64,000 nucleotides of DNA from positions 2,232,001 through 2,296,000 of the forward strand of contig NZ_OX458932.1 in the NCBI RefSeq assembly GCF_949774925.1, given 5' to 3'. Source of the stretch: Candidatus Methylacidiphilum fumarolicum. GTDB taxonomy: Bacteria > Verrucomicrobiota > Verrucomicrobiia > Methylacidiphilales > Methylacidiphilaceae. This document shows, piece after piece, positions 1-64,000 of this stretch; positions within the stretch are counted from its first letter, which is position 1; the number at the start of each line of letters is the position of its first letter. The notes beneath the pieces were generated by a model, which saw only the letters and a list, made by a program, of their open reading frames with translations, searched no databases and was not told the DNA's origin. The translations under genes and the position numbers were made by a program.

Positions 1-97
1 CAAACCTTTTTTCTTTAAAAGAACCTATTACGAACAATGGTTTGAACCGCGAGACAGTTCCGCTGTCACTTTCTCTAGCGGATTCTTGACTTACTGA
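1..97 (+). CDS. C-terminal end of an unidentified protein (partial)
   Basis: One plus-strand frame is open from base 2 to a TGA at 95-97, giving about 31 residues that end in WFEPRDSSAVTFSSGFLTY. The window begins inside the gene, so neither domains nor start can be seen. The aromatic-rich tail with a C-terminal Tyr would fit several protein types, including an outer-membrane barrel, but I do not recognise the family. It reads toward gltX with about 120 AT-rich bases between them. It could also be a chance open stretch. Confidence 0.35.
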   Translation, partial: KPFFFKRTYYEQWFEPRDSSAVTFSSGFLTY

Positions 98-219
98 TTC
101 CCAAATAATACTCTCTTTAACTCTAAAAAGAAAACAGCTGAATATTTATTTTTAAAAAGAGCTTTCCTAGAATAATTTAGACTAGAGCCCGTATCATTTT
201 TTAACTTATCTTATCTGCC

Positions 220-1566
220 ATGACCTCAACCACTCCATCTCATCCACGCGTTCGATTCGCTCCGTCTCCTACCGGCTATCTTCATGTAGGGGGAGCCAGA
301 ACTGCTCTATTCAATTGGCTTTACGCCAGGCATACGAACGGAACTTTTATTTTGAGGATCGAAGATACCGATGCAAGCCGGAATACCCCTCAAGCACTAT
401 CGGTCATTTTTGAGAACCTCCGCTGGTTAGGTTTAGATTGGGACGAAGGTCCATTACCTGACGGCCGAACCATTGGACCATTTGGTCCTTATTTTCAAAG
501 CCAGAGAAACGATATTTACGAAGCATACTGTAAGAAGCTGATCGATAAAGACATGGCTTATATCAAAGAGGGAGCTGTGCTTTTCCGCATGCCTCGAAAG
601 CGAATTATTGTGCCAGATATTATCTGCGGCGATATCTATTTTGATTGTACCCTTGAAAAAGATTTTGTGATTCGTAGAAAAGACGGTTCTTTTGTTTTTC
701 ACCTCGTCAATGTTGTAGATGATTGTGAAATGAAGATAAGCCATGTGATACGAGGAGAAGATCATTTATCCAATACCCCTAAACATATTGCCATTTTTGA
801 ATCTTTGGGAATAAAACCACCTCTTTATGCTCATATTCCCCTTATCCTTAATCCGGAAGGCTCAAAAATGAGCAAAAGAGACAAAGGTTCTTCTGTCCAG
901 GAATACATTGATGAAGGTTATTTACCTAAGGCCTTCCGCAATTATTTGTGTTTGCTTGGTTGGTCTATCAAAGAAAACAGAGAGATATTTGACATTGAAG
1001 AGGCTATTGCAAAGTTCGATCTGACTCAGATTCATCGGAGCAACGCTCGCTTTAATCGTCAAAAGCTGCTATGGTTGAATGGAGAATACATGAGAACAAT
1101 GCCCTTAGATGAACTATTCCCTCACGCTTTATCCTGGCTTAAAAAGGCAGGTCTTATTGATGATCACTATGATAATATCCCCTTTTTGAAAGGGGCTGTG
1201 GCTATCGTAAGAGAAAAAGTAAAAACGGGCAAAGAACTCATTGATTGGATAAAACCCCTGCTCAGTAATCAAATCGAATACAATGATGCTGTGTTGCAAC
1301 AATATCTAGACAACGAGGGAAAGAATATCCTCAAAGAAGCCTTCCCATACCTTGAGAAGGTTTCTCCTTTTCACTCAAAGGAACTTGAAGAAACTATTAA
1401 GAGCCTAGCGATGAAACACGGAAGAAAGACTGCCGATTATATTCATAGACTTAGGGTAGCGCTTACAGGAAGAACAGTTGGTCCCAGTCTTTATCCAATG
1501 TTGGAAGTACTAGGAAAAGAGAAGGTTTTGAATAGATTACATAAAGTGCTATTTGAACATGAATGA
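220..1566 (+). CDS. gltX: Glutamyl-tRNA synthetase
   Basis: This is a class I aminoacyl-tRNA synthetase that charges tRNA-Glu with glutamate in the cytoplasm. The 448 residues are slightly shorter than the usual 460-490. The HIGH-type motif reads HVGG at residues 22-25, straight after the family-typical FAPSPTGYL. The KMSKR loop is intact at 216-220. IEDTD and RGEDH motifs lie between, and the C-terminal half is the helical anticodon-binding region. The ATG at 220 places FAPSPTG about 13 residues in, as usual. No clear Shine-Dalgarno precedes it. The gene leads a run with pgsA (6-nt gap) and der (2-nt gap), probably one transcript. In organisms without glutaminyl-tRNA synthetase, GltX is often non-discriminating and works with GatCAB; the sequence does not show which applies. 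Confidence 0.96.
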   Translation: MTSTTPSHPRVRFAPSPTGYLHVGGARTALFNWLYARHTNGTFILRIEDTDASRNTPQALSVIFENLRWLGLDWDEGPLPDGRTIGPFGPYFQSQRNDIYEAYCKKLIDKDMAYIKEGAVLFRMPRKRIIVPDIICGDIYFDCTLEKDFVIRRKDGSFVFHLVNVVDDCEMKISHVIRGEDHLSNTPKHIAIFESLGIKPPLYAHIPLILNPEGSKMSKRDKGSSVQEYIDEGYLPKAFRNYLCLLGWSIKENREIFDIEEAIAKFDLTQIHRSNARFNRQKLLWLNGEYMRTMPLDELFPHALSWLKKAGLIDDHYDNIPFLKGAVAIVREKVKTGKELIDWIKPLLSNQIEYNDAVLQQYLDNEGKNILKEAFPYLEKVSPFHSKELEETIKSLAMKHGRKTADYIHRLRVALTGRTVGPSLYPMLEVLGKEKVLNRLHKVLFEHE

Positions 1567-1572
1567 TGATAT

Positions 1573-2184
1573 ATGACACTGGCTTCATGGATAACCTTGT
1601 TTAGAATTGTATCCCTTCCTCTTATACTCTTTTTCCTTAAGCAATATGAAAAGAGTGATGAAATCAGCCAACCCGATGAAAAACTGCGTGCAGGTTCCTT
1701 GATTTTTTTTCTTGTTGCCGCCTTTTCTGATTGTATCGATGGGTATTTAGCCAGGAACTGTGGACAGAAAAGCAAGCTAGGAGCCATTCTGGATCCGATC
1801 GCTGATAAACTGCTTCTTTTTGTCATGCTGTTTTCCTTAGCAACCATCAATGCTTCAAAAATAGCTAAAATTCCTTTATGGTTGCCTCTTCTAATAGCTT
1901 CCAGAGATCTTTTCCTTCTTTTTGGTTTTCTTTTTTTAAAAGCCTTACACAAGGAAATGGAAGTTCAGCCGCATTGGACTGGCAAATTGGCTACATTCAT
2001 GAGTTTTAGTTTAGTGGGTTTTTCTCTGCTAGGAATTGCAAAACTAACCAATATTTCAGTCTATTTGTGTGCGCTTTTTCTTATGCTTTCTAGCATAGTA
2101 TATTCTATCAGAGCCATAAAAATTCTACTTTCTCAACATCATCATTCTGTTTCTCCAACTGCAAAAAAAGATAATCTTTTATAG
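1573..2184 (+). CDS. pgsA: CDP-diacylglycerol--glycerol-3-phosphate 3-phosphatidyltransferase
   Basis: This integral membrane enzyme makes phosphatidylglycerophosphate from CDP-diacylglycerol and glycerol-3-phosphate, the committed step to phosphatidylglycerol and cardiolipin. The full CDP-alcohol phosphotransferase signature is present: Asp53, Asp56, Gly57, Ala60, Arg61, Gly70, Asp74 and Asp78 with the family spacing. Several hydrophobic helices span the 203 residues, a normal length. The N-terminal ASWITLFRIV stretch resembles the usual LPNxLTLxRI start of PgsA. The ATG at 1573 follows the gltX stop by 6 nt, and the stop is 2 nt before der, so translation is probably coupled. Other CDP-alcohol transferases (phosphatidylserine synthase, PgsA2) share the motif; the N-terminus and length favour PgsA. 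Confidence 0.9.
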   Translation: MTLASWITLFRIVSLPLILFFLKQYEKSDEISQPDEKLRAGSLIFFLVAAFSDCIDGYLARNCGQKSKLGAILDPIADKLLLFVMLFSLATINASKIAKIPLWLPLLIASRDLFLLFGFLFLKALHKEMEVQPHWTGKLATFMSFSLVGFSLLGIAKLTNISVYLCALFLMLSSIVYSIRAIKILLSQHHHSVSPTAKKDNLL

Positions 2185-2186
2185 GG

Positions 2187-3563
2187 ATGAAAGTCGTAGC
2201 CATTATCGGAAGGCCGAACGTTGGAAAGTCTCTTTTGTTCAATAGGATCTGTTGCAAAGAACTATCACTGGTTCATGATATCCCAGGAGTCACAAGGGAT
2301 CGAATCATTTCTTTTATCCACAGGGATGGCCAAAAAGCAATGCTCATAGATACAGGAGGTTTGGACTTTAATTCAAAAACAAATTTAGAAAAGTCCCTTT
2401 TCGAGCAAATTGAGATTTCTTTAACAGAAGCTACCCATATCCTTTTTGTCGTCGACGGCAGAACTGGACTCACCCCTTTAGATCTAGAAATAGGAAAATT
2501 TTTAAAGAAAAGGCATAAGCCAGTCTTTGTTGTCGTCAATAAAATAGACGATCCTAAACTGGAAAATAATACTTTGGACTTTGTTGCGCTTGGATTCGAT
2601 ACCATTTTCCCAGTTTCAGCAGCACACAATAGAGGTATAGAAGAGCTTCTTCGTTCCATCTTTGTGAGCGACTCCATAGTGACTGAGCAAAAGGATTTAA
2701 AACTGCCCGCTGCTCCTCCTACTCGTATCGCCGTAATAGGACAACCCAACGCAGGAAAATCAACGTTGATAAACGGGCTTATTGGAGAAAAAAGGCTTGT
2801 GGTGGACGAACATCCGGGGACAACTCATGACGCTGTTGATGTTGATTTTAGTATTGCTGGTCTTCCTTTCACGCTGATTGATACGGCAGGGCTCAGAAAA
2901 AAAAACAAACTACAACCAGGCTTAGAAAGTAAAATAGCTGGTCGGACGGTACATGCTATAAACCGCTCACATATCGTTTTGTTTGTCATTGATGCTGAAA
3001 AAGGAATTAGCCTACAAGATAAAAAAATTGGCGGATTGATACAAAAAGCTTTTCGGCCCTGTATCATTGTCCTCAATAAAATTGATTTGTTAGAGAATTC
3101 CTTCGATCGGCGAAACTGGGGAAAAGAAAGTCGCCTACTCATACAAAGAGAGCTTCCATTTTTAAGTTATGCCCCTGTAGTGGCACTCAGCGCTGAAAAA
3201 AAATGGAATTATCAAAGCTTATTCACTGCAATTCTTCTAGTAGACCAGGAAAGAAAAAAATGCATTCCTACCCATGATGTCGCCGAATTTTTCCAAAGGA
3301 CCTTGCATCAATTCCCCCCACAGCCCATTCAAGGTAAAAGATTAAAAATTTACTACGCCACACAACTTAAGAATAAAGACAGTTCCAAAGGGCCTCCGTG
3401 TCCAACGTTTGTTCTTTTTGTCAATAATCTCAAATTACTCAAAGCTGCCTATAAAAAATTTCTTGAAGGAAAACTTCGCCAAACTTTTGCCTTTACCGGT
3501 TGTCCCATTTTGTGGAAATGGAAAAAGGCTCAAGGGAAAAAAACGCTTCTGATTCAAAAGTAG
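2187..3563 (+). CDS. der: GTPase Der (EngA), tandem G-domain ribosome assembly factor
   Basis: Der is an essential GTPase with two G domains that binds the 50S subunit during assembly. The 458 residues fit the family. G domain 1 has GRPNVGKS at 8-15, a DTGG switch II motif and NKID. G domain 2 begins with GQPNAGKS near residue 184 and has DTAG and a second NKID. The C-terminal ~110 residues are the KH-like domain. The start ATG lies 2 nt after the pgsA stop, and the run GGG just before it overlaps the pgsA end, so it is translationally coupled. No unusual substitution is visible in either P-loop. After the stop comes about 400 bases with no intact gene. Confidence 0.96.
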   Translation: MKVVAIIGRPNVGKSLLFNRICCKELSLVHDIPGVTRDRIISFIHRDGQKAMLIDTGGLDFNSKTNLEKSLFEQIEISLTEATHILFVVDGRTGLTPLDLEIGKFLKKRHKPVFVVVNKIDDPKLENNTLDFVALGFDTIFPVSAAHNRGIEELLRSIFVSDSIVTEQKDLKLPAAPPTRIAVIGQPNAGKSTLINGLIGEKRLVVDEHPGTTHDAVDVDFSIAGLPFTLIDTAGLRKKNKLQPGLESKIAGRTVHAINRSHIVLFVIDAEKGISLQDKKIGGLIQKAFRPCIIVLNKIDLLENSFDRRNWGKESRLLIQRELPFLSYAPVVALSAEKKWNYQSLFTAILLVDQERKKCIPTHDVAEFFQRTLHQFPPQPIQGKRLKIYYATQLKNKDSSKGPPCPTFVLFVNNLKLLKAAYKKFLEGKLRQTFAFTGCPILWKWKKAQGKKTLLIQK

Positions 3564-3966
3564 TTTTAGCTTATCCCTGGAACATGACCCTTGAAATCAT
3601 TTTTAGGAAAATGGCCCAGTTTTCCACTCATACCGCAAACATCCAGCGAACTACTTACTACTGGAGCAGCATGACCAGAACCGACTTTTAGTCAATTCAA
3701 GACCCAACTTCAATATCGCAGGCATTTTGAAAAATTTGGTCTAACCTTACACAACAACCCATTGATGGATGGAGACAAAGGATCCAGTCCATGCTATAAG
3801 ACACGTCGGAAACCAACTTCGCTAAAGTAGAAAATCAGATTCTCTCCTTTTTAGATAGGCTTAAAAGGGGACGGATTTCCCTAAAATCCCTTTGTAAAAC
3901 ATCTGACAGGTTGAGCCTCGAAGACTATATTTTGTCAGTTAGTCTATTTTATTTATTTTTTTAACA
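3564..3966 (+). pseudogene. Gene-free stretch, possibly a decayed coding sequence
   Basis: No intact gene is present between der and the GH3 gene. Two plus-strand stretches nevertheless have protein-like composition. One at 3619-3741 encodes a sequence with FHSYRKHPANYLLL. One in another frame at 3800-3964 encodes VENQILSFLDRLKRGRISL. They are broken by stops and frame changes, as expected for a pseudogene. The second faintly resembles the LxxLLxRLKRGxxSF pattern of ScpA-type proteins, but that is only an impression. The last 60 bases are AT-rich and may hold the promoter of the next gene. Confidence 0.25.
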
Positions 3967-6120
3967 ATGTCCCCATCCTCTTTAAAACCGATCGAACCAT
4001 CTGATGTCAGAGCTATTCTTTCCCAAATGAACCTAGAAGAAAAGATTGGACAGTTGGTCCTATTAAGTCCCAAGGATGGGATGCTATCTGAAGAGCTAAA
4101 AACTCTTATTCAAAAAGGAAAAGTAGGATCCTTTTTAAACCTAACAGACCCCTCTCAAATTGAAGCAGCTCAGCTGATTGCTTCGAACAGAGGCCGTTTA
4201 CAAATTCCTTTACTATTTGCATTCGATGTCCTGCATGGTTTCAAAACCATTTTTCCTATCCCGATCGCTTTGGCATCTAGTATGGATCCAGAACTTATTG
4301 AGCTGGTAGCTCATGCTGCCGCTAAAGAAGCAAGAGCTTTTGGAATCCATTTGACTTTTGCTCCCATGCTTGATGTTTGTCGAGATCCTAGGTGGGGAAG
4401 AGTAGCCGAAAGTCCAGGAGAAGACCCGTTTTTAGCCTCTCTCCTTTCTTCAGCATGGATCAAAGGGTTTCAAGGCAAGAACCTTTCTTCTTCTAGTCTC
4501 CTCGCTGCTTGTCCTAAGCATTTTGTCGGTTATGGAGCTGTCGAAGGTGGGAGAGATTATAATTCAGTAACTATTTCTCATAGGCTGCTTCAAGAAATCT
4601 ATCTTCCTCCATTTCTCCAAGCCTTTAAAGAAGGAGCGTTTGCAACGATGGCAGCCTTTGTAGCCATTAATGGCTTACCGCCAGCTGCCAATCCACAGTT
4701 GCTAAAAGGTTTACTAAGAAAGGACATTGGATGGGAAGGTCCAGTTATCAGCGATTGGAATGCCGTCAGAGAACTGGTTCAGCACGGGATCACTGAAAAT
4801 GAAAAGACGGCAGTGGCACTCGCCATAAATTCTGGCATTGACATCGATATGGTTAGTGGCCTTTATTCCCAATATTTAGAAGAACTCCTCAAAGAAGGAA
4901 AGGTCAAAGAAGAAACGATTGATGAGGCAGCCTTAAGGGTCCTAACCCTTAAAAAAAAGCTTGGACTCTTTACCCAAGAGCCACACCCTCTAAAGATAGA
5001 TCAAAACCAATGGCAGACCATTCTTAAAACCAACAAGCAAATAGCTTTGGAAGCAGCCAAAAAATCCGTGGTTTTATTAAAAAATGAAGATGGGCTGCTC
5101 CCCATTGCTCCTTCTATTCGCTCTATTGCTTTGATCGGTCCTTTCAGTGAAGAACGCAAAGAACATTTAGGCCCCTGGTCGGCTATTGGAGATTGCAATG
5201 ATGTAATAACTCTTGCTGAAGGCCTAAAAAGATATGCTCCTAGAGGAACAAAAATCCACGTGGTGGAAGGCTGCAATAAGTTTAGTCATGGCACGGTAGA
5301 TTATCAGCAAGCCCTCAAAATCGCTCAAAGTAGTCAACTGATCGTAGCAGCCGTGGGAGAAAAAGCAAATATGTCAGGAGAAGCCGCATCGAGAGCTTTT
5401 TTAGACTTGCCAACACAACAGCAGAAGCTTATTGAAGTCTTATTAGAAACCGGAGTCCCAGTTGTCCTCATAGTCTTTAGTGGCAGGCCGTTGGATCTCT
5501 CAAGAATCATTTCCAAAACTAAAGCTATCCTGCAAGCTTGGTTTTTAGGAACAGAGACCGGAGAAGCTTTAGGACAGATTCTTTTTGGGCTCTACAATCC
5601 TTCTGGAAAGTTGCCGATTACTTTCCCAAGATCCGTCGGGCAGATCCCAATTTATTATGCCCAACTTCCTACCGGTAGACCAGCCAATCGTTCCTTTCCC
5701 TCCTGCCGCTATATCGACCAAAGCAACACTCCCCTTTTCCCTTTTGGTTATGGATTAAGCTACACTACTTTCCATTACAGTTTCCCTACTCTCAATCGTT
5801 CCAGAATCAATTATCATGAAACATTAGAGATTCTGACGGAAATAGAAAATACAGGCACGGTTCCTGGAGAAGAAATCGTCCAGCTTTACATTCGTGATCC
5901 AGTAGCTTCCATTTCTAGACCTTTAAAAGAACTAAAAGGAATAAGAAGAGTCTTTCTTAAGCCTGGAGAAAGACAAAAAATTAAATTTTCTCTTTCCTCC
6001 GTAGATTTAGCTTTTATAGATTATGAAGGGAAAAGAAAGATTGAACCTGGCCGGTTTTTCCTCTGGGTTGGACCCAATTCAATGGAAGGCAAAAGAGCAG
6101 AGTTTGATCTTGTTCCATAA
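3967..6120 (+). CDS. bglX: Glycoside hydrolase family 3 beta-glucosidase (BglX-like)
   Basis: GH3 enzymes release beta-linked glucose from oligosaccharide ends by a retaining mechanism. The 717 residues show the complete BglX layout: an N-terminal TIM barrel (about 1-340) with MNLEEKIGQL, FAFDVLHG, APMLDVCRDPRWGR and KHFVGYGAVEGG; an alpha/beta sandwich (about 370-560); and a fibronectin-III-like C-terminal domain from about 610. The catalytic nucleophile is Asp263 in the ISDW motif. The general acid/base is less conserved and I cannot assign it. No signal peptide or lipobox is visible, whereas many BglX proteins are periplasmic, so this copy probably acts in the cytoplasm. It is monocistronic, and no sugar transporter or other glycosidase lies nearby. 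Confidence 0.9.
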   Translation: MSPSSLKPIEPSDVRAILSQMNLEEKIGQLVLLSPKDGMLSEELKTLIQKGKVGSFLNLTDPSQIEAAQLIASNRGRLQIPLLFAFDVLHGFKTIFPIPIALASSMDPELIELVAHAAAKEARAFGIHLTFAPMLDVCRDPRWGRVAESPGEDPFLASLLSSAWIKGFQGKNLSSSSLLAACPKHFVGYGAVEGGRDYNSVTISHRLLQEIYLPPFLQAFKEGAFATMAAFVAINGLPPAANPQLLKGLLRKDIGWEGPVISDWNAVRELVQHGITENEKTAVALAINSGIDIDMVSGLYSQYLEELLKEGKVKEETIDEAALRVLTLKKKLGLFTQEPHPLKIDQNQWQTILKTNKQIALEAAKKSVVLLKNEDGLLPIAPSIRSIALIGPFSEERKEHLGPWSAIGDCNDVITLAEGLKRYAPRGTKIHVVEGCNKFSHGTVDYQQALKIAQSSQLIVAAVGEKANMSGEAASRAFLDLPTQQQKLIEVLLETGVPVVLIVFSGRPLDLSRIISKTKAILQAWFLGTETGEALGQILFGLYNPSGKLPITFPRSVGQIPIYYAQLPTGRPANRSFPSCRYIDQSNTPLFPFGYGLSYTTFHYSFPTLNRSRINYHETLEILTEIENTGTVPGEEIVQLYIRDPVASISRPLKELKGIRRVFLKPGERQKIKFSLSSVDLAFIDYEGKRKIEPGRFFLWVGPNSMEGKRAEFDLVP

Positions 6121-6362
6121 TATTAAGCCTTCCGCAAAAAAAAATATTTACGAATAAACCAAAAGAAACTTTTGACTCGTATTGCTTTTTCTTTTTAAGG
6201 GAAAGAAAGTCAAAAAGCTGTGACTATCACCAAAATAACAAAGATCTCAATGCTCTTTCTGGATTATAATTTAATAATTTGCATGCTGCTGTCTCCAACA
6301 AAATATTTTTATATACAACCAAATAGCACTTATCCAATGTCTTTTTCAAACGCTTTGCTGCA

Positions 6363-7304
6363 ATGAGACGTTCTGCTTCCTTAGATACCCCATATGCAAT
6401 CATCGGCAAAAGCCGTTTGGCAGAGGAACTCCGAAGAATGGTAGCAATCGCCGCTATGACTGATCAACCAGTATTGATTTCTGGAGAAACAGGCAGCGGC
6501 AAAGAAATCGTTGCAAAAGCCATTCACTTTAGCAGTTCAAGAGCAATGCATCCTTTCGTTTCCATCCACTGTGCCTCCCTTCCCAAAGAATTAGCTGAGA
6601 ATGAAATCTTCGGAGGACATTTTGCTGGTGTGGAATCCCAGAGAGCGGTTATGGGACATAAGGGCAAAAAAATAGAGGCCATTGGAGGCACCCTTTTTCT
6701 TGATGGAGTAGAAGAACTGGATCCTTCCCTCCAATCAAAACTTCTTCGCCTTTTTGAAGAAGAGAAAATCACCAAAGCTAGATCTATTCGGATAATAGCT
6801 TCTAGCAAAGAGACGATTGAAAAAAATATTCAAAGTGGACAATTTCGTAAGGATCTTTTCTACCGGTTAAATGTTATTCGCATTCATACGCCTCCCCTTA
6901 GAGAAAGAAAAGAAGATATTCCTGATTTAGTCCAATTTTTTATCGCTAAATATGCAAAGGAAAATCCCAAACGAATATCAAAAAAAGCGCTTTCTTTACT
7001 CTATAGATATCATTGGCCAGGGAATGTAAGGGAATTAGAGAATATGATTATACGACTTTGTCTAACTCAACCAAAAAAGACAATAGAGCCTATGGATATC
7101 GATCTGCCCCTTAATAATCCACTGGAAATAAAAGAAATCCAAAATCTTTTCAACTTACCTCTCCCGAAAGCCCTAGAAGAACTTGAACAAATGTTCATAC
7201 ATAAAGCTCTTGCCGAATGTCCCACTCGCTCAGCTGCCGCTAAAAAACTTGGAATCGTTAGGCCCCTCCTTTACGCTAAGTTACGTAAGTACGATATCCA
7301 TTAA
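6363..7304 (+). CDS. NtrC-family AAA+ regulator with degenerate sigma-54 contact motif
   Basis: The 313 residues comprise an AAA+ domain (about 12-235) and a C-terminal Fis-type helix-turn-helix (about 287-311). There is no receiver or other sensory domain. Walker A is GETGSGKE at 41-48, and the arginine-finger region FRKDLFYRL is at 161-169. Two hallmarks are altered. The loop that normally carries GAFTGA reads GGHFAGVE around 84-91, and the Walker B segment reads GGTLFLDG at 108-115, with Gly instead of the catalytic Glu after Asp114. The sensor I ATN is ASS. NtrC proteins without GAFTGA, such as TyrR, do not activate sigma-54 polymerase, so this may be a DNA-binding regulator of another kind or a weak ATPase. 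The ATG at 6363 is the only start in the open frame and has no clear ribosome-binding site. It precedes acs, which is a possible target. Confidence 0.85.
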   Translation: MRRSASLDTPYAIIGKSRLAEELRRMVAIAAMTDQPVLISGETGSGKEIVAKAIHFSSSRAMHPFVSIHCASLPKELAENEIFGGHFAGVESQRAVMGHKGKKIEAIGGTLFLDGVEELDPSLQSKLLRLFEEEKITKARSIRIIASSKETIEKNIQSGQFRKDLFYRLNVIRIHTPPLRERKEDIPDLVQFFIAKYAKENPKRISKKALSLLYRYHWPGNVRELENMIIRLCLTQPKKTIEPMDIDLPLNNPLEIKEIQNLFNLPLPKALEELEQMFIHKALAECPTRSAAAKKLGIVRPLLYAKLRKYDIH

Positions 7305-7397
7305 TATTTCTTTTTCTTTTCTTGCTTTACAAGGGTAGTAAATTTTCTTTCAAGAAAAAGAATATCTGTTTAATTATGAGAAGAGAAGGACATTTCC

Positions 7398-9344
7398 ATG
7401 GACTCCATAAAAGAAGACAACTCTTATTCTTACTCTATTAAAAAAATCTATTCTCCACTCCCATGCTCGCAGAACGATTTAGTCGATTCCATGCAAACGT
7501 ATTTTACCCTCTACAAAGAATCTATTGCTCATCCTGAACTTTTCTGGGGAAATATAGCCAAAGAAATCGACTGGTTCGAACCATGGACTAAAGTTTCCGA
7601 TGGCCAATTCCCTCATTGTCAGTGGTTTTGTGGAGGCAAACTTAACGCAGCCTATAATTGCTTGGATAGGCACTTAAGCGGAAATAGAAAAAATAAGACA
7701 GCCCTACTCTGGGAAGGAGAATTTGGTGAAAGGCTTTCTTACACTTATCAAGAGTTAAGTCAAGAAGTGGCTAGATATGCCAATGTCCTAAGGAGGCATG
7801 GAGTCAATTTCTCAGATACGGTGATCATTTTCATGCCTCTAATTCCCCAAGCAATCATCACCATGCTTGCTTGTGCTCGTATTGGAGCTATTCATAGCGT
7901 CGTCTTTGCTGGATTCAGTGCAAAGTCCCTCCTTGAACGAATAGTTGATAGTGGAGCCAAGGTCATTGTTAGCGCTGATGGCGGCTTTCGAAGAGGCAAA
8001 ATCATTCCTTTAAAAGAGCGTGTGGACGAAGCACTTAAACACACCACACAAATTCAAAAAGTCCTTCTTTTTAAAAGGACAGGGGCCCCCACTGGATGGT
8101 GCCATGGAAGAGACTATTGGATGGAAGAAGAAGCCAGCTTAGTTGAAAATACTTGCGAGCCGGTTTCCTTAGACAGTGAGCACCCCCTTTTCATTCTTTA
8201 TACAAGTGGCACGACCGGAAAACCAAAAGGGGTTGTCCATTCCACTGGAGGCTATTTGGTTCAAACGGCTTTCAGTTCGAAGATTGTATTTGACCTACAA
8301 GAAGATGATTTATACTGGTGCACGGCCGATATTGGATGGATTACTGGCCACAGCTACGTAGTCTATGGTCTGCTAGCTAACGGAGCATCCGTTTTCATTT
8401 ATGAAGGAGCTCCCGATTTTCCTTCTTATGATCGATTTTGGCAGCTTATCGAAAAATACAAGATCACTATATTCTACACTTCTCCTACTGCGATCCGATC
8501 CTTTATCAAGTGGGGGCCTCAATGGATAGAAAAACATGATCTTTCTTCCTTGAGATTATTGGGCAGTGTTGGAGAACCAATCAATCCCGATGTATTTTTA
8601 TGGTTCTACAAAAATATTGGCAAAGAAAAATGTCCCATCGTAGACACATGGTGGCAAACGGAAACGGGGTCTATTTTAATATCCCCTCTACCCAAAGTTA
8701 CTCCAATGAAACCTGGTTCAGCCACTTTTCCACTTTTTGGAATAGAACCAGAGGTCGTTGATGAAAAAGGTGAGCCCATGCCTGCTGGCAAAAATGGGCT
8801 GTTGGTCATTAAAAAACCATGGCCTTCGATGCTAAGAGGCATCTATCGTGATGAGGAGAGTTTCAAAAAAATTTACTTTAGTAGAATCCCAGGAGTATAC
8901 TTTACAGGAGATGGAGCGTATAAAGATGAAGAAGGGTACTTCTGGATTATAGGCAGAATCGATGATGTGATCAATGTCTCGGGACATCGCATTGGATCTG
9001 CTGAATTAGAAAGCGCACTCATTAGTCATCCGGCAGTTGCTGAAGCTGCAGTCATTGGAGTCCCTGATTCAGAAAAAGGAGAGGCTCTTATAGCCTTCGT
9101 AACACTAAAAGAAGGATGGACTTCATCATTGGACTTAGAGAATGCTTTAAAGGAACATGTTGTAAAAGAGATAGGCTCTATAGCAAGACCAAAGGAAATT
9201 CGATTCATTGATGCATTGCCTAAGACCCGAAGTGGCAAGATTGTTCGAAGACTTCTTAAAGAAATCAGTCGTGAGGGGCACATTTCAGGGGATGTAACCA
9301 CCCTAGAAGATAGCCAGTGTTTAGATAAGCTAATAAAAGGCTAA
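7398..9344 (+). CDS. acs: Acetyl-CoA synthetase (AMP-forming)
   Basis: Acs activates acetate to acetyl-CoA through an acetyl-AMP intermediate, using ATP. The 648 residues match the usual ~650. The N-terminal ACAS region begins by residue 35. The P-loop-like YTSGTTGKPKG motif, the WWQTETGS motif and the C-terminal PKTRSGK motif are all intact. Lys614 in the last motif is the residue that is reversibly acetylated in other Acs proteins. The start ATG at 7398 is preceded by AGAAGGA about 11 nt upstream, a good ribosome-binding site. It follows the NtrC-like regulator by 93 nt on the same strand. In a C1-using organism it would salvage acetate, and possibly acetate made from acetaldehyde by the 2-oxo-acid decarboxylase at 53.2 kb; that link is inference. 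Confidence 0.96.
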   Translation: MDSIKEDNSYSYSIKKIYSPLPCSQNDLVDSMQTYFTLYKESIAHPELFWGNIAKEIDWFEPWTKVSDGQFPHCQWFCGGKLNAAYNCLDRHLSGNRKNKTALLWEGEFGERLSYTYQELSQEVARYANVLRRHGVNFSDTVIIFMPLIPQAIITMLACARIGAIHSVVFAGFSAKSLLERIVDSGAKVIVSADGGFRRGKIIPLKERVDEALKHTTQIQKVLLFKRTGAPTGWCHGRDYWMEEEASLVENTCEPVSLDSEHPLFILYTSGTTGKPKGVVHSTGGYLVQTAFSSKIVFDLQEDDLYWCTADIGWITGHSYVVYGLLANGASVFIYEGAPDFPSYDRFWQLIEKYKITIFYTSPTAIRSFIKWGPQWIEKHDLSSLRLLGSVGEPINPDVFLWFYKNIGKEKCPIVDTWWQTETGSILISPLPKVTPMKPGSATFPLFGIEPEVVDEKGEPMPAGKNGLLVIKKPWPSMLRGIYRDEESFKKIYFSRIPGVYFTGDGAYKDEEGYFWIIGRIDDVINVSGHRIGSAELESALISHPAVAEAAVIGVPDSEKGEALIAFVTLKEGWTSSLDLENALKEHVVKEIGSIARPKEIRFIDALPKTRSGKIVRRLLKEISREGHISGDVTTLEDSQCLDKLIKG

Positions 9345-9534
9345 AAATATTCTTGATCGCCAACGAGAATTAGTCTATGACAAGCTTGTTTCTTATTTTT
9401 CTTCCTTGCCTGTGATCAAAAACAGCTGAGATTAGTTTTTTTTCAGAACTTTCTTTTTTGGTGTCTTGCTTGGAAAGAAGAGAGCCATAGAACATTTTAT
9501 GCAACCTAAAAAAAACCAATCTACATCTAGACCC

Positions 9535-9861
9535 ATGAAAACGATTTTGCTCTTAATTATTTCCAACATATTCATGACTTTGGCATGGTATCTGCACTTG
9601 AAATTCAGACACAAGCCTTTGCCTACAGCCATTATGATGAGTTGGGGACTAGCCTTCTTTGAATATATTTTTCAGGTACCAGCCAATAGAATTGGATCGT
9701 ATTCTTTTAGCGTGACTCAACTGAAGGTGCTTCAAGAATGCATTACTCTTGCAGTCTTTACCCTGCTTGCTTGGATCATTTTCAAAGAATCCCCTAGCTG
9801 GAATCTCTTTATTGCCTATCTGTTAATCATAGGAGCGGTATTCTTCGCTTTTAAAGGATAA
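9535..9861 (+). CDS. Small four-helix membrane protein, DMT superfamily (DUF486)
   Basis: This 108-residue protein has four hydrophobic helices and the sequence style of the DUF486 (DMT_6) family, including FFEYIFQVPANRIGS in the middle. These proteins are small relatives of drug/metabolite transporters; their substrate is unknown. I chose the ATG at 9535, giving MKTILLLIISN, because family members start directly with the first helix. The frame is open 23 codons further back to a non-conserved, charged leader with another ATG at 9499. Neither ATG has a strong ribosome-binding site. The gene stands alone; about 200 bases downstream the IS605-type element begins. Confidence 0.75.
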   Translation: MKTILLLIISNIFMTLAWYLHLKFRHKPLPTAIMMSWGLAFFEYIFQVPANRIGSYSFSVTQLKVLQECITLAVFTLLAWIIFKESPSWNLFIAYLLIIGAVFFAFKG

Positions 9862-10060
9862 AAATAGAAAAACCACCTAATCAACCATTTAGGATCTCAA
9901 GAATTTGAAAAAAATAGAAGACCCCCGAAAGTCTTTTTCTAAATACCGAATAGTATGCTCTTTTGAAGTCTATCGTCTGATAGAGTTATAGCCTTTGAGA
10001 TAGATCGGCTTTACGAAAAATAGCCCATATACCACTAGATAAAATACATAATGATAGATG

Positions 10061-10250
10061 TGACACTCTCAACCCGCTGAAGCGGGTGAGCTTCTAGCTA
10101 GTACGCACGGCTTGTGGGCGGTTCCCGTGGGGAACCCGCTGACGAATCATAGCCGTTTGAGGCCGTACTTCAGCTAGACAACGTTGGCCTGTTGTCCAGG
10201 CTACACCTGCTTCCAGGCTGCCGGTTATTCATCCTGGCGGCCCGCCCTTG
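10061..10250 (-). ncRNA. Candidate omega-RNA / right end of the IS605-type element
   Basis: In IS605 elements the 3' end of tnpB and the right end encode the omega-RNA that guides TnpB. Here, reading the minus strand, the tnpB remnant is followed by a perfect six-base-pair hairpin (ACCCGC / GCGGGT, loop of four, plus-strand 10072-10087). Then comes a tail ending in GTCAC near 10061. The hairpin plus GTCAC end resembles the orphan copy at 15.65 kb. With tnpB inactivated, any RNA made here would be a relic unless another TnpB uses it. The left boundary of the RNA is a guess. Confidence 0.45.
10072..10087. repeat. Perfect hairpin at the right end of the IS605-type element
   Basis: ACCCGC and GCGGGT pair perfectly around a TGAA loop. 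Such subterminal hairpins are the recognition sites for the Y1 transposase of IS200/IS605 elements and also form the last stem of omega-RNA. It sits about 10 bases inside the likely element end. Confidence 0.7.
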
Positions 10251-11390
10251 CAGAGGGTCTGGTCGCAGATAGGTGAAGCGCATTGGAAATGGCATCACCT
10301 GACCGAAGGCCAGCGGGTGCCTGTTGACGCCGCCGACCACATCCCGGTGGCCCTAAAAGCCACATTTAGACCATCGCCAGTTCCGCCCATTGGGCTTATG
10401 GCGATGGCCGCATTCCGGACACCGGCTGGAGGTGTCCCGTTCCTCCCCGGTGAAGCACGCAATGCGGATTTGCTCTACTTCTGCTTCAAATAGTCCAAAT
10501 CCTTACCATATTCCCACTGGCTCATCCGCTGGTTGGGACGGCGTCTACAGGCGCCGCAACGTACTCCATCCGGGTTACCAGCGAAGATGGATTGAATTCC
10601 ATGATACAGGTAAAAGTCTATGATCTTCCGGATACCTTTATGATGCAGGTCGCAAATCCGGCGTTTATGACGCAGCGTGCGCTTCGCTCTGGCTCGTCCG
10701 AGCTTGCGCATTCGCCGGCTGCCCTTCCTGCATCGGAAGCGCTTTTTTTGGATTTCTCCGAGTTGCTTACTGCGTAGCCGTTTGATGGTTCGCAAGACTT
10801 TCCCGGAAACGACTAGAGTGTTCCCATTGTTGGAGACAATGATGGCCTGGTGAATTTGGCCGGAAATCCACCGTGGCACACTGTTCCGTGGGCTCTTGCA
10901 AGTTCGGATCAGCTGCCGATTCGACCAAGGTTATGTGCCATTCGTTGGGCAGGTCATTCCAGAGGATCAGGCAAGCGGATTTATGCAAAAGCCAAGCGGG
11001 ACGCGGCAATATCAGAAACGATCCTCCTCGTCCCATAGGGAGAACGATCCGCTTTTCCTTTATTCCCATTGGTTAGGCCGGCCAACATGAGAGGGGAAAA
11101 GCGCTTGTCCTTATATGGATAATAGATAGTCCTGCGGCCATCGCTGCGGTTCCTGCGAACTGCTTCCACGGCTGCGTCGAAGGCGCGAAAGATCTGTTGG
11201 ACCCTTTGGGCATGCAAGGCGTAACACCTCGGGCGGTGGCTTTGTGATATTTATCGCGTCTGGGCCATGGCGCATTCGTCTTGCGAGCCTTGAAATGCAC
11301 GTTCCGACACGTCTCCCAGACCTTGACCGCATCCAACTTGCCTTGCTGAATGATGGGGAGCCTCTCTTTTGGAGATACACTTCAGGGATA
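10170..11390 (-). pseudogene. tnpB: TnpB (IS605 OrfB) RNA-guided nuclease, disrupted
   Basis: TnpB is the RNA-guided RuvC-type nuclease of IS605 elements and the ancestor of Cas12. Fragments in all three minus-strand frames line up in the correct order. They are an N-terminal part (KLDAVKVWETCRNVHF, near 11.3 kb), a middle part (YYPYKDKRFSPL, near 11.1 kb), the first RuvC motif (ATVD, near 10.9 kb), a central helical part with KGSRRMRKLGRARAKR, NQRMSQWEYGK, a zinc ribbon with CPECGHRHKPNGR, and the final RuvC motif GHRDVVGGVN. Frameshifts separate these pieces. The zinc ribbon runs into an in-frame TAG exactly where relatives have the FEGH glutamate. It therefore cannot make a full nuclease. 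The end is taken at the TGA at 10170-10172 and the beginning is approximate. Confidence 0.85.
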
Positions 11391-11427
11391 GGAGGCGGAT
11401 CCGTTCTATAGGTGTTATCTTCGCGCT

Positions 11428-11840
11428 ATGACTGATCCATTGCAAACCGGAAAAACGCAATGGGTGCATTATCAGCTCGCCTATCACTTTGTATGGATAC
11501 CAAAATACCGTCGCAGAATTCTATTCGGTGAAATGGAGGCGGCCTGCAAGGCTCTGCTCGCCGAATGCTGCCGGCAACACGGCTTTCGGCTGCCAGTTTT
11601 GAGAACGGACATCGACCAGGGGCATTGCTTCGTATCGGCCCCGCCTCGTTGAGCGACTTCATCGATCGTGGGATTCCTTAAGAGTTACATGTTCCGTGGG
11701 GCTCTCAGGAGAGCATCCCGAAGCTCAAGACCCTCCGTAGCCGGGAAAATCTATGGACGCAAGCCTATTATGTGGGAGCGGCTAGGGCAGTATCGGTAGA
11801 AGTCATTCGTCGTTACATCGCGGCATGCCAAGGCAAATAA
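11428..11840 (+). pseudogene. tnpA: TnpA, Y1 transposase of IS200/IS605, disrupted
   Basis: The first 74 codons match the IS200/IS605 Y1 transposase closely (YHFVWIPKYRRRIL, then CFVSAPPR), but a TGA at 11650-11652 ends the frame. Downstream the homology continues in another frame to a TAA at 11838-11840, with NLWTQAYYVGAARAVS and VIRRYIAACQGK. This segment still contains the aromatic YY where the catalytic Tyr of the family lies. The HUH metal-binding motif, normally DHVHLFVS, reads DQGHCFVS, so the first His is lost. The enzyme is inactive on two counts. It starts about 40 bases from the tnpB remnant and is transcribed away from it, the classic IS605 order. Confidence 0.88.
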
Positions 11841-11862
11841 CCATAGGTTGTGGCGCTCTCAT

Positions 11863-11885
11863 CCCAATCCCCTAAAGGGAATGGG
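11863..11885. repeat. Imperfect hairpin at the left end of the IS605-type element
   Basis: CCCA-A-TCCC and GGGA-A-TGGG pair over eight base pairs with one A-A mismatch around a five-base loop. It lies about 20 bases after the end of the tnpA remnant, where the left-end recognition hairpin of an IS605-type element is expected. Confidence 0.55.
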
Positions 11886-11966
11886 TAATCCCAAGCCGTT
11901 TTATAAACCCAGAAAAGAAAACGGAGGCTCTAAGCTCTCCACCGGAAAAGCTCTTTTTTTTCCTTA

Positions 11967-12620
11967 TTATTGGGCATCATGAGGAGAAAGAGGAATAGGA
12001 GGCTTTTGTTTTTCAGAAGGGGCTGTCTGATTCTTTTCTTCTGAATCTAGTGTATAGTTTTCTATTTGCTGATAATTTGATGGGACAACAAAAAGCTCCT
12101 CAGGCTGTGGACCCACTTTATAATCCTTCCACTCAACCAATACATTTCCTTTTTCTGGCATTATTTGAACCGGTGCTCCAGTCTCCTTCCCAATCCAAAA
12201 AGTGGCTTTTCCCGCTTTGGATTCCATCAAGTATTTATCGCAAAGCACCCCTTGAAGCGTATCGGTACCAACCGAAGTCCATTTAGCAGTAGGATCTCCT
12301 GGGGTTATATCGAAAAGGGGTGTTTCCTCTTTGACAGGATGTTCAAAATAAATTCTTTCATCTGGAAAAAGAGTATAAATCGTCTTTTTGTCTTTACGTA
12401 TTATATTGATCTGTTGCTGCACTCCCGTCGGTCCTTCAACTCTAATTTTATCTCCATCAACAAAGATCTTTTGAACAATTTCGCCTCCTCCGACTTTAAT
12501 AATTTGCATTACGGAAAATTGCTTAGGTAAGCTAAAAGGTCTTTGTGCAAAGGCAACAAAAGAACTACTGACTACAAAAGAAAAAACCGCTAATAAAAAT
12601 AAACCCACCCTTTTCATCAT
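11967..12620 (-). CDS. Secreted protein of unknown function (DUF4412-like)
   Basis: The 217-residue product starts with a classic signal peptide: MMKR, a hydrophobic core (VGLFLLAVFSFVVSSS) and a likely cleavage after AFA before Gln. The mature part is beta-rich with FVDGDKIRVEG, DKKTIYTLFPDERIYFEH and LCDKYLMES. This resembles DUF4412/LolA-like periplasmic proteins that measure or bind hydrophobic partners. I do not know its function. The C-terminus is polar and proline-rich. The frame is open 28 codons further upstream, but that part overlaps the RibD-like gene and is not signal-like. I therefore prefer the double ATG at 12620/12617, preceded by AAAAAAGAA. It follows the RibD-like gene by 52 nt on the same strand. 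Confidence 0.7.
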   Translation of the reverse strand: MMKRVGLFLLAVFSFVVSSSFVAFAQRPFSLPKQFSVMQIIKVGGGEIVQKIFVDGDKIRVEGPTGVQQQINIIRKDKKTIYTLFPDERIYFEHPVKEETPLFDITPGDPTAKWTSVGTDTLQGVLCDKYLMESKAGKATFWIGKETGAPVQIMPEKGNVLVEWKDYKVGPQPEELFVVPSNYQQIENYTLDSEEKNQTAPSEKQKPPIPLSPHDAQ

Positions 12621-12672
12621 TTCTTTTTTATATAGTAACAGAAACACAACTTCTAGAAGATAATGAAACAAC

Positions 12673-13119
12673 TTAAGGTTCAGCAATGTTATAATGACAA
12701 GCACAACCTTCGGGAAAAACTCTCCAACAATCCAAATGCCACTTCATTTTTTTATCCATCCAATCAACTTCTCCAATAAGACATTGCTTCCTTTCAAAAT
12801 AAAAGGAAGGAATCCATAACAATGAAATCCTTTGGACGACTCCTGCTAGCAAAGCCATTTTATTGGCCTCAGGAGAACCTAAAAGAAAAAAGGGATTACT
12901 TCTGGCTATAATCTCTTTAAAAGCTTTAAGACTGATTGGTTGTAACCGAATAAATTGGTCTTCATCTAAACGAACCGGAAGATCTGTAAAGAGAGTAACG
13001 GGGCTAGCCTCCAAAGGTAATAATCTATGACAAAGCAAAGAAGTAGGAAAATCATTGCTGAGGAATTTGCCATCCAGGCTGATAGCTGCAAGCAAGGTAC
13101 AAGCTGCTTTAATCCTCAT
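12673..13119 (-). CDS. Small RibD C-terminal / dihydrofolate-reductase-fold-like protein
   Basis: The 148 residues begin MRIKAACTLLAAISLDGKF, which matches the first strand of RibD C-terminal (DHFR-like) reductases, usually written as ASLDGKI. Later, FLLGSPEANKMALLAGVVQRISLLWIPS resembles their GGPxLxxxLLxxGLVDELxLxxxP segment. It lacks the N-terminal deaminase of RibD and is shorter than the ~200-residue reductase domain, so the substrate and even catalysis are uncertain. I chose the ATG at 13119, which overlaps the fmt stop by 11 nt and implies translational coupling. The frame extends eight codons upstream to another possible start. A free-standing reductase for pteridine or riboflavin precursors is a possibility only. 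Confidence 0.55.
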   Translation of the reverse strand: MRIKAACTLLAAISLDGKFLSNDFPTSLLCHRLLPLEASPVTLFTDLPVRLDEDQFIRLQPISLKAFKEIIARSNPFFLLGSPEANKMALLAGVVQRISLLWIPSFYFERKQCLIGEVDWMDKKMKWHLDCWRVFPEGCACHYNIAEP

Positions 13120-14068
13120 CTTTTTGTCCCAAAATCGTGCCAATGGCTAGTCTTGCCCCACGAGCAAAGTCAGCCGCATGCATTTTCTTCCTTCCTTCGA
13201 GTTGAACTTCTCTTAACAACAGACCGCCAACACGCCCTGCAGCGACTAAAACTCCATGCTTATCTATGCGCACAACTTCCCCTGGACTCCCTCTAGCCCG
13301 ATGAGAAATAATTACTTTGTAAATTTTTAGGATCTTTTTCTCCTCTCCTATCTTCAACGTAGTATAAGCCACAGGCCATGGATTAAAAGCCCTGACCATT
13401 GCATCAATTTCCTGTTTATCTTTTGTCCAATCGATCAGCGCCTCCTCTTTCTTTATTTTTTTTGCATAAGAAGCCAGTGCATGATCCTGAGGAATCCGCG
13501 GCGCTTTCCCAGCCTTTATCGCCTCCAGAGACTGAATAATCAATCGTGCCCCTAATTCGGCAAGACGATCATGCAATGATTCAGCCGTGTCATTCGAACG
13601 AATTAATAGCTTTTCACTTGTTAAAATATCACCCGTATCTATCCCCTCATCCATCCAAATGACAGTTACACCCGTCTCTTTATCCATGTTCTTTATAGCA
13701 GCTTGGATTGGCGATGCCCCTCTATATTTAGGAAGAAGCGATCCATGGATGTTCAAAATCCCAATAGAAGGAATCTTAAGTACCTCCTTAGACAATATCT
13801 GTCCATAGTCACAAACAACAATGACTTCGGGTTTTAGGAACTGAATTTGCTGGATGGAACCGGCAGAATTAATATTTTCAGGTTGAAAAACCCATAAATG
13901 TAATTTCAGGGCAGCTCTTTTGATAGGAGAAGGTAAAAGCTCTTTTTGTCTGCCAAAAGGTCGATCCGCCTGAGTAATAACCCCAGGAATTGTGTATCTC
14001 CCATCCAAAGCTATAGCTTCCAGACTTGGAACACCAAAATCTCCTGTACCAATAAACACTACTCTCAT
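13109..14068 (-). CDS. fmt: Methionyl-tRNA formyltransferase
   Basis: Fmt transfers a formyl group from 10-formyltetrahydrofolate to the initiator Met-tRNA. The 319 residues match the family length. The N-terminal Rossmann-type domain has FIGTGDFGVPSLEAI, and the catalytic signature NIHGSLLPKYRGASPIQAAI is intact. The active-site Asp lies in the MDEGIDTGDIL segment. The C-terminal OB-like domain follows from about residue 205. The start ATG at 14068 is the natural family start (MRVVFIGTG). It is the first gene of a minus-strand trio with the RibD-like and the secreted protein. Deformylase (def), often next to fmt, is not visible here. Confidence 0.95.
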   Translation of the reverse strand: MRVVFIGTGDFGVPSLEAIALDGRYTIPGVITQADRPFGRQKELLPSPIKRAALKLHLWVFQPENINSAGSIQQIQFLKPEVIVVCDYGQILSKEVLKIPSIGILNIHGSLLPKYRGASPIQAAIKNMDKETGVTVIWMDEGIDTGDILTSEKLLIRSNDTAESLHDRLAELGARLIIQSLEAIKAGKAPRIPQDHALASYAKKIKKEEALIDWTKDKQEIDAMVRAFNPWPVAYTTLKIGEEKKILKIYKVIISHRARGSPGEVVRIDKHGVLVAAGRVGGLLLREVQLEGRKKMHAADFARGARLAIGTILGQKDED

Positions 14069-14230
14069 TCTCTAATATTATTCCATGCCATTGTTGGTTT
14101 TTTTTAAAAAGACTTTCTTTTTAAATATTACCAAAGGTAGAATCAAATCTATACTTTTTAGTTCTTTTTTAACCAATACACACCCTGTTCTTTCTTTAGA
14201 TGAAAAAGGTCTTCATTATTTATTTATCCA

Positions 14231-15211
14231 ATGAAAAATCAAGGATCTGCTTTACCAATAGAAAATGCAATCGAAAAGGCGATAGAACTGTTGCGGAAAG
14301 GAGAAGTTGTTGCTATCCCTACTGAAACGGTCTACGGCCTGGCTGCAGATGCACTCAATTCCGAAGCTGTAGCCCGACTGTTTGAACTTAAAAAAAGGCC
14401 TAAAATAGATCCGGTCATTGTCCACTGTTATGGTGCAAGCCATGTTTTTGCCTTTGTTCGGAACCTTCCAGAACCAGCTAGGTTACTCGCTACTACGTAT
14501 TGGCCAGGTCCCCTTACTTTGGTTTTAGAAAAAAAAGATTCGATTCCTGACATTGTTTCGGCTGGGCTTCCTTTTGCTGGATTTAGGGTACCCAAACATC
14601 CTCTAACCCTAAAACTAATCGAAAAACTTGGTAGACCACTGGCAGCGCCTAGTGCAAACAGATTTGGGAAAATTAGTCCTACGACTGCACAAGCAGTCTT
14701 CGAAGAATTCAACCATCTGATTCCTTTAATTCTTGACGGGGGGCCATGTCCAGTGGGTATTGAATCGACAGTCATTTCGTTTGCTCATGACCCTCCTTTG
14801 TTGCTCCGATACGGTGCCATTACTAAAGAGGAAATAGAAAAGAGAATAGGTCCATTGACCGTCCCTGCTCCCAATACAGCATGGAACTTAGCACCTGGCC
14901 GATTCCCTAAACACTATGCTCCCTCAGTCCCAGTGGAAATTATTTCCTCCCTCTCAGAGATTCCCTATTGGAAAAGAAAAAACGCTGGCCTGATTTTCTG
15001 GGGAAGAGAGGAAACGTCAGGATTCAAAGTTGTCAAAAATCTTTCCAAAGAAAAATCACTAATCGAAGCAGCCGCAAATTTTTTTCAAATGCTTCGAGAA
15101 TTGGACAAAAGCAGTATAGAAAAAATCTATGCGTTACTCCTGCCAGAGGAAGGTCTAGGAAAAGCCATTAATGAAAGAATCAAAAAAGCGGCTGGCTCCT
15201 CCTCGCCATAG
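14231..15211 (+). CDS. tsaC: L-threonylcarbamoyladenylate synthase (two-domain Sua5/YwlC type)
   Basis: The enzyme makes threonylcarbamoyl-AMP from threonine, bicarbonate and ATP, the first step of the t6A37 tRNA modification. The 326 residues include a YrdC domain (about 10-210) with IPTETVYGLAADA, KKRPKIDPVIVH, APSANRFGKISPT and GIESTV. A linker with APGRFPKHYAP follows, then the C-terminal Sua5 domain. The linker is characteristic of the two-domain Sua5/YwlC branch rather than single-domain E. coli TsaC. It is divergent from fmt and monocistronic. Downstream lie the omega-RNA-like repeats. Confidence 0.92.
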   Translation: MKNQGSALPIENAIEKAIELLRKGEVVAIPTETVYGLAADALNSEAVARLFELKKRPKIDPVIVHCYGASHVFAFVRNLPEPARLLATTYWPGPLTLVLEKKDSIPDIVSAGLPFAGFRVPKHPLTLKLIEKLGRPLAAPSANRFGKISPTTAQAVFEEFNHLIPLILDGGPCPVGIESTVISFAHDPPLLLRYGAITKEEIEKRIGPLTVPAPNTAWNLAPGRFPKHYAPSVPVEIISSLSEIPYWKRKNAGLIFWGREETSGFKVVKNLSKEKSLIEAAANFFQMLRELDKSSIEKIYALLLPEEGLGKAINERIKKAAGSSSP

Positions 15212-15381
15212 AGAGTTAAAGAACAGCTACTAAGACCCTCATTGCAGCTTGTTGCCTACTCTTCTCCATATATTTGCATCTTTCTTCTCTGGCAGAATGA
15301 ACAACATCAAAGCAGTGGCCAAGTCCTTGGTGGTATGGCCATGGGAATATAAAGAAATGCCACTTGGAAGCCTGAAGGATT

Positions 15382-15493
15382 TGGTTGTGTGTTCTACAGT
15401 CTTGAGCCTATGGAGAGGAAAAGGCTCAGAGCTTGGGAGAACATTTACGAGTGAACGCCGGGAAAGCCCATACTTTTAAGAGTGGCGAGAAGA
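15382..15493 (+). repeat. Omega-RNA/right-end-like sequence, diverged copy A
   Basis: This segment parallels copy B in order: a GGTTGTGTG start, a GCCTATGGAGAGGA block, and an end reading GGAAAGCCCATACTTTTAAG then AGTGGCGAGAAG. The same landmarks are recognisable in copy B. It is more decayed, with a weaker terminal hairpin, and is shorter in the middle. No tnpB precedes it; a frame at 15298-15479 overlaps it but has no recognisable motif. Confidence 0.4.
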
Positions 15494-15522
15494 GGCGGCT
15501 TCATTAAGTTACAAATTTCTAA

Positions 15523-15683
15523 TGGTTGTGTTATAACACCTGGCCGTAGGGCTGGACCGGTCCGAACTAATGCCTCTGGAGAAGGAGACCGCTGCACGGA
15601 TACTGGGGGGTAACCCTGCTATTCGTGTAAGTTTCCTTCGGTGAAAGAGGAAGCCCACTCTTTTAAAGGTGGGAGGAGGTCAC
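15523..15683 (+). ncRNA. Orphan omega-RNA / IS605 right-end-like sequence, copy B
   Basis: The segment has the look of the 3' end of a tnpB transcript: CCGGTCCGAACTAATGCCTC, TGGAGAAGGAGACC, CACGGATACTGGGGGG, GTGTAAGTTTCCTTCGGTGA, and the terminal hairpin CCCAC(T)CTTT / AAAGGTGGG followed by GGAGGTCAC. The hairpin plus GTCAC end is shared with the IS605-type element at 10 kb. It is far more GC-balanced than the flanks. No complete tnpB lies upstream, so it is either a relic of a deleted element or a solo RNA that another TnpB could use. The identification rests on pattern memory and not on a covariance search. Confidence 0.45.
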
Positions 15684-15746
15684 GCTGAAACTATTCTTGA
15701 TCTTTGTGTGGGAAGGAGAAAGTCTAAAGGAAGTGTATCAAAACAA

Positions 15747-18353
15747 TTAAGGAAGCAAAGGCTCTTCACCTTCCTCCTTTTCAGGAACTACTCGAGCAAT
15801 CGAGGTGACTTTATCATCGCTATCCAATTGAACAAGCCGTACCCCTTGGGTATTTCTACCTGTCTTTCGGAGATCTTTTACTTTAATTCTGATAACATTG
15901 CCTTTGAGAGTCAATAGCATCAGCTCATCTTCTTCAAAAACAGTCCTGGCCGATACCACCTTGCCTGTCTTCTCAGTGGTTTTCATTGTCTTTATTCCAT
16001 AGCCTCCCCTCTTCTGTCGACGGTATTCTTCAAAAGAAGTTCTTTTCCCTATCCCCTTTTCTCCTACAACAAGTAACGTCGCTCTCTCATCTACCACAGC
16101 CGCTCCAACCACTTCATCCCCTTCTCGAAGATTAATTCCTATGACTCCCGCAGCATTTCTACCCATGGAACGAACAAGGGTTTCTGAAAATCTTATGCTT
16201 TGCCCCTCTTTGGTAATTAAAACAATCTCCTTTTGCCCATCGGTAAACATGCAATCGATGAGTTTATCATTCTCATCAATACTAATTGCTGTAATGCCCC
16301 CTTTTCGGATATTTTGAAAATCGGTAACAGGGGTCTTTTTTACGCGTCCTTTTTTGGTACAGAAAAAAATATAATCGTTTTTGTCCCATGAGCTCTCTCT
16401 TGAGTCTGAAACTTCGGAATTGGCAACAATTCGCAACATCGAAGCGATCTCCTCGGTAGGTTTTAACTCAAGGAAATTGACTATGTTTTTGCCCTTGCTC
16501 GCTCTTTCTTTTTCTGGAAGCTCATAGACTCTCTGAATGTAAACCCTGCCATCGGTGGTGAAAAAGAGCAAATAATCATGAGTGGAAGCATTGATCAGGT
16601 TTTCGACAAAATCTTGTTCCTCTTCTTTGCCAACCTCCTGAGTCGCCATTCCCACTACCCCTCTTCCCCCTCTTCTTTGGGACCTGTAATTATCAAGATT
16701 GGTTCTTTTAATAAAACCATTATGCGTCAGAGTGATGACAACCCGCTGGTTAGCCACTAAGTCTTCGAAACTAACTTCCCCTGCCTCTTGGAGAATCTTC
16801 GTCTTTCTAGGATTGCCATACTTCTCTTTGACTTCCAAAAGCTCTTGCTTTACAATCGCCCAAATTTTCTCTTCGCTTCCCAAAATCGCTTTAAATTGCT
16901 CAATTTTTTCAAGCAATTCAGCATATTCAGAGGCTATTTTCCCCCTTTCGAGCCCAGTGAGTTGATAAAGACGCAAATCCAGTATGGCTTCCACCTGTCT
17001 TAGGCTGAGGCTATAGACTCCTTCCTCTGTTATTCTATCCTGGGCAATGACTATGCCAAGCGTTTCAAGCAAACGGACTGGAAATTTTAACTCTAAAAGC
17101 TTTTTTCGAGCTTCTTCTCGATTCGTTGATTCTCTTATTAATCGAATAAAATCTTCAAGCTGGCTTAAGGCAATCAAAAAGCCTTCAAGAATTTCTGCTC
17201 GCTCCAGGGCCTTGTTTAAATCAAATCGGGTTCTTCTGACTACGACCTCATGCCTATGATCTAAGTAACAAAAAAGAAGTTCTTTTAAATTGAGTGATTT
17301 AGGACGCAATCGATCAATTGCGACCATATTCACAGCAAAAGTGGTCTGTAGGGGCGTGTGTTTGTAGAGATTATTAATGACAACCTTTGGTATGGCATCC
17401 CTTTTGAGTTCTATCACTACCCGAGTATTCTCGTCGGATTCATCCCGTATATCCGCAATTTCTGGAATAATCTTTTGGTTGACAAGTTCTCCAATTTTTT
17501 CAACCAAAGCAGCTCTGTTGACATTATAAGGAATTTCGTCGATAATAATTGCCGACTTGCCCCCTCTTAACTCCTCAAAATGCACCTCCCCTCTTACTTT
17601 CAGACTACCTCTCCCAGTAGTAAAATAACTGACAATGCCTTCCTTCCCCAAGATAACTCCACCAGTAGGAAAATCCGGGCCTTGGATGTATTGGAGAAGA
17701 TCTTCAGCAGAAAGACCTGGTTGATCAATCAACGCAACCAATGCATCAATAGTCTCAGAAAGATTATGGGGAGGAATATTGGTAGCCATTCCCACAGCAA
17801 TTCCCGTTCCTCCATTAACAATTAAATTAGGGAAGGCAGCCGGGAAAACCGCTGGCTCCATCTTCGTTTCATCGTAATTGGGAACAAAATCAACCGTGTC
17901 CTTCTCCATATCCGCCATGAGCAAAGCTCCAGCTGGAGAAAGTCGGGCTTCAGTATACCGCATGGCTGCCGGTGGATCGCCTTCAATGGAACCAAAATTG
18001 CCTTGCCCATCGATGAGCACTTCCCGCATTGCCCATGGTTGAGCCATATGAACAAGTGTTGGATAGATAGCTTGATCACCATGAGGATGAAAATTCCCCA
18101 TTGTTTCTCCAACAATTTTTGCACATTTCAAATGCTTGCGATTAGGGGCTAGCCCAAGCTCGTGCATAGCAAAAAGAATTCTTCTCTGGGAAGGTTTTAA
18201 TCCATCTCTTACATCCGGTAAGGCTCTTGAAATAATCACCGACATCGCATAGTCTAAAAAACAACTCTTCATCTCCTCGGATACATCTACCATCCGAACA
18301 GGAGCGTTATCTCTGATTGATAGTTGCTCGTTGTTTTCAGAATTCTGCGCCAT
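15747..18353 (-). CDS. gyrA: DNA gyrase subunit A
   Basis: GyrA is the DNA-cutting and wrapping subunit of gyrase (A2B2), which introduces negative supercoils. From the ATG at 18353 it has 868 residues. The catalytic Tyr is Tyr133 in AAMRYTEARLS. The C-terminal beta-pinwheel contains QRRGGRG, the GyrA box, which separates it from ParC. In the quinolone-resistance region the sequence is HPHGDQAIYPTLV, so Gln94 and Pro98 occupy the places of E. coli Ser83 and Asp87. The open frame also has a GTG three codons upstream at 18362; I prefer the ATG. It follows gyrB with a gap of under 40 nt, so both subunits are probably cotranscribed. The tail is acidic (EKEEGEEPLLP). Confidence 0.97.
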   Translation of the reverse strand: MAQNSENNEQLSIRDNAPVRMVDVSEEMKSCFLDYAMSVIISRALPDVRDGLKPSQRRILFAMHELGLAPNRKHLKCAKIVGETMGNFHPHGDQAIYPTLVHMAQPWAMREVLIDGQGNFGSIEGDPPAAMRYTEARLSPAGALLMADMEKDTVDFVPNYDETKMEPAVFPAAFPNLIVNGGTGIAVGMATNIPPHNLSETIDALVALIDQPGLSAEDLLQYIQGPDFPTGGVILGKEGIVSYFTTGRGSLKVRGEVHFEELRGGKSAIIIDEIPYNVNRAALVEKIGELVNQKIIPEIADIRDESDENTRVVIELKRDAIPKVVINNLYKHTPLQTTFAVNMVAIDRLRPKSLNLKELLFCYLDHRHEVVVRRTRFDLNKALERAEILEGFLIALSQLEDFIRLIRESTNREEARKKLLELKFPVRLLETLGIVIAQDRITEEGVYSLSLRQVEAILDLRLYQLTGLERGKIASEYAELLEKIEQFKAILGSEEKIWAIVKQELLEVKEKYGNPRKTKILQEAGEVSFEDLVANQRVVITLTHNGFIKRTNLDNYRSQRRGGRGVVGMATQEVGKEEEQDFVENLINASTHDYLLFFTTDGRVYIQRVYELPEKERASKGKNIVNFLELKPTEEIASMLRIVANSEVSDSRESSWDKNDYIFFCTKKGRVKKTPVTDFQNIRKGGITAISIDENDKLIDCMFTDGQKEIVLITKEGQSIRFSETLVRSMGRNAAGVIGINLREGDEVVGAAVVDERATLLVVGEKGIGKRTSFEEYRRQKRGGYGIKTMKTTEKTGKVVSARTVFEEDELMLLTLKGNVIRIKVKDLRKTGRNTQGVRLVQLDSDDKVTSIARVVPEKEEGEEPLLP

Positions 18354-18389
18354 AGGCTTCACCAGTCATCTCTTAAGATTGTTTTCTTT

Positions 18390-21228
<2,839 letters not shown>

Positions 21229-21933
21229 ATGGGTACAGATAAAAAAAAGAAAAAAATACTAGTGGTTGAAGACGAAGAAGATGTGTCGGAATTGATCTGT
21301 ATGCATCTTAAAGCTCAGGGCTTTGAAACGGTTGTGGCAAAAGAAGGTATGGAAGCCCTACGAGTTACTAGAAAACAATTGCCAGATCTGATCGTTCTCG
21401 ATCTTATGATCCCTGAATTCTCTGGGATTGATGTTTGTAAGTATTTAAAAAAAGATCCCGATACGGCAGCTATTCCGATTGTGATATTAACAGCAAAATC
21501 TGATCCATCAGATAGAATCTTAGGCTTAGAGCTGGGAGCAGATGATTACATAGCCAAGCCATTCAGCCCTAGAGAACTTATCTTAAGAATCCAATCCGTC
21601 CTCCGTAGACGATTTGAAATCCAAAGCCCCGTTGGACAAGCCGAACATGACGATCAAATCAGACTCGATCCGATTGATAAAGTTGCTTACTATAAAAAGA
21701 GAAGAATTGAGCTGACTCCAATTGAATTCCGGCTGCTCTCTACTCTGATGGAAAAAGAAGGGGCAGTCCAAACCCGAGAAGAACTGCTTAAGGAAGTCTG
21801 GGGATACGAAAAGACTATTGATACACGAACGATCGACACCCATATCCGAAGGCTAAGAGATAAGCTTGGGAGAGCAGCACAATTTCTTAGAACAGTTAGA
21901 GGCATTGGATATAGATATAAAAAAACAACTTAA
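21229..21933 (+). CDS. PhoB-like OmpR-family response regulator
   Basis: The 234 residues contain a receiver domain (about 9-125) with the acidic pair in VVEDEED, phosphoacceptor Asp58 in IVLDLMIP, Thr in ILTAKSD and the conserved Lys in IAKPFSP. A winged-helix DNA-binding domain follows (about 145-232), ending in HIRRLRDKLG and RGIGYRYK. The N-terminus carries a lysine-rich stretch (KKKKK). The sensor kinase follows 52 nt downstream on the same strand. Sequence style and pairing suggest PhoB/PhoR, the phosphate-starvation system, but no pst or phoU gene is in the window to confirm it. Confidence 0.92.
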   Translation: MGTDKKKKKILVVEDEEDVSELICMHLKAQGFETVVAKEGMEALRVTRKQLPDLIVLDLMIPEFSGIDVCKYLKKDPDTAAIPIVILTAKSDPSDRILGLELGADDYIAKPFSPRELILRIQSVLRRRFEIQSPVGQAEHDDQIRLDPIDKVAYYKKRRIELTPIEFRLLSTLMEKEGAVQTREELLKEVWGYEKTIDTRTIDTHIRRLRDKLGRAAQFLRTVRGIGYRYKKTT

Positions 21934-21985
21934 GGCTGTTGTGCTCTTTGCCTGTTGGATCTGTTTTTAGCACTTCATTAGGATT

Positions 21986-23290
21986 ATGCTTTGGCTGACT
22001 CTCAGTTTTCTTTTTGTTTTAACCGGAGTATTCCTTACTCTCTTTATTCTTCGACAGCACTTTTGGCTTTCTAAAATCCGGAAAATAGAAAAAATAACCC
22101 ACTCTCTAAGGAACAAACAGATCCCCTCTTCTTTTTTGCTTTCTGGAGATCCATCCCTCTCAGCCATATCTAGGAATCTTGAAGCTATCTCCAATGAATT
22201 TCACTCTCTTATACGCACATCCAAAGAAGAAGAAATTAATTTAAACACTATTTTAAAATCGATGACCGAAGGCATCGCTATAATTGACCGCAATCATTTC
22301 ATAAAATTAGCCAATGATTCCTTCAAAAACATTTTAGGCTTAACGGCCAATCCCCAAGGCAAAAAGCTTCTTGAATTGATTCAATTACCAGAAGTAGAGC
22401 GGATCATCGAAGAGGCATTTGAAAGCCAAAAACCCCTCTCGCAGGAAGTTCTAGGAACTGACAATAGAAGCAATTTAACTGGATATTTTGTTGTGGATGC
22501 TGTGCCTGTTGTGAATGAAAATACAGATATTGCTAGCAATATAATGGTTCTTGTCTTCCGAGATATCACAGAAAGAAGAAAATTCGAAGAGGCAAGAAAA
22601 GAATTTGTAATCAATGTAAGCCATGAGCTGCGGACTCCATTGTCCATTTTTAAAGGATATGTCGAGACTTTAATAGAAAATCCCAAACTATCAAAAGCGG
22701 AAACAAAAAGGATTTACGAAATTCTAAAAAAACATTGTGTTAGACTTTCTGCTTTAATCGAAGATCTTTTGCTTTTGGCCAAGCTTGAATCACGCAACCT
22801 GACCATTGAACCTTCCCCTTTCATTATGAAAGATCTCCTTGAAGAAACCCTTCAAGAGCTCCATCCCCTTTTTCAGCAAAAAGAATGTCAGGTTAATCTG
22901 GTTATTGAAAAAGACTTGCCACCCGTAGAGGTTGATCCTTTTTGGTTCCAACAAGCTGTTTATAATTTGATTGATAATGCCGTCAAATTTTCCTCTCCCC
23001 CTAGAAAAGTGCTCATTGAAGCGCAGAGAAACGATCAATACTTTGTCCTTAAAATTACTGATAATGGTATTGGCATTTCTCCAAAAGACCTACCATTTAT
23101 CTTCGACAGATTTTATCGCGGAGACAAGTCTAGGAATACAGAAGGGGGTACAGGATTAGGCCTTTCAATCACCAAGCAAATTGTTGAACTTCATGGAGGG
23201 AAAATCAGGGCAAAGAGTAACCTTGGAGAAGGAACAACAATGGAAATAGAAATTCCCATACGTCAAGAAAAGCCACCTTCGGTGAGCTAG
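21986..23290 (+). CDS. PhoR-like PAS-containing sensor histidine kinase
   Basis: The 434-residue protein has one N-terminal membrane helix (residues about 3-22), a linker, and a PAS domain (about 85-195, with GIAIIDRNHFIKLAND). A HisKA domain follows with phosphoacceptor His213 in VSHELRTPLS, then a complete ATPase domain with N box (NLIDNAVKFS), G1 (DNGIGI), F box (FDRFYRG) and G2 (GTGLGLSI). One helix plus PAS and no periplasmic loop matches the PhoR architecture. It is cotranscribed with the response regulator upstream. It converges with the SYLF gene 19 nt downstream. Confidence 0.92.
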   Translation: MLWLTLSFLFVLTGVFLTLFILRQHFWLSKIRKIEKITHSLRNKQIPSSFLLSGDPSLSAISRNLEAISNEFHSLIRTSKEEEINLNTILKSMTEGIAIIDRNHFIKLANDSFKNILGLTANPQGKKLLELIQLPEVERIIEEAFESQKPLSQEVLGTDNRSNLTGYFVVDAVPVVNENTDIASNIMVLVFRDITERRKFEEARKEFVINVSHELRTPLSIFKGYVETLIENPKLSKAETKRIYEILKKHCVRLSALIEDLLLLAKLESRNLTIEPSPFIMKDLLEETLQELHPLFQQKECQVNLVIEKDLPPVEVDPFWFQQAVYNLIDNAVKFSSPPRKVLIEAQRNDQYFVLKITDNGIGISPKDLPFIFDRFYRGDKSRNTEGGTGLGLSITKQIVELHGGKIRAKSNLGEGTTMEIEIPIRQEKPPSVS

Positions 23291-23309
23291 CAGAAAAATT
23301 CAAAGAAGC

Positions 23310-24056
23310 TTATGGCGGAGAAGCTACAACCCTTTCTGCTGGTTTTACTGGCAAACTTCGATAGGGCTCTAAGAGAGCCTGAATCAATCGCTGACCACTT
23401 TCAGGAACAGCAATTCTTCCTGAAAGGATTTGATAAGGTATGCACTTGGTTTGATAATACTTCCAGTTTGTCTCGGGATCAGCTATCAGATCAATATTTC
23501 CTATGGCAATCCCTTTCAACTTTTTCTTAGAAATTAGATAGACATAAACGGCAGCGGTCGGAGAAGTGGCTTGGTCTTCCGTTAATTCAACTAATCCTGG
23601 TTGAGCACTCTGCCCAACACCGATATTGCATTTGGTCCCCTTGATTAGCAAATCTATTGTTTCCTGGGTATTGATCACCAACAATAGATCCGCAGATAGG
23701 AAACCTACGCTGAGCCCCAAGTCCCATCCCGATACCTTTACTGCCAATGGGCCTGACCAACGTCCTTCAGGAAGCCGAACTATAATCAATCCAACCCCTT
23801 GTCTTTCTTTCATGAATAAGCTCGCCTGGTAGAGACTGACAAACCCTATGCCTTTTGCCTCTTGGAAGATCGGTTCTGGCACATTATCCTTATATCGATT
23901 TTTCATCATTTGAATAAAAGTCACCACTTGATCAATTTGTTTTTCAAAGTTCCATGCCCAAAGCTTTTGAATGGGAAAAGCTAAAAACAAAAGACTACAA
24001 AAGATCGGCCAAAGAAAGGTTTTTGTCTTTTGTCTTCCCTTGTTTAACACTATCAT
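23310..24056 (-). CDS. Secreted SYLF (Ysc84-type) lipid-binding domain protein
   Basis: From the ATG at 24056 the product has 248 residues. It starts with a basic N-terminus, a hydrophobic segment (TFLWPIFCSLLFLAF) and a likely signal cleavage after LWAW. The mature protein is one SYLF/Ysc84 domain: EAKGIGFVSLY at its start, then GVGLIIVRLPEGRWSGP, WDLGLSVGFLSADLLLVIN and GVGQSAQPG. SYLF domains bind phosphoinositides in eukaryotes; bacterial secreted ones are of unknown role. The frame extends 29 codons further upstream, overlapping the previous gene, but that part is not signal-like. The chosen start lies 13 nt after the upstream gene's stop, so the two probably form an operon. Confidence 0.8.
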   Translation of the reverse strand: MIVLNKGRQKTKTFLWPIFCSLLFLAFPIQKLWAWNFEKQIDQVVTFIQMMKNRYKDNVPEPIFQEAKGIGFVSLYQASLFMKERQGVGLIIVRLPEGRWSGPLAVKVSGWDLGLSVGFLSADLLLVINTQETIDLLIKGTKCNIGVGQSAQPGLVELTEDQATSPTAAVYVYLISKKKLKGIAIGNIDLIADPETNWKYYQTKCIPYQILSGRIAVPESGQRLIQALLEPYRSLPVKPAERVVASPP

Positions 24057-24069
24057 GACGTTGATTGAA

Positions 24070-24876
24070 TTAATGACGGTAAGTTTCAATGCGGTTGATC
24101 CAGCCTGCAAGCCATCTTTCCTCATGACGACTTGGGGGTGCATTTTTTACTCTTCTCTTTAGCACGTTTTCAGCTGCCTGGCAAAATGCATCGATCGGAT
24201 CTCCCCCATCCATTTCTTCCAGAACTTGTAAAAGACCCCATCCTTTCCCTTTATACCTCTCGGTTGGCCAAGTTCCATCCCCTTTAAAATTCACATAATC
24301 TACCAAAGCGTATACCCCCCTTGGAGATTGAGAAAGCAAAATAAAATTCTCTTCCACTTTTTTCTTTTCGTTTGCAGGACTCAGCGCCAACATTTTGGGT
24401 AAAGCATTTTTTAGTTTCAGAATCGCAAACTGAATCTGAAGAGGAATTGTATCTAATAAAAAAAGCTTTAATTCCTCCATCTGCCTACCTCCTTCCGCAG
24501 CATAAAAAACTGTGCGCGTAGACCAAGGGCAATTGGATTGAGGAGTTAACCACCTAGGCAGCTTAGCTCCATTCTCAAGGGCAAACTCTAAGAAGCGAGG
24601 GAAACTTTCTTCAAAAGGACCTTTCTTTCCGGCTGGGTACCATATAAAATGACATATGCCCAAAGAAGCGAAATCCTCGCCTACATTCCATGCCAGTAAC
24701 CCGGATACTTTTCCACCAGACTCATTTTCCCAGATTTTTTTTCCTATGAGCTCCGCTTGGCTTGCTGTCAAAAAAAGTTCGACTCTCTTTTTTTCTTTTC
24801 CATAGGCTAAGGCAAGAACTGGTATCCATAGCAGCAGAAAGGAAAATAAAGAGAGGCGATTGATTCGCCAAGCCAT
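24070..24876 (-). CDS. Conserved secreted protein of unknown function
   Basis: The 268 residues begin with MAWRINRL, a hydrophobic core (SLFSFLLLWIPVLAL) and a likely cleavage after ALA. The mature part has the recognisable pattern GEDFASLGICHFIWYPAG, then GPFEESFPRFLEFALENGAKLP and CPWSTRTVF. I recall this from uncharacterised bacterial proteins; I know no function. The ATG at 24876 is fixed by GGGAGGAT six nt upstream, a strong ribosome-binding site, although the frame stays open further. The conserved Trp, His and Glu residues could form a catalytic site, but this is not established. It is followed by the SYLF gene. Confidence 0.75.
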   Translation of the reverse strand: MAWRINRLSLFSFLLLWIPVLALAYGKEKKRVELFLTASQAELIGKKIWENESGGKVSGLLAWNVGEDFASLGICHFIWYPAGKKGPFEESFPRFLEFALENGAKLPRWLTPQSNCPWSTRTVFYAAEGGRQMEELKLFLLDTIPLQIQFAILKLKNALPKMLALSPANEKKKVEENFILLSQSPRGVYALVDYVNFKGDGTWPTERYKGKGWGLLQVLEEMDGGDPIDAFCQAAENVLKRRVKNAPPSRHEERWLAGWINRIETYRH

Positions 24877-25035
24877 TCTTATCCTCCCTCTCTTTTTCAA
24901 ATCTAAAATGTAGCTCCTCTTTGAACAGATAGTTAGGGAAAATTGACTTTCTAATAGAATTATCCGAAGATATAAAAAAATAAAGAACTGATTTTTGTTT
25001 CTAAGAACTGTTCTTTTCCAAATAGACACTCATTC

Positions 25036-27219
25036 ATGAATACTCTAAGCAAAGAAAAAAGTCCTTACTTACTCCAACATGCCCACAACCCCGTCCAATG
25101 GCAGCCATGGACGGAAGCAACTATTCAAAAAGCAAAGGAACTCAATAGGCCAATTTTTCTATCTGTTGGCTATTCAACCTGTCATTGGTGTCATGTGATG
25201 GCTGAAGAATCTTTTGAAAATCCAACAGTTGCTGAACTGCTCAACGCTTTTTATATACCTGTAAAAGTAGATAGAGAAGAAAGACCCGATATTGATCAGT
25301 TCTACATGGAATTTGTCCAAGCTTTTTGTGGACAAGGAGGATGGCCTATGAGTGTCTGGTTGACACCTGATTTAGAGCCATTTTTTGGCGGCACTTATTT
25401 TCCTCTAGAAAGTAAATGGGGACGGCCTGGATTTATTGATTTGCTTAAAAAAATTGCCAATCTTTGGCAATCTCACAGATCGGCTCTTCAACAACAGGGT
25501 CAGGAAATACTTAATAAAATGCGAGAAAGCATCCTTTGTTCTATAGAAATTGAAAGCCAGCCAAATTTAACACAGATAGCAAGAAAGACAGTAGAACAAC
25601 TTTGGGGCAATTTTGATAGAGTGTATGGTGGCTTTTCGCCTCCTCCGAAGTTCCCACGTCCTAACCTTTTCTTTTTTTTATTTAGGGCTGGTTCCTTCAA
25701 AGAACTCCCTGATCCCCTCCAAAATAAGGCTATGAAGATGGCCCTTTTTACTCTACAAAAAATGTCTTGCGGAGGCATCCATGATATCTTGGAAGGGGGA
25801 TTTCACAGATATTCCGTAGATGCACAGTGGCGACTACCACATTTTGAAAAGATGCTTTATGATCAAGCTCATCTAGGTTCAGCCTATTTGGAAGCTTTCC
25901 AAATGACTAGTGACTTTCTTTTTAAAGAAACGGCCACTGCTCTTTTCGAATATCTTTTTAGCCATCTCTATAATCCTGCTGGAGGATTTTATTCAGCCGA
26001 AGACGCAGACAGCCTGAATTCTTCAGGAGAAAAAGCTGAAGGAGCCTATTATTTGTGGACTATGGAAGAACTTGAAAAAATTCTCGAGGAGGTGGTAGGG
26101 AAAGAACGAAGTAAAGTATTGGCTTCATTCTTTGGAGCCACCAATCAAGGCAATCTTGCAGAAGGATTAGGAACTGAACCATCCATGCGGTTAAAAAACA
26201 TGCTCTTTTTTTCTAAACCGCTTTCAGCGTTAGCCGAAGAGCTCAAAATGCCAATAGAAGAAACTAAAGATCTTTTATTAAAAGCAAAAACCGCCCTAAA
26301 AGAAGCCAGATTGAAACGACCTAAGCCTTTCTTAGACGATAAAATTATTACTGCTTGGAACGGTTATGCGATCTCTGCTCTGGCAAAGGCTTACATGGTG
26401 TTAGCTGACAGTCGCTATTTAAACGAAGCTAAAAAAACAGCAGATTTTATTCTAGAGCATCTTTGGGATGCCGATAGTAAAATCCTTTACCGTATTTATC
26501 GCAATGGCAGAGGATCTATCCCAGGCTTTGCTTCTGACTATGCTTCTCTCGCCGCCTCTCTACTTGACCTTTTTGAAGCCGATCAAGATGAAAAATGGCT
26601 GCTGCAAGCAAAAATGTTTCAAGAGCTGCTCGAAGAAAAATTCGCTGATCCCTACAGACATCAATATCTTTCGAGAGCCGTCGAAACGGCAGCAACGATC
26701 ATTCAAACAAGAGAAGAATATGATGGAGCAGAACCTGCGACCCTTTCTCTATCAGCGTATGCTCTATGGAAGCTTTTCAGCATAACCGGAGAAGAAAAAT
26801 GGAAAAAAAGGCTAGAAGAATTGTTTAACAGCGCCTGGCCTATCTTAGAAAGATTTCCAACCGCATTGCCTTATTTTCTAGGAGTTTATCTGGAATACTC
26901 AGTTCCACCCATCGAAATTATTATTGTGGGAGAAAAAGATGACTTAAAAACAAGAGCCCTCTTCAATACCTTATCCAGTGTGCTCATTCCTAATCGGCTC
27001 TTTTTAGTTCTTGATCCTCGCCAAGGAGTACCCAGAACTTTCAAATCTATAGATTTTTATTCTAATCTTCTTTCAGTTTATCCAGGATATCCTATTGCCT
27101 ATATCTGTGCAAGAGGCCAGTGTAGCTTGCCTCAGACCGAGCCTGAAAAAGCATTAGAAATCCTTAAATCTCATGCCACTTTATTTTTAGAGAAGGATTA
27201 TCTTCCCTCTTTGGATTGA
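25036..27219 (+). CDS. Thioredoxin-domain protein of the YyaL / SPATA20 family
   Basis: The 727 residues start with the family hallmark [14 protein letters not shown]. An N-terminal thioredoxin-like domain follows with the CHWCHVM motif and [11 protein letters not shown] long (alpha/alpha)6-barrel resembling glycosidases or N-acylglucosamine epimerases makes up the rest ([48 protein letters not shown]). Members are widespread; the biochemical role is unsettled. It is divergent from the secreted-protein operon, with 159 nt between the two starts, and is probably monocistronic. No signal peptide is present, so it is cytoplasmic. Confidence 0.9.
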
Positions 27220-27263
27220 TTGTCTGCGGGCTCCTTTTCTATGACAAGGCCGTTGGCAATCTT

Positions 27264-27446
27264 TTAGCTCTTTTTTCCATGATTGCATTTTGCCTTAAAA
27301 CCAAAACAGTTTTTAGCATGGGCGCACTTAGCAGCGCAGTTACAATTTATTTTTAAAGCAGAGGATTGAGCATGGGACTCTATTAAAAAACCACCAGCAA
27401 ATAAAAAAAAGGACAGCCATAAAAAAACAATGCTTCGTCTTTTCAT
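27264..27446 (-). CDS. Very small cysteine-rich secreted peptide
   Basis: The 60-residue product has a convincing signal peptide: MKRRS, hydrophobic IVFLWLSFFLFAGGFLI, and cleavage after SHA. The mature part of about 33 residues has five Cys and two His (CNCAAKCAHAKNC, then CNHGKKS) and is basic. The pattern suggests metal binding or disulfides, but I know no matching family. There is no Shine-Dalgarno; a TATAAT lies eight nt upstream of the ATG, so the mRNA may be nearly leaderless. It converges with the YyaL-type gene. It may still be a chance frame, though signal peptide plus clustered Cys makes that less likely. Confidence 0.5.
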   Translation of the reverse strand: MKRRSIVFLWLSFFLFAGGFLIESHAQSSALKINCNCAAKCAHAKNCFGFKAKCNHGKKS

Positions 27447-27454
27447 AATGTTTT

Positions 27455-27482
27455 ATTATACCAATATTCCCAACTGAAATAA
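27455..27482 (-). promoter_or_regulatory. Candidate promoter of the Cys-rich peptide gene
   Basis: On the minus strand TTATTT (27482-27477), a 16-nt spacer and a perfect TATAAT (27460-27455) lie eight nt before the ATG. The -35 match is poor. In such an AT-rich region chance is a real alternative. Confidence 0.3.
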
Positions 27483-27697
27483 ACGATGAGAATATGGATT
27501 ATCTAGTTTATTAAAAGGGGAAGCAGTGGACCAGCAGAAGCTCCTCCACAAGTCAATGCGTGTTGGATTAAACCTATAGGAGCTATTCTTAAAAATCACC
27601 TTATTCACCACTAGCTGATTGTACAGAATTGGAGAGTTTTAAGAATTTTTTATGCAGCCCCGATAATGTCACTAGCTATTCTGATTTCCTTTAATCT

Positions 27698-28552
27698 TTA
27701 GGGCCAGAAATTATATTGAATAGCCCCCCATCCTTCAAAATCCTGGTACCAGCCAGAGTGAGAAACCAAGGTATGAAATCCGGCCTGCGGAGAACCTTGA
27801 AATGTAAAATCCATTGGAGCAATGAACCTAGTGGTATAGGCAATGATCAAATCCCAATGAGGGAAAAGTCTTACAGCCAATCCTCCAATCAATTTGGAGG
27901 TAAAAGCTAGAGCAAACGAGCTTTGTCCAGGAACCAGAAGTTCCTCCGCATGTGGTCCAAGAATACTTTCATCGATAAGCCAATTTAACGCCGCCCCAAG
28001 AGTTACCCCTACGAATGGAACAAATCGAGTGGCATTAGAAAAATTGACGACGCCAGCAATTTCTGGAATAAAAGACTGACTAGTACCATTGGCATACGAT
28101 GGAGTCGCGGATAAGGAATTATAAGAGAATCCAGAAGAACTTATCTGTCCATAGTTTAAGACAAAGGCTACAGCTGGAATTGCTTTCCATCTTTTATCAG
28201 AAAAAAGGCCGATAGCAGCTTCTTTAAAATCGTATCCTAAATATAGCCCCCCAAAATATCCTGCATGAGGCTGAGTATATCCCTCTGCATGTTCAATTCT
28301 ACCAGTTGGAAAGTATGCCGAAGCAGAGGTTCTAGATACTGAAGGCCAAAAGCCTCCAGAAAAGAAACCTATAAATAAATCTTTTGCCCAGGTTTTTGTA
28401 GCCTTTCCATCCATAGCTTGCTCTTTATCCACAAGAATTTCCTCTATATCTTTCCTGTCAACTTGAGCATGGACCCAACTGGGAAACCACAAAAAGTAAA
28501 AAGCAACTAGGAACCTTATTTTATCTACCATATACAACGAAAAATGAGCCAT
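27698..28552 (-). CDS. Outer-membrane beta-barrel protein of unknown function
   Basis: From the ATG at 28552 the protein has 284 residues. A signal peptide (IRFLVAFYFLWFPSWVHA) precedes a short polar helix. Alternating hydrophobic/polar strands rich in Gly, Phe and Tyr follow, of OmpW/OmpA-barrel type, with GGLYLGYDF, VPFVGVTLGAALNW and LIIAYTTRF. The C-terminus ends in Phe-Trp-Pro rather than a bare terminal Phe. GTGGAG six nt before ATG 28552 decides the start over the in-frame upstream codon and over the later ATG at 28531. No partner gene is adjacent. The substrate or role is unknown. Confidence 0.75.
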   Translation of the reverse strand: MAHFSLYMVDKIRFLVAFYFLWFPSWVHAQVDRKDIEEILVDKEQAMDGKATKTWAKDLFIGFFSGGFWPSVSRTSASAYFPTGRIEHAEGYTQPHAGYFGGLYLGYDFKEAAIGLFSDKRWKAIPAVAFVLNYGQISSSGFSYNSLSATPSYANGTSQSFIPEIAGVVNFSNATRFVPFVGVTLGAALNWLIDESILGPHAEELLVPGQSSFALAFTSKLIGGLAVRLFPHWDLIIAYTTRFIAPMDFTFQGSPQAGFHTLVSHSGWYQDFEGWGAIQYNFWP

Positions 28553-28670
28553 TTTTTCTCCACATAAATCCACCAGTAAAGTGAAAAGAAAACTGACATT
28601 TTCTTATTTCTAGTTAAATGGTAATATAAAAAAGTAAAAGCATTATTCTTCAAACTTGTTCTTTATAACA

Positions 28671-28817
28671 TTAACAGATAGACGAAACTCCTCGATTCCT
28701 CGAAGGAGATGAGCCATTAGTCCCTATAGCCAGCCGTATAATCTTTTCAGAAAGAATCCCCTGTCCTTTCAGAATGTCCTTAATGCTTGTAAGAGCAACT
28801 TGAAAGCGTTGGCCCAT
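28671..28817 (-). pseudogene. Possible gene remnant in a ~550-base gene-free region
   Basis: Between the barrel gene and the groEL terminator I see no intact gene. One minus-strand frame reads like real protein for about 60 codons, including LDMGQRFQVALTSIKDILKG and ILSEKIIRLAIGTNGSS. It has an ATG at 28817, no ribosome-binding site, and a stop just upstream of the homologous-looking part. I do not recognise the family. It may be the decayed end of a gene. The rest of 28553-29106 shows nothing I can name. Confidence 0.25.
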
Positions 28818-29101
28818 GTCCAGGAAGTATATTATTTCAAGGAATTCCTTAGATGGTCATTTATGAATCGTTTTGGAAACGCCCCCCTTGATCCTAGGCA
28901 ATAGAGGACATCTATGCACCGCACCTACCACCTCACTGTGATTTTCCAATTCTCAGATTTTGTGAATGACCAGCTTCGATGCAGTAATGTTCCTGGATTT
29001 TAATTAAAAAAAATTTTTAAAGACTAGTTTTTCAAGAGATTTTTTTGCATTTGAATAGAAAAGATTCCCATTTCTCCTTTAAAGAACAGAATTTTGATAA
29101 T

Positions 29102-29138
29102 AAAAAAAACAAGCCAGGATTTTCGTCCTGGCTTGTTT
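29102..29138 (-). terminator. Rho-independent terminator of groES-groEL
   Basis: A perfect 13-bp stem (plus-strand 29107-29119 with 29126-29138, core AAGCCAGGA / TCCTGGCTT) encloses a six-base loop. On the minus strand it is followed by a run of T (plus-strand A at 29102-29109). It lies just after the groEL stop and will end transcription of the chaperonin operon. Confidence 0.92.
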
Positions 29139-29153
29139 CTAGAATCTACTAAC

Positions 29154-30791
<1,638 letters not shown>

Positions 30792-30820
30792 TTACCTCCT
30801 TTTAATAGTTAATCGTTTGT

Positions 30821-31120
30821 TTATTCTTCAATGATGGCCAAAACATCGTCTTCGCGAAGAATCTGAAAGGATTCTCCATCGATTTTTACTTCAGTTCCAC
30901 CATATTTGCTAATGAGAACCTTATCTCCTTTTTTAAGCTCTATCGGAATTCTTTTCCCGTTTTCATCCAACTTCCCAGGACCAACAGCAATAACCGTTGC
31001 TTCCTGGGGTTTTTCTTTGGCTGTATCCGGAATAATGATTCCTCCTTTTCTTACTTCCTTTTCTTCGTTGAGCTTGACTAATACCCGCTCACCTAAAGGG
31101 CGAATTTTAGGTTCAACCAT
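30821..31120 (-). CDS. groS: Co-chaperonin GroES
   Basis: GroES caps the GroEL ring. The 99 residues include the N-terminal [11 protein letters not shown], the mobile-loop region ([20 protein letters not shown]) and the C-terminal [16 protein letters not shown] segment. GGAGG lies close to the ATG at 31120. It is cotranscribed with groEL downstream and follows dnaK by 104 nt on the same strand, so the chaperone genes are clustered. Confidence 0.97.
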
Positions 31121-31224
31121 CTTTACCTCCTTTTTTCAAGTTAGTTCCAAAACCATTTTGTTTTGATCTAATCAAAAGATTTGTTTTTATCTCCCAGAAT
31201 AGCATACCTTCTGCGCTAGAACCT

Positions 31225-33138
31225 TTAAGGCTTATCCTTGTCAACTTTTTCAAACTCCGCATCGATTACATCGGATTTTTCACCACCTGAGCTTGGTGGC
31301 GGAGAAGAACTCGAAGAAGCCTTGGATGAAGCCGCTCTATACATTTCTACTGAAATAGCTTGGACTTTTTCATTGAGTTCTTCCATAGCTTTCTTGATAG
31401 CATCCGTATCATCTCCCTTAATGACTTCTCTAACTTTCTCAATGCATTTCTCAATCTCCAGCTTCTTAGCTGAATCGACTTTGTCTCCGTATTCTCTCAA
31501 GAGCTTTTCTGCTTGGTAAGCAGCGTTATCCGCATTGTTCTTAGCCTCAGCTCTCTCCTTATTCTTCAGATCCTGTTCTCGATACGCTTCGGCCTCCTTT
31601 GTCATTTTTTCTATTTCTTCCTTGGAAAGTCCGCTGGAGCCTGTAATCGTTATTTTTTGCTCTCTGCCTGTTCCTAAATCCTTAGCAGAAACATGAAGAA
31701 TTCCATTGGCATCTATATCAAAGGTTACCTCAATCTGCGGCACCCCTCGAGGAGCCGGAGGAATACCGTCCAAATGGAAAACTCCCAATAGCTTGTTGTC
31801 TCTTGCCATTGGCCTTTCTCCCTGAAGCACTCTTATTTCTACACTTGGCTGGTTGTCTGAAAAGGTGCTGAATATTTGAGATTTGCGGGTAGGAATCGTC
31901 GTATTCCTAGGAATCATAGGAGTCGCAATGCCTCCAGCTGTTTCAATAGAAAGAGTCAAGGGAGTAACATCTAACAGCAGCACATCTTTCACCTGCCCCT
32001 TTAACACTGCTCCTTGTATGGCTGCCCCAACAGCCACTACCTCATCAGGATTTACTCCCTTATGAGGTTCTCTACCTATAAGCCGCCTAGCTGTTTCGAT
32101 GATTTTTGGCATCCTGGTCATTCCACCCACTAACACAAGCTCATCAATCTCGGCAGCCGTTAATTTTGCATCCTTCAAACAGTTGAGAACAGGCTGAACT
32201 GTTCTTTCAGCAAGATGTTCGGTCAGTTGCTCTAGCTTGGCTCTCGTTAATTTCTTCTGAATATGCTTAGGGCCCGTTTGATCAGCTGTTATAAAGGGCA
32301 AATTGATCTCATATTCAAGGGCTGAAGATAAAGCAATTTTGGCTTTTTCAGCCTCTTCTTTGATCCTTTGGACTGCGTCAGGTTGACCATGCAAATCAAT
32401 ACCTGTTTCTTTTTTGAAATCTTGAATAATCCATTCCATTATGGCTGCATCCCAATCGTCTCCTCCAAGATGCGTATCCCCATTGGTCGCCTTAACTTCG
32501 AAAACCCCCTCCCCAATCTCCAAAATAGAAATATCAAACGTTCCTCCCCCTAAATCGTAAACGGCGATCCGCTCGTCTTTCTTTTTATCTAGTCCATAGG
32601 CAAGAGAAGCTGCCGTCGGCTCATTGATAATCCTCAATACTTCAAATCCAGCAATTTCACCGGCAGCCTTGGTGGCTTGACGCTGGCTATCGTTGAAATA
32701 AGCAGGAACTGTGATAACCGCCTGGGTAATTTTTTCTCCAAGTTTGGATTCTGCATCCGCTTTCAGTTTCATTAATATGAAAGCAGATATTTCCTGAGGT
32801 GTATAGATCCTTCGTTCCCCTCCTACCTCTACTTCTACAGCACAATCACCATTCTTGCCTTCTATGACCTTATAAGGAACCCTCTTTATTTCTTCTTGAA
32901 CTTCGCTAAACCTTCTTCCGATAAACCGCTTTATGGAATAAATGGTATTTTTAGAATTGGTGATTGCCTGTCGCTTGGCCGCCTGACCTACCAATCTTTC
33001 TCCACTTTTTGTAAACGCCACCACTGATGGGGTTGTCCTAGCCCCTTCGGAATTCTCCAAAACCACTGGTTGGCCGCCCTCTACTATCGCCATACAGGAA
33101 TTCGTCGTACCTAAATCGATGCCTAATACGTGTGCCAT
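31225..33138 (-). CDS. dnaK: Molecular chaperone DnaK (Hsp70)
   Basis: From the ATG at 33138 the protein is 637 residues, beginning [14 protein letters not shown]. The ATPase domain has the phosphate-1 motif, [17 protein letters not shown], the phosphate-2 motif [13 protein letters not shown] and the adenosine motif [10 protein letters not shown]. The hydrophobic linker VLLLDV and the substrate-binding domain ([12 protein letters not shown]) follow. The C-terminal end is Ser/Pro-rich and acidic, ending near DKDKP. The frame extends 13 codons upstream but with no conserved residues. The start lacks a strong ribosome-binding site. No dnaJ or grpE is adjacent. It lies between mpl and groES. Confidence 0.97.
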
Positions 33139-33277
33139 ACTTTTTTTAGAGCAAAAAATGTGCCATAAAAAAAACAATTTTAGATCTTATTCGAGAGCAA
33201 GGAGATATTTAAATAGTAGATTCTTTATATCTTTTATAAGGAGGGTACCATTGGGTCATTTTGTCCCACTAGAGTGG

Positions 33278-34708
33278 TCAAATGGATCCACTCGATTTTT
33301 TCAGCATTTCCACTAATCTAGAAGGAAGACCATAAAAAGAGCCATTGCTGAAAAACACTACAACGTCTCCTGGAACCAATACTTTCTGAAGCCTTTCCAG
33401 GATATCTTGAGGCGAAGAACAGAAATACGAGGGGATACCTTTGCGATTGATATCTTGAACAATTTTTTCTGGATTTAGTCTTTCGGTGGGAGGAATCCCT
33501 TCTTTGTTCGCCACCTCACTAACGATTACACCATCAGCAAAAGACAGAGAATGGGGCAGCTCTTCTTGAAAAACAGCTCTTCGAGTGGTATTGCTCCGAG
33601 GTTCAAATACTGACCAAATCCTGCTGCCAGGATAACGTTGCCGGATAGCTTGGATTGTTTTACAAATGGCCGTTGGATGATGACCAAAATCATCCAAGAT
33701 TTTAATGCCACAAACATCCCCCAATATTTCAAGCCGGCGTTTGACTCCAAGGAATCCCTTCAATGCTTTGGCTATCAATTCCGGCCTTATACCATAAAGG
33801 GTGGCTGCTGCAATAGCCATCGCTGCATTCCTTACATTATATTCCCCAGGCATTGGTAAAAAAAATGATTCCCCAAGCATCTTGAAGTTGCTACCTGCCT
33901 CTTCGTATGTAATTTCACTGATCTGGAAGTCTGCCTTTTTCCCCAACCCAACGGTATAGACCGGCGCCAAGGAGCCCTTGGCTACTTCCGCAATGGTTGG
34001 ATCATCCTCTGGAATGATTAAATGGCCTGTTTTTGGAATTAGATGAACAAGTCTTTTAAAAGAAAGCAAAATATCTTCTAGGCTCGAAAAAATGTCTGCA
34101 TGATCATATTCAATATTATTTATAATAACTGTTTGAGGAAGGTAATGGAGAAATTTACTTCTTTTATCAAAATAGGCTGTATCATATTCATCTCCTTCCA
34201 AAATCCAATAGTCACTTTGAGTATATCTGCATCCGGAGGCAAAATTATTAGGAAGACCTCCAATAAAAAAGGAGGGATTAAGGGAAGCAGATTCAAATAG
34301 CCATACTAGTAGGGAAGTGGTGGTGGTTTTCCCATGGGTTCCAGTGACAATGATATTCTGTTTGCCGTGAAGAAAGAAAAATCTCAATATTTCAGGCAAG
34401 GACACAAAAAGGTATTTTTTTTCTAAAACCGCTTCCAGCTCTGGATTGCCTCTTTTGATCGCATTTCCAACAACAACTAGGGTTCCATCCACTTCCTTTG
34501 GAAGATTTTCTGCTTTGTATCCTTCTGCTACCACTATTCCTTTCTGGCTCAAAAAAGTCGATAAGGGCGGATAAACATTTTCATCTGACCCTCCTACGAC
34601 ATAACCCATATCTTTGAGCATCGAAGCCACAGCTCCCATAGCCGTTCCACATATTCCCAAAAAATGGAACCGAAGCTCTTTAGCAAAAAAGGGGGTTATT
34701 GCAGCCAT
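33278..34708 (-). CDS. mpl: UDP-N-acetylmuramate:L-Ala-gamma-D-Glu-meso-DAP ligase
   Basis: Mpl recycles murein by ligating recovered tripeptide to UDP-MurNAc. The 476 residues resemble MurC but have Mpl features: HFLGICGTAMGAVA at the start, the ATP P-loop TGTHGKTTTTS, the acidic GDEYDTAYFDK segment, the FEPRSNTTRR motif, and SNGSFYGLP near the end. The ATG at 34708 has AGGAA about 9 nt upstream; a TTG three codons earlier is too close to that ribosome-binding site to use it. The presence of Mpl indicates a peptidoglycan with meso-diaminopimelate and a recycling route. dnaK follows 139 nt downstream. MurC is the main alternative, but the Mpl motifs make it less likely. Confidence 0.9.
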   Translation of the reverse strand: MAAITPFFAKELRFHFLGICGTAMGAVASMLKDMGYVVGGSDENVYPPLSTFLSQKGIVVAEGYKAENLPKEVDGTLVVVGNAIKRGNPELEAVLEKKYLFVSLPEILRFFFLHGKQNIIVTGTHGKTTTTSLLVWLFESASLNPSFFIGGLPNNFASGCRYTQSDYWILEGDEYDTAYFDKRSKFLHYLPQTVIINNIEYDHADIFSSLEDILLSFKRLVHLIPKTGHLIIPEDDPTIAEVAKGSLAPVYTVGLGKKADFQISEITYEEAGSNFKMLGESFFLPMPGEYNVRNAAMAIAAATLYGIRPELIAKALKGFLGVKRRLEILGDVCGIKILDDFGHHPTAICKTIQAIRQRYPGSRIWSVFEPRSNTTRRAVFQEELPHSLSFADGVIVSEVANKEGIPPTERLNPEKIVQDINRKGIPSYFCSSPQDILERLQKVLVPGDVVVFFSNGSFYGLPSRLVEMLKKSSGSI

Positions 34709-34747
34709 GAAGGCCAATTCCTACATTAAATGAGAAAAAAAGCAAGA

Positions 34748-35464
34748 CTAATCAGTAAAATAGGAATTTAATTTCGTATTAATAAAATTTTCGATTTCCT
34801 GGATCCGGAAGGTGGGCCAGAGAAAAAGTTTTTCCCAATGGCTGACGATTTTATCGATTCCAGAACTTAGAAGATAAAATTTCCAACGTAATGAATGAAC
34901 AATAAAAGGATCAAAACTGCAAAAACCAATGAACTTTTGGGAACCAATGTCAGTGGCTCGGTTCAGCTGCTTGCAGACAAATACCACCTCAATTTTCAAA
35001 TTCCTAAACAAATAAAACCGATACTTTGCTAACCGTGGATGTACTGGGTGAATCAAATCGATATTAGAAGGCAACCCTTCTAAGGGATGGATACTCCATA
35101 TCCTTATACGATCAAGTTTTTTAGATAACTGTTCATATCTTTTTTTATGACTAGTAAAGTTTTTTGCTCCATCTAAAAGAAGAGTTAGTTCACCCCCCTC
35201 CTCCCCATTTTCCAAGGCCAGATCTTCAATGGTGTAACCTATTGCTTTCTGGACATAGCCATTAAAGAAATGAAGGTGGTCAGTTTTTGGAATCTCTACG
35301 AGCTCTTTAGGCAAAATACCATTGGTTGGACAATATCTTAATTTAACAGAATAAGTTGGTAAACAGCTTCGCTTGAGATTCTCATGGAACTTTTTTTGAA
35401 ACAGCAAGTTAATATCCTTTAGTAGATTTTTTTCACCCGTGTCATGAACAGTTTTTTCTTCCAT
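34748..35464 (-). CDS. Hypothetical protein, possibly DICT-like sensory domain
   Basis: About 238 residues from the ATG at 35464; a TTG eight codons upstream at 35488 is an alternative and would overlap the tadA end. The C-terminal half (RIRIWSIHPLEGLPSNIDLI, then RNLKIEVVFVCKQLNR, then FIGFCSFDPFIV) recalls DICT sensory domains, which end in a similar FxxFxTFDPxxV pattern. The N-terminal half is polar and unassigned. I cannot name a function. It follows tadA closely on the same strand and precedes mpl by about 40 nt, so all three could be cotranscribed. Confidence 0.6.
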   Translation of the reverse strand: MEEKTVHDTGEKNLLKDINLLFQKKFHENLKRSCLPTYSVKLRYCPTNGILPKELVEIPKTDHLHFFNGYVQKAIGYTIEDLALENGEEGGELTLLLDGAKNFTSHKKRYEQLSKKLDRIRIWSIHPLEGLPSNIDLIHPVHPRLAKYRFYLFRNLKIEVVFVCKQLNRATDIGSQKFIGFCSFDPFIVHSLRWKFYLLSSGIDKIVSHWEKLFLWPTFRIQEIENFINTKLNSYFTD

Positions 35465-35474
35465 GATATTGACA

Positions 35475-35972
35475 TTAACTAATCTCAATATCGCAAAGTG
35501 GCAACTCCCTTTTTTTATTTCTTAGAACAAAAAAAAACCTTTTCATTAACTCTAAAGACTCTTCAGATCTAATTCCAGAAGTAATTTCCAATTTTTTTCC
35601 CCCATTGAAAAAAAATGTAGGGGGTCGAAAAATTCCTTTTTTAGGGTCTTCAATACCAAATACCACTCTTGCAATGCGACTCAATAGGATAGCGCCATAA
35701 CACATTAAACAAGGCTCTTTGGTGACATAAATAGTCGTTGCTGTTAGCCTCCAATCTCCAAGAAGAAGCTGCGCATTACGGATGGCTTCCATTTCGGCAT
35801 GAGCTGTTACATCACAACATTCCTCCACCCGATTGCGTCCCATTCCCAGAATCTTTTGATCCCGCACAATTACTGCCCCAATTGGAACTTCCCCCTTTTC
35901 GAAAGCTTCTGTAGCTTTCTCTAAGGCTTTTCCCATGAAATAATTATCAACTTGTAGCTGGTCAGTTTTCAT
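35475..35972 (-). CDS. tadA: tRNA-specific adenosine deaminase TadA
   Basis: TadA converts A34 to inosine in the anticodon of tRNA-Arg(ACG). From the ATG at 35972 the protein has 165 residues, the family norm. Zinc-site motifs are intact: HAEMEAI (His and catalytic Glu) and PCLMCYGAIL (two Cys). The GAVIV strand and ARVVFG segment are typical. The same frame is open for another 61 codons to an ATG at 36155. That stretch (with WRRLCPVVC) has no deaminase similarity that I can see, but it might be translated. I see no strong ribosome-binding site at either ATG. Guanine or cytosine deaminases share the fold; the context and motif spacing favour TadA. Confidence 0.85.
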   Translation of the reverse strand: MKTDQLQVDNYFMGKALEKATEAFEKGEVPIGAVIVRDQKILGMGRNRVEECCDVTAHAEMEAIRNAQLLLGDWRLTATTIYVTKEPCLMCYGAILLSRIARVVFGIEDPKKGIFRPPTFFFNGGKKLEITSGIRSEESLELMKRFFFVLRNKKRELPLCDIEIS

Positions 35973-36432
35973 GGCTATAAGAATACCATGTGTTGGTTCC
36001 TGCGCGCAAACTACAGGACATAGCCGCCTCCAGATCCTTTCTATTGGTTCTTTCTGCCAGAAGTATAGAACTATCTCCTTTACGAGCAAATCTGGAGCAT
36101 TCTTCCTATTAATTAATATTTTTTTATTAGTAATGACAACGATATTTGACCCCATTATCTATTCTTTGCCGGCAGCTCAAACAACTGAAGTCCTCTACAA
36201 AACCTAGAACCTAAAGACAGCTATGCCCTCGAATCTCTCCTTCACTAACCCAAAAGAATGAGCCATGCCGCTCTTTAGCTTAAAGATTGACGCATAATGT
36301 TTAGCTATTTAAATTTACAAAAAGAAAATTACTCTTCCTTTGTTCATAAAAGTTTATTTCATGCAATTTATCAGCAAATGAAGTCAAACAAAGCAGCGAC
36401 TCTTTTGAAGCTATTAATTGAAGTGTCTAGCC
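35973..36432. other. Divergent region between tadA and ygfZ
   Basis: About 460 bases separate the chosen starts. The first 183 may be an N-terminal extension of tadA (see tadA). The rest has no coding signal or RNA structure I can name, and presumably carries the two promoters. Confidence 0.4.
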
Positions 36433-37311
36433 ATGAACGAGAAAATCATTTATGAAAAATTAATCCAAGGACAGCCTGGATGGTGTTCTTTAAGAGATCG
36501 AAGTCTTTGGAAGGCTTATGGCAAAGACAGGACAAAATATTTAAATGGACAAATCCCAGCTGATCTTTCTTCTCTACCTGTAGGACAATCTTTACACACG
36601 GCTGCCCTTAACAGAAAAGGAAGGATCGATTGCGAACTTTGGATAGCCAATCAGGAGGACGCATTTTATATCGATGCACCAAAAGAGAGCGAAGAGAGTA
36701 CGGAGAAGCGATTAACAAGTTTTCTTGTTGCAGACAAAGTTTCAATCGAACAGCTAAATGACTCCTATAGACTCTATCATTATTTTGGTCTAGAGTCTCC
36801 AAAAGGCTTCGAATTGTGCTTTTTTAACAAAAGATTCGGTATTCCTGGATGGGACATATGGTCGCAAACGGTAATTGAAAATTTCAGTTGTATGGAAGTA
36901 CCTCCCAGGATATTGGAAAGTTTACGACTCGAAGCAATGATTCCTAGATGGGGCTTTGAGCTAACAGCTAATGTTATAGCTTTGGAAGCTTTTCTTAACA
37001 AAGAAGCAATAAGCTTTACAAAAGGTTGCTATGTTGGCCAGGAAATTATTTCTAGGATCCATCATTTAGGTCAAGTAAACCATCTTTTAACTCTTTTCAT
37101 TTGTCTTGATGACAGTATTCCCCAATGCGTGCAGTTATTCGACCAAAATCAAGCCGTTGGTCGGCTAACTTCTAGTTGTTATTCCTTTGGCTATGAAAAA
37201 CCGATTGCTTTGGGATTCCTTAGAAAAGAATACAGAAAAGAAGGAAATGTATTGCGCACTTCTAATGACTATTGCTTAAAGATCTTAAAAGCCCCACCCC
37301 CCATTGGATAG
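36433..37311 (+). CDS. ygfZ: Folate-binding YgfZ/GcvT-like protein
   Basis: YgfZ is a tetrahydrofolate-dependent protein that supports repair or assembly of iron-sulfur enzymes such as MiaB. The 292 residues share the GcvT fold and contain the diagnostic motif KGCYVGQE (around residues 197-204), whose Cys is functionally important in E. coli. Upstream LTSFLVADKVSIEQL is also typical. The ATG at 36433 is preferred; the frame opens five codons earlier with a TTG. It is divergent from tadA, with a 460-nt gap that contains no gene I can identify. It is monocistronic. Confidence 0.88.
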   Translation: MNEKIIYEKLIQGQPGWCSLRDRSLWKAYGKDRTKYLNGQIPADLSSLPVGQSLHTAALNRKGRIDCELWIANQEDAFYIDAPKESEESTEKRLTSFLVADKVSIEQLNDSYRLYHYFGLESPKGFELCFFNKRFGIPGWDIWSQTVIENFSCMEVPPRILESLRLEAMIPRWGFELTANVIALEAFLNKEAISFTKGCYVGQEIISRIHHLGQVNHLLTLFICLDDSIPQCVQLFDQNQAVGRLTSSCYSFGYEKPIALGFLRKEYRKEGNVLRTSNDYCLKILKAPPPIG

Positions 37312-37541
37312 ATGCTGGTTTTTTCTTAAAAAGCTTCCACCCAGTTTAGGCCTTCTCCTTACAAAGCAACGCCTTGTCCCTCAGGAAGAAAGAACACGTT
37401 TCCTTCCATTGCTTCTTCTGTAGAAAGCTTTCTGGAAAGACATATAGTGCCAGATCCCCTACCAGGAGCACCGTAGCCTATGTTGATCCCTAACAAAAAA
37501 TAGAACAAAGAGAATGAATCAAAAAACTAAAATGGGGAATA

Positions 37542-37994
37542 TTATTTTTGGTTTTTAATTTTTTCGTCTTTTTCAGATTTTTGCAATGCCTCAGGCTCGA
37601 CAGTAGATTCTTCTATTCTATATTTGCTTTTGCCAATTTTTATAAGTCCGGGCGTTTTCTTGCCGGTTGTATAAAACCAACTGTAAAGATTATTTATCTT
37701 TACTCCAAGCTTTTCAGAAAGCTCTTTTACAGTCAATCCCTCGTTCCCAGCTTTTCTTAAAGCCTCCAGTATCGAGTTTTTAAGATGCCCTGGAATACTC
37801 CCCTTTTCTGGCCCCCTTTTTTTTACTGATACTCGTATTTTCTCGATTCTTTTCTTGGGAACTTTGATCCCTACTTTCCAAAGAGTTTGTATCTTACGCT
37901 CAATTTCAGAAACCTTTTCCTGAAGTTCTTCTTTTTCCTGTACGAGCTTGGCTAGTTCTTTTACCTCAGCACTCGTAAGTTGTTTGAGTTTCAT
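37542..37994 (-). CDS. Small coiled-coil plus winged-helix protein, putative DNA-binding
   Basis: The 150 residues have two parts. Residues 8-38 form a heptad-rich coiled coil (VKELAKLVQEKEELQEKVSE). After a very basic linker (KKRIEKIRVSVKKRG), residues about 70-125 look like a helix-turn-helix with wing: ILEALRKAGNEGLTVKELSE, then KLGVKINNLYSWFYTTGKK, then IKIGKSKYRI. The build suggests a dimeric DNA-binding protein, perhaps nucleoid-associated, but I recognise no named family. The tail is highly charged. It stands alone, with about 230 nt after ygfZ (convergent) and 107 nt before the TPR gene's end. Confidence 0.7.
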   Translation of the reverse strand: MKLKQLTSAEVKELAKLVQEKEELQEKVSEIERKIQTLWKVGIKVPKKRIEKIRVSVKKRGPEKGSIPGHLKNSILEALRKAGNEGLTVKELSEKLGVKINNLYSWFYTTGKKTPGLIKIGKSKYRIEESTVEPEALQKSEKDEKIKNQK

Positions 37995-38101
37995 ATTGTT
38001 GTTATTTTACTTTAAAATTCTTTATTTACATTATTTAATTAAGTATAACAACATTATTTTATGATGTTTCTTATTTTTATCAAATACTTTTATATAAATC
38101 C

Positions 38102-38425
38102 TTAGGATGATTTTTTCCATGAAAAAATTCTCGCTTTAAAAGAAGCTTTTTCTGCTTCTATCTTATTCCCTAACCTCATATAAGCTAAGGAAAGGCTCGT
38201 CCAAACCATAGAATCCTCCGGCCGTAATTCAAGAGCCTTTTTATTAGCATCGATCGATTTTTCGTATTCTCCTAATTTATAATAGGCCATGGCCAAGGCT
38301 TGCCATCCTTCGAAATATGAAGGATCAGTCTCTACACTTTTTGTATAATAAAATTTAGCCTTTTCTAAGTCTCCCACAGCGAGAGCTTCATTACCAAGTT
38401 CATAAAATTCTATTTTCGATTCCAT
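38102..38425 (-). CDS. Small tetratricopeptide-repeat protein
   Basis: The 107-residue product consists of about three TPR units: ELGNEALAVGDLEKAKFYYT, then GWQALAMAYYKLGEYEKSID, then VWTSLSLAYMRLGNKIEAEK. TPRs are protein-binding scaffolds; the partner is unknown. The ATG at 38425 lies 20 nt after the hemD-fusion stop, making it the last gene of the haem operon. The frame extends 34 codons into that gene but without TPR character. No signal peptide, so cytoplasmic. Confidence 0.75.
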   Translation of the reverse strand: MESKIEFYELGNEALAVGDLEKAKFYYTKSVETDPSYFEGWQALAMAYYKLGEYEKSIDANKKALELRPEDSMVWTSLSLAYMRLGNKIEAEKASFKARIFSWKKSS

Positions 38426-38444
38426 AAGCCATAGGTATAAACTG

Positions 38445-39983
38445 TTAGTTACCAGCTCTATTTTGTTTGACAACTTGAAGAAGAGTCTCAATAAGCCCAT
38501 CAATACTATGTTCTTTTGATTCGACATACACTTCTTGTTGAAAATCTTTTAAGGCCTTTGTGGTGAGAGGTCCTATGCTAACTACTTTAGGTATTAGAGA
38601 GGTATCATGGCATTGGAGGTTCAGTTGATGCCAATATCTAACTGAACTGGCGCTAGCAAATAGAATCCAATGGGCTCCAATATGTTTAAATCTCTCTCTG
38701 TGCCCACGGACATCTTCGGTTTCGGGCTCTATTGCATATAAAGACCATTGATCGACACTGGCTCCCTGTGTTTTTAACACATTGGCTAGGCTATCATCGG
38801 CTAAAGAACTTCGCGGCAGTAAAAACCGTACCCCCTCGATGCCCCTTTGATAAAAACATTCCCCTAAGCTCATGGAAGTAAATTTTTCTGGAATCACATC
38901 CACATGAAGATAGAAAGAGGCGATGGCTCGAGCGGTTGACTTTCCAATCGCTCCCAGTTTTACTTTTCCGAGCCGTCGAATATCATTTTCAAGCTGAAGA
39001 AATTGATCAAAAAATATGTCTACTGCCGTTGGGCTCGTAAAGAGAAGCCAATCATAAAAGGCATCAATATTTTCTAATATTCGTTTCTGCTTAGCATCCA
39101 ATGGCTGAGGGATAATTCTAATTGTCGGAATTTCCAAGACTTCAGCTCCAAGTTCAATTAAACGCTTCGCTAGTCTTGAGCAAGCTTCTTTGGTTCTTGT
39201 CACCACCACCCTTTGTCCGTAAAGAGGCTTATTTTCAAACCACTGCAATTCTTTTCTAAGCCGAACCACCTCTCCAATGACAATGATAGCAGGCGGAGTA
39301 AATATTGAATGCGTTCCAGACAATATGTCCCCTAGGGTAGATTCTACCACTTTTTGATAAGGAAAAGTTCCCCAGGAAATAACAGCCAGCGGCGTCTTAG
39401 GATCCATTCCAGACTCTATAAGGCTACTAACGATTGCACCAATTCGCTCCACTCCCATTAATATGACTTTCGTTCCCTTTAATTTGGCGACCGTTTCCCA
39501 TCCTATAGCCGAAGATTTCTTTGCGGGATCTTCGTGACCCGTGACAATGGTCAGCACTGAAGCATAATTCCTATGGGTTAAAGGGATCCCAGCATATGCA
39601 GGAACAGCTAAAGCGGAACTTACCCCTGGAACTATTTCAAAAGGAATTCCCGACTGCTTCAAAGCCTCCGCTTCTTCTCCTCCACGGCCAAACAAAAGAG
39701 GATCTCCCCCTTTTAATCGGACTACATTCTTTCCTTCAGCCGCTTTAGAGATAAGCATCTGTTCTATTTCCCTTTGTGAATAAGCTGCTTTGCCGGCAAT
39801 TTTCCCTACATAAACTTTTATACAATGGTTAGAAGCCCAATCTAAGATTTCTGGATTACAGAGATAGTCATAGAATATAAAATCGGCTTTCTCTATGAGC
39901 TCTTTGGCCTTGAGCGTTAAAAGCAATGGGTCTCCAGGGCCAGCGCCAACAAGAAAAACCGTTCCAATCTTTTTATCCTTCAT
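38445..39983 (-). CDS. hemD: Uroporphyrinogen-III C-methyltransferase / uroporphyrinogen-III synthase fusion
   Basis: The 512-residue protein joins two enzymes. Residues about 5-245 are a SAM-dependent uroporphyrinogen-III methyltransferase (CobA/SUMT) with VFLVGAGPGDPLLLT, VRLKGGDPLLFGRGGEE and GIPLTHRNYAS. The rest (about 255-510) is HemD, which cyclises hydroxymethylbilane to uroporphyrinogen III (LYGQRVVVTRTKEACSRL, FTSPTAVDIFF). The fusion channels product toward precorrin-2, the branch to sirohaem or cobalamin; haem itself needs only the HemD half. The ATG at 39983 is preferred over a TTG six codons upstream. It follows hemC by 24 nt in the haem operon. Confidence 0.93.
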   Translation of the reverse strand: MKDKKIGTVFLVGAGPGDPLLLTLKAKELIEKADFIFYDYLCNPEILDWASNHCIKVYVGKIAGKAAYSQREIEQMLISKAAEGKNVVRLKGGDPLLFGRGGEEAEALKQSGIPFEIVPGVSSALAVPAYAGIPLTHRNYASVLTIVTGHEDPAKKSSAIGWETVAKLKGTKVILMGVERIGAIVSSLIESGMDPKTPLAVISWGTFPYQKVVESTLGDILSGTHSIFTPPAIIVIGEVVRLRKELQWFENKPLYGQRVVVTRTKEACSRLAKRLIELGAEVLEIPTIRIIPQPLDAKQKRILENIDAFYDWLLFTSPTAVDIFFDQFLQLENDIRRLGKVKLGAIGKSTARAIASFYLHVDVIPEKFTSMSLGECFYQRGIEGVRFLLPRSSLADDSLANVLKTQGASVDQWSLYAIEPETEDVRGHRERFKHIGAHWILFASASSVRYWHQLNLQCHDTSLIPKVVSIGPLTTKALKDFQQEVYVESKEHSIDGLIETLLQVVKQNRAGN

Positions 39984-40007
39984 TTTTTTGCTTTTTCCCA
40001 ATCCAAT

Positions 40008-40907
40008 CTACAGTTTTTTTAACAAATGGGCTAACTCTTGCCCTAACTTTTTAGCTTCTTGAATTTGACCAACAACTTTTCCCTCTTTTGGTCGCAGACT
40101 GCCTTCTGGCCACCATATCCCATAGAGGACTAACTTAGATCCTTCTACTTTTGCCATAGCCCCCACAGCCGCTCTGCACCCCCCTCCAAGTTCATAAAGA
40201 AAAGATCTTTCAGCACATACTTCACAAGCCGAAGGAAAATCATTGAGGAATTGGACAAGATCCTTAGTCCTTTTATCTCCCTGCCGTGTTTCCAAAGCTA
40301 AGGCTCCCTGACCCGGAGCAGCCAGCATCCAATCCATTCCGAGAGGTGTGCAAAAAAAAGAGGATAAATCTATCCCAAGCCTTTTTATTCCTGCTATCGC
40401 CAAAATGGTTCCCATCCATTCTTTATTTTCTCTAAGCCTTTTTAACCGTGTCTCAACATTGCCTCGAATAGGAACTACTCGTAGATCTGGCCTCTTTCTT
40501 AACAGTTGATTAGCTCTCCTGGGACTACCTACTGCCACAATAGCCCCAGGCTCAAGGCCATCAGGATGCGGATAATGAAGGCTTACCCAGCAATCCCTTG
40601 GATCCTCCCTTGGTGGTATGGCTGCAATCTCCAATCCTTGAGGCATTTCCACAGGCAAATCTTTGAGGCTATGAACAGCTAGATCAATTTCAGCTTCGAG
40701 TAATTTTTTTTCTATTTCCTTTGTAAAAATTCCTCTTTGCTGGATTGCTTCTAAATGCTCATAGTCACACAATTGATCACCAGTGGTCTTTATTATTTTC
40801 GTCTTTATCTCTAGATCCGTGTATTCCTGCTTCAGACGGTCAATAATACTCTGAGTTTGAATTAAAGCTAGCGGGCTACCCCGTGTTCCAATAACAAGTA
40901 AGTTCAC
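40008..40907 (-). CDS. hemC: Hydroxymethylbilane synthase (porphobilinogen deaminase)
   Basis: HemC links four porphobilinogens into hydroxymethylbilane. The 299 residues have the typical start IGTRGSPLALIQT and TKIIKTTGDQ. The active-site region has AVHSLKDLP, and the cofactor-attachment Cys lies in GGGCRAAVG. The start is GTG at 40907, which overlaps the hemA TGA by four bases (GTGA), so translation is coupled. It is the fourth gene of the putative yqeY-(ccsA/hemX)-hemA-hemC-hemD operon. Confidence 0.96.
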   Translation of the reverse strand: MNLLVIGTRGSPLALIQTQSIIDRLKQEYTDLEIKTKIIKTTGDQLCDYEHLEAIQQRGIFTKEIEKKLLEAEIDLAVHSLKDLPVEMPQGLEIAAIPPREDPRDCWVSLHYPHPDGLEPGAIVAVGSPRRANQLLRKRPDLRVVPIRGNVETRLKRLRENKEWMGTILAIAGIKRLGIDLSSFFCTPLGMDWMLAAPGQGALALETRQGDKRTKDLVQFLNDFPSACEVCAERSFLYELGGGCRAAVGAMAKVEGSKLVLYGIWWPEGSLRPKEGKVVGQIQEAKKLGQELAHLLKKL

Positions 40908-41968
40908 GCGATCCTAAAATTCCTAATAAAACCTGATTCTGTAGCATTTAATGATCCTATCATCCATTGATAATATCTTTCGATATGCGGCGCTATAAGA
41001 TTTTTGCATTTATCTACCTCGGCCAGACGATCTTTTAGATTCTGGTCGGCAATCGACTGCAAATCATCAATGTTATAACAATAGACTCCATCCAATTCTT
41101 GAACTGCCGGATCAATATCCCTAGGAACGGCAAGATCTATGAGGAAAAGCGGCCTGCCCCCACGCATCCCCATAAGGGGGGCTAGTTTCTCTCTAGTGAT
41201 TACATAATGGGGAGCGGCCGTAGAGCTAATAAGTATATCCACTCTGGAAATTCGATTTGGAAATTCAGACCAAGGAATGGCTTCAGCTTTTATCTCTTGG
41301 CTTATAGAGAGGGCCTTTTCAAAAGTGCGATTGGCTACAAGAATAATATTTCCCCCTTTCTTTTGAAGAGCTTTGGCAGTAGCCTCACTGACGACTCCGG
41401 CTCCAACAATCATTATAGAACAACCAGAGAGCCTCCCAAAGAGTTTTTCAGCCAAATCAACAGCCACAGCACTCACCGAAATGCTCCCCCGTGTGATCCA
41501 TGTCGCAGATCGTGCTGCTTTAGCTGCGGCAAAGCCAGACTGGAATAGCTTGTTTAAATACTTACCAGCCATACCCTGCGCCTTTGCAATCAGATAAGCT
41601 TCCTTTAGTTGGCCTAAAATTTCGGTCTCCCCCACAACCATGGATTTTAAACCACTGGCAAGTTCAAAAAGATGTTCGATGCAATTTTTGCCCTTGTAAA
41701 AATGAGAATATAATTCAAAGGGGAATTGCTTTTTATGGTATATTTTCAGAAATTCACTCCAACTTTTTGAAGCCTGATCAGGATCTTTACTGACTGCAAA
41801 AAATTCCACTCGATTGCAGGTAGAAAGTAACACCGCTTCTTCTAGTTGCATCATTTCTTTCATCATGGAGAGCGCCTGAGGATATTCCTCGCTGCGGAAT
41901 GCTACCTGTTCACGTAATTCAATGGAGGAAGTATCAAAAGAAAGCCCGCCCCCGAAGAGAATTTTCAT
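40904..41968 (-). CDS. hemA: Glutamyl-tRNA reductase
   Basis: HemA reduces Glu-tRNA to glutamate-1-semialdehyde, the first committed step of C5 tetrapyrrole synthesis. It links to gltX, which supplies Glu-tRNA. Catalytic Cys51 is in LLSTCNRVEFF. LKSMVVGETEILGQLKEAY and the NADPH domain (MIVGAGVVSEATAKAL, VANRTFEKA) are intact. At 354 residues it is shorter than the usual ~420: it ends soon after LIAPHIERYYQWM, so most of the C-terminal dimerisation domain is missing. The end is natural, with the stop overlapping hemC, so this looks like a lineage-specific short form and not a frameshift. Confidence 0.93.
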   Translation of the reverse strand: MKILFGGGLSFDTSSIELREQVAFRSEEYPQALSMMKEMMQLEEAVLLSTCNRVEFFAVSKDPDQASKSWSEFLKIYHKKQFPFELYSHFYKGKNCIEHLFELASGLKSMVVGETEILGQLKEAYLIAKAQGMAGKYLNKLFQSGFAAAKAARSATWITRGSISVSAVAVDLAEKLFGRLSGCSIMIVGAGVVSEATAKALQKKGGNIILVANRTFEKALSISQEIKAEAIPWSEFPNRISRVDILISSTAAPHYVITREKLAPLMGMRGGRPLFLIDLAVPRDIDPAVQELDGVYCYNIDDLQSIADQNLKDRLAEVDKCKNLIAPHIERYYQWMIGSLNATESGFIRNFRIA

Positions 41969-41973
41969 GGTAT

Positions 41974-42783
41974 TTAAAATCTATGAAATTGACTAAAATA
42001 ATTTATTCCCCAAAATGTTAAAAAAATAAATAAAAAGCCGCCAATCGATAGGATAGATAATCGCTTCATTCCTGGATGAAAAAGAAAAGAGCAGAAAACT
42101 AGATAAAGATAAAATAACCAGATTCCAATCGACCAGCTAATTTTTACCCAATCCCAAGAACTTTTTGGAGATATCAAAATGCCTCCTATAAGGCCAGCTG
42201 TCAGCAAAACAAGCCCCATCAATAAAATTCTTTTTTGAATATAAAAAAGATCCCCTATAGGCGGGAACCAAAAAAATAAAGATGAAAGTTTATGGGTTTT
42301 GAGTTCTTTATCTTCCATCAGATAAATGACTGCGGCAAGGGCTGCGATTCCAAAAATCGCATAAGCTAATATCGAAAAAGCCGCGTGCACTTCCAGCATC
42401 CACCCTAATTTGGGCATCAGCTTGGGGGTATCGGGTCGACCACTCAAGCCAATCAGATTAATCAAGAAGGCAGTCGGAGCTGTAAAAAAACCTAGAATGG
42501 AGATTCTATAAGTTGAGCCGATGATAAAATAGATAAGTAGTAAAGCCCAAGAAAGGAATGCAAGAGTTTCCAGAAAATTGGTGATAGGACAATGATTGAT
42601 AGAAATGCCTCTCAAATATAAGAAAAGGGTTTCTAAAAAGAAAGCGATAAAAAGAAGAATAAAACTTAACTTGTCTCCTCCCGTCCGCTTTTTAGCTCCT
42701 AATATGAAAAAACCATAAAGAGAAACACAAAACTCAAGAACAGTAGCAAGAATCAACCAGATTCTTTCCTGGCTAATATTCAT
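41974..42783 (-). CDS. CcsA/HemX-type cytochrome c assembly membrane protein
   Basis: The 269-residue protein has about eight membrane helices. It contains the short tryptophan-rich SWDWVKISW segment and conserved His (WMLEVHAAFSILAYA) found in CcmC/CcsA/HemX haem-handling proteins. Directly before hemA (5 nt gap) this is the HemX position; in Bacillus HemX lowers the amount of HemA. A role in cytochrome c maturation is the alternative. The ATG at 42783 starts the first helix. It probably belongs to the haem operon that begins at yqeY, 62 nt upstream. Confidence 0.82.
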   Translation of the reverse strand: MNISQERIWLILATVLEFCVSLYGFFILGAKKRTGGDKLSFILLFIAFFLETLFLYLRGISINHCPITNFLETLAFLSWALLLIYFIIGSTYRISILGFFTAPTAFLINLIGLSGRPDTPKLMPKLGWMLEVHAAFSILAYAIFGIAALAAVIYLMEDKELKTHKLSSLFFWFPPIGDLFYIQKRILLMGLVLLTAGLIGGILISPKSSWDWVKISWSIGIWLFYLYLVFCSFLFHPGMKRLSILSIGGFLFIFLTFWGINYFSQFHRF

Positions 42784-42845
42784 GGCGATCCACAGAACAG
42801 TTTTTTCGAAATAGGTTCTTCCATTCTTTTTTTCTGCGAAGTGTC

Positions 42846-43292
42846 TTAACCCAGATATTTTTTCACCAGTTCTTGAAGTTTCTTTCCATCCGCTCTACCA
42901 CCAGCTCTAGCTATTACTGTTTTCATAACCACGCCCATCTCTTTTCTGTCTTTGGCCTGCGTTTCTTCAATGACTTTCTTCACGAGGGCTTCCATTTCTT
43001 CTTCGGACATCGCTTCAGGCAAAAACTCTTTTAAAATAGCTATCTCCAACTTTTCTTTTTCCGCTAGTTCAGTTCTGTTGGCTTTTGTGTATTCAAGAAT
43101 CGACTCTTCCCTTTTTTTTATCTCCTTAGAGATGACTCCGATGATTTCTTGATCCGTCAGTTCTTTTTGGGACTTTTGGATAGCAGCATAATTAATCGCC
43201 GACTTTAGTAGCCTTAAGGTGGAGATTTTCTCCAATTCCTTTTTCTTCATTGCTTCTTTTAGTTGCTGATCAATTTGTAATTGCAATGACAT
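42846..43292 (-). CDS. yqeY: GatB/YqeY domain protein
   Basis: The 148 residues match YqeY: an N-terminal helical part (QLKEAMKKKELEKISTLRLL) and the C-terminal helical tail shared with GatB (KEFLPEAMSEEEMEALVKKV, then GVVMKTVIARAGGRADGKKL). YqeY is thought to act with tRNA-dependent amidation or tRNA binding, but its role is not settled. GGGAAGAG lies before the ATG at 43292, a good ribosome-binding site. It is divergent from the LptF/G permease (97 nt) and may be the first gene of the haem operon. Confidence 0.92.
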   Translation of the reverse strand: MSLQLQIDQQLKEAMKKKELEKISTLRLLKSAINYAAIQKSQKELTDQEIIGVISKEIKKREESILEYTKANRTELAEKEKLEIAILKEFLPEAMSEEEMEALVKKVIEETQAKDRKEMGVVMKTVIARAGGRADGKKLQELVKKYLG

Positions 43293-43389
43293 ACTCTTCC
43301 CTCTCTTTTCTTTTAGGTTGCATTTGTCTGGTACTTATCGATAATTTGTATCAATTCATTTCTATTGTTTTATTTTATTCTCATCTTTC

Positions 43390-44508
43390 ATGAGAACAAT
43401 TTATAAATTTCTTTTTCTAGAACTTTTTAAAAATTCTCTTATAACTACTACCATTTTGACCTTTTTTCTAGTCATTGCCAATGCTTTCCGAGATTTATCA
43501 GATCTTCTTGTAAATAACGATGTGCCTTTGTGGATTTCCCTGAAACTCCTTTTATCACTAATTCCCTTCGTGCTGACATTTACTTTACCATGGGGACTTC
43601 TCATTGCTGTCATTCTGCTATTTGGAAAAATGTCTCAAGACAGAGAACTGGTTGCATTAAAAAGTGCTGGGATTAGCATTGGCGCGATCATGGCTCCCAT
43701 TATTTGGTTTGCGCTCCTTTATAGCATTTTTAGTTTTGCCATCAACGCCTATATTGGACCTAAAAGCCGGCATGCCTTTAAAGAAATCTTCTCTGATGTC
43801 ATGCTCCACAACCCTCTATCTTTTTTCAAAAGCAGCAAAACAATAGACCAGTTTGATGGTTTTCGTTTATATGCTAATAACCGTATAGGAGCTAGGCTTC
43901 AAGATGTCTACATATGGGAAACTGATGCCGAGCTTCGCCCCTTACGCTCTATTCGAGCCTCAGAGGCTGATATTGAACCCGATCTAGCTCACCAAAGAAT
44001 TCTTCTGACTCTCTGGAATGCACGGCAAGAAGAAAGAAACATTGCAGACCCTCAAAATGTAAAATTGGTCATGCCTGGTTCACGAGCCACCCAACTGCCT
44101 TATGAAATATCCCTTGCCACCTTATTCGACCGGTTAGCAGTTAGAAAAAGCATCGGTCTTTCCACTCTGGATGAGATAGGTCGACAAATTGTAGCCGCTG
44201 ATTTATTCGGTTTTACTTCTAATCCAACCCCTGTATTGACCGAATTTCAGAAAAGATTGGCCTTTTCTCTTTCTTGTTTTACCTTTGTTCTTGTAGGTGC
44301 CCCACTAGCTATTCAAGTCCAAAGAAAAGAAACTTCCATTGGGGTAGCTTTAAGCTTATTCATCGTACTTTCTTATTATGTCATTGTTCTTCTTGCTGAT
44401 GCTTTAAAAGCAAAAACAAATTTTTTCCCAGAGCTTATTATTTGGCTTCCCAATATCATTTTTCAAACCCTAGGATTCTGGTTGATATGGAGAGTGAATC
44501 GGAAGTGA
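43390..44508 (+). CDS. LptF/LptG family permease (lipopolysaccharide export)
   Basis: The 372 residues have the YjgP/YjgQ layout: three N-terminal helices, a large periplasmic beta-jellyroll (about 130-270), and three C-terminal helices. The segment LPWGLLIAVILLFGKMSQDRELVALKSAG between helices 2 and 3 is the family's hallmark. LptF and LptG form the membrane part of the LptB2FG transporter that extracts LPS. A second permease gene is usually adjacent; here it is not, so the partner must be elsewhere. I cannot tell F from G. The presence of this gene supports an LPS-containing outer membrane. Confidence 0.88.
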   Translation: MRTIYKFLFLELFKNSLITTTILTFFLVIANAFRDLSDLLVNNDVPLWISLKLLLSLIPFVLTFTLPWGLLIAVILLFGKMSQDRELVALKSAGISIGAIMAPIIWFALLYSIFSFAINAYIGPKSRHAFKEIFSDVMLHNPLSFFKSSKTIDQFDGFRLYANNRIGARLQDVYIWETDAELRPLRSIRASEADIEPDLAHQRILLTLWNARQEERNIADPQNVKLVMPGSRATQLPYEISLATLFDRLAVRKSIGLSTLDEIGRQIVAADLFGFTSNPTPVLTEFQKRLAFSLSCFTFVLVGAPLAIQVQRKETSIGVALSLFIVLSYYVIVLLADALKAKTNFFPELIIWLPNIIFQTLGFWLIWRVNRK

Positions 44509-44536
44509 TTATTTTGCTTCCCTATTCCTAGGAAAT

Positions 44537-44722
44537 CTAAGGGAGCTCGCCAGGAGGCATTGTTGGGCCAGGGAATCCAGGGAGAGCTGGGGGAGAAGGG
44601 GCACTCGGCTCAGGAGCTTCATCAGGAGCTTTTGGCTCATTTTCTTGGAGCGGAGGTAACCAAAATAAAAACATATTCATATTATTCTTATAAAGCTTTA
44701 TGTAGAACAGAACGCTTTTCAA
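44537..44722 (-). CDS. Possible small proline-rich protein
   Basis: A frame of up to 61 residues follows the M24 peptidase on the minus strand. From the ATG at 44680 it would be 47 residues: MNMFLFWLPPLQENEPKAPD and then a Pro/Glu/Ala-rich tail ending PGELP. Low complexity and the lack of a ribosome-binding site make it doubtful. The biased composition could also arise from GC-skewed noncoding DNA. Confidence 0.25.
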   Translation of the reverse strand: MKSVLFYIKLYKNNMNMFLFWLPPLQENEPKAPDEAPEPSAPSPPALPGFPGPTMPPGELP

Positions 44723-45822
44723 TCAATTTCTAATTTTTCTTCGATTTTGGTTAAATTTTCTACTCCCTCTTTCTTGATGACAACCATATCCTCTAATCTC
44801 ACCCCTCCAATTTCTGGATAATATAGCCCCGGTTCAACCGTGATCACCTGATTGGTTTTAAAAACTGCTTTCCTAAACCTGGGTGGTTCATGGATTTCTA
44901 GCCCTACCCCATGGCCTAACCCATGAAAAAAACCAACCCATCGACCACTTCGGATTTCAGTAGGGTAGCCTTTTTTATCAAACCTCTGTCGGATTTCCTT
45001 TTCGATTTTTTTGCCATCGGCTCCTTCCCGTAACACACTTAAAACCCACTGCTTAGCTTCCTGAACCGTTAAGTAAAGTTCACGAAGGGCTTGAGAAGGA
45101 GTGCCTTTGACCACCGTTCGACTCAGATCGCCAAAATAACCTGTAGTTTTATCTCTTGGGAAAATATCAATGACAATCGACTGATGAGCCATGAGTTTTC
45201 CTTTCCCAATCTCATGAGGATCGCAAGCTTCCTTTCCACAGGCCACAATAGTGTTGCTGGCCAAAGCCCCCTCTCTCATCATTGCAATTTCTATTTCGTC
45301 TCTCAGTGTCTTAGAGTCTAAAACTTTCTTTTGCCACCGAAGCGATCCATCCTTGCTAATTTCGCTTTCCTTGAGGATTTCGATGGCTTTTTTCATCCCC
45401 TTCTCTGCAACACGAAGAATTCTGATAATCGCTTCTATTTCTTGTTGGGTCTTCACGGAACGTTCGGGGAAAAATTCGCCTTGTTTAGGGATAATTTTTA
45501 ACCCTTTTTTTCTGAGCACTTCCGCTAATCCTAGAGGAAAGTTAGAAGGAACGGTGAGCTGTCGAAGCCGAAGTTTTCGACAAATTTCTTGGATTAGAAG
45601 TGAAGGAGAGAGTTTTTCTTCCTTAATACCGCTAGCTTCTTCATAGGAAAGCACCACATCGGCCTTAGCCTCTCGTTTTGCTCGATCAATCTCAAGTTTA
45701 CTAAAGAAAGCATAGCTTTTTGTTTCCGTTTCAATCCAAAGGAAAGGATCAGGAACCCGGATGTGGGTCGCATAAAGCATATTCGGATCGTTCTCGCTAG
45801 CAGCATACATCATTCTAGTCAT
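44719..45822 (-). CDS. M24-family metallopeptidase (Xaa-Pro aminopeptidase type)
   Basis: The 367 residues have the pita-bread fold of aminopeptidase P/prolidase. Metal ligands are recognisable: Asp in IVIDIFPRDK and FGDLSRTV, His in HGLGHGVGLEIHE, Glu in VEPGLYYPE and the last Glu in GVRLEDMVVI. The N-terminal creatinase-like domain occupies about 1-130. It should remove an N-terminal residue before proline or split X-Pro dipeptides. AGGAG precedes the ATG at 45822. It lies 18 nt after the efflux lipoprotein gene and is probably cotranscribed with it. PepP versus PepQ cannot be decided. Confidence 0.88.
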   Translation of the reverse strand: MTRMMYAASENDPNMLYATHIRVPDPFLWIETETKSYAFFSKLEIDRAKREAKADVVLSYEEASGIKEEKLSPSLLIQEICRKLRLRQLTVPSNFPLGLAEVLRKKGLKIIPKQGEFFPERSVKTQQEIEAIIRILRVAEKGMKKAIEILKESEISKDGSLRWQKKVLDSKTLRDEIEIAMMREGALASNTIVACGKEACDPHEIGKGKLMAHQSIVIDIFPRDKTTGYFGDLSRTVVKGTPSQALRELYLTVQEAKQWVLSVLREGADGKKIEKEIRQRFDKKGYPTEIRSGRWVGFFHGLGHGVGLEIHEPPRFRKAVFKTNQVITVEPGLYYPEIGGVRLEDMVVIKKEGVENLTKIEEKLEID

Positions 45823-45840
45823 AGAAAACTCCTATCCGCT

Positions 45841-47499
45841 TTAGGATCTCGAGGAAGGCTTCACTTTGGGATTTGCCCCCACTGGCCGCATGCTGTAATC
45901 TTCCCATCCGCCTCCCAATGCTCTAATCAAAGCCACTGTTGCAATAAATCTTTCTCCTAGGATTTGGAGATTAAGCAGTTGCGCATTTAGCCATACCTGT
46001 TCGGTCGTATCCACTTCAATATAATTCACTAATCCCTCTTTAAATCGAACCAAGGACACGTCAAACTGATCTTTTGCAAAAGCGACTGTTCGCTGTTGTG
46101 CCTCTTGCTGCGCTTCAAGAATCTTCAAAGCCGCAAGAGCATTTTCAACATCCTGAAAGGCTACAAGTACCCCCTGTCTGTAATTGGCGACAGCCGCTTG
46201 ATATGCTGCTTTGGCTTGTTGGAGGCCAGCCACCAATTGACCTCCTTCAAAAATAGGAAGACTGACAAACGGGCCGAGAGTCCAAAACCTGCTTGAGCCA
46301 TTAAAAAGCATTTCTACAGTAGAACTCAGTAACCCTACCGAAGCTAAAAGATTTACAGAAGGAAAGAAAGCACCAAGAGCCACACCAATGTCGGCGTTAG
46401 CCGCAGCCATTTGTCTTTCGGCTTGAGCGACATCAGGTCTTCTCTGTAAAAGATCAGAAGGAAGATATTCGGGTAATACGGGGGGGGATCCAGAAATTGG
46501 ATTGGATGCAATCTTTACAGAAGAAGCAGGTTTCCCCAAAAGCACTGCGATGGCGTTTTCAATTTGGGCCCTGGTGTTTTCCAATCCAATGTATTGAGAC
46601 TGAAGGTTAGCCAAATCGGTTTTAGCCCTTGCCAAATCAAGCTCATTGGCTAGCCCCCCATCATATCGGCTTTGCACCAAATAAAGATTATCCCTAAAAA
46701 CGTCTATCATATAGCGGTAAACAGCCAATTGAGCATCTATATAACGAATGGAAAAATAGTCAGTGGCAAGTTCTGCATGCAATGTAAGAAGCAGGGATTC
46801 ATAGGCCGCTTGCGTAGCTTGAGCAGAGGCTTTTGCTGCTTCCAGCTCGCGCCGATACCTTCCCCAGACATCAGCCTCGTACGATGCCGCTAGAGGCAAA
46901 GCCCATTCATTCCAATAAATAGGTAATCCAACCTGAAATTGAGTAAAACCTATCTGCTGAGTACCAGCCGGATTAAAAACAGGTGAAACCACTGGATGCT
47001 GCAGAAAGAAAAAGGGTTGGTTTTGAGAAAATCGTAAGCGAGAATAAAAAGGATAAAAGCCGATGTGAGGGAAAAAATTGGAAAGTGACTGAGTTACAAG
47101 AGACCTAGCCTCCACCACTTGAGCATAAATACCCTTGAGCTGTTGGTTGCCAACAAGCAGCTGTGCTTCCAGTTGATCCAAAAGAGGGTCTTTGAAAATT
47201 TTCCACCACTCCCCTTTAGCAATCGCATCTTGGGGAAGCGCTTTTTTCCAACGGATCCCTTCCAACCTTTTACCAGAAGCAGTCTGTTGCTCTATGATCG
47301 AGACATTGTCTTGTCCTGTCGAAGGTTTGTCAGCATTAGGGCTGTTCCCCCACTTAAAAGCCAAAGGTGTTTCAACTGCTGGTCTATGGTAGTCTGGACC
47401 AACCGCACAGCTAGAAAGAGCCAGAGCTAGGGGGACAAATAATAGCCTTCTAAGAAAGGGTTCTTCCCAACAGTTCTTTGGAAAAGAAGCTTCTTTCAT
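45841..47499 (-). CDS. Outer-membrane efflux lipoprotein (NodT/TolC family)
   Basis: The 552 residues form a TolC-like channel subunit of a tripartite efflux pump. A lipobox (LALSSC) puts the acylated Cys at residue 31, followed by AVGPDYHRP, typical of the NodT group. Two OEP repeats follow, with coiled-coil segments rich in Ala and Gln (for example KASAQATQAAYESLLLTLHA). The membrane-fusion and RND or ABC partners usually sit next to it, but none is here, so the pump must be completed from elsewhere. It is divergent from uvrA and followed by the M24 peptidase gene. Confidence 0.9.
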   Translation of the reverse strand: MKEASFPKNCWEEPFLRRLLFVPLALALSSCAVGPDYHRPAVETPLAFKWGNSPNADKPSTGQDNVSIIEQQTASGKRLEGIRWKKALPQDAIAKGEWWKIFKDPLLDQLEAQLLVGNQQLKGIYAQVVEARSLVTQSLSNFFPHIGFYPFYSRLRFSQNQPFFFLQHPVVSPVFNPAGTQQIGFTQFQVGLPIYWNEWALPLAASYEADVWGRYRRELEAAKASAQATQAAYESLLLTLHAELATDYFSIRYIDAQLAVYRYMIDVFRDNLYLVQSRYDGGLANELDLARAKTDLANLQSQYIGLENTRAQIENAIAVLLGKPASSVKIASNPISGSPPVLPEYLPSDLLQRRPDVAQAERQMAAANADIGVALGAFFPSVNLLASVGLLSSTVEMLFNGSSRFWTLGPFVSLPIFEGGQLVAGLQQAKAAYQAAVANYRQGVLVAFQDVENALAALKILEAQQEAQQRTVAFAKDQFDVSLVRFKEGLVNYIEVDTTEQVWLNAQLLNLQILGERFIATVALIRALGGGWEDYSMRPVGANPKVKPSSRS

Positions 47500-47651
47500 T
47501 ATATGCTTTTAGTGGGTTAATAGAATGAATGAAAGTTTTAAGTTTATTTTTCTTTTTTGATTCCTTTCCACTTGTAGCCTTTTATCATTTGTAAGGATTT
47601 CGTTTGAATAGCAAATAAAAAGCACAAGAAAAATAGTACATAACGGATGAT

Positions 47652-50600
47652 ATGAATGAGACCGAATCGATAAGGTTGCGAAAAATCCGTACTCATAATT
47701 TAAAAGCCATCGATCTGGATATCCCACATAAAGCTTTGACTGTCATTACTGGTCTTAGTGGCTCAGGCAAATCTTCGCTGGCATTTGATACACTATTTGC
47801 CGAAGGCCAAAGCCGTTACATCGAAACCTTTCCTCCCTATATAAGACAATTTCTTTTAAGAGCCGAAAAACCAAAAGCCGAAGCCATTGAAGGCATTTTA
47901 CCTGCTATCGCCATTGAACAAGACAAAACAAGTGCCAATACCAGGAGTACGGTCTCTACCATGACCGGCATTGCTGACTACTTAAAGCTTTTTTACACCA
48001 GACTTGCCTATCCTCTCTGTCCTCAGTGCCATCAAAAAATAAGAAAATCCTCCCCTAAGACACTTACAGAGTTTCTTTATAGCGCCTATCCCCAAAAAGA
48101 TTTTTTTATCTGTTTTCCCGTGCGCTTTTCTGCACACACTCCTTTCAAAGAAGCCTGCCAGTTGCTTCTATCCCAGGGATATTCAAAAATTTGGTTTGAA
48201 AACAAAATAATTCGGATCGATGAAGAAATTCTAGAGAGGACGGGCTTCAATTGCCAAGAACTTTTCGTGGTTCATAGCCTCCAACGAACCGAGCCGAATA
48301 AGAAAACAGAGCTGTTAGAAATCTTCGATGAGAGTTTTAAGTCTGGAAAGGGTCGACTAATGATTGTCCTCCTTCCTGAGAAGGAATGCCTTGTTTTTAG
48401 CGATAAGCTGATCTGTCCTATTGATAATATAGAATTTGAGGAACCTTTTCCTGCTCTCTTTTCCTTCAACAATCCTAAAGGGGCTTGCCCTACTTGTCAC
48501 GGTTTCGGCAGAATCATCGCAATCGACTATGATAAAGTAATTCCAGATAAAACCCTATCCATTGCCCAGGGAGCAATTCGACCATTTCAATCCCCAAATT
48601 TCGCCCATTGGCAGGTTTTCTTAGAGAGAATGCTTAAAAAAAGAAAAATTTCTCTTTCCAAAAAAATATCTGCCTACACAGCTGCCGAATGGGACTATCT
48701 TATTCATGGAGAGGCTTCCGAGGAGTCCCCAGAAATTCTAGTGGAAGAAGATTGCTGGTGCGGTATAAAAGGGTTTTTTTCTATTCTTGAGAAAAAAACC
48801 TATCAGACTCATATTCGGATTTTTCTTTCTCACTATCGTCTCTATTCCCAATGTCCAGAATGCAGTGGAAGCCGTTTTAATAAAAAAACTCTCTGCTACA
48901 AAATTGATTCTGGGAAAACAGCCCTTTCCATCGGAGAATTGCTCCAACTGCCCATAAACGAACTGATCCATACTGTTGAGGCGGTGGAGATACCAGCCTT
49001 TGATCAAGCAGCAATGAGGATCAAAGAAGAAATCTTCAGTCGGCTTTGCTATCTAAACGACATTGGACTGGGCTACCTAACTCTGGATAGGACGAGTCGG
49101 ACACTTTCTGGAGGAGAAACACGAAGAGCTAATTTAACAATCTGTTTAGGCAACAAACTCACCAATACTCTCTTTGTTCTTGACGAACCAACTATAGGGC
49201 TGCATCCTAAGGATTGTTCAAGGCTTATCCAACTGATTCAAAAGCTTAGAGATCAAGGCAACACCGTTGTGGTGGTAGAACATGAAGAGACGGTTATTAA
49301 GCATGCCGATTATATTGTAGAACTTGGGCCAGGCAGTGGAGCCGAAGGAGGCCAAGTCATCTATGCAGGAAACCTGCAAGGACTCTGCTCAAGCTCTTCT
49401 TCCTTAACTGGAGCCTATCTCAGTGGAAGAAAAACAATCCCTATTCCCCAAAAAAGGAGAGCGCCCCAATCCGGATTTTTAGAAATTCGCAAAGCTACTA
49501 TCCATAATTTACAAGAGCTAGATGTGGATATTCCCCTCGGCTTATTTGTCACCATCACAGGGGTAAGTGGCTGTGGTAAAAGCAGTCTTGTCCAGGAGAT
49601 CATCTCTTATAGCCTCCACAGAATACAAGAGATAAATCCTCCTCCAGGACCATTCCTCACAGACAGAGCCCTAATCAAAGGTTGGGAAAATATAGAAGAA
49701 GTTATTGAAATAGATCAATCCCCTATTTTCAAAACTCCAAGATCAAATATGGCTCTTTATTTAGGCATCTGGCCTTATGTCAAAGAACTTTTTGCTTCAA
49801 CTGAAGCTGCTCAAATTCAAGGCCTAGAAGAAAGCCATTTTTCGATCAATTCAGGCGAGGGACGCTGTCCAAGGTGTCTTGGGCTTGGCTACGAAAAAAT
49901 AGAGATGCAATTTCTTTCTGACGTTTTTATCCCTTGTTCTGTCTGTGAAGGCAAAAGATTTCAACCCTATATCCTTGCCATTCATTACCATGGGAAATCC
50001 CTCGATCAAATCTTGAGAATGACAGCAAAAGAAGCCTTAATGTTTTTTGATCCACAGGCTGCCGATAGTTCTCGACAAGCTATCCTTCATAAAAAAATAA
50101 GCTCTTTGCTTGCTCTTTTAGAAGAAGTCGGACTTGATTATTTGCAACTTGGTCATCCACTCAATCAACTTTCTGGTGGAGAATCTCAAAGATTAAAGAT
50201 TCTAGGAATCCTTTCCGAAAGATTGTTAAACAAGAAAACAAGAAGCCATACAAAGCAGAGACTTATTATTCTAGATGAACCAACAACGGGACTACATATT
50301 GATGATGTCAAACGCCTGATCAGCCTTTTACAAAAGCTTGTGGATGCAGCGAATACGTTGATTGTTGTTGAACATAACTTGGACCTCATTCTCTCAAGCG
50401 ACTGGGTGATCGACCTTGGACCTTTAGGAGGAAAGCATGGAGGGAGAATTATTGCCCAAGGTCCTCCTGAAACTATTGCTGCAGCAAAAGAAAGTTTTAC
50501 AGGGATCTTTTTGAAAGAAAAGCTTAAAGCAAGTCATTCTTTTCTTCCCATAGCCTCTTCCTTTGTTCCATCAAGATGTCAATCTCTTTTCATTCGCGGA

Positions 50601-53156
50601 GCCCGTCATCACAATCTAAAGTCCATTTCGCTAGAAATCGAATTAGCCAAAACAACTGTTCTTACTGGAATTAGCGGATCGGGGAAATCGACCTTGGCCT
50701 TTGACGTTCTTTTTGCTGAGAGCAGGAGAAGATTTCTAGATTCTCTTTCAGGGTATGCCAGACAATTTATCCAATCTCTAGAAAAACCACAGGTTGATGA
50801 CATAGAATGTCTGCCTCCTTCCATTGCAATTGAACAGAGATCCAACAGACCAGGATCTAAGAGTACCGTCGGTACCCTTTCTGAAATCTATCCCTACCTT
50901 AGATTGCTTTTTGCCAAAACAGGCATTCCCTTTGATCCCGAGACAAAAGAAGAAGCTATACGGCAAAGTCAGGAAGATATTTTACAAGCGGTTCGCTCCA
51001 GACTCTCCTCTAAAGAAGAATACCGAATTTTAGCTCCTCTGATCAAAGAAAGAAAAGGTATTTATGTTGCGCTTGGGAAATGGGCTCAAAAAAAGGGCTA
51101 TACAGGCTTTCGCATAGATGGACAGTGGTATGATTGCCAGCAATTTCCCAGCCTTTCCCGATTTAAGAGTCATACCATTGATCTTTGGATCGAAAATGTC
51201 AACGAAACTACTTCATTTGAAGAATTAAAGAAAAATGTTGCCTTGGCTTTGAGTTTAGGAAAAGAAACGCTCATTTTATGCGACGCAAAAAACCAGCAAG
51301 ACTATCTTTTTAGTACTAAGTTTCACTGCCCTCAAAGTGGGAAAAGCTTCGATGAGCTTGATCCAAGACTATTTTCGTTCCATTCTCCCTTAGGATGGTG
51401 TCCAACCTGTCTGGGAAAGGGAACAGTGGGAGAGGAAGAGGACCAGGCAGAGCAACAGCCGATGCTTTGCCCTGAGTGTCAAGGGAAAAGACTCAACGCT
51501 CTGGCTAGATCAGTTTTTCTTCCCTGGCCATTCCAAAATACAAAACCGACCATTGACTTCCTCTGTTCGCTTCCTATTGGGGAGCTAGTCAACTATTTCC
51601 GCTCAATCGAGTCATCAGTAAAACAGAAAGAGATTGTAGAAAAAATTGTTCCAGAAATTATCAAACGACTCGAATTTATTTGTAACATAGGCCTTTACTA
51701 TTTAAGTTTGGAGCGATCCTCTCAGTCCTTATCGGCAGGAGAACTGCAGAGAATTTATTTATGTTCCCAACTCGGTTCTAATCTCAAAGGGATCCTTTAT
51801 ATCCTCGATGAACCAACCATCGGACTTCATCCAACCGAGAACCAAAAACTCCTCAATAGTCTTGAAGCGCTAAAAACTAAAGGCAATACCCTTGTTATCG
51901 TCGAACATGATACAGAGACGATGAAAAGAGCGGACAAAATCATTGATCTAGGTCCTGGAGCTGGATCAGAGGGAGGACAAGTTGTCTTTCAGGGAAATTA
52001 TCAGGCTCTCCTTTGTTCTCAAAACTCTTTGACATCCCAGTACCTCTCCAAACCAATGAAGCATCCTTGGATGGGAAGAGAACGAAGAAACTGCAAGAAG
52101 AACACAGCTTGGCTTAAGATTGAAGGGATCTGTTCAAATAATCTTTATGATTTAACAGTGGAAATACCCCTAGGTCGGCTCGTTGTCATTTGTGGCGTGA
52201 GTGGTTCAGGCAAAAGCACATTGCTTAGAGATGGCATTTTTATGGCTGTGAAAGAAGCTCTCGGTAAATCACATAGGGGCTCTACAAAAGGCTGCTGGAA
52301 GCGTCTGAGTGGCGCCGAAGCCATAAGTTCGGTTTGTTTTGTAGATCAGATGCCCATAGGCAAGAACTCTAGATCAACTCCCTTAACCTATTTAGGTTTG
52401 TTTGATAGCATTAGGGATCTTTTCTCACAAACCCCACTGGCCCGACAGCGCGGATATACTAAAAGCCGGTTTAGCTACAACTCTAAAGAAGGCAGGTGCC
52501 CGGATTGTTTAGGCAATGGGACAATTCAGATCAGTATGCCTCTGCTTCCTCTTTTTTACCTTCCTTGCGAGTCTTGTGAAGGCAAAAGGTATAATCCACA
52601 AACCCTTGAAATTCTGTATAAGGGAAAATCAATAGCTGAAGTTCTCCATATGACCGTTGCCGAAGCTTGCCATTTTTTTTCCTCTTTCGAAAAACTAAGA
52701 AAATCCTTTTCGATTCTCTGTGAAATAGGTCTTTCGTATTTATGTCTGGGGCAGCCTACTCCCACTCTTTCTGGGGGAGAGGCTCAAAGGATTAAACTAG
52801 CCAAAGAGCTCATCGCCATGGAACAAAAGCGGATTCAAAAAATGTTTGAATGGGGCGCCCAGAAAGAACCTAAAATTTTATATCTTTTGGAAGAACCGAC
52901 TATTGGGCTTCATTTAGCCGATATTGAAAAATTTCTGCATTTATGCCAAAGCTTAGTGGAGTATGGACACACGGTCGTGATTATTGAACACCATCCTGAT
53001 GTTATCGCCGAAGCCGATTATGTCATCGAACTTGGACCAGGAGCAGGGAAAGAGGGTGGTAAAATCATAGGAGCAGGAACGCCTGAAGCCTTAGCTGAAA
53101 TCCAGGATAGCCCTACAGCTCCTTTTCTCAAAGGAATAGTGGACCATTCCAAATAG
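47652..53156 (+). CDS. uvrA: Tandem (double-length) UvrA excinuclease subunit
   Basis: UvrA finds DNA damage and loads UvrB in nucleotide excision repair. It normally acts as a dimer of ~940-residue chains. This chain has 1834 residues and contains two complete UvrA copies, about 1-975 and 985-1834. Four P-loops are seen, with Lys40, Lys643, Lys1012 and Lys1521. Signature motifs LSGGE occur in three places, but the third ATPase has LSAGE. The fourth Walker B reads LLEEPTIGLH, with Glu1747 in place of the usual Asp. In both halves the first zinc pair is degraded (CPID and CPQS instead of CPxC), while other CxxC pairs (CPTC, CPRC, CPDC, CEGK-type) remain. Chlamydiae have a similar double UvrA. 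The ATG at 47652 has GGATGA before it. It probably works as a covalent dimer. Confidence 0.95.
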   Translation: MNETESIRLRKIRTHNLKAIDLDIPHKALTVITGLSGSGKSSLAFDTLFAEGQSRYIETFPPYIRQFLLRAEKPKAEAIEGILPAIAIEQDKTSANTRSTVSTMTGIADYLKLFYTRLAYPLCPQCHQKIRKSSPKTLTEFLYSAYPQKDFFICFPVRFSAHTPFKEACQLLLSQGYSKIWFENKIIRIDEEILERTGFNCQELFVVHSLQRTEPNKKTELLEIFDESFKSGKGRLMIVLLPEKECLVFSDKLICPIDNIEFEEPFPALFSFNNPKGACPTCHGFGRIIAIDYDKVIPDKTLSIAQGAIRPFQSPNFAHWQVFLERMLKKRKISLSKKISAYTAAEWDYLIHGEASEESPEILVEEDCWCGIKGFFSILEKKTYQTHIRIFLSHYRLYSQCPECSGSRFNKKTLCYKIDSGKTALSIGELLQLPINELIHTVEAVEIPAFDQAAMRIKEEIFSRLCYLNDIGLGYLTLDRTSRTLSGGETRRANLTICLGNKLTNTLFVLDEPTIGLHPKDCSRLIQLIQKLRDQGNTVVVVEHEETVIKHADYIVELGPGSGAEGGQVIYAGNLQGLCSSSSSLTGAYLSGRKTIPIPQKRRAPQSGFLEIRKATIHNLQELDVDIPLGLFVTITGVSGCGKSSLVQEIISYSLHRIQEINPPPGPFLTDRALIKGWENIEEVIEIDQSPIFKTPRSNMALYLGIWPYVKELFASTEAAQIQGLEESHFSINSGEGRCPRCLGLGYEKIEMQFLSDVFIPCSVCEGKRFQPYILAIHYHGKSLDQILRMTAKEALMFFDPQAADSSRQAILHKKISSLLALLEEVGLDYLQLGHPLNQLSGGESQRLKILGILSERLLNKKTRSHTKQRLIILDEPTTGLHIDDVKRLISLLQKLVDAANTLIVVEHNLDLILSSDWVIDLGPLGGKHGGRIIAQGPPETIAAAKESFTGIFLKEKLKASHSFLPIASSFVPSRCQSLFIRGARHHNLKSISLEIELAKTTVLTGISGSGKSTLAFDVLFAESRRRFLDSLSGYARQFIQSLEKPQVDDIECLPPSIAIEQRSNRPGSKSTVGTLSEIYPYLRLLFAKTGIPFDPETKEEAIRQSQEDILQAVRSRLSSKEEYRILAPLIKERKGIYVALGKWAQKKGYTGFRIDGQWYDCQQFPSLSRFKSHTIDLWIENVNETTSFEELKKNVALALSLGKETLILCDAKNQQDYLFSTKFHCPQSGKSFDELDPRLFSFHSPLGWCPTCLGKGTVGEEEDQAEQQPMLCPECQGKRLNALARSVFLPWPFQNTKPTIDFLCSLPIGELVNYFRSIESSVKQKEIVEKIVPEIIKRLEFICNIGLYYLSLERSSQSLSAGELQRIYLCSQLGSNLKGILYILDEPTIGLHPTENQKLLNSLEALKTKGNTLVIVEHDTETMKRADKIIDLGPGAGSEGGQVVFQGNYQALLCSQNSLTSQYLSKPMKHPWMGRERRNCKKNTAWLKIEGICSNNLYDLTVEIPLGRLVVICGVSGSGKSTLLRDGIFMAVKEALGKSHRGSTKGCWKRLSGAEAISSVCFVDQMPIGKNSRSTPLTYLGLFDSIRDLFSQTPLARQRGYTKSRFSYNSKEGRCPDCLGNGTIQISMPLLPLFYLPCESCEGKRYNPQTLEILYKGKSIAEVLHMTVAEACHFFSSFEKLRKSFSILCEIGLSYLCLGQPTPTLSGGEAQRIKLAKELIAMEQKRIQKMFEWGAQKEPKILYLLEEPTIGLHLADIEKFLHLCQSLVEYGHTVVIIEHHPDVIAEADYVIELGPGAGKEGGKIIGAGTPEALAEIQDSPTAPFLKGIVDHSK

Positions 53157-53224
53157 ACTTTAAAAAGTGTGAAAAACCAAAAAGAAGATTCCTAAAAAAT
53201 CGATTTTTAAGATAAAACATAAGC

Positions 53225-54844
53225 ATGACAACTACCCAATATCTCGCTCGACAACTTCTGGCCCACAAGGTCCAACATGTATTTGGGGTGCCTGGAGACT
53301 ATTCGCTAAAAATTCTTGATACATTTATCAAAGAAGGTCTACAGATCATTAATACTTGTGATGAACAAGGAGCTGGTTTTGCTGCGGACGCTTACGCTAG
53401 ACTCAATGGGCTAAGCGCTGTTTGCATCACTTACTGTGTAGGAGGGCTCAAAGTCACCAATCCAATAGCAGAAGCATATGCGGAAAAATCGCCCGTGCTT
53501 GTCATCAGCGGAGCCCCAGGCATAAGTGAAAGGAAAAAAGATCCCCTCCTCCATCATAAGGTAAAAGATTTCAACACCCAGTTGAAGGTTTTTGAAGCGT
53601 TGACTGTGTTTGCAGCCATTTTAGAAAATCCTCGGGACATTGGTGAGCAGATCCTAAGAGCCATTCAGCTGGCACTTCAATACAAAAGACCCGCCTACTT
53701 AGAAATTCCTAGAGATATGGCAAGCGCTGAAATAGCTATTCCAGACGAAATATCTTTTTCGGGAGATACTCATTCCGATCTAAAGGCTTTGGAGGAAGCT
53801 CTAACGGAAGCAAAGCAAATGATAGAAGCTGCCGCCCAGCCGCTAATTCTAGCAGATGTTGAAATTCAGAGATTTGGTCTGCAAAAGGAGCTCGAGCAGC
53901 TAACCAATACAACTGGCATTCCCGTAAGCGCCACCCTATTAGGCAAATCAGTTATAGCTGAAACCCATCCTCATTATATCGGCGTTTATGAAGGAGCCAC
54001 AGGAAGCGAAGAAGTGTGCGCTTTTTTTGAAAAAAGCGACTGTCTGATCCTCCTGGGAGTGTTCATGACCGATATTACTTTAGGCTCAACACGATCGGTG
54101 TTAGATATGGGCAAATGTATCTATGCGACAAGCGAAAAACTAATGATCCGTCACCATACCTTTGAAGATGTTCGCTTTGAAGACTTCGTCCGAGGCCTTT
54201 TGTCTTTAAACATTCGAAAAACACTCCCTCAGCATCTGCCCCATCCTTCCATCTCTTCCATCGATCAGATCGATGAAAATCAAAGAGTATCAGTCAACTC
54301 TTTTTTTACAATCGTCAACGCATTTTTATCTTCTCAAACTGTTGTCATTGCTGATGTTGGCGAGTCGCTTTTTGGTTCCATAGATCTGGTTATCCATGAA
54401 AGCACTGAATTCATCAGTCCCGCCTACTATGCTTCTGTTGGATTTTCTATTCCTGCTGCTATAGGAGCAGCATTAGCAAAGCCTCATCTTATTCCTTTTG
54501 TCATCTGTGGTGATGGTGCTTTTCAAATGACAGGCATTGAGCTTTCTACTACCTGCCGATATAAGCTCCATCCCATTATCCTGTTGTTGAACAATAGTGG
54601 ATATTCTACTGAACGGATTTTTCTAGATGGACCCTTCAACGACTTAGTGAATTGGAATTATAGCAAAATTACTGAGTTGTTGGGCTGTGGAAGATCTTGC
54701 GTGGTAAAAACAAATAGAGAACTGAAAAAGGCTATTGAAAGAGCCATTGTAAACAGAGATTCCTTCTGGCTTATAGAAGTTGTTATCGATGCCGCTGATC
54801 GCTCTATGGCTTTACGAAGAATGGCGCAGCGCATTATGCCCTAA
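53225..54844 (+). CDS. ThDP-dependent 2-oxo-acid decarboxylase (pyruvate/indolepyruvate decarboxylase type)
   Basis: The 539 residues have the three-domain ThDP-enzyme fold. Catalytic residues of pyruvate decarboxylase are all present: Asp25 (VPGDYSL), Glu47 (CDEQGAGFAADAYAR), the His110-His111 pair (LLHHKV) and Glu463 (GYSTERIF). The ThDP-Mg motif starts GDG at 429-431 and ends with NN in LLLNNSGYS. The product would be an aldehyde, acetaldehyde if the substrate is pyruvate. Sequence alone does not separate pyruvate, indolepyruvate, phenylpyruvate or branched-chain 2-oxo acids. It starts 68 nt after uvrA. No alcohol or aldehyde dehydrogenase is adjacent. Confidence 0.9.
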   Translation: MTTTQYLARQLLAHKVQHVFGVPGDYSLKILDTFIKEGLQIINTCDEQGAGFAADAYARLNGLSAVCITYCVGGLKVTNPIAEAYAEKSPVLVISGAPGISERKKDPLLHHKVKDFNTQLKVFEALTVFAAILENPRDIGEQILRAIQLALQYKRPAYLEIPRDMASAEIAIPDEISFSGDTHSDLKALEEALTEAKQMIEAAAQPLILADVEIQRFGLQKELEQLTNTTGIPVSATLLGKSVIAETHPHYIGVYEGATGSEEVCAFFEKSDCLILLGVFMTDITLGSTRSVLDMGKCIYATSEKLMIRHHTFEDVRFEDFVRGLLSLNIRKTLPQHLPHPSISSIDQIDENQRVSVNSFFTIVNAFLSSQTVVIADVGESLFGSIDLVIHESTEFISPAYYASVGFSIPAAIGAALAKPHLIPFVICGDGAFQMTGIELSTTCRYKLHPIILLLNNSGYSTERIFLDGPFNDLVNWNYSKITELLGCGRSCVVKTNRELKKAIERAIVNRDSFWLIEVVIDAADRSMALRRMAQRIMP

Positions 54845-54898
54845 GCAAGAAAAGGTTGGCTGAAATTTTGGCTTTTTTGAAGCATATTTCTATCTAGG

Positions 54899-55579
54899 AT
54901 GAAGATATTGATTGTGGAAGATGATCAAAAAGTCCGTAAGCATGTCAAAGGGGCTTTGCAAGCTGAAGGTTATAGCGTTGAGGAATGTGAAGATGGGGAA
55001 GAGGCCCAATGGCTTTTAGAAAATTACTCTTATGATTTAGCAATCCTTGATTTAATGTTGCCGGTAAAGGATGGCATTGGCATTGTGAAGCAGATTCGTC
55101 GAAAAGGGATCTCTATTCCCATTCTTTTTTTATCTGGCAGATCTGAAGTTAGCGACCGCGTCCATGGTTTGGATGCGGGGGCAGATGATTATTTAATCAA
55201 ACCTTTTTCAACGATAGAACTGCTTGCCAGGGTTCGGGCTCTTTTGCGCAGACGTTCTCCTATTACTCCTTCGGTCCTCAAATTCGAAGATCTGGAAATG
55301 GATCTTACCCGTAGAACGGTTTCTCGTGCTGGCCATAGCATCGAACTGACTAATAGAGAGTTTGAGCTCTTACGGCTTTTACTCGAATCAGCTCCAAACC
55401 CTGTGAATAAAGCCATCATCACCGAAAAAATTTGGGATAGATGTTTTGATTCAGAAACTGCTTTAGTGAATGTCCATATCAATCATTTAAGGCAAAAAAT
55501 TCATTTGCCAGGCTTGCCTCCCCTGCTCCATACGATTAGAGGAGTTGGTTTTACTTTAAAACATCCAACCGACAAATGA
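54899..55579 (+). CDS. OmpR-family response regulator
   Basis: The 226 residues have a receiver domain with the acidic pair in IVEDDQ, phosphoacceptor Asp51 in AILDLMLP, Ser in LFLSGRSE and Lys in LIKPFST. The winged-helix domain follows (about 128-222), with ELTNREFELLRLLLE and RGVGFTLK. The style is that of the QseB/CopR/CusR branch. The kinase gene starts one nt after the stop, so both are translationally coupled. Position before tonB and two TonB receptors suggests a link to metal or siderophore uptake; this is inference. Confidence 0.92.
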   Translation: MKILIVEDDQKVRKHVKGALQAEGYSVEECEDGEEAQWLLENYSYDLAILDLMLPVKDGIGIVKQIRRKGISIPILFLSGRSEVSDRVHGLDAGADDYLIKPFSTIELLARVRALLRRRSPITPSVLKFEDLEMDLTRRTVSRAGHSIELTNREFELLRLLLESAPNPVNKAIITEKIWDRCFDSETALVNVHINHLRQKIHLPGLPPLLHTIRGVGFTLKHPTDK

Positions 55580-55580
55580 A

Positions 55581-56552
55581 ATGGTAAGACGCTGGCATCT
55601 TTTCACTGTTATTTTTTCTTTCATTTTTCTTTTCTTATCTGCTATTTTCCATTGGATCGCTGCCGCAAAAGAAGCCCAGTTTCTCCAATCTAAAGAACAT
55701 CGAAGAGAATTAGTCCGCTGGGAAGCCTCTTATGCTTTAGCAATGGTTGTTAGTTTTGGGGTTGCAGGCTATGCTCTTGCAAAATTGTTGAGTAAACCCA
55801 TTGGCCAGCTGCGTTCGGATCTCGAGCTTATTGACCCTCATAACCCATGGCAAAGAATTAAAGCCGATCGTTATCCCGAAGAATTTTTACCTCTTGTCAA
55901 TGAAATCAACAAATTGCTTTCTAAAATACAAAAGGTTGTTGAAGAGTCTGGGAAAGAAGCTGCTGAACTAGTTCATGAGCTGCGGGTACCGTTGACACTT
56001 GCAAAAATCCGATTAGAAAAATCCTTGGAAAAAATGGACCCTGAAATTGCTGAAGCGATTGAGTCTGAACTGGAGCGGCTGCAACAACATATGGAAAGAG
56101 CTATCCTTTTAACTAAAGCAGAAAAAGGTCATCTGACCATCCATTGGGAAAAAATGGAACTTGAGAAAACTACAGAGATCATTATCGAAGGCTTTAGACT
56201 TCTTTGTGAAAACGAAGGCCGTCACATACATGTGGAAAAAGAAGCTGGAATCTCCATTGAAGCCGATCCATCCTATCTCAAACAGATTCTTTATAACTTA
56301 ATGGCCAATGCCATGAAGCATGGCTTTGGAGACATTACTATACGAATGAAAAAAATCGGTGTGAACAGCGCCCAACTCTATGTTTTCAATAGAATTAAGC
56401 CAACAAAGACAAGGCCTGGCAATTTAGGGCTTGGGAAAAGAATTATTCAAGCACTCGTATCCGTTCATGGTAACATGACGATTCGCTACAAACAGCTAAA
56501 TTCTCTCTATTGTGCTAAGCTTTCCATTTATCCAAGAATAACCAAAACCTAA
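55581..56552 (+). CDS. Sensor histidine kinase with shortened ATP-binding domain
   Basis: The 323-residue kinase has two membrane helices (about 6-28 and 49-70) around a short periplasmic loop. A HAMP-like segment follows (LLSKPIGQLRSDLELID), then a HisKA domain with His132 in LVHELRVPLT, and an ATPase domain. The N box (NLMANAMKHG) is present. The G1 box, normally DxGxG, is missing: the sequence runs LYVFNRIKPTKTRPGNLGLG, going almost directly to a G2-like GLGKRI. The F box is absent as well. Either the ATP lid is very compact or the kinase activity is reduced. It partners the response regulator one nt upstream. Confidence 0.85.
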   Translation: MVRRWHLFTVIFSFIFLFLSAIFHWIAAAKEAQFLQSKEHRRELVRWEASYALAMVVSFGVAGYALAKLLSKPIGQLRSDLELIDPHNPWQRIKADRYPEEFLPLVNEINKLLSKIQKVVEESGKEAAELVHELRVPLTLAKIRLEKSLEKMDPEIAEAIESELERLQQHMERAILLTKAEKGHLTIHWEKMELEKTTEIIIEGFRLLCENEGRHIHVEKEAGISIEADPSYLKQILYNLMANAMKHGFGDITIRMKKIGVNSAQLYVFNRIKPTKTRPGNLGLGKRIIQALVSVHGNMTIRYKQLNSLYCAKLSIYPRITKT

Positions 56553-56856
56553 TCTATCTGTTGGCAACTCTTCTCAACCCTATCAAGTCCATAGTTCGTA
56601 CTGACAGAATGGCTAGAAATAGCCGTTCGACAACAATGCTATGCCCCCCAAACAATTTTCCTAGATATCATTTATTTCCATTGCTAATGTTTTTAGGCTA
56701 GTCTAATATTATTTTGCTCCCTATCCTTCAACTTTAAGAAAAATTAAACTACGGTTTTCGCTAAATTAAACTTCTACAGATTAATTTGTTCTTACAGAAA
56801 TTCTTCCTAAGGTCGAAGGAAAGAAAAAGAAATTAATAGTCGAAAGGGGGTGTCAA
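56553..56856. other. Intergenic region upstream of tonB with a direct repeat
   Basis: No gene is visible in these 304 bases. The half next to tonB is AT-rich and contains a direct repeat, AAATTAAACT, at 56741-56750 and 56763-56772. The start-to-start distance is 22 bp, about two helical turns, a spacing typical of tandem regulator sites. AAAGGGGGTG precedes the tonB ATG as a strong ribosome-binding site. Confidence 0.4.
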
Positions 56857-57558
56857 ATGATAAAAGTACTTTGGAAAAATCAAAGCAAAACATACTTTAC
56901 TGCAGAGCCGTCTTTAGCCCACGAAGAGCATGGATTATTTTCACATGCGATTGCAAAATGCCAAAATTTCGCCAATAAAATTCAGATAGATTCTGAAGTT
57001 TGGGGATGGATATTATCGGTTATTTTCCATGCCATTCTGCTTTTTGGGCTTGGATTATCTCTTATTCCTAAATCAAATTCGAATCCACCTGCGCTACCTC
57101 CATCCATGATAGAACTTGTCCCTTCGCCAGAACCGCAACAACCTCAGCCAAAAACCGAATCCCCACAGCAACCCATCATTCATCCTGATGACATGGTAAA
57201 GGCAGTTGTCCAAAAACCGAAGGCTCAGCCAATAAAAAAACCAGCACCCAAACCTCAACAGCCTGTTTCTCAGCGTGTCACTGCTATGGCCATGCCGGAT
57301 TATCTCAAAAATCCTCCGCCTATTTATCCTGAAGAAGCCAGGAAAAAGGGAGAACAAGGAGTCGTTTATATTTGGGTGAAGATATCTCCTGCCGGTACTG
57401 TTTCCTCTCTGAGCATCTATAGGAGTTCAGGATTCCATGATCTTGACTCCGCAGCTATGGATGCTGTCAAAAGATGGAGATTTCACCCGGCAATGTCTGG
57501 GAATGTCCCTGTGGAATCTCAGGCAGTTGTCCCTGTCCAGTTCCGCTTGACTAAGTAA
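56857..57558 (+). CDS. tonB: TonB family energy transducer
   Basis: TonB couples the proton-motive force sensed by ExbBD to outer-membrane receptors. The 233 residues have a long cytoplasmic N-terminus (about 45 residues), one membrane helix (WGWILSVIFHAILLFGLGL), a Pro/Gln/Lys-rich periplasmic spacer (about 70-150), and the TonB C-terminal domain: PPIYPEEARKKGEQGVVYIW, then AVKRWRFHPA. The N-terminus is longer than in E. coli TonB, and the SxxxH pattern is approximated by SVIFH. No exbB/exbD is adjacent. The gene lies upstream of two TonB-dependent receptors, its presumable clients. Confidence 0.92.
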   Translation: MIKVLWKNQSKTYFTAEPSLAHEEHGLFSHAIAKCQNFANKIQIDSEVWGWILSVIFHAILLFGLGLSLIPKSNSNPPALPPSMIELVPSPEPQQPQPKTESPQQPIIHPDDMVKAVVQKPKAQPIKKPAPKPQQPVSQRVTAMAMPDYLKNPPPIYPEEARKKGEQGVVYIWVKISPAGTVSSLSIYRSSGFHDLDSAAMDAVKRWRFHPAMSGNVPVESQAVVPVQFRLTK

Positions 57559-57629
57559 CAGGTTTTCGGCTATTTCCCGGGCAGGAGGATTGGAATTTTA
57601 GTTCAGTAGGTTGTTTGCATAAAAAAGCT

Positions 57630-57681
57630 TTCAAGAGAATAACAAAGCGCAGGTAGCGGATAAAAAAAGGTTATTCTTGAA
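57630..57681. repeat. Imperfect inverted repeat before the first receptor gene
   Basis: TTCAAGAGAATAAC at 57630-57643 is matched by GTTATTCTTGAA at 57670-57681 with a two-base bulge, separated by 26 bases. It lies between tonB and the first receptor. It could be a weak terminator, an operator or an RNA structure; no run of T follows it directly. Confidence 0.3.
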
Positions 57682-57735
57682 ATTTATCTGTCATCTCAAT
57701 GAAATGCCTTAGGCAATTTTACTTCGACCCATGTT

Positions 57736-60498
57736 ATGGTTTATCTAAAAGAAATAAGCCCTTTTGCCCTTGGTGTTTTTTTGTTGGTCACATTCTTTTT
57801 TTCGCTCAGTGTTTTTTCTCAGCCTGCAAAAGAATTACTGCCTCCTAACACTCAAGGAGGACCTTCTGCTGAACAATCCCAACTTCCTTCGACTGGGCAG
57901 CCTTCCACAGAGCAATCTCCTCAACAAGAATCCACCGAGCCTTCTTCCGAAAATCAACCACCGACAGAAAGCGCTCACCCAGGGGAGACTTCTCAGACTC
58001 CCCCCTCTGAAACAGCTCCAACTGTTCCGCCTTCTGGGCCAGAGGCAAAGCTTCCACCTAATCTACCTATCCTTTTGCCAATAAGCGTCACAGCGCAAGA
58101 AGAATTACCCGAAGAAGAAAATGTTGTTTCTACTAATGAGGAAACAGGTGTGCTTGGACCTGCCATAAAAATCATCGACACTCCACGAACGGTGCAAGTG
58201 GTTACAAGGCAAGAAATGAATACCATTAATGCACAGTCAGTAAATGATCTAGCTGCTTTTACTCCTGGGGTTAACCCTACTCAAATGACCGGTAGCCCTG
58301 TGGCTGAACCTGTCATCCGAGGACTACCCGCCACAACCTATAGAAATGGCATGCTTGTTGGCTTTAGTCAATCCGCACAATGGGGACCGCTTATGAACAT
58401 GAATGCGTACGATAATTTAGATGTCGTTACTGGACCAGTCAGCATTGTGTATGGTCCTCAGGAGCTTGCGGGAGGATTTGCCAATGAGGTGACCAAACAA
58501 CCCTATTTCGACAAATTCAGAGGCAATGCCAGTTATACCGTTGGCATGTATTCAACCAATATGTGGAATATCGATCTAGGAGGTCCTGTGATAAAGGATA
58601 AGCTTGCTTATCGGTTCGATTATTTCGGTCAAGATGGCTATGCTCCTTACAATTACTATGATGGAGCTTATCTTCAAAGACAGTGTTTCTATTTGGACAT
58701 TGGAGCAAAACCTTACGAAAATTTATCCATCGATTTTAATACCGAACTGGACCTGAATCATTTAAATACTGTTGCTGGCCTGAATAGGCCCACCCAATCC
58801 TTAATCGATAATGGTCTCTATCAAACTGGGACATGGGCTGGTTGGTATGGACCTCCCGGAGTCTTCCATCCTGGTCCCGGTACGGCTCCTCCTGGGGCTG
58901 GCTATGCGGTAGATTGGGGACCTTTAGTTCCGATAAGCAGAAGGACAAATCTATTTGCAAACCCAGAAAATTCAACAAATCAAACCTATTATGTCGCTCA
59001 AGCGATTGAAAATCTCAAGATTAACGACAATCTTGCTCTTGTCAATAACTCCCTTTTCGAATATTTTAGCACGCTGATCGATCAAGCCATTCCATCAACA
59101 TTTTGGGCGGTACTTCCCTCTGGTTATGATTTTGATGATAGACTGGAACTAAGAGCCCAGTTTGATACCCTTCCCGGAAATAAAGAAACGGATAGCTTAA
59201 AAGAAACAGCAGAGGAATCTACTCAAGCTCATTCGCTTCTTTTGCATCATATGATAGATGCAGGCATTGAGTTTAGATATTTTTCAGACACCGAATACTC
59301 TGGAGTATGGCATTCCCCTATTAATATCTGGAATTTAACTCAACCGCTTCCATACAGTAGTTTCAGCCCAATTGTTTCTTTTGCAGCAGCTACTAGTCCT
59401 CTTTTCCAAAACCCCTATCTTACCGATATTCCTATTCCTGGATATCCGGGGATGTACTATAATGTTTTTAACTATCTCTCCACAGCTGACACCTTTTCTA
59501 CTCTCTCCCCGTTCTATCAGCACCAGATCAATTTTACCGACCAATGGAGCCTTATGCTTGCTGGAAGAATGAATGCTTATTTTGTGCAGGCCTCCCCTCC
59601 TCCTGGTACCCCCGCTGAAATTTCGCAAGCTGCCCCCTCTTTTGGCCTTCCCCCCTATACCTCTACTTCCATGAACATCGTTCAACCCGAAGTAACTATT
59701 AGCCCCAGTTACAAGCCCTTCCCTTGGATGACCAGCTACTTCACCTTTTTCTACGGCCAAACCACGCTCCTCTCCCAGTTCGGCAGCTTTGCCCCAGAAT
59801 TCCCCTCCGCCTATTACCACCAAAACAATTTCCTCTACGAAGTTGGCACCAAATTTAGCCTGCTCCATGATAAACTTTTCCTAGGCGTCTCCGGCTACTA
59901 TCAAACAGGGTACATTCCCGCTCAGGTCATCCCCGGAGGCCCTATAGCTACCGCTCAAGTCGCTATCAAAGGCGCACAGCTAAACGCCAACTATCAGCCT
60001 AATAAAAACTTCTGGCTTAACTTCGGCTATGCCTTCATCGCCGGTCAAGAACTCTGGCAGGGACTCCCTCAAGGACCTTTAGCTTCACAACCCTATTCTA
60101 GTTCTGTTGCTAAACTCTATGGCCTGCCCGTAGATCCACTGGTCAATGAACCCCCTCTCAACTTCCCTTTCATCGGCTTCCCTCATAACTACGGCAACCT
60201 AATGGCCACTTATAAGTTCGATAACGGACTAGGCGTCTCCCTCTGGGCTTTAGCCGAAAGTGGGAATTTCATCTTTTATACCTACTCCACTCGAATCCCC
60301 TCCTGGTATACCCTCAACGCCAGAATCTTCTACAGCTCAAAACGATGGGAAGCTAGCCTTTACCTCTATAACATCACCAACGAACATTATTGGCTGCCAG
60401 GTGCCCCAGGCTTTAGTATGGCCCGTTTTATGAATTATGATTACATTGTGCCGCAGCTTCCATTTTGGATCCAAGGAAGCCTTACTATTTTTTTCTAA
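57736..60498 (+). CDS. TonB-dependent outer-membrane receptor (siderophore type), paralogue 1
   Basis: The 920-residue protein has a signal peptide (FALGVFLLVTFFFSLSVFS), a ~90-residue Pro/Ser/Gln-rich linker, a TonB-box-like segment ISVTAQEE, and a plug domain (TPRTVQVVTRQEM, VNDLAAFTPGVN, VIRGLPATTYRNG, VVTGPVSIVYGPQELAGG). A 22-strand-type barrel ends in Phe (GSLTIFF). The plug fits siderophore receptors of the FhuA/FoxA group, but the ligand is unknown. Residues 561-894 are encoded by a segment almost identical to the next gene, while the remainder is diverged. That segment uses more C-ending codons than the rest. The start ATG at 57736 is followed directly by the signal peptide. The protein probably depends on the TonB encoded upstream. 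Confidence 0.93.
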   Translation: MVYLKEISPFALGVFLLVTFFFSLSVFSQPAKELLPPNTQGGPSAEQSQLPSTGQPSTEQSPQQESTEPSSENQPPTESAHPGETSQTPPSETAPTVPPSGPEAKLPPNLPILLPISVTAQEELPEEENVVSTNEETGVLGPAIKIIDTPRTVQVVTRQEMNTINAQSVNDLAAFTPGVNPTQMTGSPVAEPVIRGLPATTYRNGMLVGFSQSAQWGPLMNMNAYDNLDVVTGPVSIVYGPQELAGGFANEVTKQPYFDKFRGNASYTVGMYSTNMWNIDLGGPVIKDKLAYRFDYFGQDGYAPYNYYDGAYLQRQCFYLDIGAKPYENLSIDFNTELDLNHLNTVAGLNRPTQSLIDNGLYQTGTWAGWYGPPGVFHPGPGTAPPGAGYAVDWGPLVPISRRTNLFANPENSTNQTYYVAQAIENLKINDNLALVNNSLFEYFSTLIDQAIPSTFWAVLPSGYDFDDRLELRAQFDTLPGNKETDSLKETAEESTQAHSLLLHHMIDAGIEFRYFSDTEYSGVWHSPINIWNLTQPLPYSSFSPIVSFAAATSPLFQNPYLTDIPIPGYPGMYYNVFNYLSTADTFSTLSPFYQHQINFTDQWSLMLAGRMNAYFVQASPPPGTPAEISQAAPSFGLPPYTSTSMNIVQPEVTISPSYKPFPWMTSYFTFFYGQTTLLSQFGSFAPEFPSAYYHQNNFLYEVGTKFSLLHDKLFLGVSGYYQTGYIPAQVIPGGPIATAQVAIKGAQLNANYQPNKNFWLNFGYAFIAGQELWQGLPQGPLASQPYSSSVAKLYGLPVDPLVNEPPLNFPFIGFPHNYGNLMATYKFDNGLGVSLWALAESGNFIFYTYSTRIPSWYTLNARIFYSSKRWEASLYLYNITNEHYWLPGAPGFSMARFMNYDYIVPQLPFWIQGSLTIFF
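59416..60417 (+). repeat. 1002-bp near-identical segment, copy 1 (in receptor 1)
   Basis: This segment pairs with 62191-63192 at a constant offset of 2775 with no insertion or deletion. By eye I count seven base differences in 1002. It starts at TATCTTACCG and ends at GGCTTTAGT; beyond both ends similarity falls sharply. It encodes the C-terminal two-fifths of the barrel. Confidence 0.95.
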
Positions 60499-60579
60499 GC
60501 TATAATCTCAATCTTTTATCTTTCTGACATTAGAAAAAAAACAGGTTTCGTCTGAAGATGTATTGATTGGATATAATAA

Positions 60580-63273
60580 ATGGGAATAATGATTGACTCT
60601 TACCAAAGAAAATATATTTGTTTGTTTTCTCTTTTGTTTTTCTCTTTTTTCTTTTTTGAAAACTCAAAATCCCAATCTGACCCTGTCTTGAACCATTCTA
60701 GTCCCGAAATTGATCAGTCTGAAAAATTTAAAGGCCAACAAACCACTCCATCTTCTCCATCCACTTCAACCTCTCAAACGATCCCACAAAAACAATCCTC
60801 TCTCTTGCCTCCTCTTATAGAACCTTCCTCTCCCCCCGCGATGGTGCTTGCTCCAGTTACCGTGACAGCGCAAGAAGAACTTCCTGAAGAAGAAAATATA
60901 GTCTTAACAAACAAACAATCTGAAGTTCTTGGCCCAGCAATGAAAATTATCGATATACCCAGAACGATACAATCCATTAGCCGACAGGAATTAAACACAA
61001 TAAATGCGCAATCAACCAATGACCTCGCTGCCTTTATTCCAGGAGTTAATCCCTCTCAAATAACAGGTAGTCCGGCTGGAGAGCCTATTGTTAGGGGGTT
61101 GCCCGCAACTGTCTATAGAAATGGAATGCTTGTTGGTTTTAGTCAGTCTGCCCAATATGGGCCGCTTATGAATATGAATGCTTATGATAATTTGGATGTG
61201 GTTACAGGACCTGTAAGCATCGTCTTTGGCCCTCAAGAATTAGCAGGCGGATTTGCCAACGAAGTAACCAAACAACCCTATTTTGATAAATTTAGAGGCA
61301 GTGCCGATTATACAGTGGGGATGTATCAGACTAATTTTTGGAACATCGATTTAGGAGGGCCCATCCTTAGTGACAAACTTGCTTACCGGTTCGATTATTT
61401 CGGTCAGAATGGCTATGCCCCTTACAACTATTATGATGGGGCTTATCTTAATAGAGAATGCTGGTATTTAGCTTTAAGTGCAAAGCCTTATGAAAATTTA
61501 TCTATCGATTTCAATACGGAATTAGATGACAACCATCTAAATACGGTTGCTGGAATTAATCGTCCAAATCAAGCACTTATTAATAATAGACTCTATCAAA
61601 CAGGAAGCCTTTTAGGCTGGTATGGGCCTCCTGGAATACTTCATCCAGGTCTAGGAACAGCTCCTCCTGGAGCCGGTTATGCTGTATCTTGGGGGCCTCT
61701 GGTGGAGATTAGTCCTCGAAGCAATATTTTTGAGAACCCAGAAGATGGAGATAGACAACTCTATTATGTAGCACAATGCATAGAAACTTTAAAAATAAAT
61801 GATGATCTTTCAATTGTTAACAATTCTCTTTTTGAATTTTATAATTCGTTTATTGATCAAGCGATCCCATCGGACTTTTGGGGAGTCCTCCCTTCTGGAT
61901 ACGATTTTGATAATCGGTTAGAATGGAGATATTCTTTTGATCTCTTGCCTAAAGGCCAAACGGAACAATCGTATTCTCAGGGAAGGCAAGAAGACCATTC
62001 TTCTTCCTCTCTTTCTTTCCACAACCAGATTGACGGGGGCATCGAATTTCGCTTTTTTTCTGACACAGAATATGCAGGCGTATGGCACCAACCAGTCAAT
62101 ATCTGGAATTTGACTCAACCGCTGACTTACAACAATTTCACTCCCATCGTCCCTTTTACAGCGGCCATAAGCCCAATCTACCAAAATCCTTATCTTACCG
62201 ATATTCCTATTCCTGGATATCCGGGGATGTACTATAATGTTTTTAACTATCTCTCCACAGCTGACACCTTTTCTACTCTCTCCCCGTTCTATCAGCACCA
62301 GATCAATTTTACCGACCAATGGAGCCTTATGCTTGCTGGAAGAATGAATGCTTATTTTGTGCAGGCCTCCCCTCCTCCTGGTACCCCCGCTGAAATTTCG
62401 CAAGCTGCCCCCTCTTTTGGCCTTCCCCCCTATACCTCTACTTCCATGAACATCGTTCAACCCGAAGTAACTATTAGCCCCAGTTACAAGCCCTTCCCTT
62501 GGATGACCAGCTACTTCACCTTTTTCTACGGCCAAACCACGCTCCTCTCCCAGTTCGGCAGCTTTGCCCCAGAATTCCCCTCCGCCTATTACCACCAAAA
62601 CAATTTCCTCTACGAAGTTGGCACCAAATTTAGCCTGCTCCATGATAAACTTTTCCTAGGCGTCTCCGGCTACTATCAAACAGGCTACATTCCCGCTCAG
62701 GTCATCCCCGGAGGCCCTATAGCTACCGCTCAAGTCGCTATCAAAGGCGCACAGCTAAACGCCAACTATCAGCCTAATAAAAACTTCTGGCTTAACTTCG
62801 GCTATGCCTTCATCGCCGGTCAAGAACTCTGGCAGGGACTCCCTCAAGGACCTTTAGCTTTGCAGCCCTATTCTAGTTCTGTTGCTAAACTCTATGGCCT
62901 GCCCGTAGATCCATTGGTCAATGAACCCCCTCTCAACTTCCCTTTCATCGGCTTCCCTCATAACTACGGCAACCTAATGGCCACTTATAAGTTCGATAAC
63001 GGACTAGGCGTCTCCCTCTGGGCTTTGGCCGAAAGTGGGAATTTCATCTTTTATACCTACTCCACTCGAATCCCCTCCTGGTATACCCTCAACGCCAGAA
63101 TCTTCTACAGCTCAAAACGATGGGAAGCTAGCCTCTACCTCTATAACATCACCAACGAACATTATTGGCTGCCAGGTGCCCCAGGCTTTAGTGCAGCTAG
63201 AAATTTTAATTATGATTATATTGTTCCTCAACTTCCTTTCTGGATTCAAGGGACTGTAAGAGTATATTTTTAG
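60580..63273 (+). CDS. TonB-dependent outer-membrane receptor, paralogue 2
   Basis: The 897 residues repeat the architecture of paralogue 1: signal peptide (ICLFSLLFFSFFFFE), shorter Ser/Pro/Gln linker, VTVTAQEE box, plug (IPRTIQSISRQELN, NDLAAFIPGVN, IVRGLPATVYRNG) and a barrel ending in Phe (GTVRVYF). Outside residues 538-871 the two proteins are clearly related but show many silent and amino-acid changes; inside, only one residue differs (Ser to Leu). The gene begins 81 nt after paralogue 1, and GATATAATAA directly before the ATG may be a -10 element, so it could have its own promoter. Its stop overlaps the convergent hpnE gene by four bases. Confidence 0.93.
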   Translation: MGIMIDSYQRKYICLFSLLFFSFFFFENSKSQSDPVLNHSSPEIDQSEKFKGQQTTPSSPSTSTSQTIPQKQSSLLPPLIEPSSPPAMVLAPVTVTAQEELPEEENIVLTNKQSEVLGPAMKIIDIPRTIQSISRQELNTINAQSTNDLAAFIPGVNPSQITGSPAGEPIVRGLPATVYRNGMLVGFSQSAQYGPLMNMNAYDNLDVVTGPVSIVFGPQELAGGFANEVTKQPYFDKFRGSADYTVGMYQTNFWNIDLGGPILSDKLAYRFDYFGQNGYAPYNYYDGAYLNRECWYLALSAKPYENLSIDFNTELDDNHLNTVAGINRPNQALINNRLYQTGSLLGWYGPPGILHPGLGTAPPGAGYAVSWGPLVEISPRSNIFENPEDGDRQLYYVAQCIETLKINDDLSIVNNSLFEFYNSFIDQAIPSDFWGVLPSGYDFDNRLEWRYSFDLLPKGQTEQSYSQGRQEDHSSSSLSFHNQIDGGIEFRFFSDTEYAGVWHQPVNIWNLTQPLTYNNFTPIVPFTAAISPIYQNPYLTDIPIPGYPGMYYNVFNYLSTADTFSTLSPFYQHQINFTDQWSLMLAGRMNAYFVQASPPPGTPAEISQAAPSFGLPPYTSTSMNIVQPEVTISPSYKPFPWMTSYFTFFYGQTTLLSQFGSFAPEFPSAYYHQNNFLYEVGTKFSLLHDKLFLGVSGYYQTGYIPAQVIPGGPIATAQVAIKGAQLNANYQPNKNFWLNFGYAFIAGQELWQGLPQGPLALQPYSSSVAKLYGLPVDPLVNEPPLNFPFIGFPHNYGNLMATYKFDNGLGVSLWALAESGNFIFYTYSTRIPSWYTLNARIFYSSKRWEASLYLYNITNEHYWLPGAPGFSAARNFNYDYIVPQLPFWIQGTVRVYF
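62191..63192 (+). repeat. 1002-bp near-identical segment, copy 2 (in receptor 2)
   Basis: Partner of 59416-60417. The differences I see are a silent G/C in the codon before TACATT, three bases in the two codons that read TCA CAA in copy 1 and TTG CAG here, and silent changes in CCACTG/CCATTG, TTAGCC/TTGGCC and CTTTAC/CTCTAC. The reading frame is the same in both genes. Confidence 0.95.
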
Positions 63274-64000
63274 ACCGTTTTTTCCGTACAAAAACCAGCT
63301 AAGGTCGATTTTGAAAGAGGAGTTAAAGAATCGATGAATTGTGCTGCTTTTGTGCCGCTTAGAACAGCTCCTTCTATTGTAGCAGGCAGTCCCGTATTTG
63401 TCCAATCCCCTGCAATAACAAAATTTTTCCATTCTGTCTGAACGGGTGGCCTATATTTTAAAGAAGTGGGATCAAATTTAGGGGTAGCACCTAGAGATTT
63501 AAAAAGAAAGCTACCACAAAGCTTTGATTCTATTGAGCGGGGTATTAGCCGGTTAACTTCTTTCCATATGATTTTTTCAACCTCTTTAGAATTCAAACTG
63601 AGGATATTTTTTGGAGGAGCACTAATTACTGCAACATAAGAATAAAAAGGAAAAGACAACAGTTCTTTATCCATTATAAGATTTCTTGAAAAAAGCCATT
63701 GTACTGGAGAATCTAAAAATCCTATAACAGGTTGATCCGTAAAAGGTCGATCAACCCAAAAATACAAGCTTAGAATTGGAGACTGTTCAATAGATTCACA
63801 GTTTTTTCTCAAGGACGATTCCTTCGGCAACAAACTACCCAATATATGCCACGGAAGGGCGCTCAAAAAATAGTCAACGGAATCGGATGCAAACTCTTTA
63901 CCATCGACCGTTTTTATAGACTTCAAATAGTTCTCTTCAAATTCAAGAGAACAAACAGAAGTTCTAAAAAATAATTTTCCTCCACAAGCATTTATAACCC
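63270..64000 (-). CDS. hpnE: Squalene-associated FAD-dependent desaturase/dehydroxylase HpnE (partial)
   Basis: The frame is open from the TAA at 63270-63272 to the window edge, so the N-terminal FAD-binding part lies outside. The visible ~242 residues contain a mid-domain piece (NACGGKLFFRTSV), LPWHILGSLLP, SPILSLYFWVDRPF, and the C-terminal flavin motif FVIAGDWTNTGLPATIEGAV. This ending is typical of HpnE, which with HpnC and HpnD makes squalene for hopanoids from farnesyl diphosphate. Carotenoid desaturases are the closest alternatives. It converges on the second receptor gene with a four-base overlap. Confidence 0.85.
   Translation of the reverse strand, partial: VINACGGKLFFRTSVCSLEFEENYLKSIKTVDGKEFASDSVDYFLSALPWHILGSLLPKESSLRKNCESIEQSPILSLYFWVDRPFTDQPVIGFLDSPVQWLFSRNLIMDKELLSFPFYSYVAVISAPPKNILSLNSKEVEKIIWKEVNRLIPRSIESKLCGSFLFKSLGATPKFDPTSLKYRPPVQTEWKNFVIAGDWTNTGLPATIEGAVLSGTKAAQFIDSLTPLSKSTLAGFCTEKTV

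Follow-up and report, generated by a model that had tools for sequence, protein, structure and literature searches.

The window, a 64,000-nucleotide stretch of the Candidatus Methylacidiphilum fumarolicum genome (G000), carries three co-oriented genes near its beginning. A beta-glucosidase-like gene at 3967–6120 is followed on the + strand by the gene of interest at 6363–7304 and then by acs at 7398–9344, which encodes acetyl-CoA synthetase (the first and the last gene were named by eye). The middle gene starts with ATG and encodes a 313-residue protein, to which we refer as the regulator. Pfam assigns residues 13–175 to Sigma54_activat (E 7.4e-42), residues 180–248 to AAA_lid_14 and residues 271–310 (7173–7292) to HTH_8, a Fis-type helix-turn-helix (HTH). 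About 12 residues precede the AAA+ domain, and the Pfam scan found no receiver or sensory domain. The first-pass annotation, which had described an NtrC-type regulator devoid of a sensory domain and placed directly before acs, is correct on both points: acs begins 93 bp after the stop codon (gap 7305–7397), on the same strand.

The nucleotide-binding site is preserved in part. The Walker A motif GETGSGKE (residues 41–48; 6483–6506) is intact and all eight of its positions are invariant in the five orthologues described below. The L1 loop region (residues 85–100; 6615–6662) reads EIFGGHFAGVESQ, with GGHFAGVE where GAFTGA is expected, and has no invariant position among its 16. The Walker B motif reads LFLDG (residues 111–115; 6693–6707), so that the catalytic glutamate is replaced with a glycine; the DG codons are GAT GGA (6702–6707), the glycine codon GGA occupying 6705–6707. 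In sensor I (residues 146–148; 6798–6806) the expected ATN is ASS, in the context IIASSK. These three deviations had been noticed in the first pass, and the translation of the reading frame and the orthologues bear them out. A fourth one had been overlooked. The pre-sensor I (L2) loop is a remnant (residues 134–142; 6762–6788) with one invariant position in nine, and it is approximately 6–7 residues shorter than in most paralogues. The arginine-finger segment FRKDLFYRLNV (residues 161–171; 6843–6875) is present. Its R162 and R168, as well as R223, are invariant in the five orthologues, and by analogy with PspF we take the former two to be arginine fingers and the latter to be the sensor II arginine. 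Overall, 186 of the 313 positions are invariant. Together with Walker A, the HTH is the most conserved part of the protein (38 of 42 positions in residues 270–311).

All five Methylacidiphilum genomes contain an orthologue, with 69–100% identity to the regulator of the window (97% in both G004 and Methylacidiphilum sp. Yel, G001; 71% in G003; 69% in G002), and the other 25 of the 30 relatives gave matches at the level of paralogues only. In a draw of 387 genomes from the phylum, in which at most five candidates per genome were scored at E ≤ 1e-62, four genomes matched. All four were Methylacidiphilum, G003 was not among them, and the sole second matches were to a paralogue of 41–43% identity. 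When a named genome collection was searched with two short peptide patterns, which does not amount to a census, Methylacidiphilum sp. Yel was the sole genome with the HTH profile. None of the 25 NCBIfam models listed reaches its cut-off for the regulator. GAFTGA is absent from all five orthologues, and the pre-sensor I loop is short in all of them by about 6–7 residues. Four of them have ASS at sensor I, and the fifth (G002) has ASN. Walker B splits the group: G000, G001 and G004, which form one clade, have DG, whereas G002 and G003 have DE. As DG is found in three genomes, the change is neither a chance event nor a sequencing error. The loss of GAFTGA therefore extends to all five genomes of the genus, and the Walker B change to three of them.

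The ratio dN/dS is 0.06–0.12 in the seven of ten orthologue pairs for which it has a finite value; dS is unsaturated in three of these seven, all within the clade of the window (0.06, 0.07 and 0.12). In the AAA+ domain of this clade, in which the glutamate has become glycine, pN/pS is 0.08–0.13 (p at most 3e-10 per pair, the pairs sharing branches and hence not being independent). Such low values show that the gene is not decaying and that the nucleotide-binding domain has kept its importance without the glutamate. For L1 of the same clade, pN/pS is 0.10 and 0.12 in two pairs and 0.41, which is not significant, in the third; this speaks against a loop that is simply free to vary, and the loop may have a function of its own. 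The first-pass annotation had reasoned that intact GAFTGA and DE motifs in sister strains would make this gene a decaying copy or a sequencing error. DE is indeed intact in two sister species, but GAFTGA is intact in none and the gene is not in decay. The regulator is a real protein under selection, which is confined to one genus as far as we have searched.

In G000, each of the six paralogues still has DE, ATN and an L1 of the GAFTGA type. Between species (G000, G002 and G003), 2–3 of 17 L1 residues are identical in the regulator vs. 11–16 of 15–16 in the six paralogues, the L1 of the regulator being two residues longer in this alignment, and the corresponding numbers for pre-sensor I are 4–5 of 11–14 vs. 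10–16 of 16. In the C-terminal part of the regulator, 69–71 of 88–90 residues are identical in the same comparison.

In a tree of 46 sequences, the five orthologues cluster together (100/100). Close to them lie response regulators from their own genus (L021 type) and from genus g3, which we take to be Methylacidimicrobium; the order of the forks near this group is open and several branches are long. In G000 and in two genomes of g3 (G006 and G007), the related response regulator follows a membrane protein of 484–495 residues, which, judged by its position and length, is probably a kinase. The G000 copy of this pair, a probable kinase and an NtrC-type response regulator, lies at G000:C1:1315556-1318349 (L077:4556-7350). 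Outside the orthologue group, the nearest HTHs belong to the g3 response regulators (best E 6e-11). The HTH of the relative in the own genome gives 3.7e-7, and response regulators of unrelated genera are no farther away (4.6e-7 to 9.9e-7). From these sequence comparisons, the origin of the regulator is most simply explained by a duplication of the related response regulator and a loss of its receiver domain, an explanation which the HTH search helps.

The predicted structure has a complete AAA+ fold (mean pLDDT 83.7, pTM 0.69, 27 sequences) with residues 86–98 of L1 at a pLDDT below 50. Its best structural match is FleQ (Z 27.3, 2.4 Å, 239 aligned residues), followed by NtrC1 (Z 27.0); VpsR (PDB 7v2b) scores lower (Z 26.2, rmsd 2.7 Å, 236 aligned residues). 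These matches cover residues 8–252 only, and a likeness of folds shows no function. By sequence, the nearest proteins are ZraR, NifA and FleQ.

Whether the genome has sigma-54 promoters at all was a question raised in the first pass, and the answer is that both rpoN and exact -24/-12 promoter sites exist. rpoN is present in all nine genomes searched, and G000 contains eight exact TGGCAC-N5-TTGCW sites vs. one for the reversed control. Four of the eight end 11–37 bases before the ATG of a frame of at least 129 residues. Since the genes behind the exact sites include nifB-, nifA- and dnaK-like genes (named by eye), the consensus holds in G000. One exact site lies in the window on the - strand at 33150–33165 (TGGCACATTTTTTGCT), ends 11 bases before the ATG of the dnaK-like gene and is a possible candidate for the sigma-54 promoter of a main chaperone. 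A degenerate scan of the window for -24/-12 elements with one mismatch performed no better than chance (71 sites vs. 84 expected). No GG-N10-GC core was found in any of the four uninterrupted gaps between the regulator and acs, the one of the window included, and relaxed scores there were no better than those of shuffled sequences. Two of the five genomes have weak cores upstream of the regulator, G004 on the other strand and G003 three times within 1,121 bp; G000 has none. A scan of positions 6100–7450 for the sigma-70 consensus gave one site vs. 3.5 expected; it is on the - strand, and none was found on the + strand, so the scan lends no support to action at sigma-70 promoters.

The conclusion in which we have most confidence is that the regulator is uncoupled from sigma-54, and the sequences support it well. 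A protein that has lost GAFTGA, part of the pre-sensor I loop and the Walker B glutamate should bind ATP and assemble, but should not work on sigma-54. Experiments on other proteins of this type point in the same direction. Changes in pre-sensor I are reported to disturb both hydrolysis and sigma-54 engagement (PMC2745333). The L1 mutant T86A of PspF fails to engage polymerase, and its E108Q mutant binds ATP more tightly, has under 1% of the ATPase activity and forms constitutive hexamers, according to PMC4132715. By analogy, though, loss of a motif is no proof of uncoupling, since GAFTGA-less alleles of Caulobacter NtrC are described as activating some sigma-54 genes (PMC12421884) and PspF E108Q/A/D can still engage polymerase (PMC4132715). 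The first-pass expectation that this protein would not act on sigma-54 polymerase as a normal remodeller agrees with our findings: both coupling loops are degenerate in five of five orthologues, the rest of the protein is under selection and the four gaps before acs contain no core. To annotate this gene as “sigma-54-dependent” is probably wrong.

We consider it the most probable explanation, with a probability of roughly 60%, that a former sigma-54 activator has become an ATP-gated DNA-binding oligomer that works at ordinary promoters. Its ancestor would have been a sigma-54 activator akin to an NtrC-type response regulator, from which the receiver and both coupling loops have disappeared. 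The present protein probably still binds ATP between its subunits and would bind DNA through the conserved HTH. As an ATP-gated dimer or a higher oligomer, it may either activate or repress promoters of the sigma-70 type. In the clade of the window, the switch would consist of ATP binding without turnover, and in the two species that keep DE (G002 and G003) hydrolysis may persist. The earlier proposal of a non-hydrolysing switch is thus narrowed to the three DG genomes. It is plausible that the regulator acts at sigma-70 promoters and that it controls acs.

A rather unlikely alternative is that the regulator antagonises the related response regulator at G000:C1:1317396 and damps sigma-54 activation by that protein, either by occupying its enhancer sites or by entering its hexamer as a dead subunit. 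The subunit-contact residues R162 and R168 have been kept, this relative occurs in every one of the five genomes, and the matching g3 response regulators own the nearest HTHs outside the group. However, the HTH of the relative with which the regulator shares a genome is no nearer than those of unrelated genera, the recognition helices of the two proteins differ (VRPLLYAKLRKY vs. HRSLLYLKMKEH), and the regulator gene adjoins acs and not the relative. We give slightly less credit still to the idea that the regulator simply binds DNA as a repressor or activator, with the AAA+ domain as a mere dimer scaffold and the nucleotide irrelevant. VpsR, which is said to work without ATP (PMC10274813), is a precedent for such a protein, and the AAA+ folds of the two are similar over 236 residues. 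On the other hand, a scaffold would hardly account for the invariance of Walker A, the retention of the arginine fingers or the strong purifying selection on the AAA+ domain, which continues even after the loss of the glutamate. That the regulator remains a sigma-54 activator and contacts the factor through an altered L1 loop is improbable. The sigma factor and its promoter sites do exist, the Caulobacter NtrC alleles demonstrate that GAFTGA can be bypassed, and two of the three pairs in the window's clade show constraint on L1, but L1 and pre-sensor I are not conserved across the five orthologues, there is no promoter core in front of acs, and three of five proteins have lost the Walker B glutamate. 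Finally, a decaying duplicate or a sequencing error can practically be dismissed. In favour of decay, the regulator is less conserved between species (68–73% identity) than four of the paralogues, whichever of the three comparisons is taken, although the remaining two of the six (L023 and L026) are about equally variable. Against it, no stop codon interrupts the match in any of the five genomes, DG recurs in three of them and dN/dS is low.

Within the explanation that we prefer, an ATP-gated oligomer at ordinary promoters, we tentatively suggest that a sigma-54 motor turned step by step into a DNA switch that only binds ATP. Loss of the coupling loops would have preceded the split of the five species, and loss of the catalytic glutamate would have followed in a single clade. 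Selection would have continued to act on the nucleotide pocket, the trans-acting arginines and the HTH, and in that clade the new L1 would have acquired a constrained sequence of its own. If this is true, the species that keep DE are living intermediates, and the role of hydrolysis can be compared between orthologues at one and the same locus. A natural series of this kind, with DE kept and lost within one orthologue group, bears on the question of whether a regulator uncoupled from sigma-54 needs ATP hydrolysis.

Relatives of EBPs that are uncoupled from sigma-54 are already known and include HupR, Rhodobacter capsulatus NtrC, VpsR, TyrR and Caulobacter NtrC; about 110 EBP homologues with deviating motifs had been counted by 2011 (PMC3162934). 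With its EBP architecture, lost sigma-54 loop and a gene under selection, the regulator fits into this company. What sets it apart is that a second loop is shortened, that one clade subsequently lost the Walker B glutamate and that there is no sensory domain. In the literature searched we found no GAFTGA-less EBP in which Walker B is degenerate as well, which does not prove that there is none.

R. capsulatus NtrC, HupR and Caulobacter NtrC resemble the regulator in that they combine an NtrC-family AAA+ domain and an HTH in the absence of GAFTGA; all three work at sigma-70 promoters (PMC10274813, PMC3162934). The two NtrC proteins belong to NtrB–NtrC pairs and have GAFTGA deleted, whereas in the regulator the loop is replaced, pre-sensor I is short and there is no receiver; in one clade of orthologues, moreover, the Walker B glutamate is gone. 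Their reported dependence on the nucleotide varies: R. capsulatus NtrC has to bind ATP but not to hydrolyse it, and both Walker motifs are required in Caulobacter NtrC (PMC10274813). VpsR of Vibrio cholerae shares the AAA+ fold and the lack of GAFTGA and acts at sigma-70 promoters (PMC10274813, PMC3162934), but it has a receiver-type phosphorylation site and binds c-di-GMP. The regulator scores below the cut-offs of the models for E. coli TyrR (203 vs. 576 bits) and DhaR (194 vs. 551 bits). Both of these proteins have ligand-binding N-terminal domains, which are absent in the regulator. They are described as EBP paralogues that have lost the interaction with sigma-54 and depend on sigma-70 (PMC3162934). 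The first-pass idea of a TyrR-like regulator consequently survives as an analogy and not as an assignment to that family. FleQ of Pseudomonas, the best match in terms of the AAA+ structure, acts at promoters of both types and keeps GAFTGA and a receiver-like domain. PspF of E. coli consists of an AAA+ domain and a Fis-type HTH with no N-terminal domain. It thus has the same layout as the regulator, and its E108Q/A mutants model the lost glutamate (PMC4132715), but PspF is a genuine sigma-54 activator, with GAFTGA, DE and a pre-sensor I loop of full length.

By its adjacency, acs is a plausible target of the regulator and the first candidate. The order of the beta-glucosidase-like gene, regulator and acs is identical, with acs co-oriented, in the four genomes in which the locus is unbroken, and the beta-glucosidase-like gene lies directly upstream of the regulator in the fifth one, too. 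The surroundings of acs were also searched by tblastn in seven genomes (G005–G011) from the family's two other genera. Flanks of about 1.5 kb in all seven, and of 4.3–4.8 kb in two, contained no relative of the regulator. G000 has a single acs gene, which presumably is Mfumv2_2288 if G000 is M. fumariolicum SolV. A gene of that name is given as acs in PMC7768010. The mRNA listed as Acs in SolV amounts to 448, 297 and 414 RPKM in three conditions (PMC3404531). Provided that this entry corresponds to the acs gene of the window, as we infer, an mRNA that varies so little gives no sign of regulation and counts against a regulated acs. We found no described regulator of acetate activation in verrucomicrobial methanotrophs in the literature searched, and the protein is a candidate for a local one.

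A near-palindrome, TTTTCTTTCAAGAAAA, is located at 7343–7358 of the window, 39 bp before acs; it also precedes acs in Methylacidiphilum sp. Yel, but not in the other three genomes. The palindrome TTTTCTTTNAAGAAAA is found 39 bp upstream of acs in two of the five genomes (G000 and G001). Its pattern has two occurrences each in G000 and G001, one in G004 and none in either G002 or G003; a reversed control pattern turns up about as often, and the palindrome is at most a lead. An operator shared by the regulator and acs promoters was also considered and rejected, as alignments of the DNA upstream of the regulator from the five species contain no convincing conserved dyad.

A point against the preferred explanation is that the locus is interrupted in Methylacidiphilum sp. 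Yel, where a repeat (L030:12660-12773) directly follows the regulator at the end of its contig and acs starts another contig, L042. The repeat has at least 29 matches in the Yel genome. A similar hairpin-like end precedes acs at the start of L042, and the two contigs are probably neighbours. By eye, the repeat resembles an element of the IS200/IS605 type, which was apparently inserted between the regulator and acs. In the window itself, a basic, cysteine-containing frame on the - strand at 10475–10879 resembles, again by eye, a fragment of an IS605-type TnpB.

Follow-up and report, generated by a model that had tools for sequence, protein, structure and literature searches.

The segment 15449–15683 of the window—the 64,000-nucleotide stretch of Candidatus Methylacidiphilum fumarolicum DNA that we analysed—is very probably one 235-bp non-autonomous IS200/IS605 element, namely a PATE that originated by core deletion, that carries an orphan guide-RNA scaffold, and that is most likely immobile. 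The element is a further case of an already known type, though a well resolved one, and lies in a host genome made up of a single 2.48-Mb contig, between the convergent genes tsaC (plus strand, ending at 15211) and gyrA (minus strand, with the stop at 15747).

Boundaries, target and empty sites

With 15300–15760 as the query, a search of the whole genome yielded a unit matching 15444–15683 at seven places (88–95% identity over some 240 bases), along with two further loci that matched the left or the right part only. The repeat unit measures 240 bp and consists of the TTTAC target plus the element of 235 bp (233–236 bp in the other copies), whose boundaries the alignment of the copies places between TTTAC and GAGTGAACGCC on the left and between GGAGGAGGTCAC and a variable flank on the right. 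TTTAC precedes six of the seven copies—the copy L007 having AATAC—as well as two decayed full-length elements of the same genome; and either TTTAC or TTAC is likewise found before the left end in the Thermus phage phiLo and in the relatives L102, L103, L106, and L111. The features, all on the plus strand, are as follows:

15444–15448 (+): target, or transposon-adjacent motif, TTTAC; host DNA immediately 5' of the element
15449–15683 (+): whole non-autonomous IS200/IS605 element (PATE), 235 bp; seven copies with the same boundaries at 88–95%, and empty sites
15449–15538 (+): left end (LE) inherited from the parent IS605 element, as far as the fusion; aligned with the two decayed full-length elements
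15467–15485 (+): left-end subterminal hairpin CCCATACTTTTAAGAGTGG; likeness to the right-end hairpin
15509–15537 (+): promoter-like TTACAA-N17-TATAAC, from in front of tnpA; spacing, and TATAA(C/T) in all seven copies
15545–15683 (+): omega-RNA-type scaffold, formed by the former tnpB 3' end plus the right end; covariation over 19 right ends
15549–15563 (+): scaffold helix 1; 98% of cells paired, three of six pairs with both-sided changes
15573–15650 (+): long interrupted scaffold hairpin (helices 2–5); covariation analysis
15654–15673 (+): terminal right-end hairpin CCCACTCTTTTAAAGGTGGG; four of six pairs with both-sided changes
15679–15683 (+): right-end terminus GTCAC, the 3' end of element and scaffold; in all seven copies and both parents
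15684–15703 (+): would-be guide GCTGAAACTATTCTTGATCT, in the intergenic host DNA that follows the right end and precedes the gyrA stop

When the flanks of the window copy were joined and searched against the genus, the junction was spanned in two congeners, G004 (93%, over all 440 bases) and G003 (90%), and the joined flanks of the copies L002, L003, L004, L005, and L007 were matched across their junctions in congeners in the same manner. Viewed base by base, the empty sites of these six copies contained small indels near the junction at L002 (compared with G003) and at L003, and no target duplication; insertion after TTTAC without duplication of the target is thus a direct observation. In the four other genomes of the genus, the search found no copies of the element. 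The 235 bp are too few to encode a transposase, contain neither tnpA nor a complete tnpB, have palindromes near both termini (15467–15485 and 15654–15673), and end in GAGTG and GTCAC, which sequences are not inverted repeats of each other.

A sequence-only reading of this region had proposed two tandem, diverged omega-RNA-like right ends, designated copies A and B, on the basis of a shared order of landmarks. The landmarks are indeed present, and on inspection their order is shared; copy B (GCCTCTGGAGA ... GAGGAAGCCCACTCTTTTAAAGGTGGGAGGAGGTCAC), moreover, is an authentic IS605-type right end, has a terminal hairpin ending in GTCAC, and has no tnpB attached, as had been stated. The genomic repeat unit, however, spans both supposed copies, which fall within a single element having one left and one right end. 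The copy-A landmarks GAAAGCCCA, CTTTTAA, the TGG-rich strand, and GAGAAG constitute the left-end hairpin of that same element, whose likeness to the right-end hairpin was equalled in none of 1000 shuffles; IS605 elements commonly show such a resemblance between their left- and right-end hairpins. The opening stretch of copy A (GGTTGTGT, GCCTATGGAGA; 15382–15443), in turn, lies outside the element, is present as host DNA in two element-free congeners, and resembles the element at the level of chance, since 127 of 1000 shuffles reach the same similarity. Because the stretch 15374–15448 is nearly unchanged in G004, which lacks the element, that stretch does not belong to a right end. The empty sites together with the shuffle test rule out a tandem duplication, to which we accordingly concede practically no probability.

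The location between convergent genes, along with the strong hairpins, might suggest that the host had adopted the sequence as a regulatory RNA or as a terminator for tsaC and gyrA. The same site is nevertheless empty in two congeners, only one terminator-like site was present, which number is within the range of chance, and the other copies also appear to be intergenic, as selection against gene disruption would by itself lead one to expect. We therefore regard host adoption as very improbable. A search against Rfam, in which families are listed only if curated, returned no family at the gathering score in the window.

Origin from full-length elements

Two loci of the genome retain the organization of the parent. 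At 1490560–1491641 a left end is followed by remnants of tnpA and tnpB, in that order, and then by a right end; the same arrangement recurs at 873165–869375 (locus L066, minus strand), where tnpA is interrupted by a different IS605-type element. This interrupting element belongs to another family and has long open frames. The proteins of the parent elements matched Y1_Tnp (PF01797), Cas12f1-like_TNB (PF07282), and OrfB_IS605 (PF01385), so that the ends of the small element are homologous to those of an IS605-type element by way of these two decayed examples.

The small element combines the left end of the parents (about 90 bp) with a right-hand part of about 140 bp made up of the final 20 or so tnpB codons and the right end, from which junction we deduce a deletion of the core: the loss of tnpA and of most of tnpB would have fused the left end to the tail of tnpB. 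The cognate TnpA, a Y1 transposase, would, while still intact, have acted in trans, excising the shortened element and inserting it as single-stranded DNA 3' of TTTAC, an enzyme and a route that we infer from what is typical of the family. The cognate tnpA copies that we found are all interrupted or partly deleted.

The genome harbors other IS605-type elements. One decayed element occupies 10060–11700 of the window on the minus strand, its right end terminating in GTGTCAC at 10060; its relatives are L009, L010, L027, and L033, with L009 having a long open tnpB frame. The sequence-only reading had noted a GTCAC end in common with this 10-kb element: the five letters are there, but the right ends are otherwise unmatched in both DNA and covariance searches, so that GTCAC was discarded as a sign of common family membership, being a family-level end only. 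About 14 near-identical copies (L011–L024) represent a different IS605-type element whose right end terminates in GATGGAGTAGTTCAT and in which the tnpB of several copies has the same in-frame TAG. Two weak covariance matches, at genome positions 714576 and 1708664 (E 0.12 and 0.55), were not counted as copies and look like the ends of other decayed IS605-type remnants terminating in GGAGGTCAA.

The right end as a guide-RNA scaffold

To the seven PATE copies and the two broken parents we added ten relatives, thus obtaining a right-end alignment of 19 rows; eight of those relatives have a long intact tnpB frame, while the tnpB genes of L108 and L110 are truncated or frame-shifted. RNAalifold predicted 39 pairs on these right ends, 15 of them with compensatory, both-sided changes, versus 4–6 in the slid controls; 95.4% of the cells were paired, against 39–53% when the partners were slid; and 44 cells contained both-sided changes, compared with 16 in shuffles and with 6–14 when the partners were slid by one to three columns. 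The scaffold region is partly protein-coding in the relatives, so that some of the constraint is codon-driven, though a constraint of that sort does not predict paired changes. The covariation that establishes this structure comes mostly from the relatives and less from the seven copies themselves, and as such does not demonstrate that the scaffold was under selection once the core had been lost.

All 19 right ends terminate in TCAC. By homology to the intact relatives, the scaffold overlaps the 3' end of tnpB and ends at the right end; its secondary structure is conserved; and the flank directly 3' of GTCAC, where a guide would lie, is different at every copy. These features are those of an omega-RNA, and the retained right end would accordingly encode a structured TnpB guide-RNA scaffold to which the flanking host DNA supplies the guide, a function that we attribute to it from its structure and kinship. 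In the window copy the scaffold helices are intact. Six copies differ from the scaffold consensus at 0–6 positions. In L007 the number is 18, and its changes, several of them compensatory, form a cluster (consensus positions 138–185; L007:1640–1690) that resembles the tail of a different tnpB, with the left end and the terminal hairpin of this copy hardly departing from the consensus; this pattern suggests a conversion from the tnpB 3' end of a lost relative.

Related right ends were found in the Thermus phage phiLo, in a plasmid of Thermovirga lienii, and in several GTDB genomes, where the relatives share 49–78% of their protein residues with the TnpB of Thermovirga. As a protein query, a piece of the broken tnpB gave no match in the genome contigs or the viral contigs; the intact Thermovirga TnpB did retrieve relatives. 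The sequence-only reading was to be abandoned if no covariance match and no similar sequence beside a tnpB turned up in related genomes: similar right ends do adjoin tnpB in other genomes, so that the reading is not overturned on this ground. Intact TnpB frames accompanied by a right end of this type occur in the Thermus phage, the Thermovirga plasmid, Coprothermobacter, and other genomes. The elements of phiLo (AYJ74005.1), of T. lienii pTLIE01 (AER67614.1), and of Coprothermobacter resemble the present one in scaffold structure, in a homologous tnpB tail, in a left end preceded, wherever this could be seen, by TTTAC or TTAC, and in a TCAC right end; they differ from it in possessing an intact tnpB frame and, in some, a tnpA. 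The TnpB of phiLo (L101:1828–3140) is flanked by a left end that TTTAC precedes and by a right end that closes with GTCAC; no neighboring tnpA is annotated. In the TnpBs of L100–L107, an invariant Gln (Q298 in phiLo) aligns with the RuvC-II catalytic Glu of the solved TnpBs, and an invariant Asp (D300 in phiLo) follows two residues later, which substitution may denote either a clade with a rearranged RuvC-II or a loss of cutting.

Expression, cognate proteins and fate of the copies

The promoter-like TTACAA-N17-TATAAC stands directly before the scaffold—TTGCAA in most copies and TATAAT in two—and the corresponding region precedes tnpA in both the parents and the relatives. A consensus scan did not list this sequence, which is a weak match. 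The start of transcription is predicted near 15544, where the structured RNA begins, so that the fusion would let the left-end promoter drive the scaffold directly, and a short guide RNA could be made from it.

This arrangement invites the proposal of an active trans-acting guide RNA, that is, a mobile cassette of promoter and omega-RNA served by a TnpB from elsewhere, with the excised sites being cut and refilled by recombination. Consistent with that proposal are the promoter-like sequence with its predicted start, the intact helices of the window copy, and the circumstance that each empty site would consist of TTTAC plus the copy's own guide; in six copies, furthermore, the scaffold has somewhat fewer changes per site than the rest of the element (16 of 636 versus 34 of 768 site-copies), a difference that is borderline by a hand estimate uncorrected for shared changes. 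Nevertheless, what the Pfam model and the protein searches retrieved from the genome as cognates of TnpB was confined to the two broken genes and the tails of the PATEs, none of them intact; and every sampled TnpB of the family has Gln in place of the usual RuvC-II Glu, which residue makes even its cutting uncertain. For the guide of the window copy, the one guide that was searched, no further match turned up in the genome when as many as three mismatches were allowed over TTAC and the following 16 bases. We consider an active trans-acting guide quite unlikely, and a relic far more likely.

Since no intact cognate TnpB was found, we classify the sequence as an omega-RNA-type scaffold instead of a working guide RNA; and since the cognate genes for both proteins are dead, the most likely status of the seven copies is that of orphan relics no longer able to move, though transcription may persist. 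The suggestion that a solo omega-RNA at this place might be either a relic or a guide thus stands in its first part, the relic being probable, but is at present unsupported as regards a TnpB elsewhere in this genome, where the cognates are pseudogenes. The copies diverge by 1–8% from their own consensus, which low divergence means that mobility may have been recent and that other strains may harbor a source that is still active. With somewhat less reluctance, though still as an unlikely history, we can envisage that the core deletion had created a self-contained mobile guide-RNA gene that exploited both TnpA and TnpB in trans, that RNA-guided re-insertion would have benefited this non-coding element, and that the seven copies, the one in the window among them, would be guides of this kind, by now either orphaned or relying on a TnpB present in other strains.

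The anatomy of the element accords with PATEs as defined in the literature, among which are cases that retain the tnpB 3' end (PMC3119063, PMC7290912). The PATEs of Haloquadratum walsbyi, in particular HqIRS71 (PMC3119063), share with the present element the lack of terminal inverted repeats, of target duplication, and of a transposase gene, as well as the near-terminal palindromes and the origin by core deletion from an IS605-type element; ours, by contrast, is bacterial, differs in sequence, has a scaffold whose pairing is backed by covariation, and carries a promoter-like sequence before that scaffold. The anatomy of the PATE-like sequence of Halanaerobium hydrogeniformans (PMC7290912) is nearly the same as that described here, with a left-end hairpin, the last 58 nt of tnpB, and a right end of 160 nt, and no tnpA; that sequence, however, is present in a single copy versus seven here, and its left end is shorter (28 nt), so that the tnpA promoter region was probably not retained. 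As in the TnpB omega-RNAs (Nety et al., 2023; PMC10278001), the right end is the 3' end of the scaffold and the guide lies outside the transposon; those RNAs are processed from the tnpB mRNA, whereas the present scaffold is detached from tnpB. A literature search, mostly outside the subscription journals, found no paper treating PATEs as carriers of TnpB guide RNAs, and we make no claim of priority. A 2023 study of the part that TnpB plays in the selfish propagation of IS605 elements may mention PATEs.

The observation is now resolved to an element with boundaries, a target, a source, and empty sites. As found, that element is an ordinary remnant of a genomic parasite beside tsaC and gyrA; at the same time it offers a clear example from nature of an omega-RNA scaffold that has become separated from its nuclease and, if transcribed, would provide a direct test of whether non-coding PATEs can use TnpB in trans.
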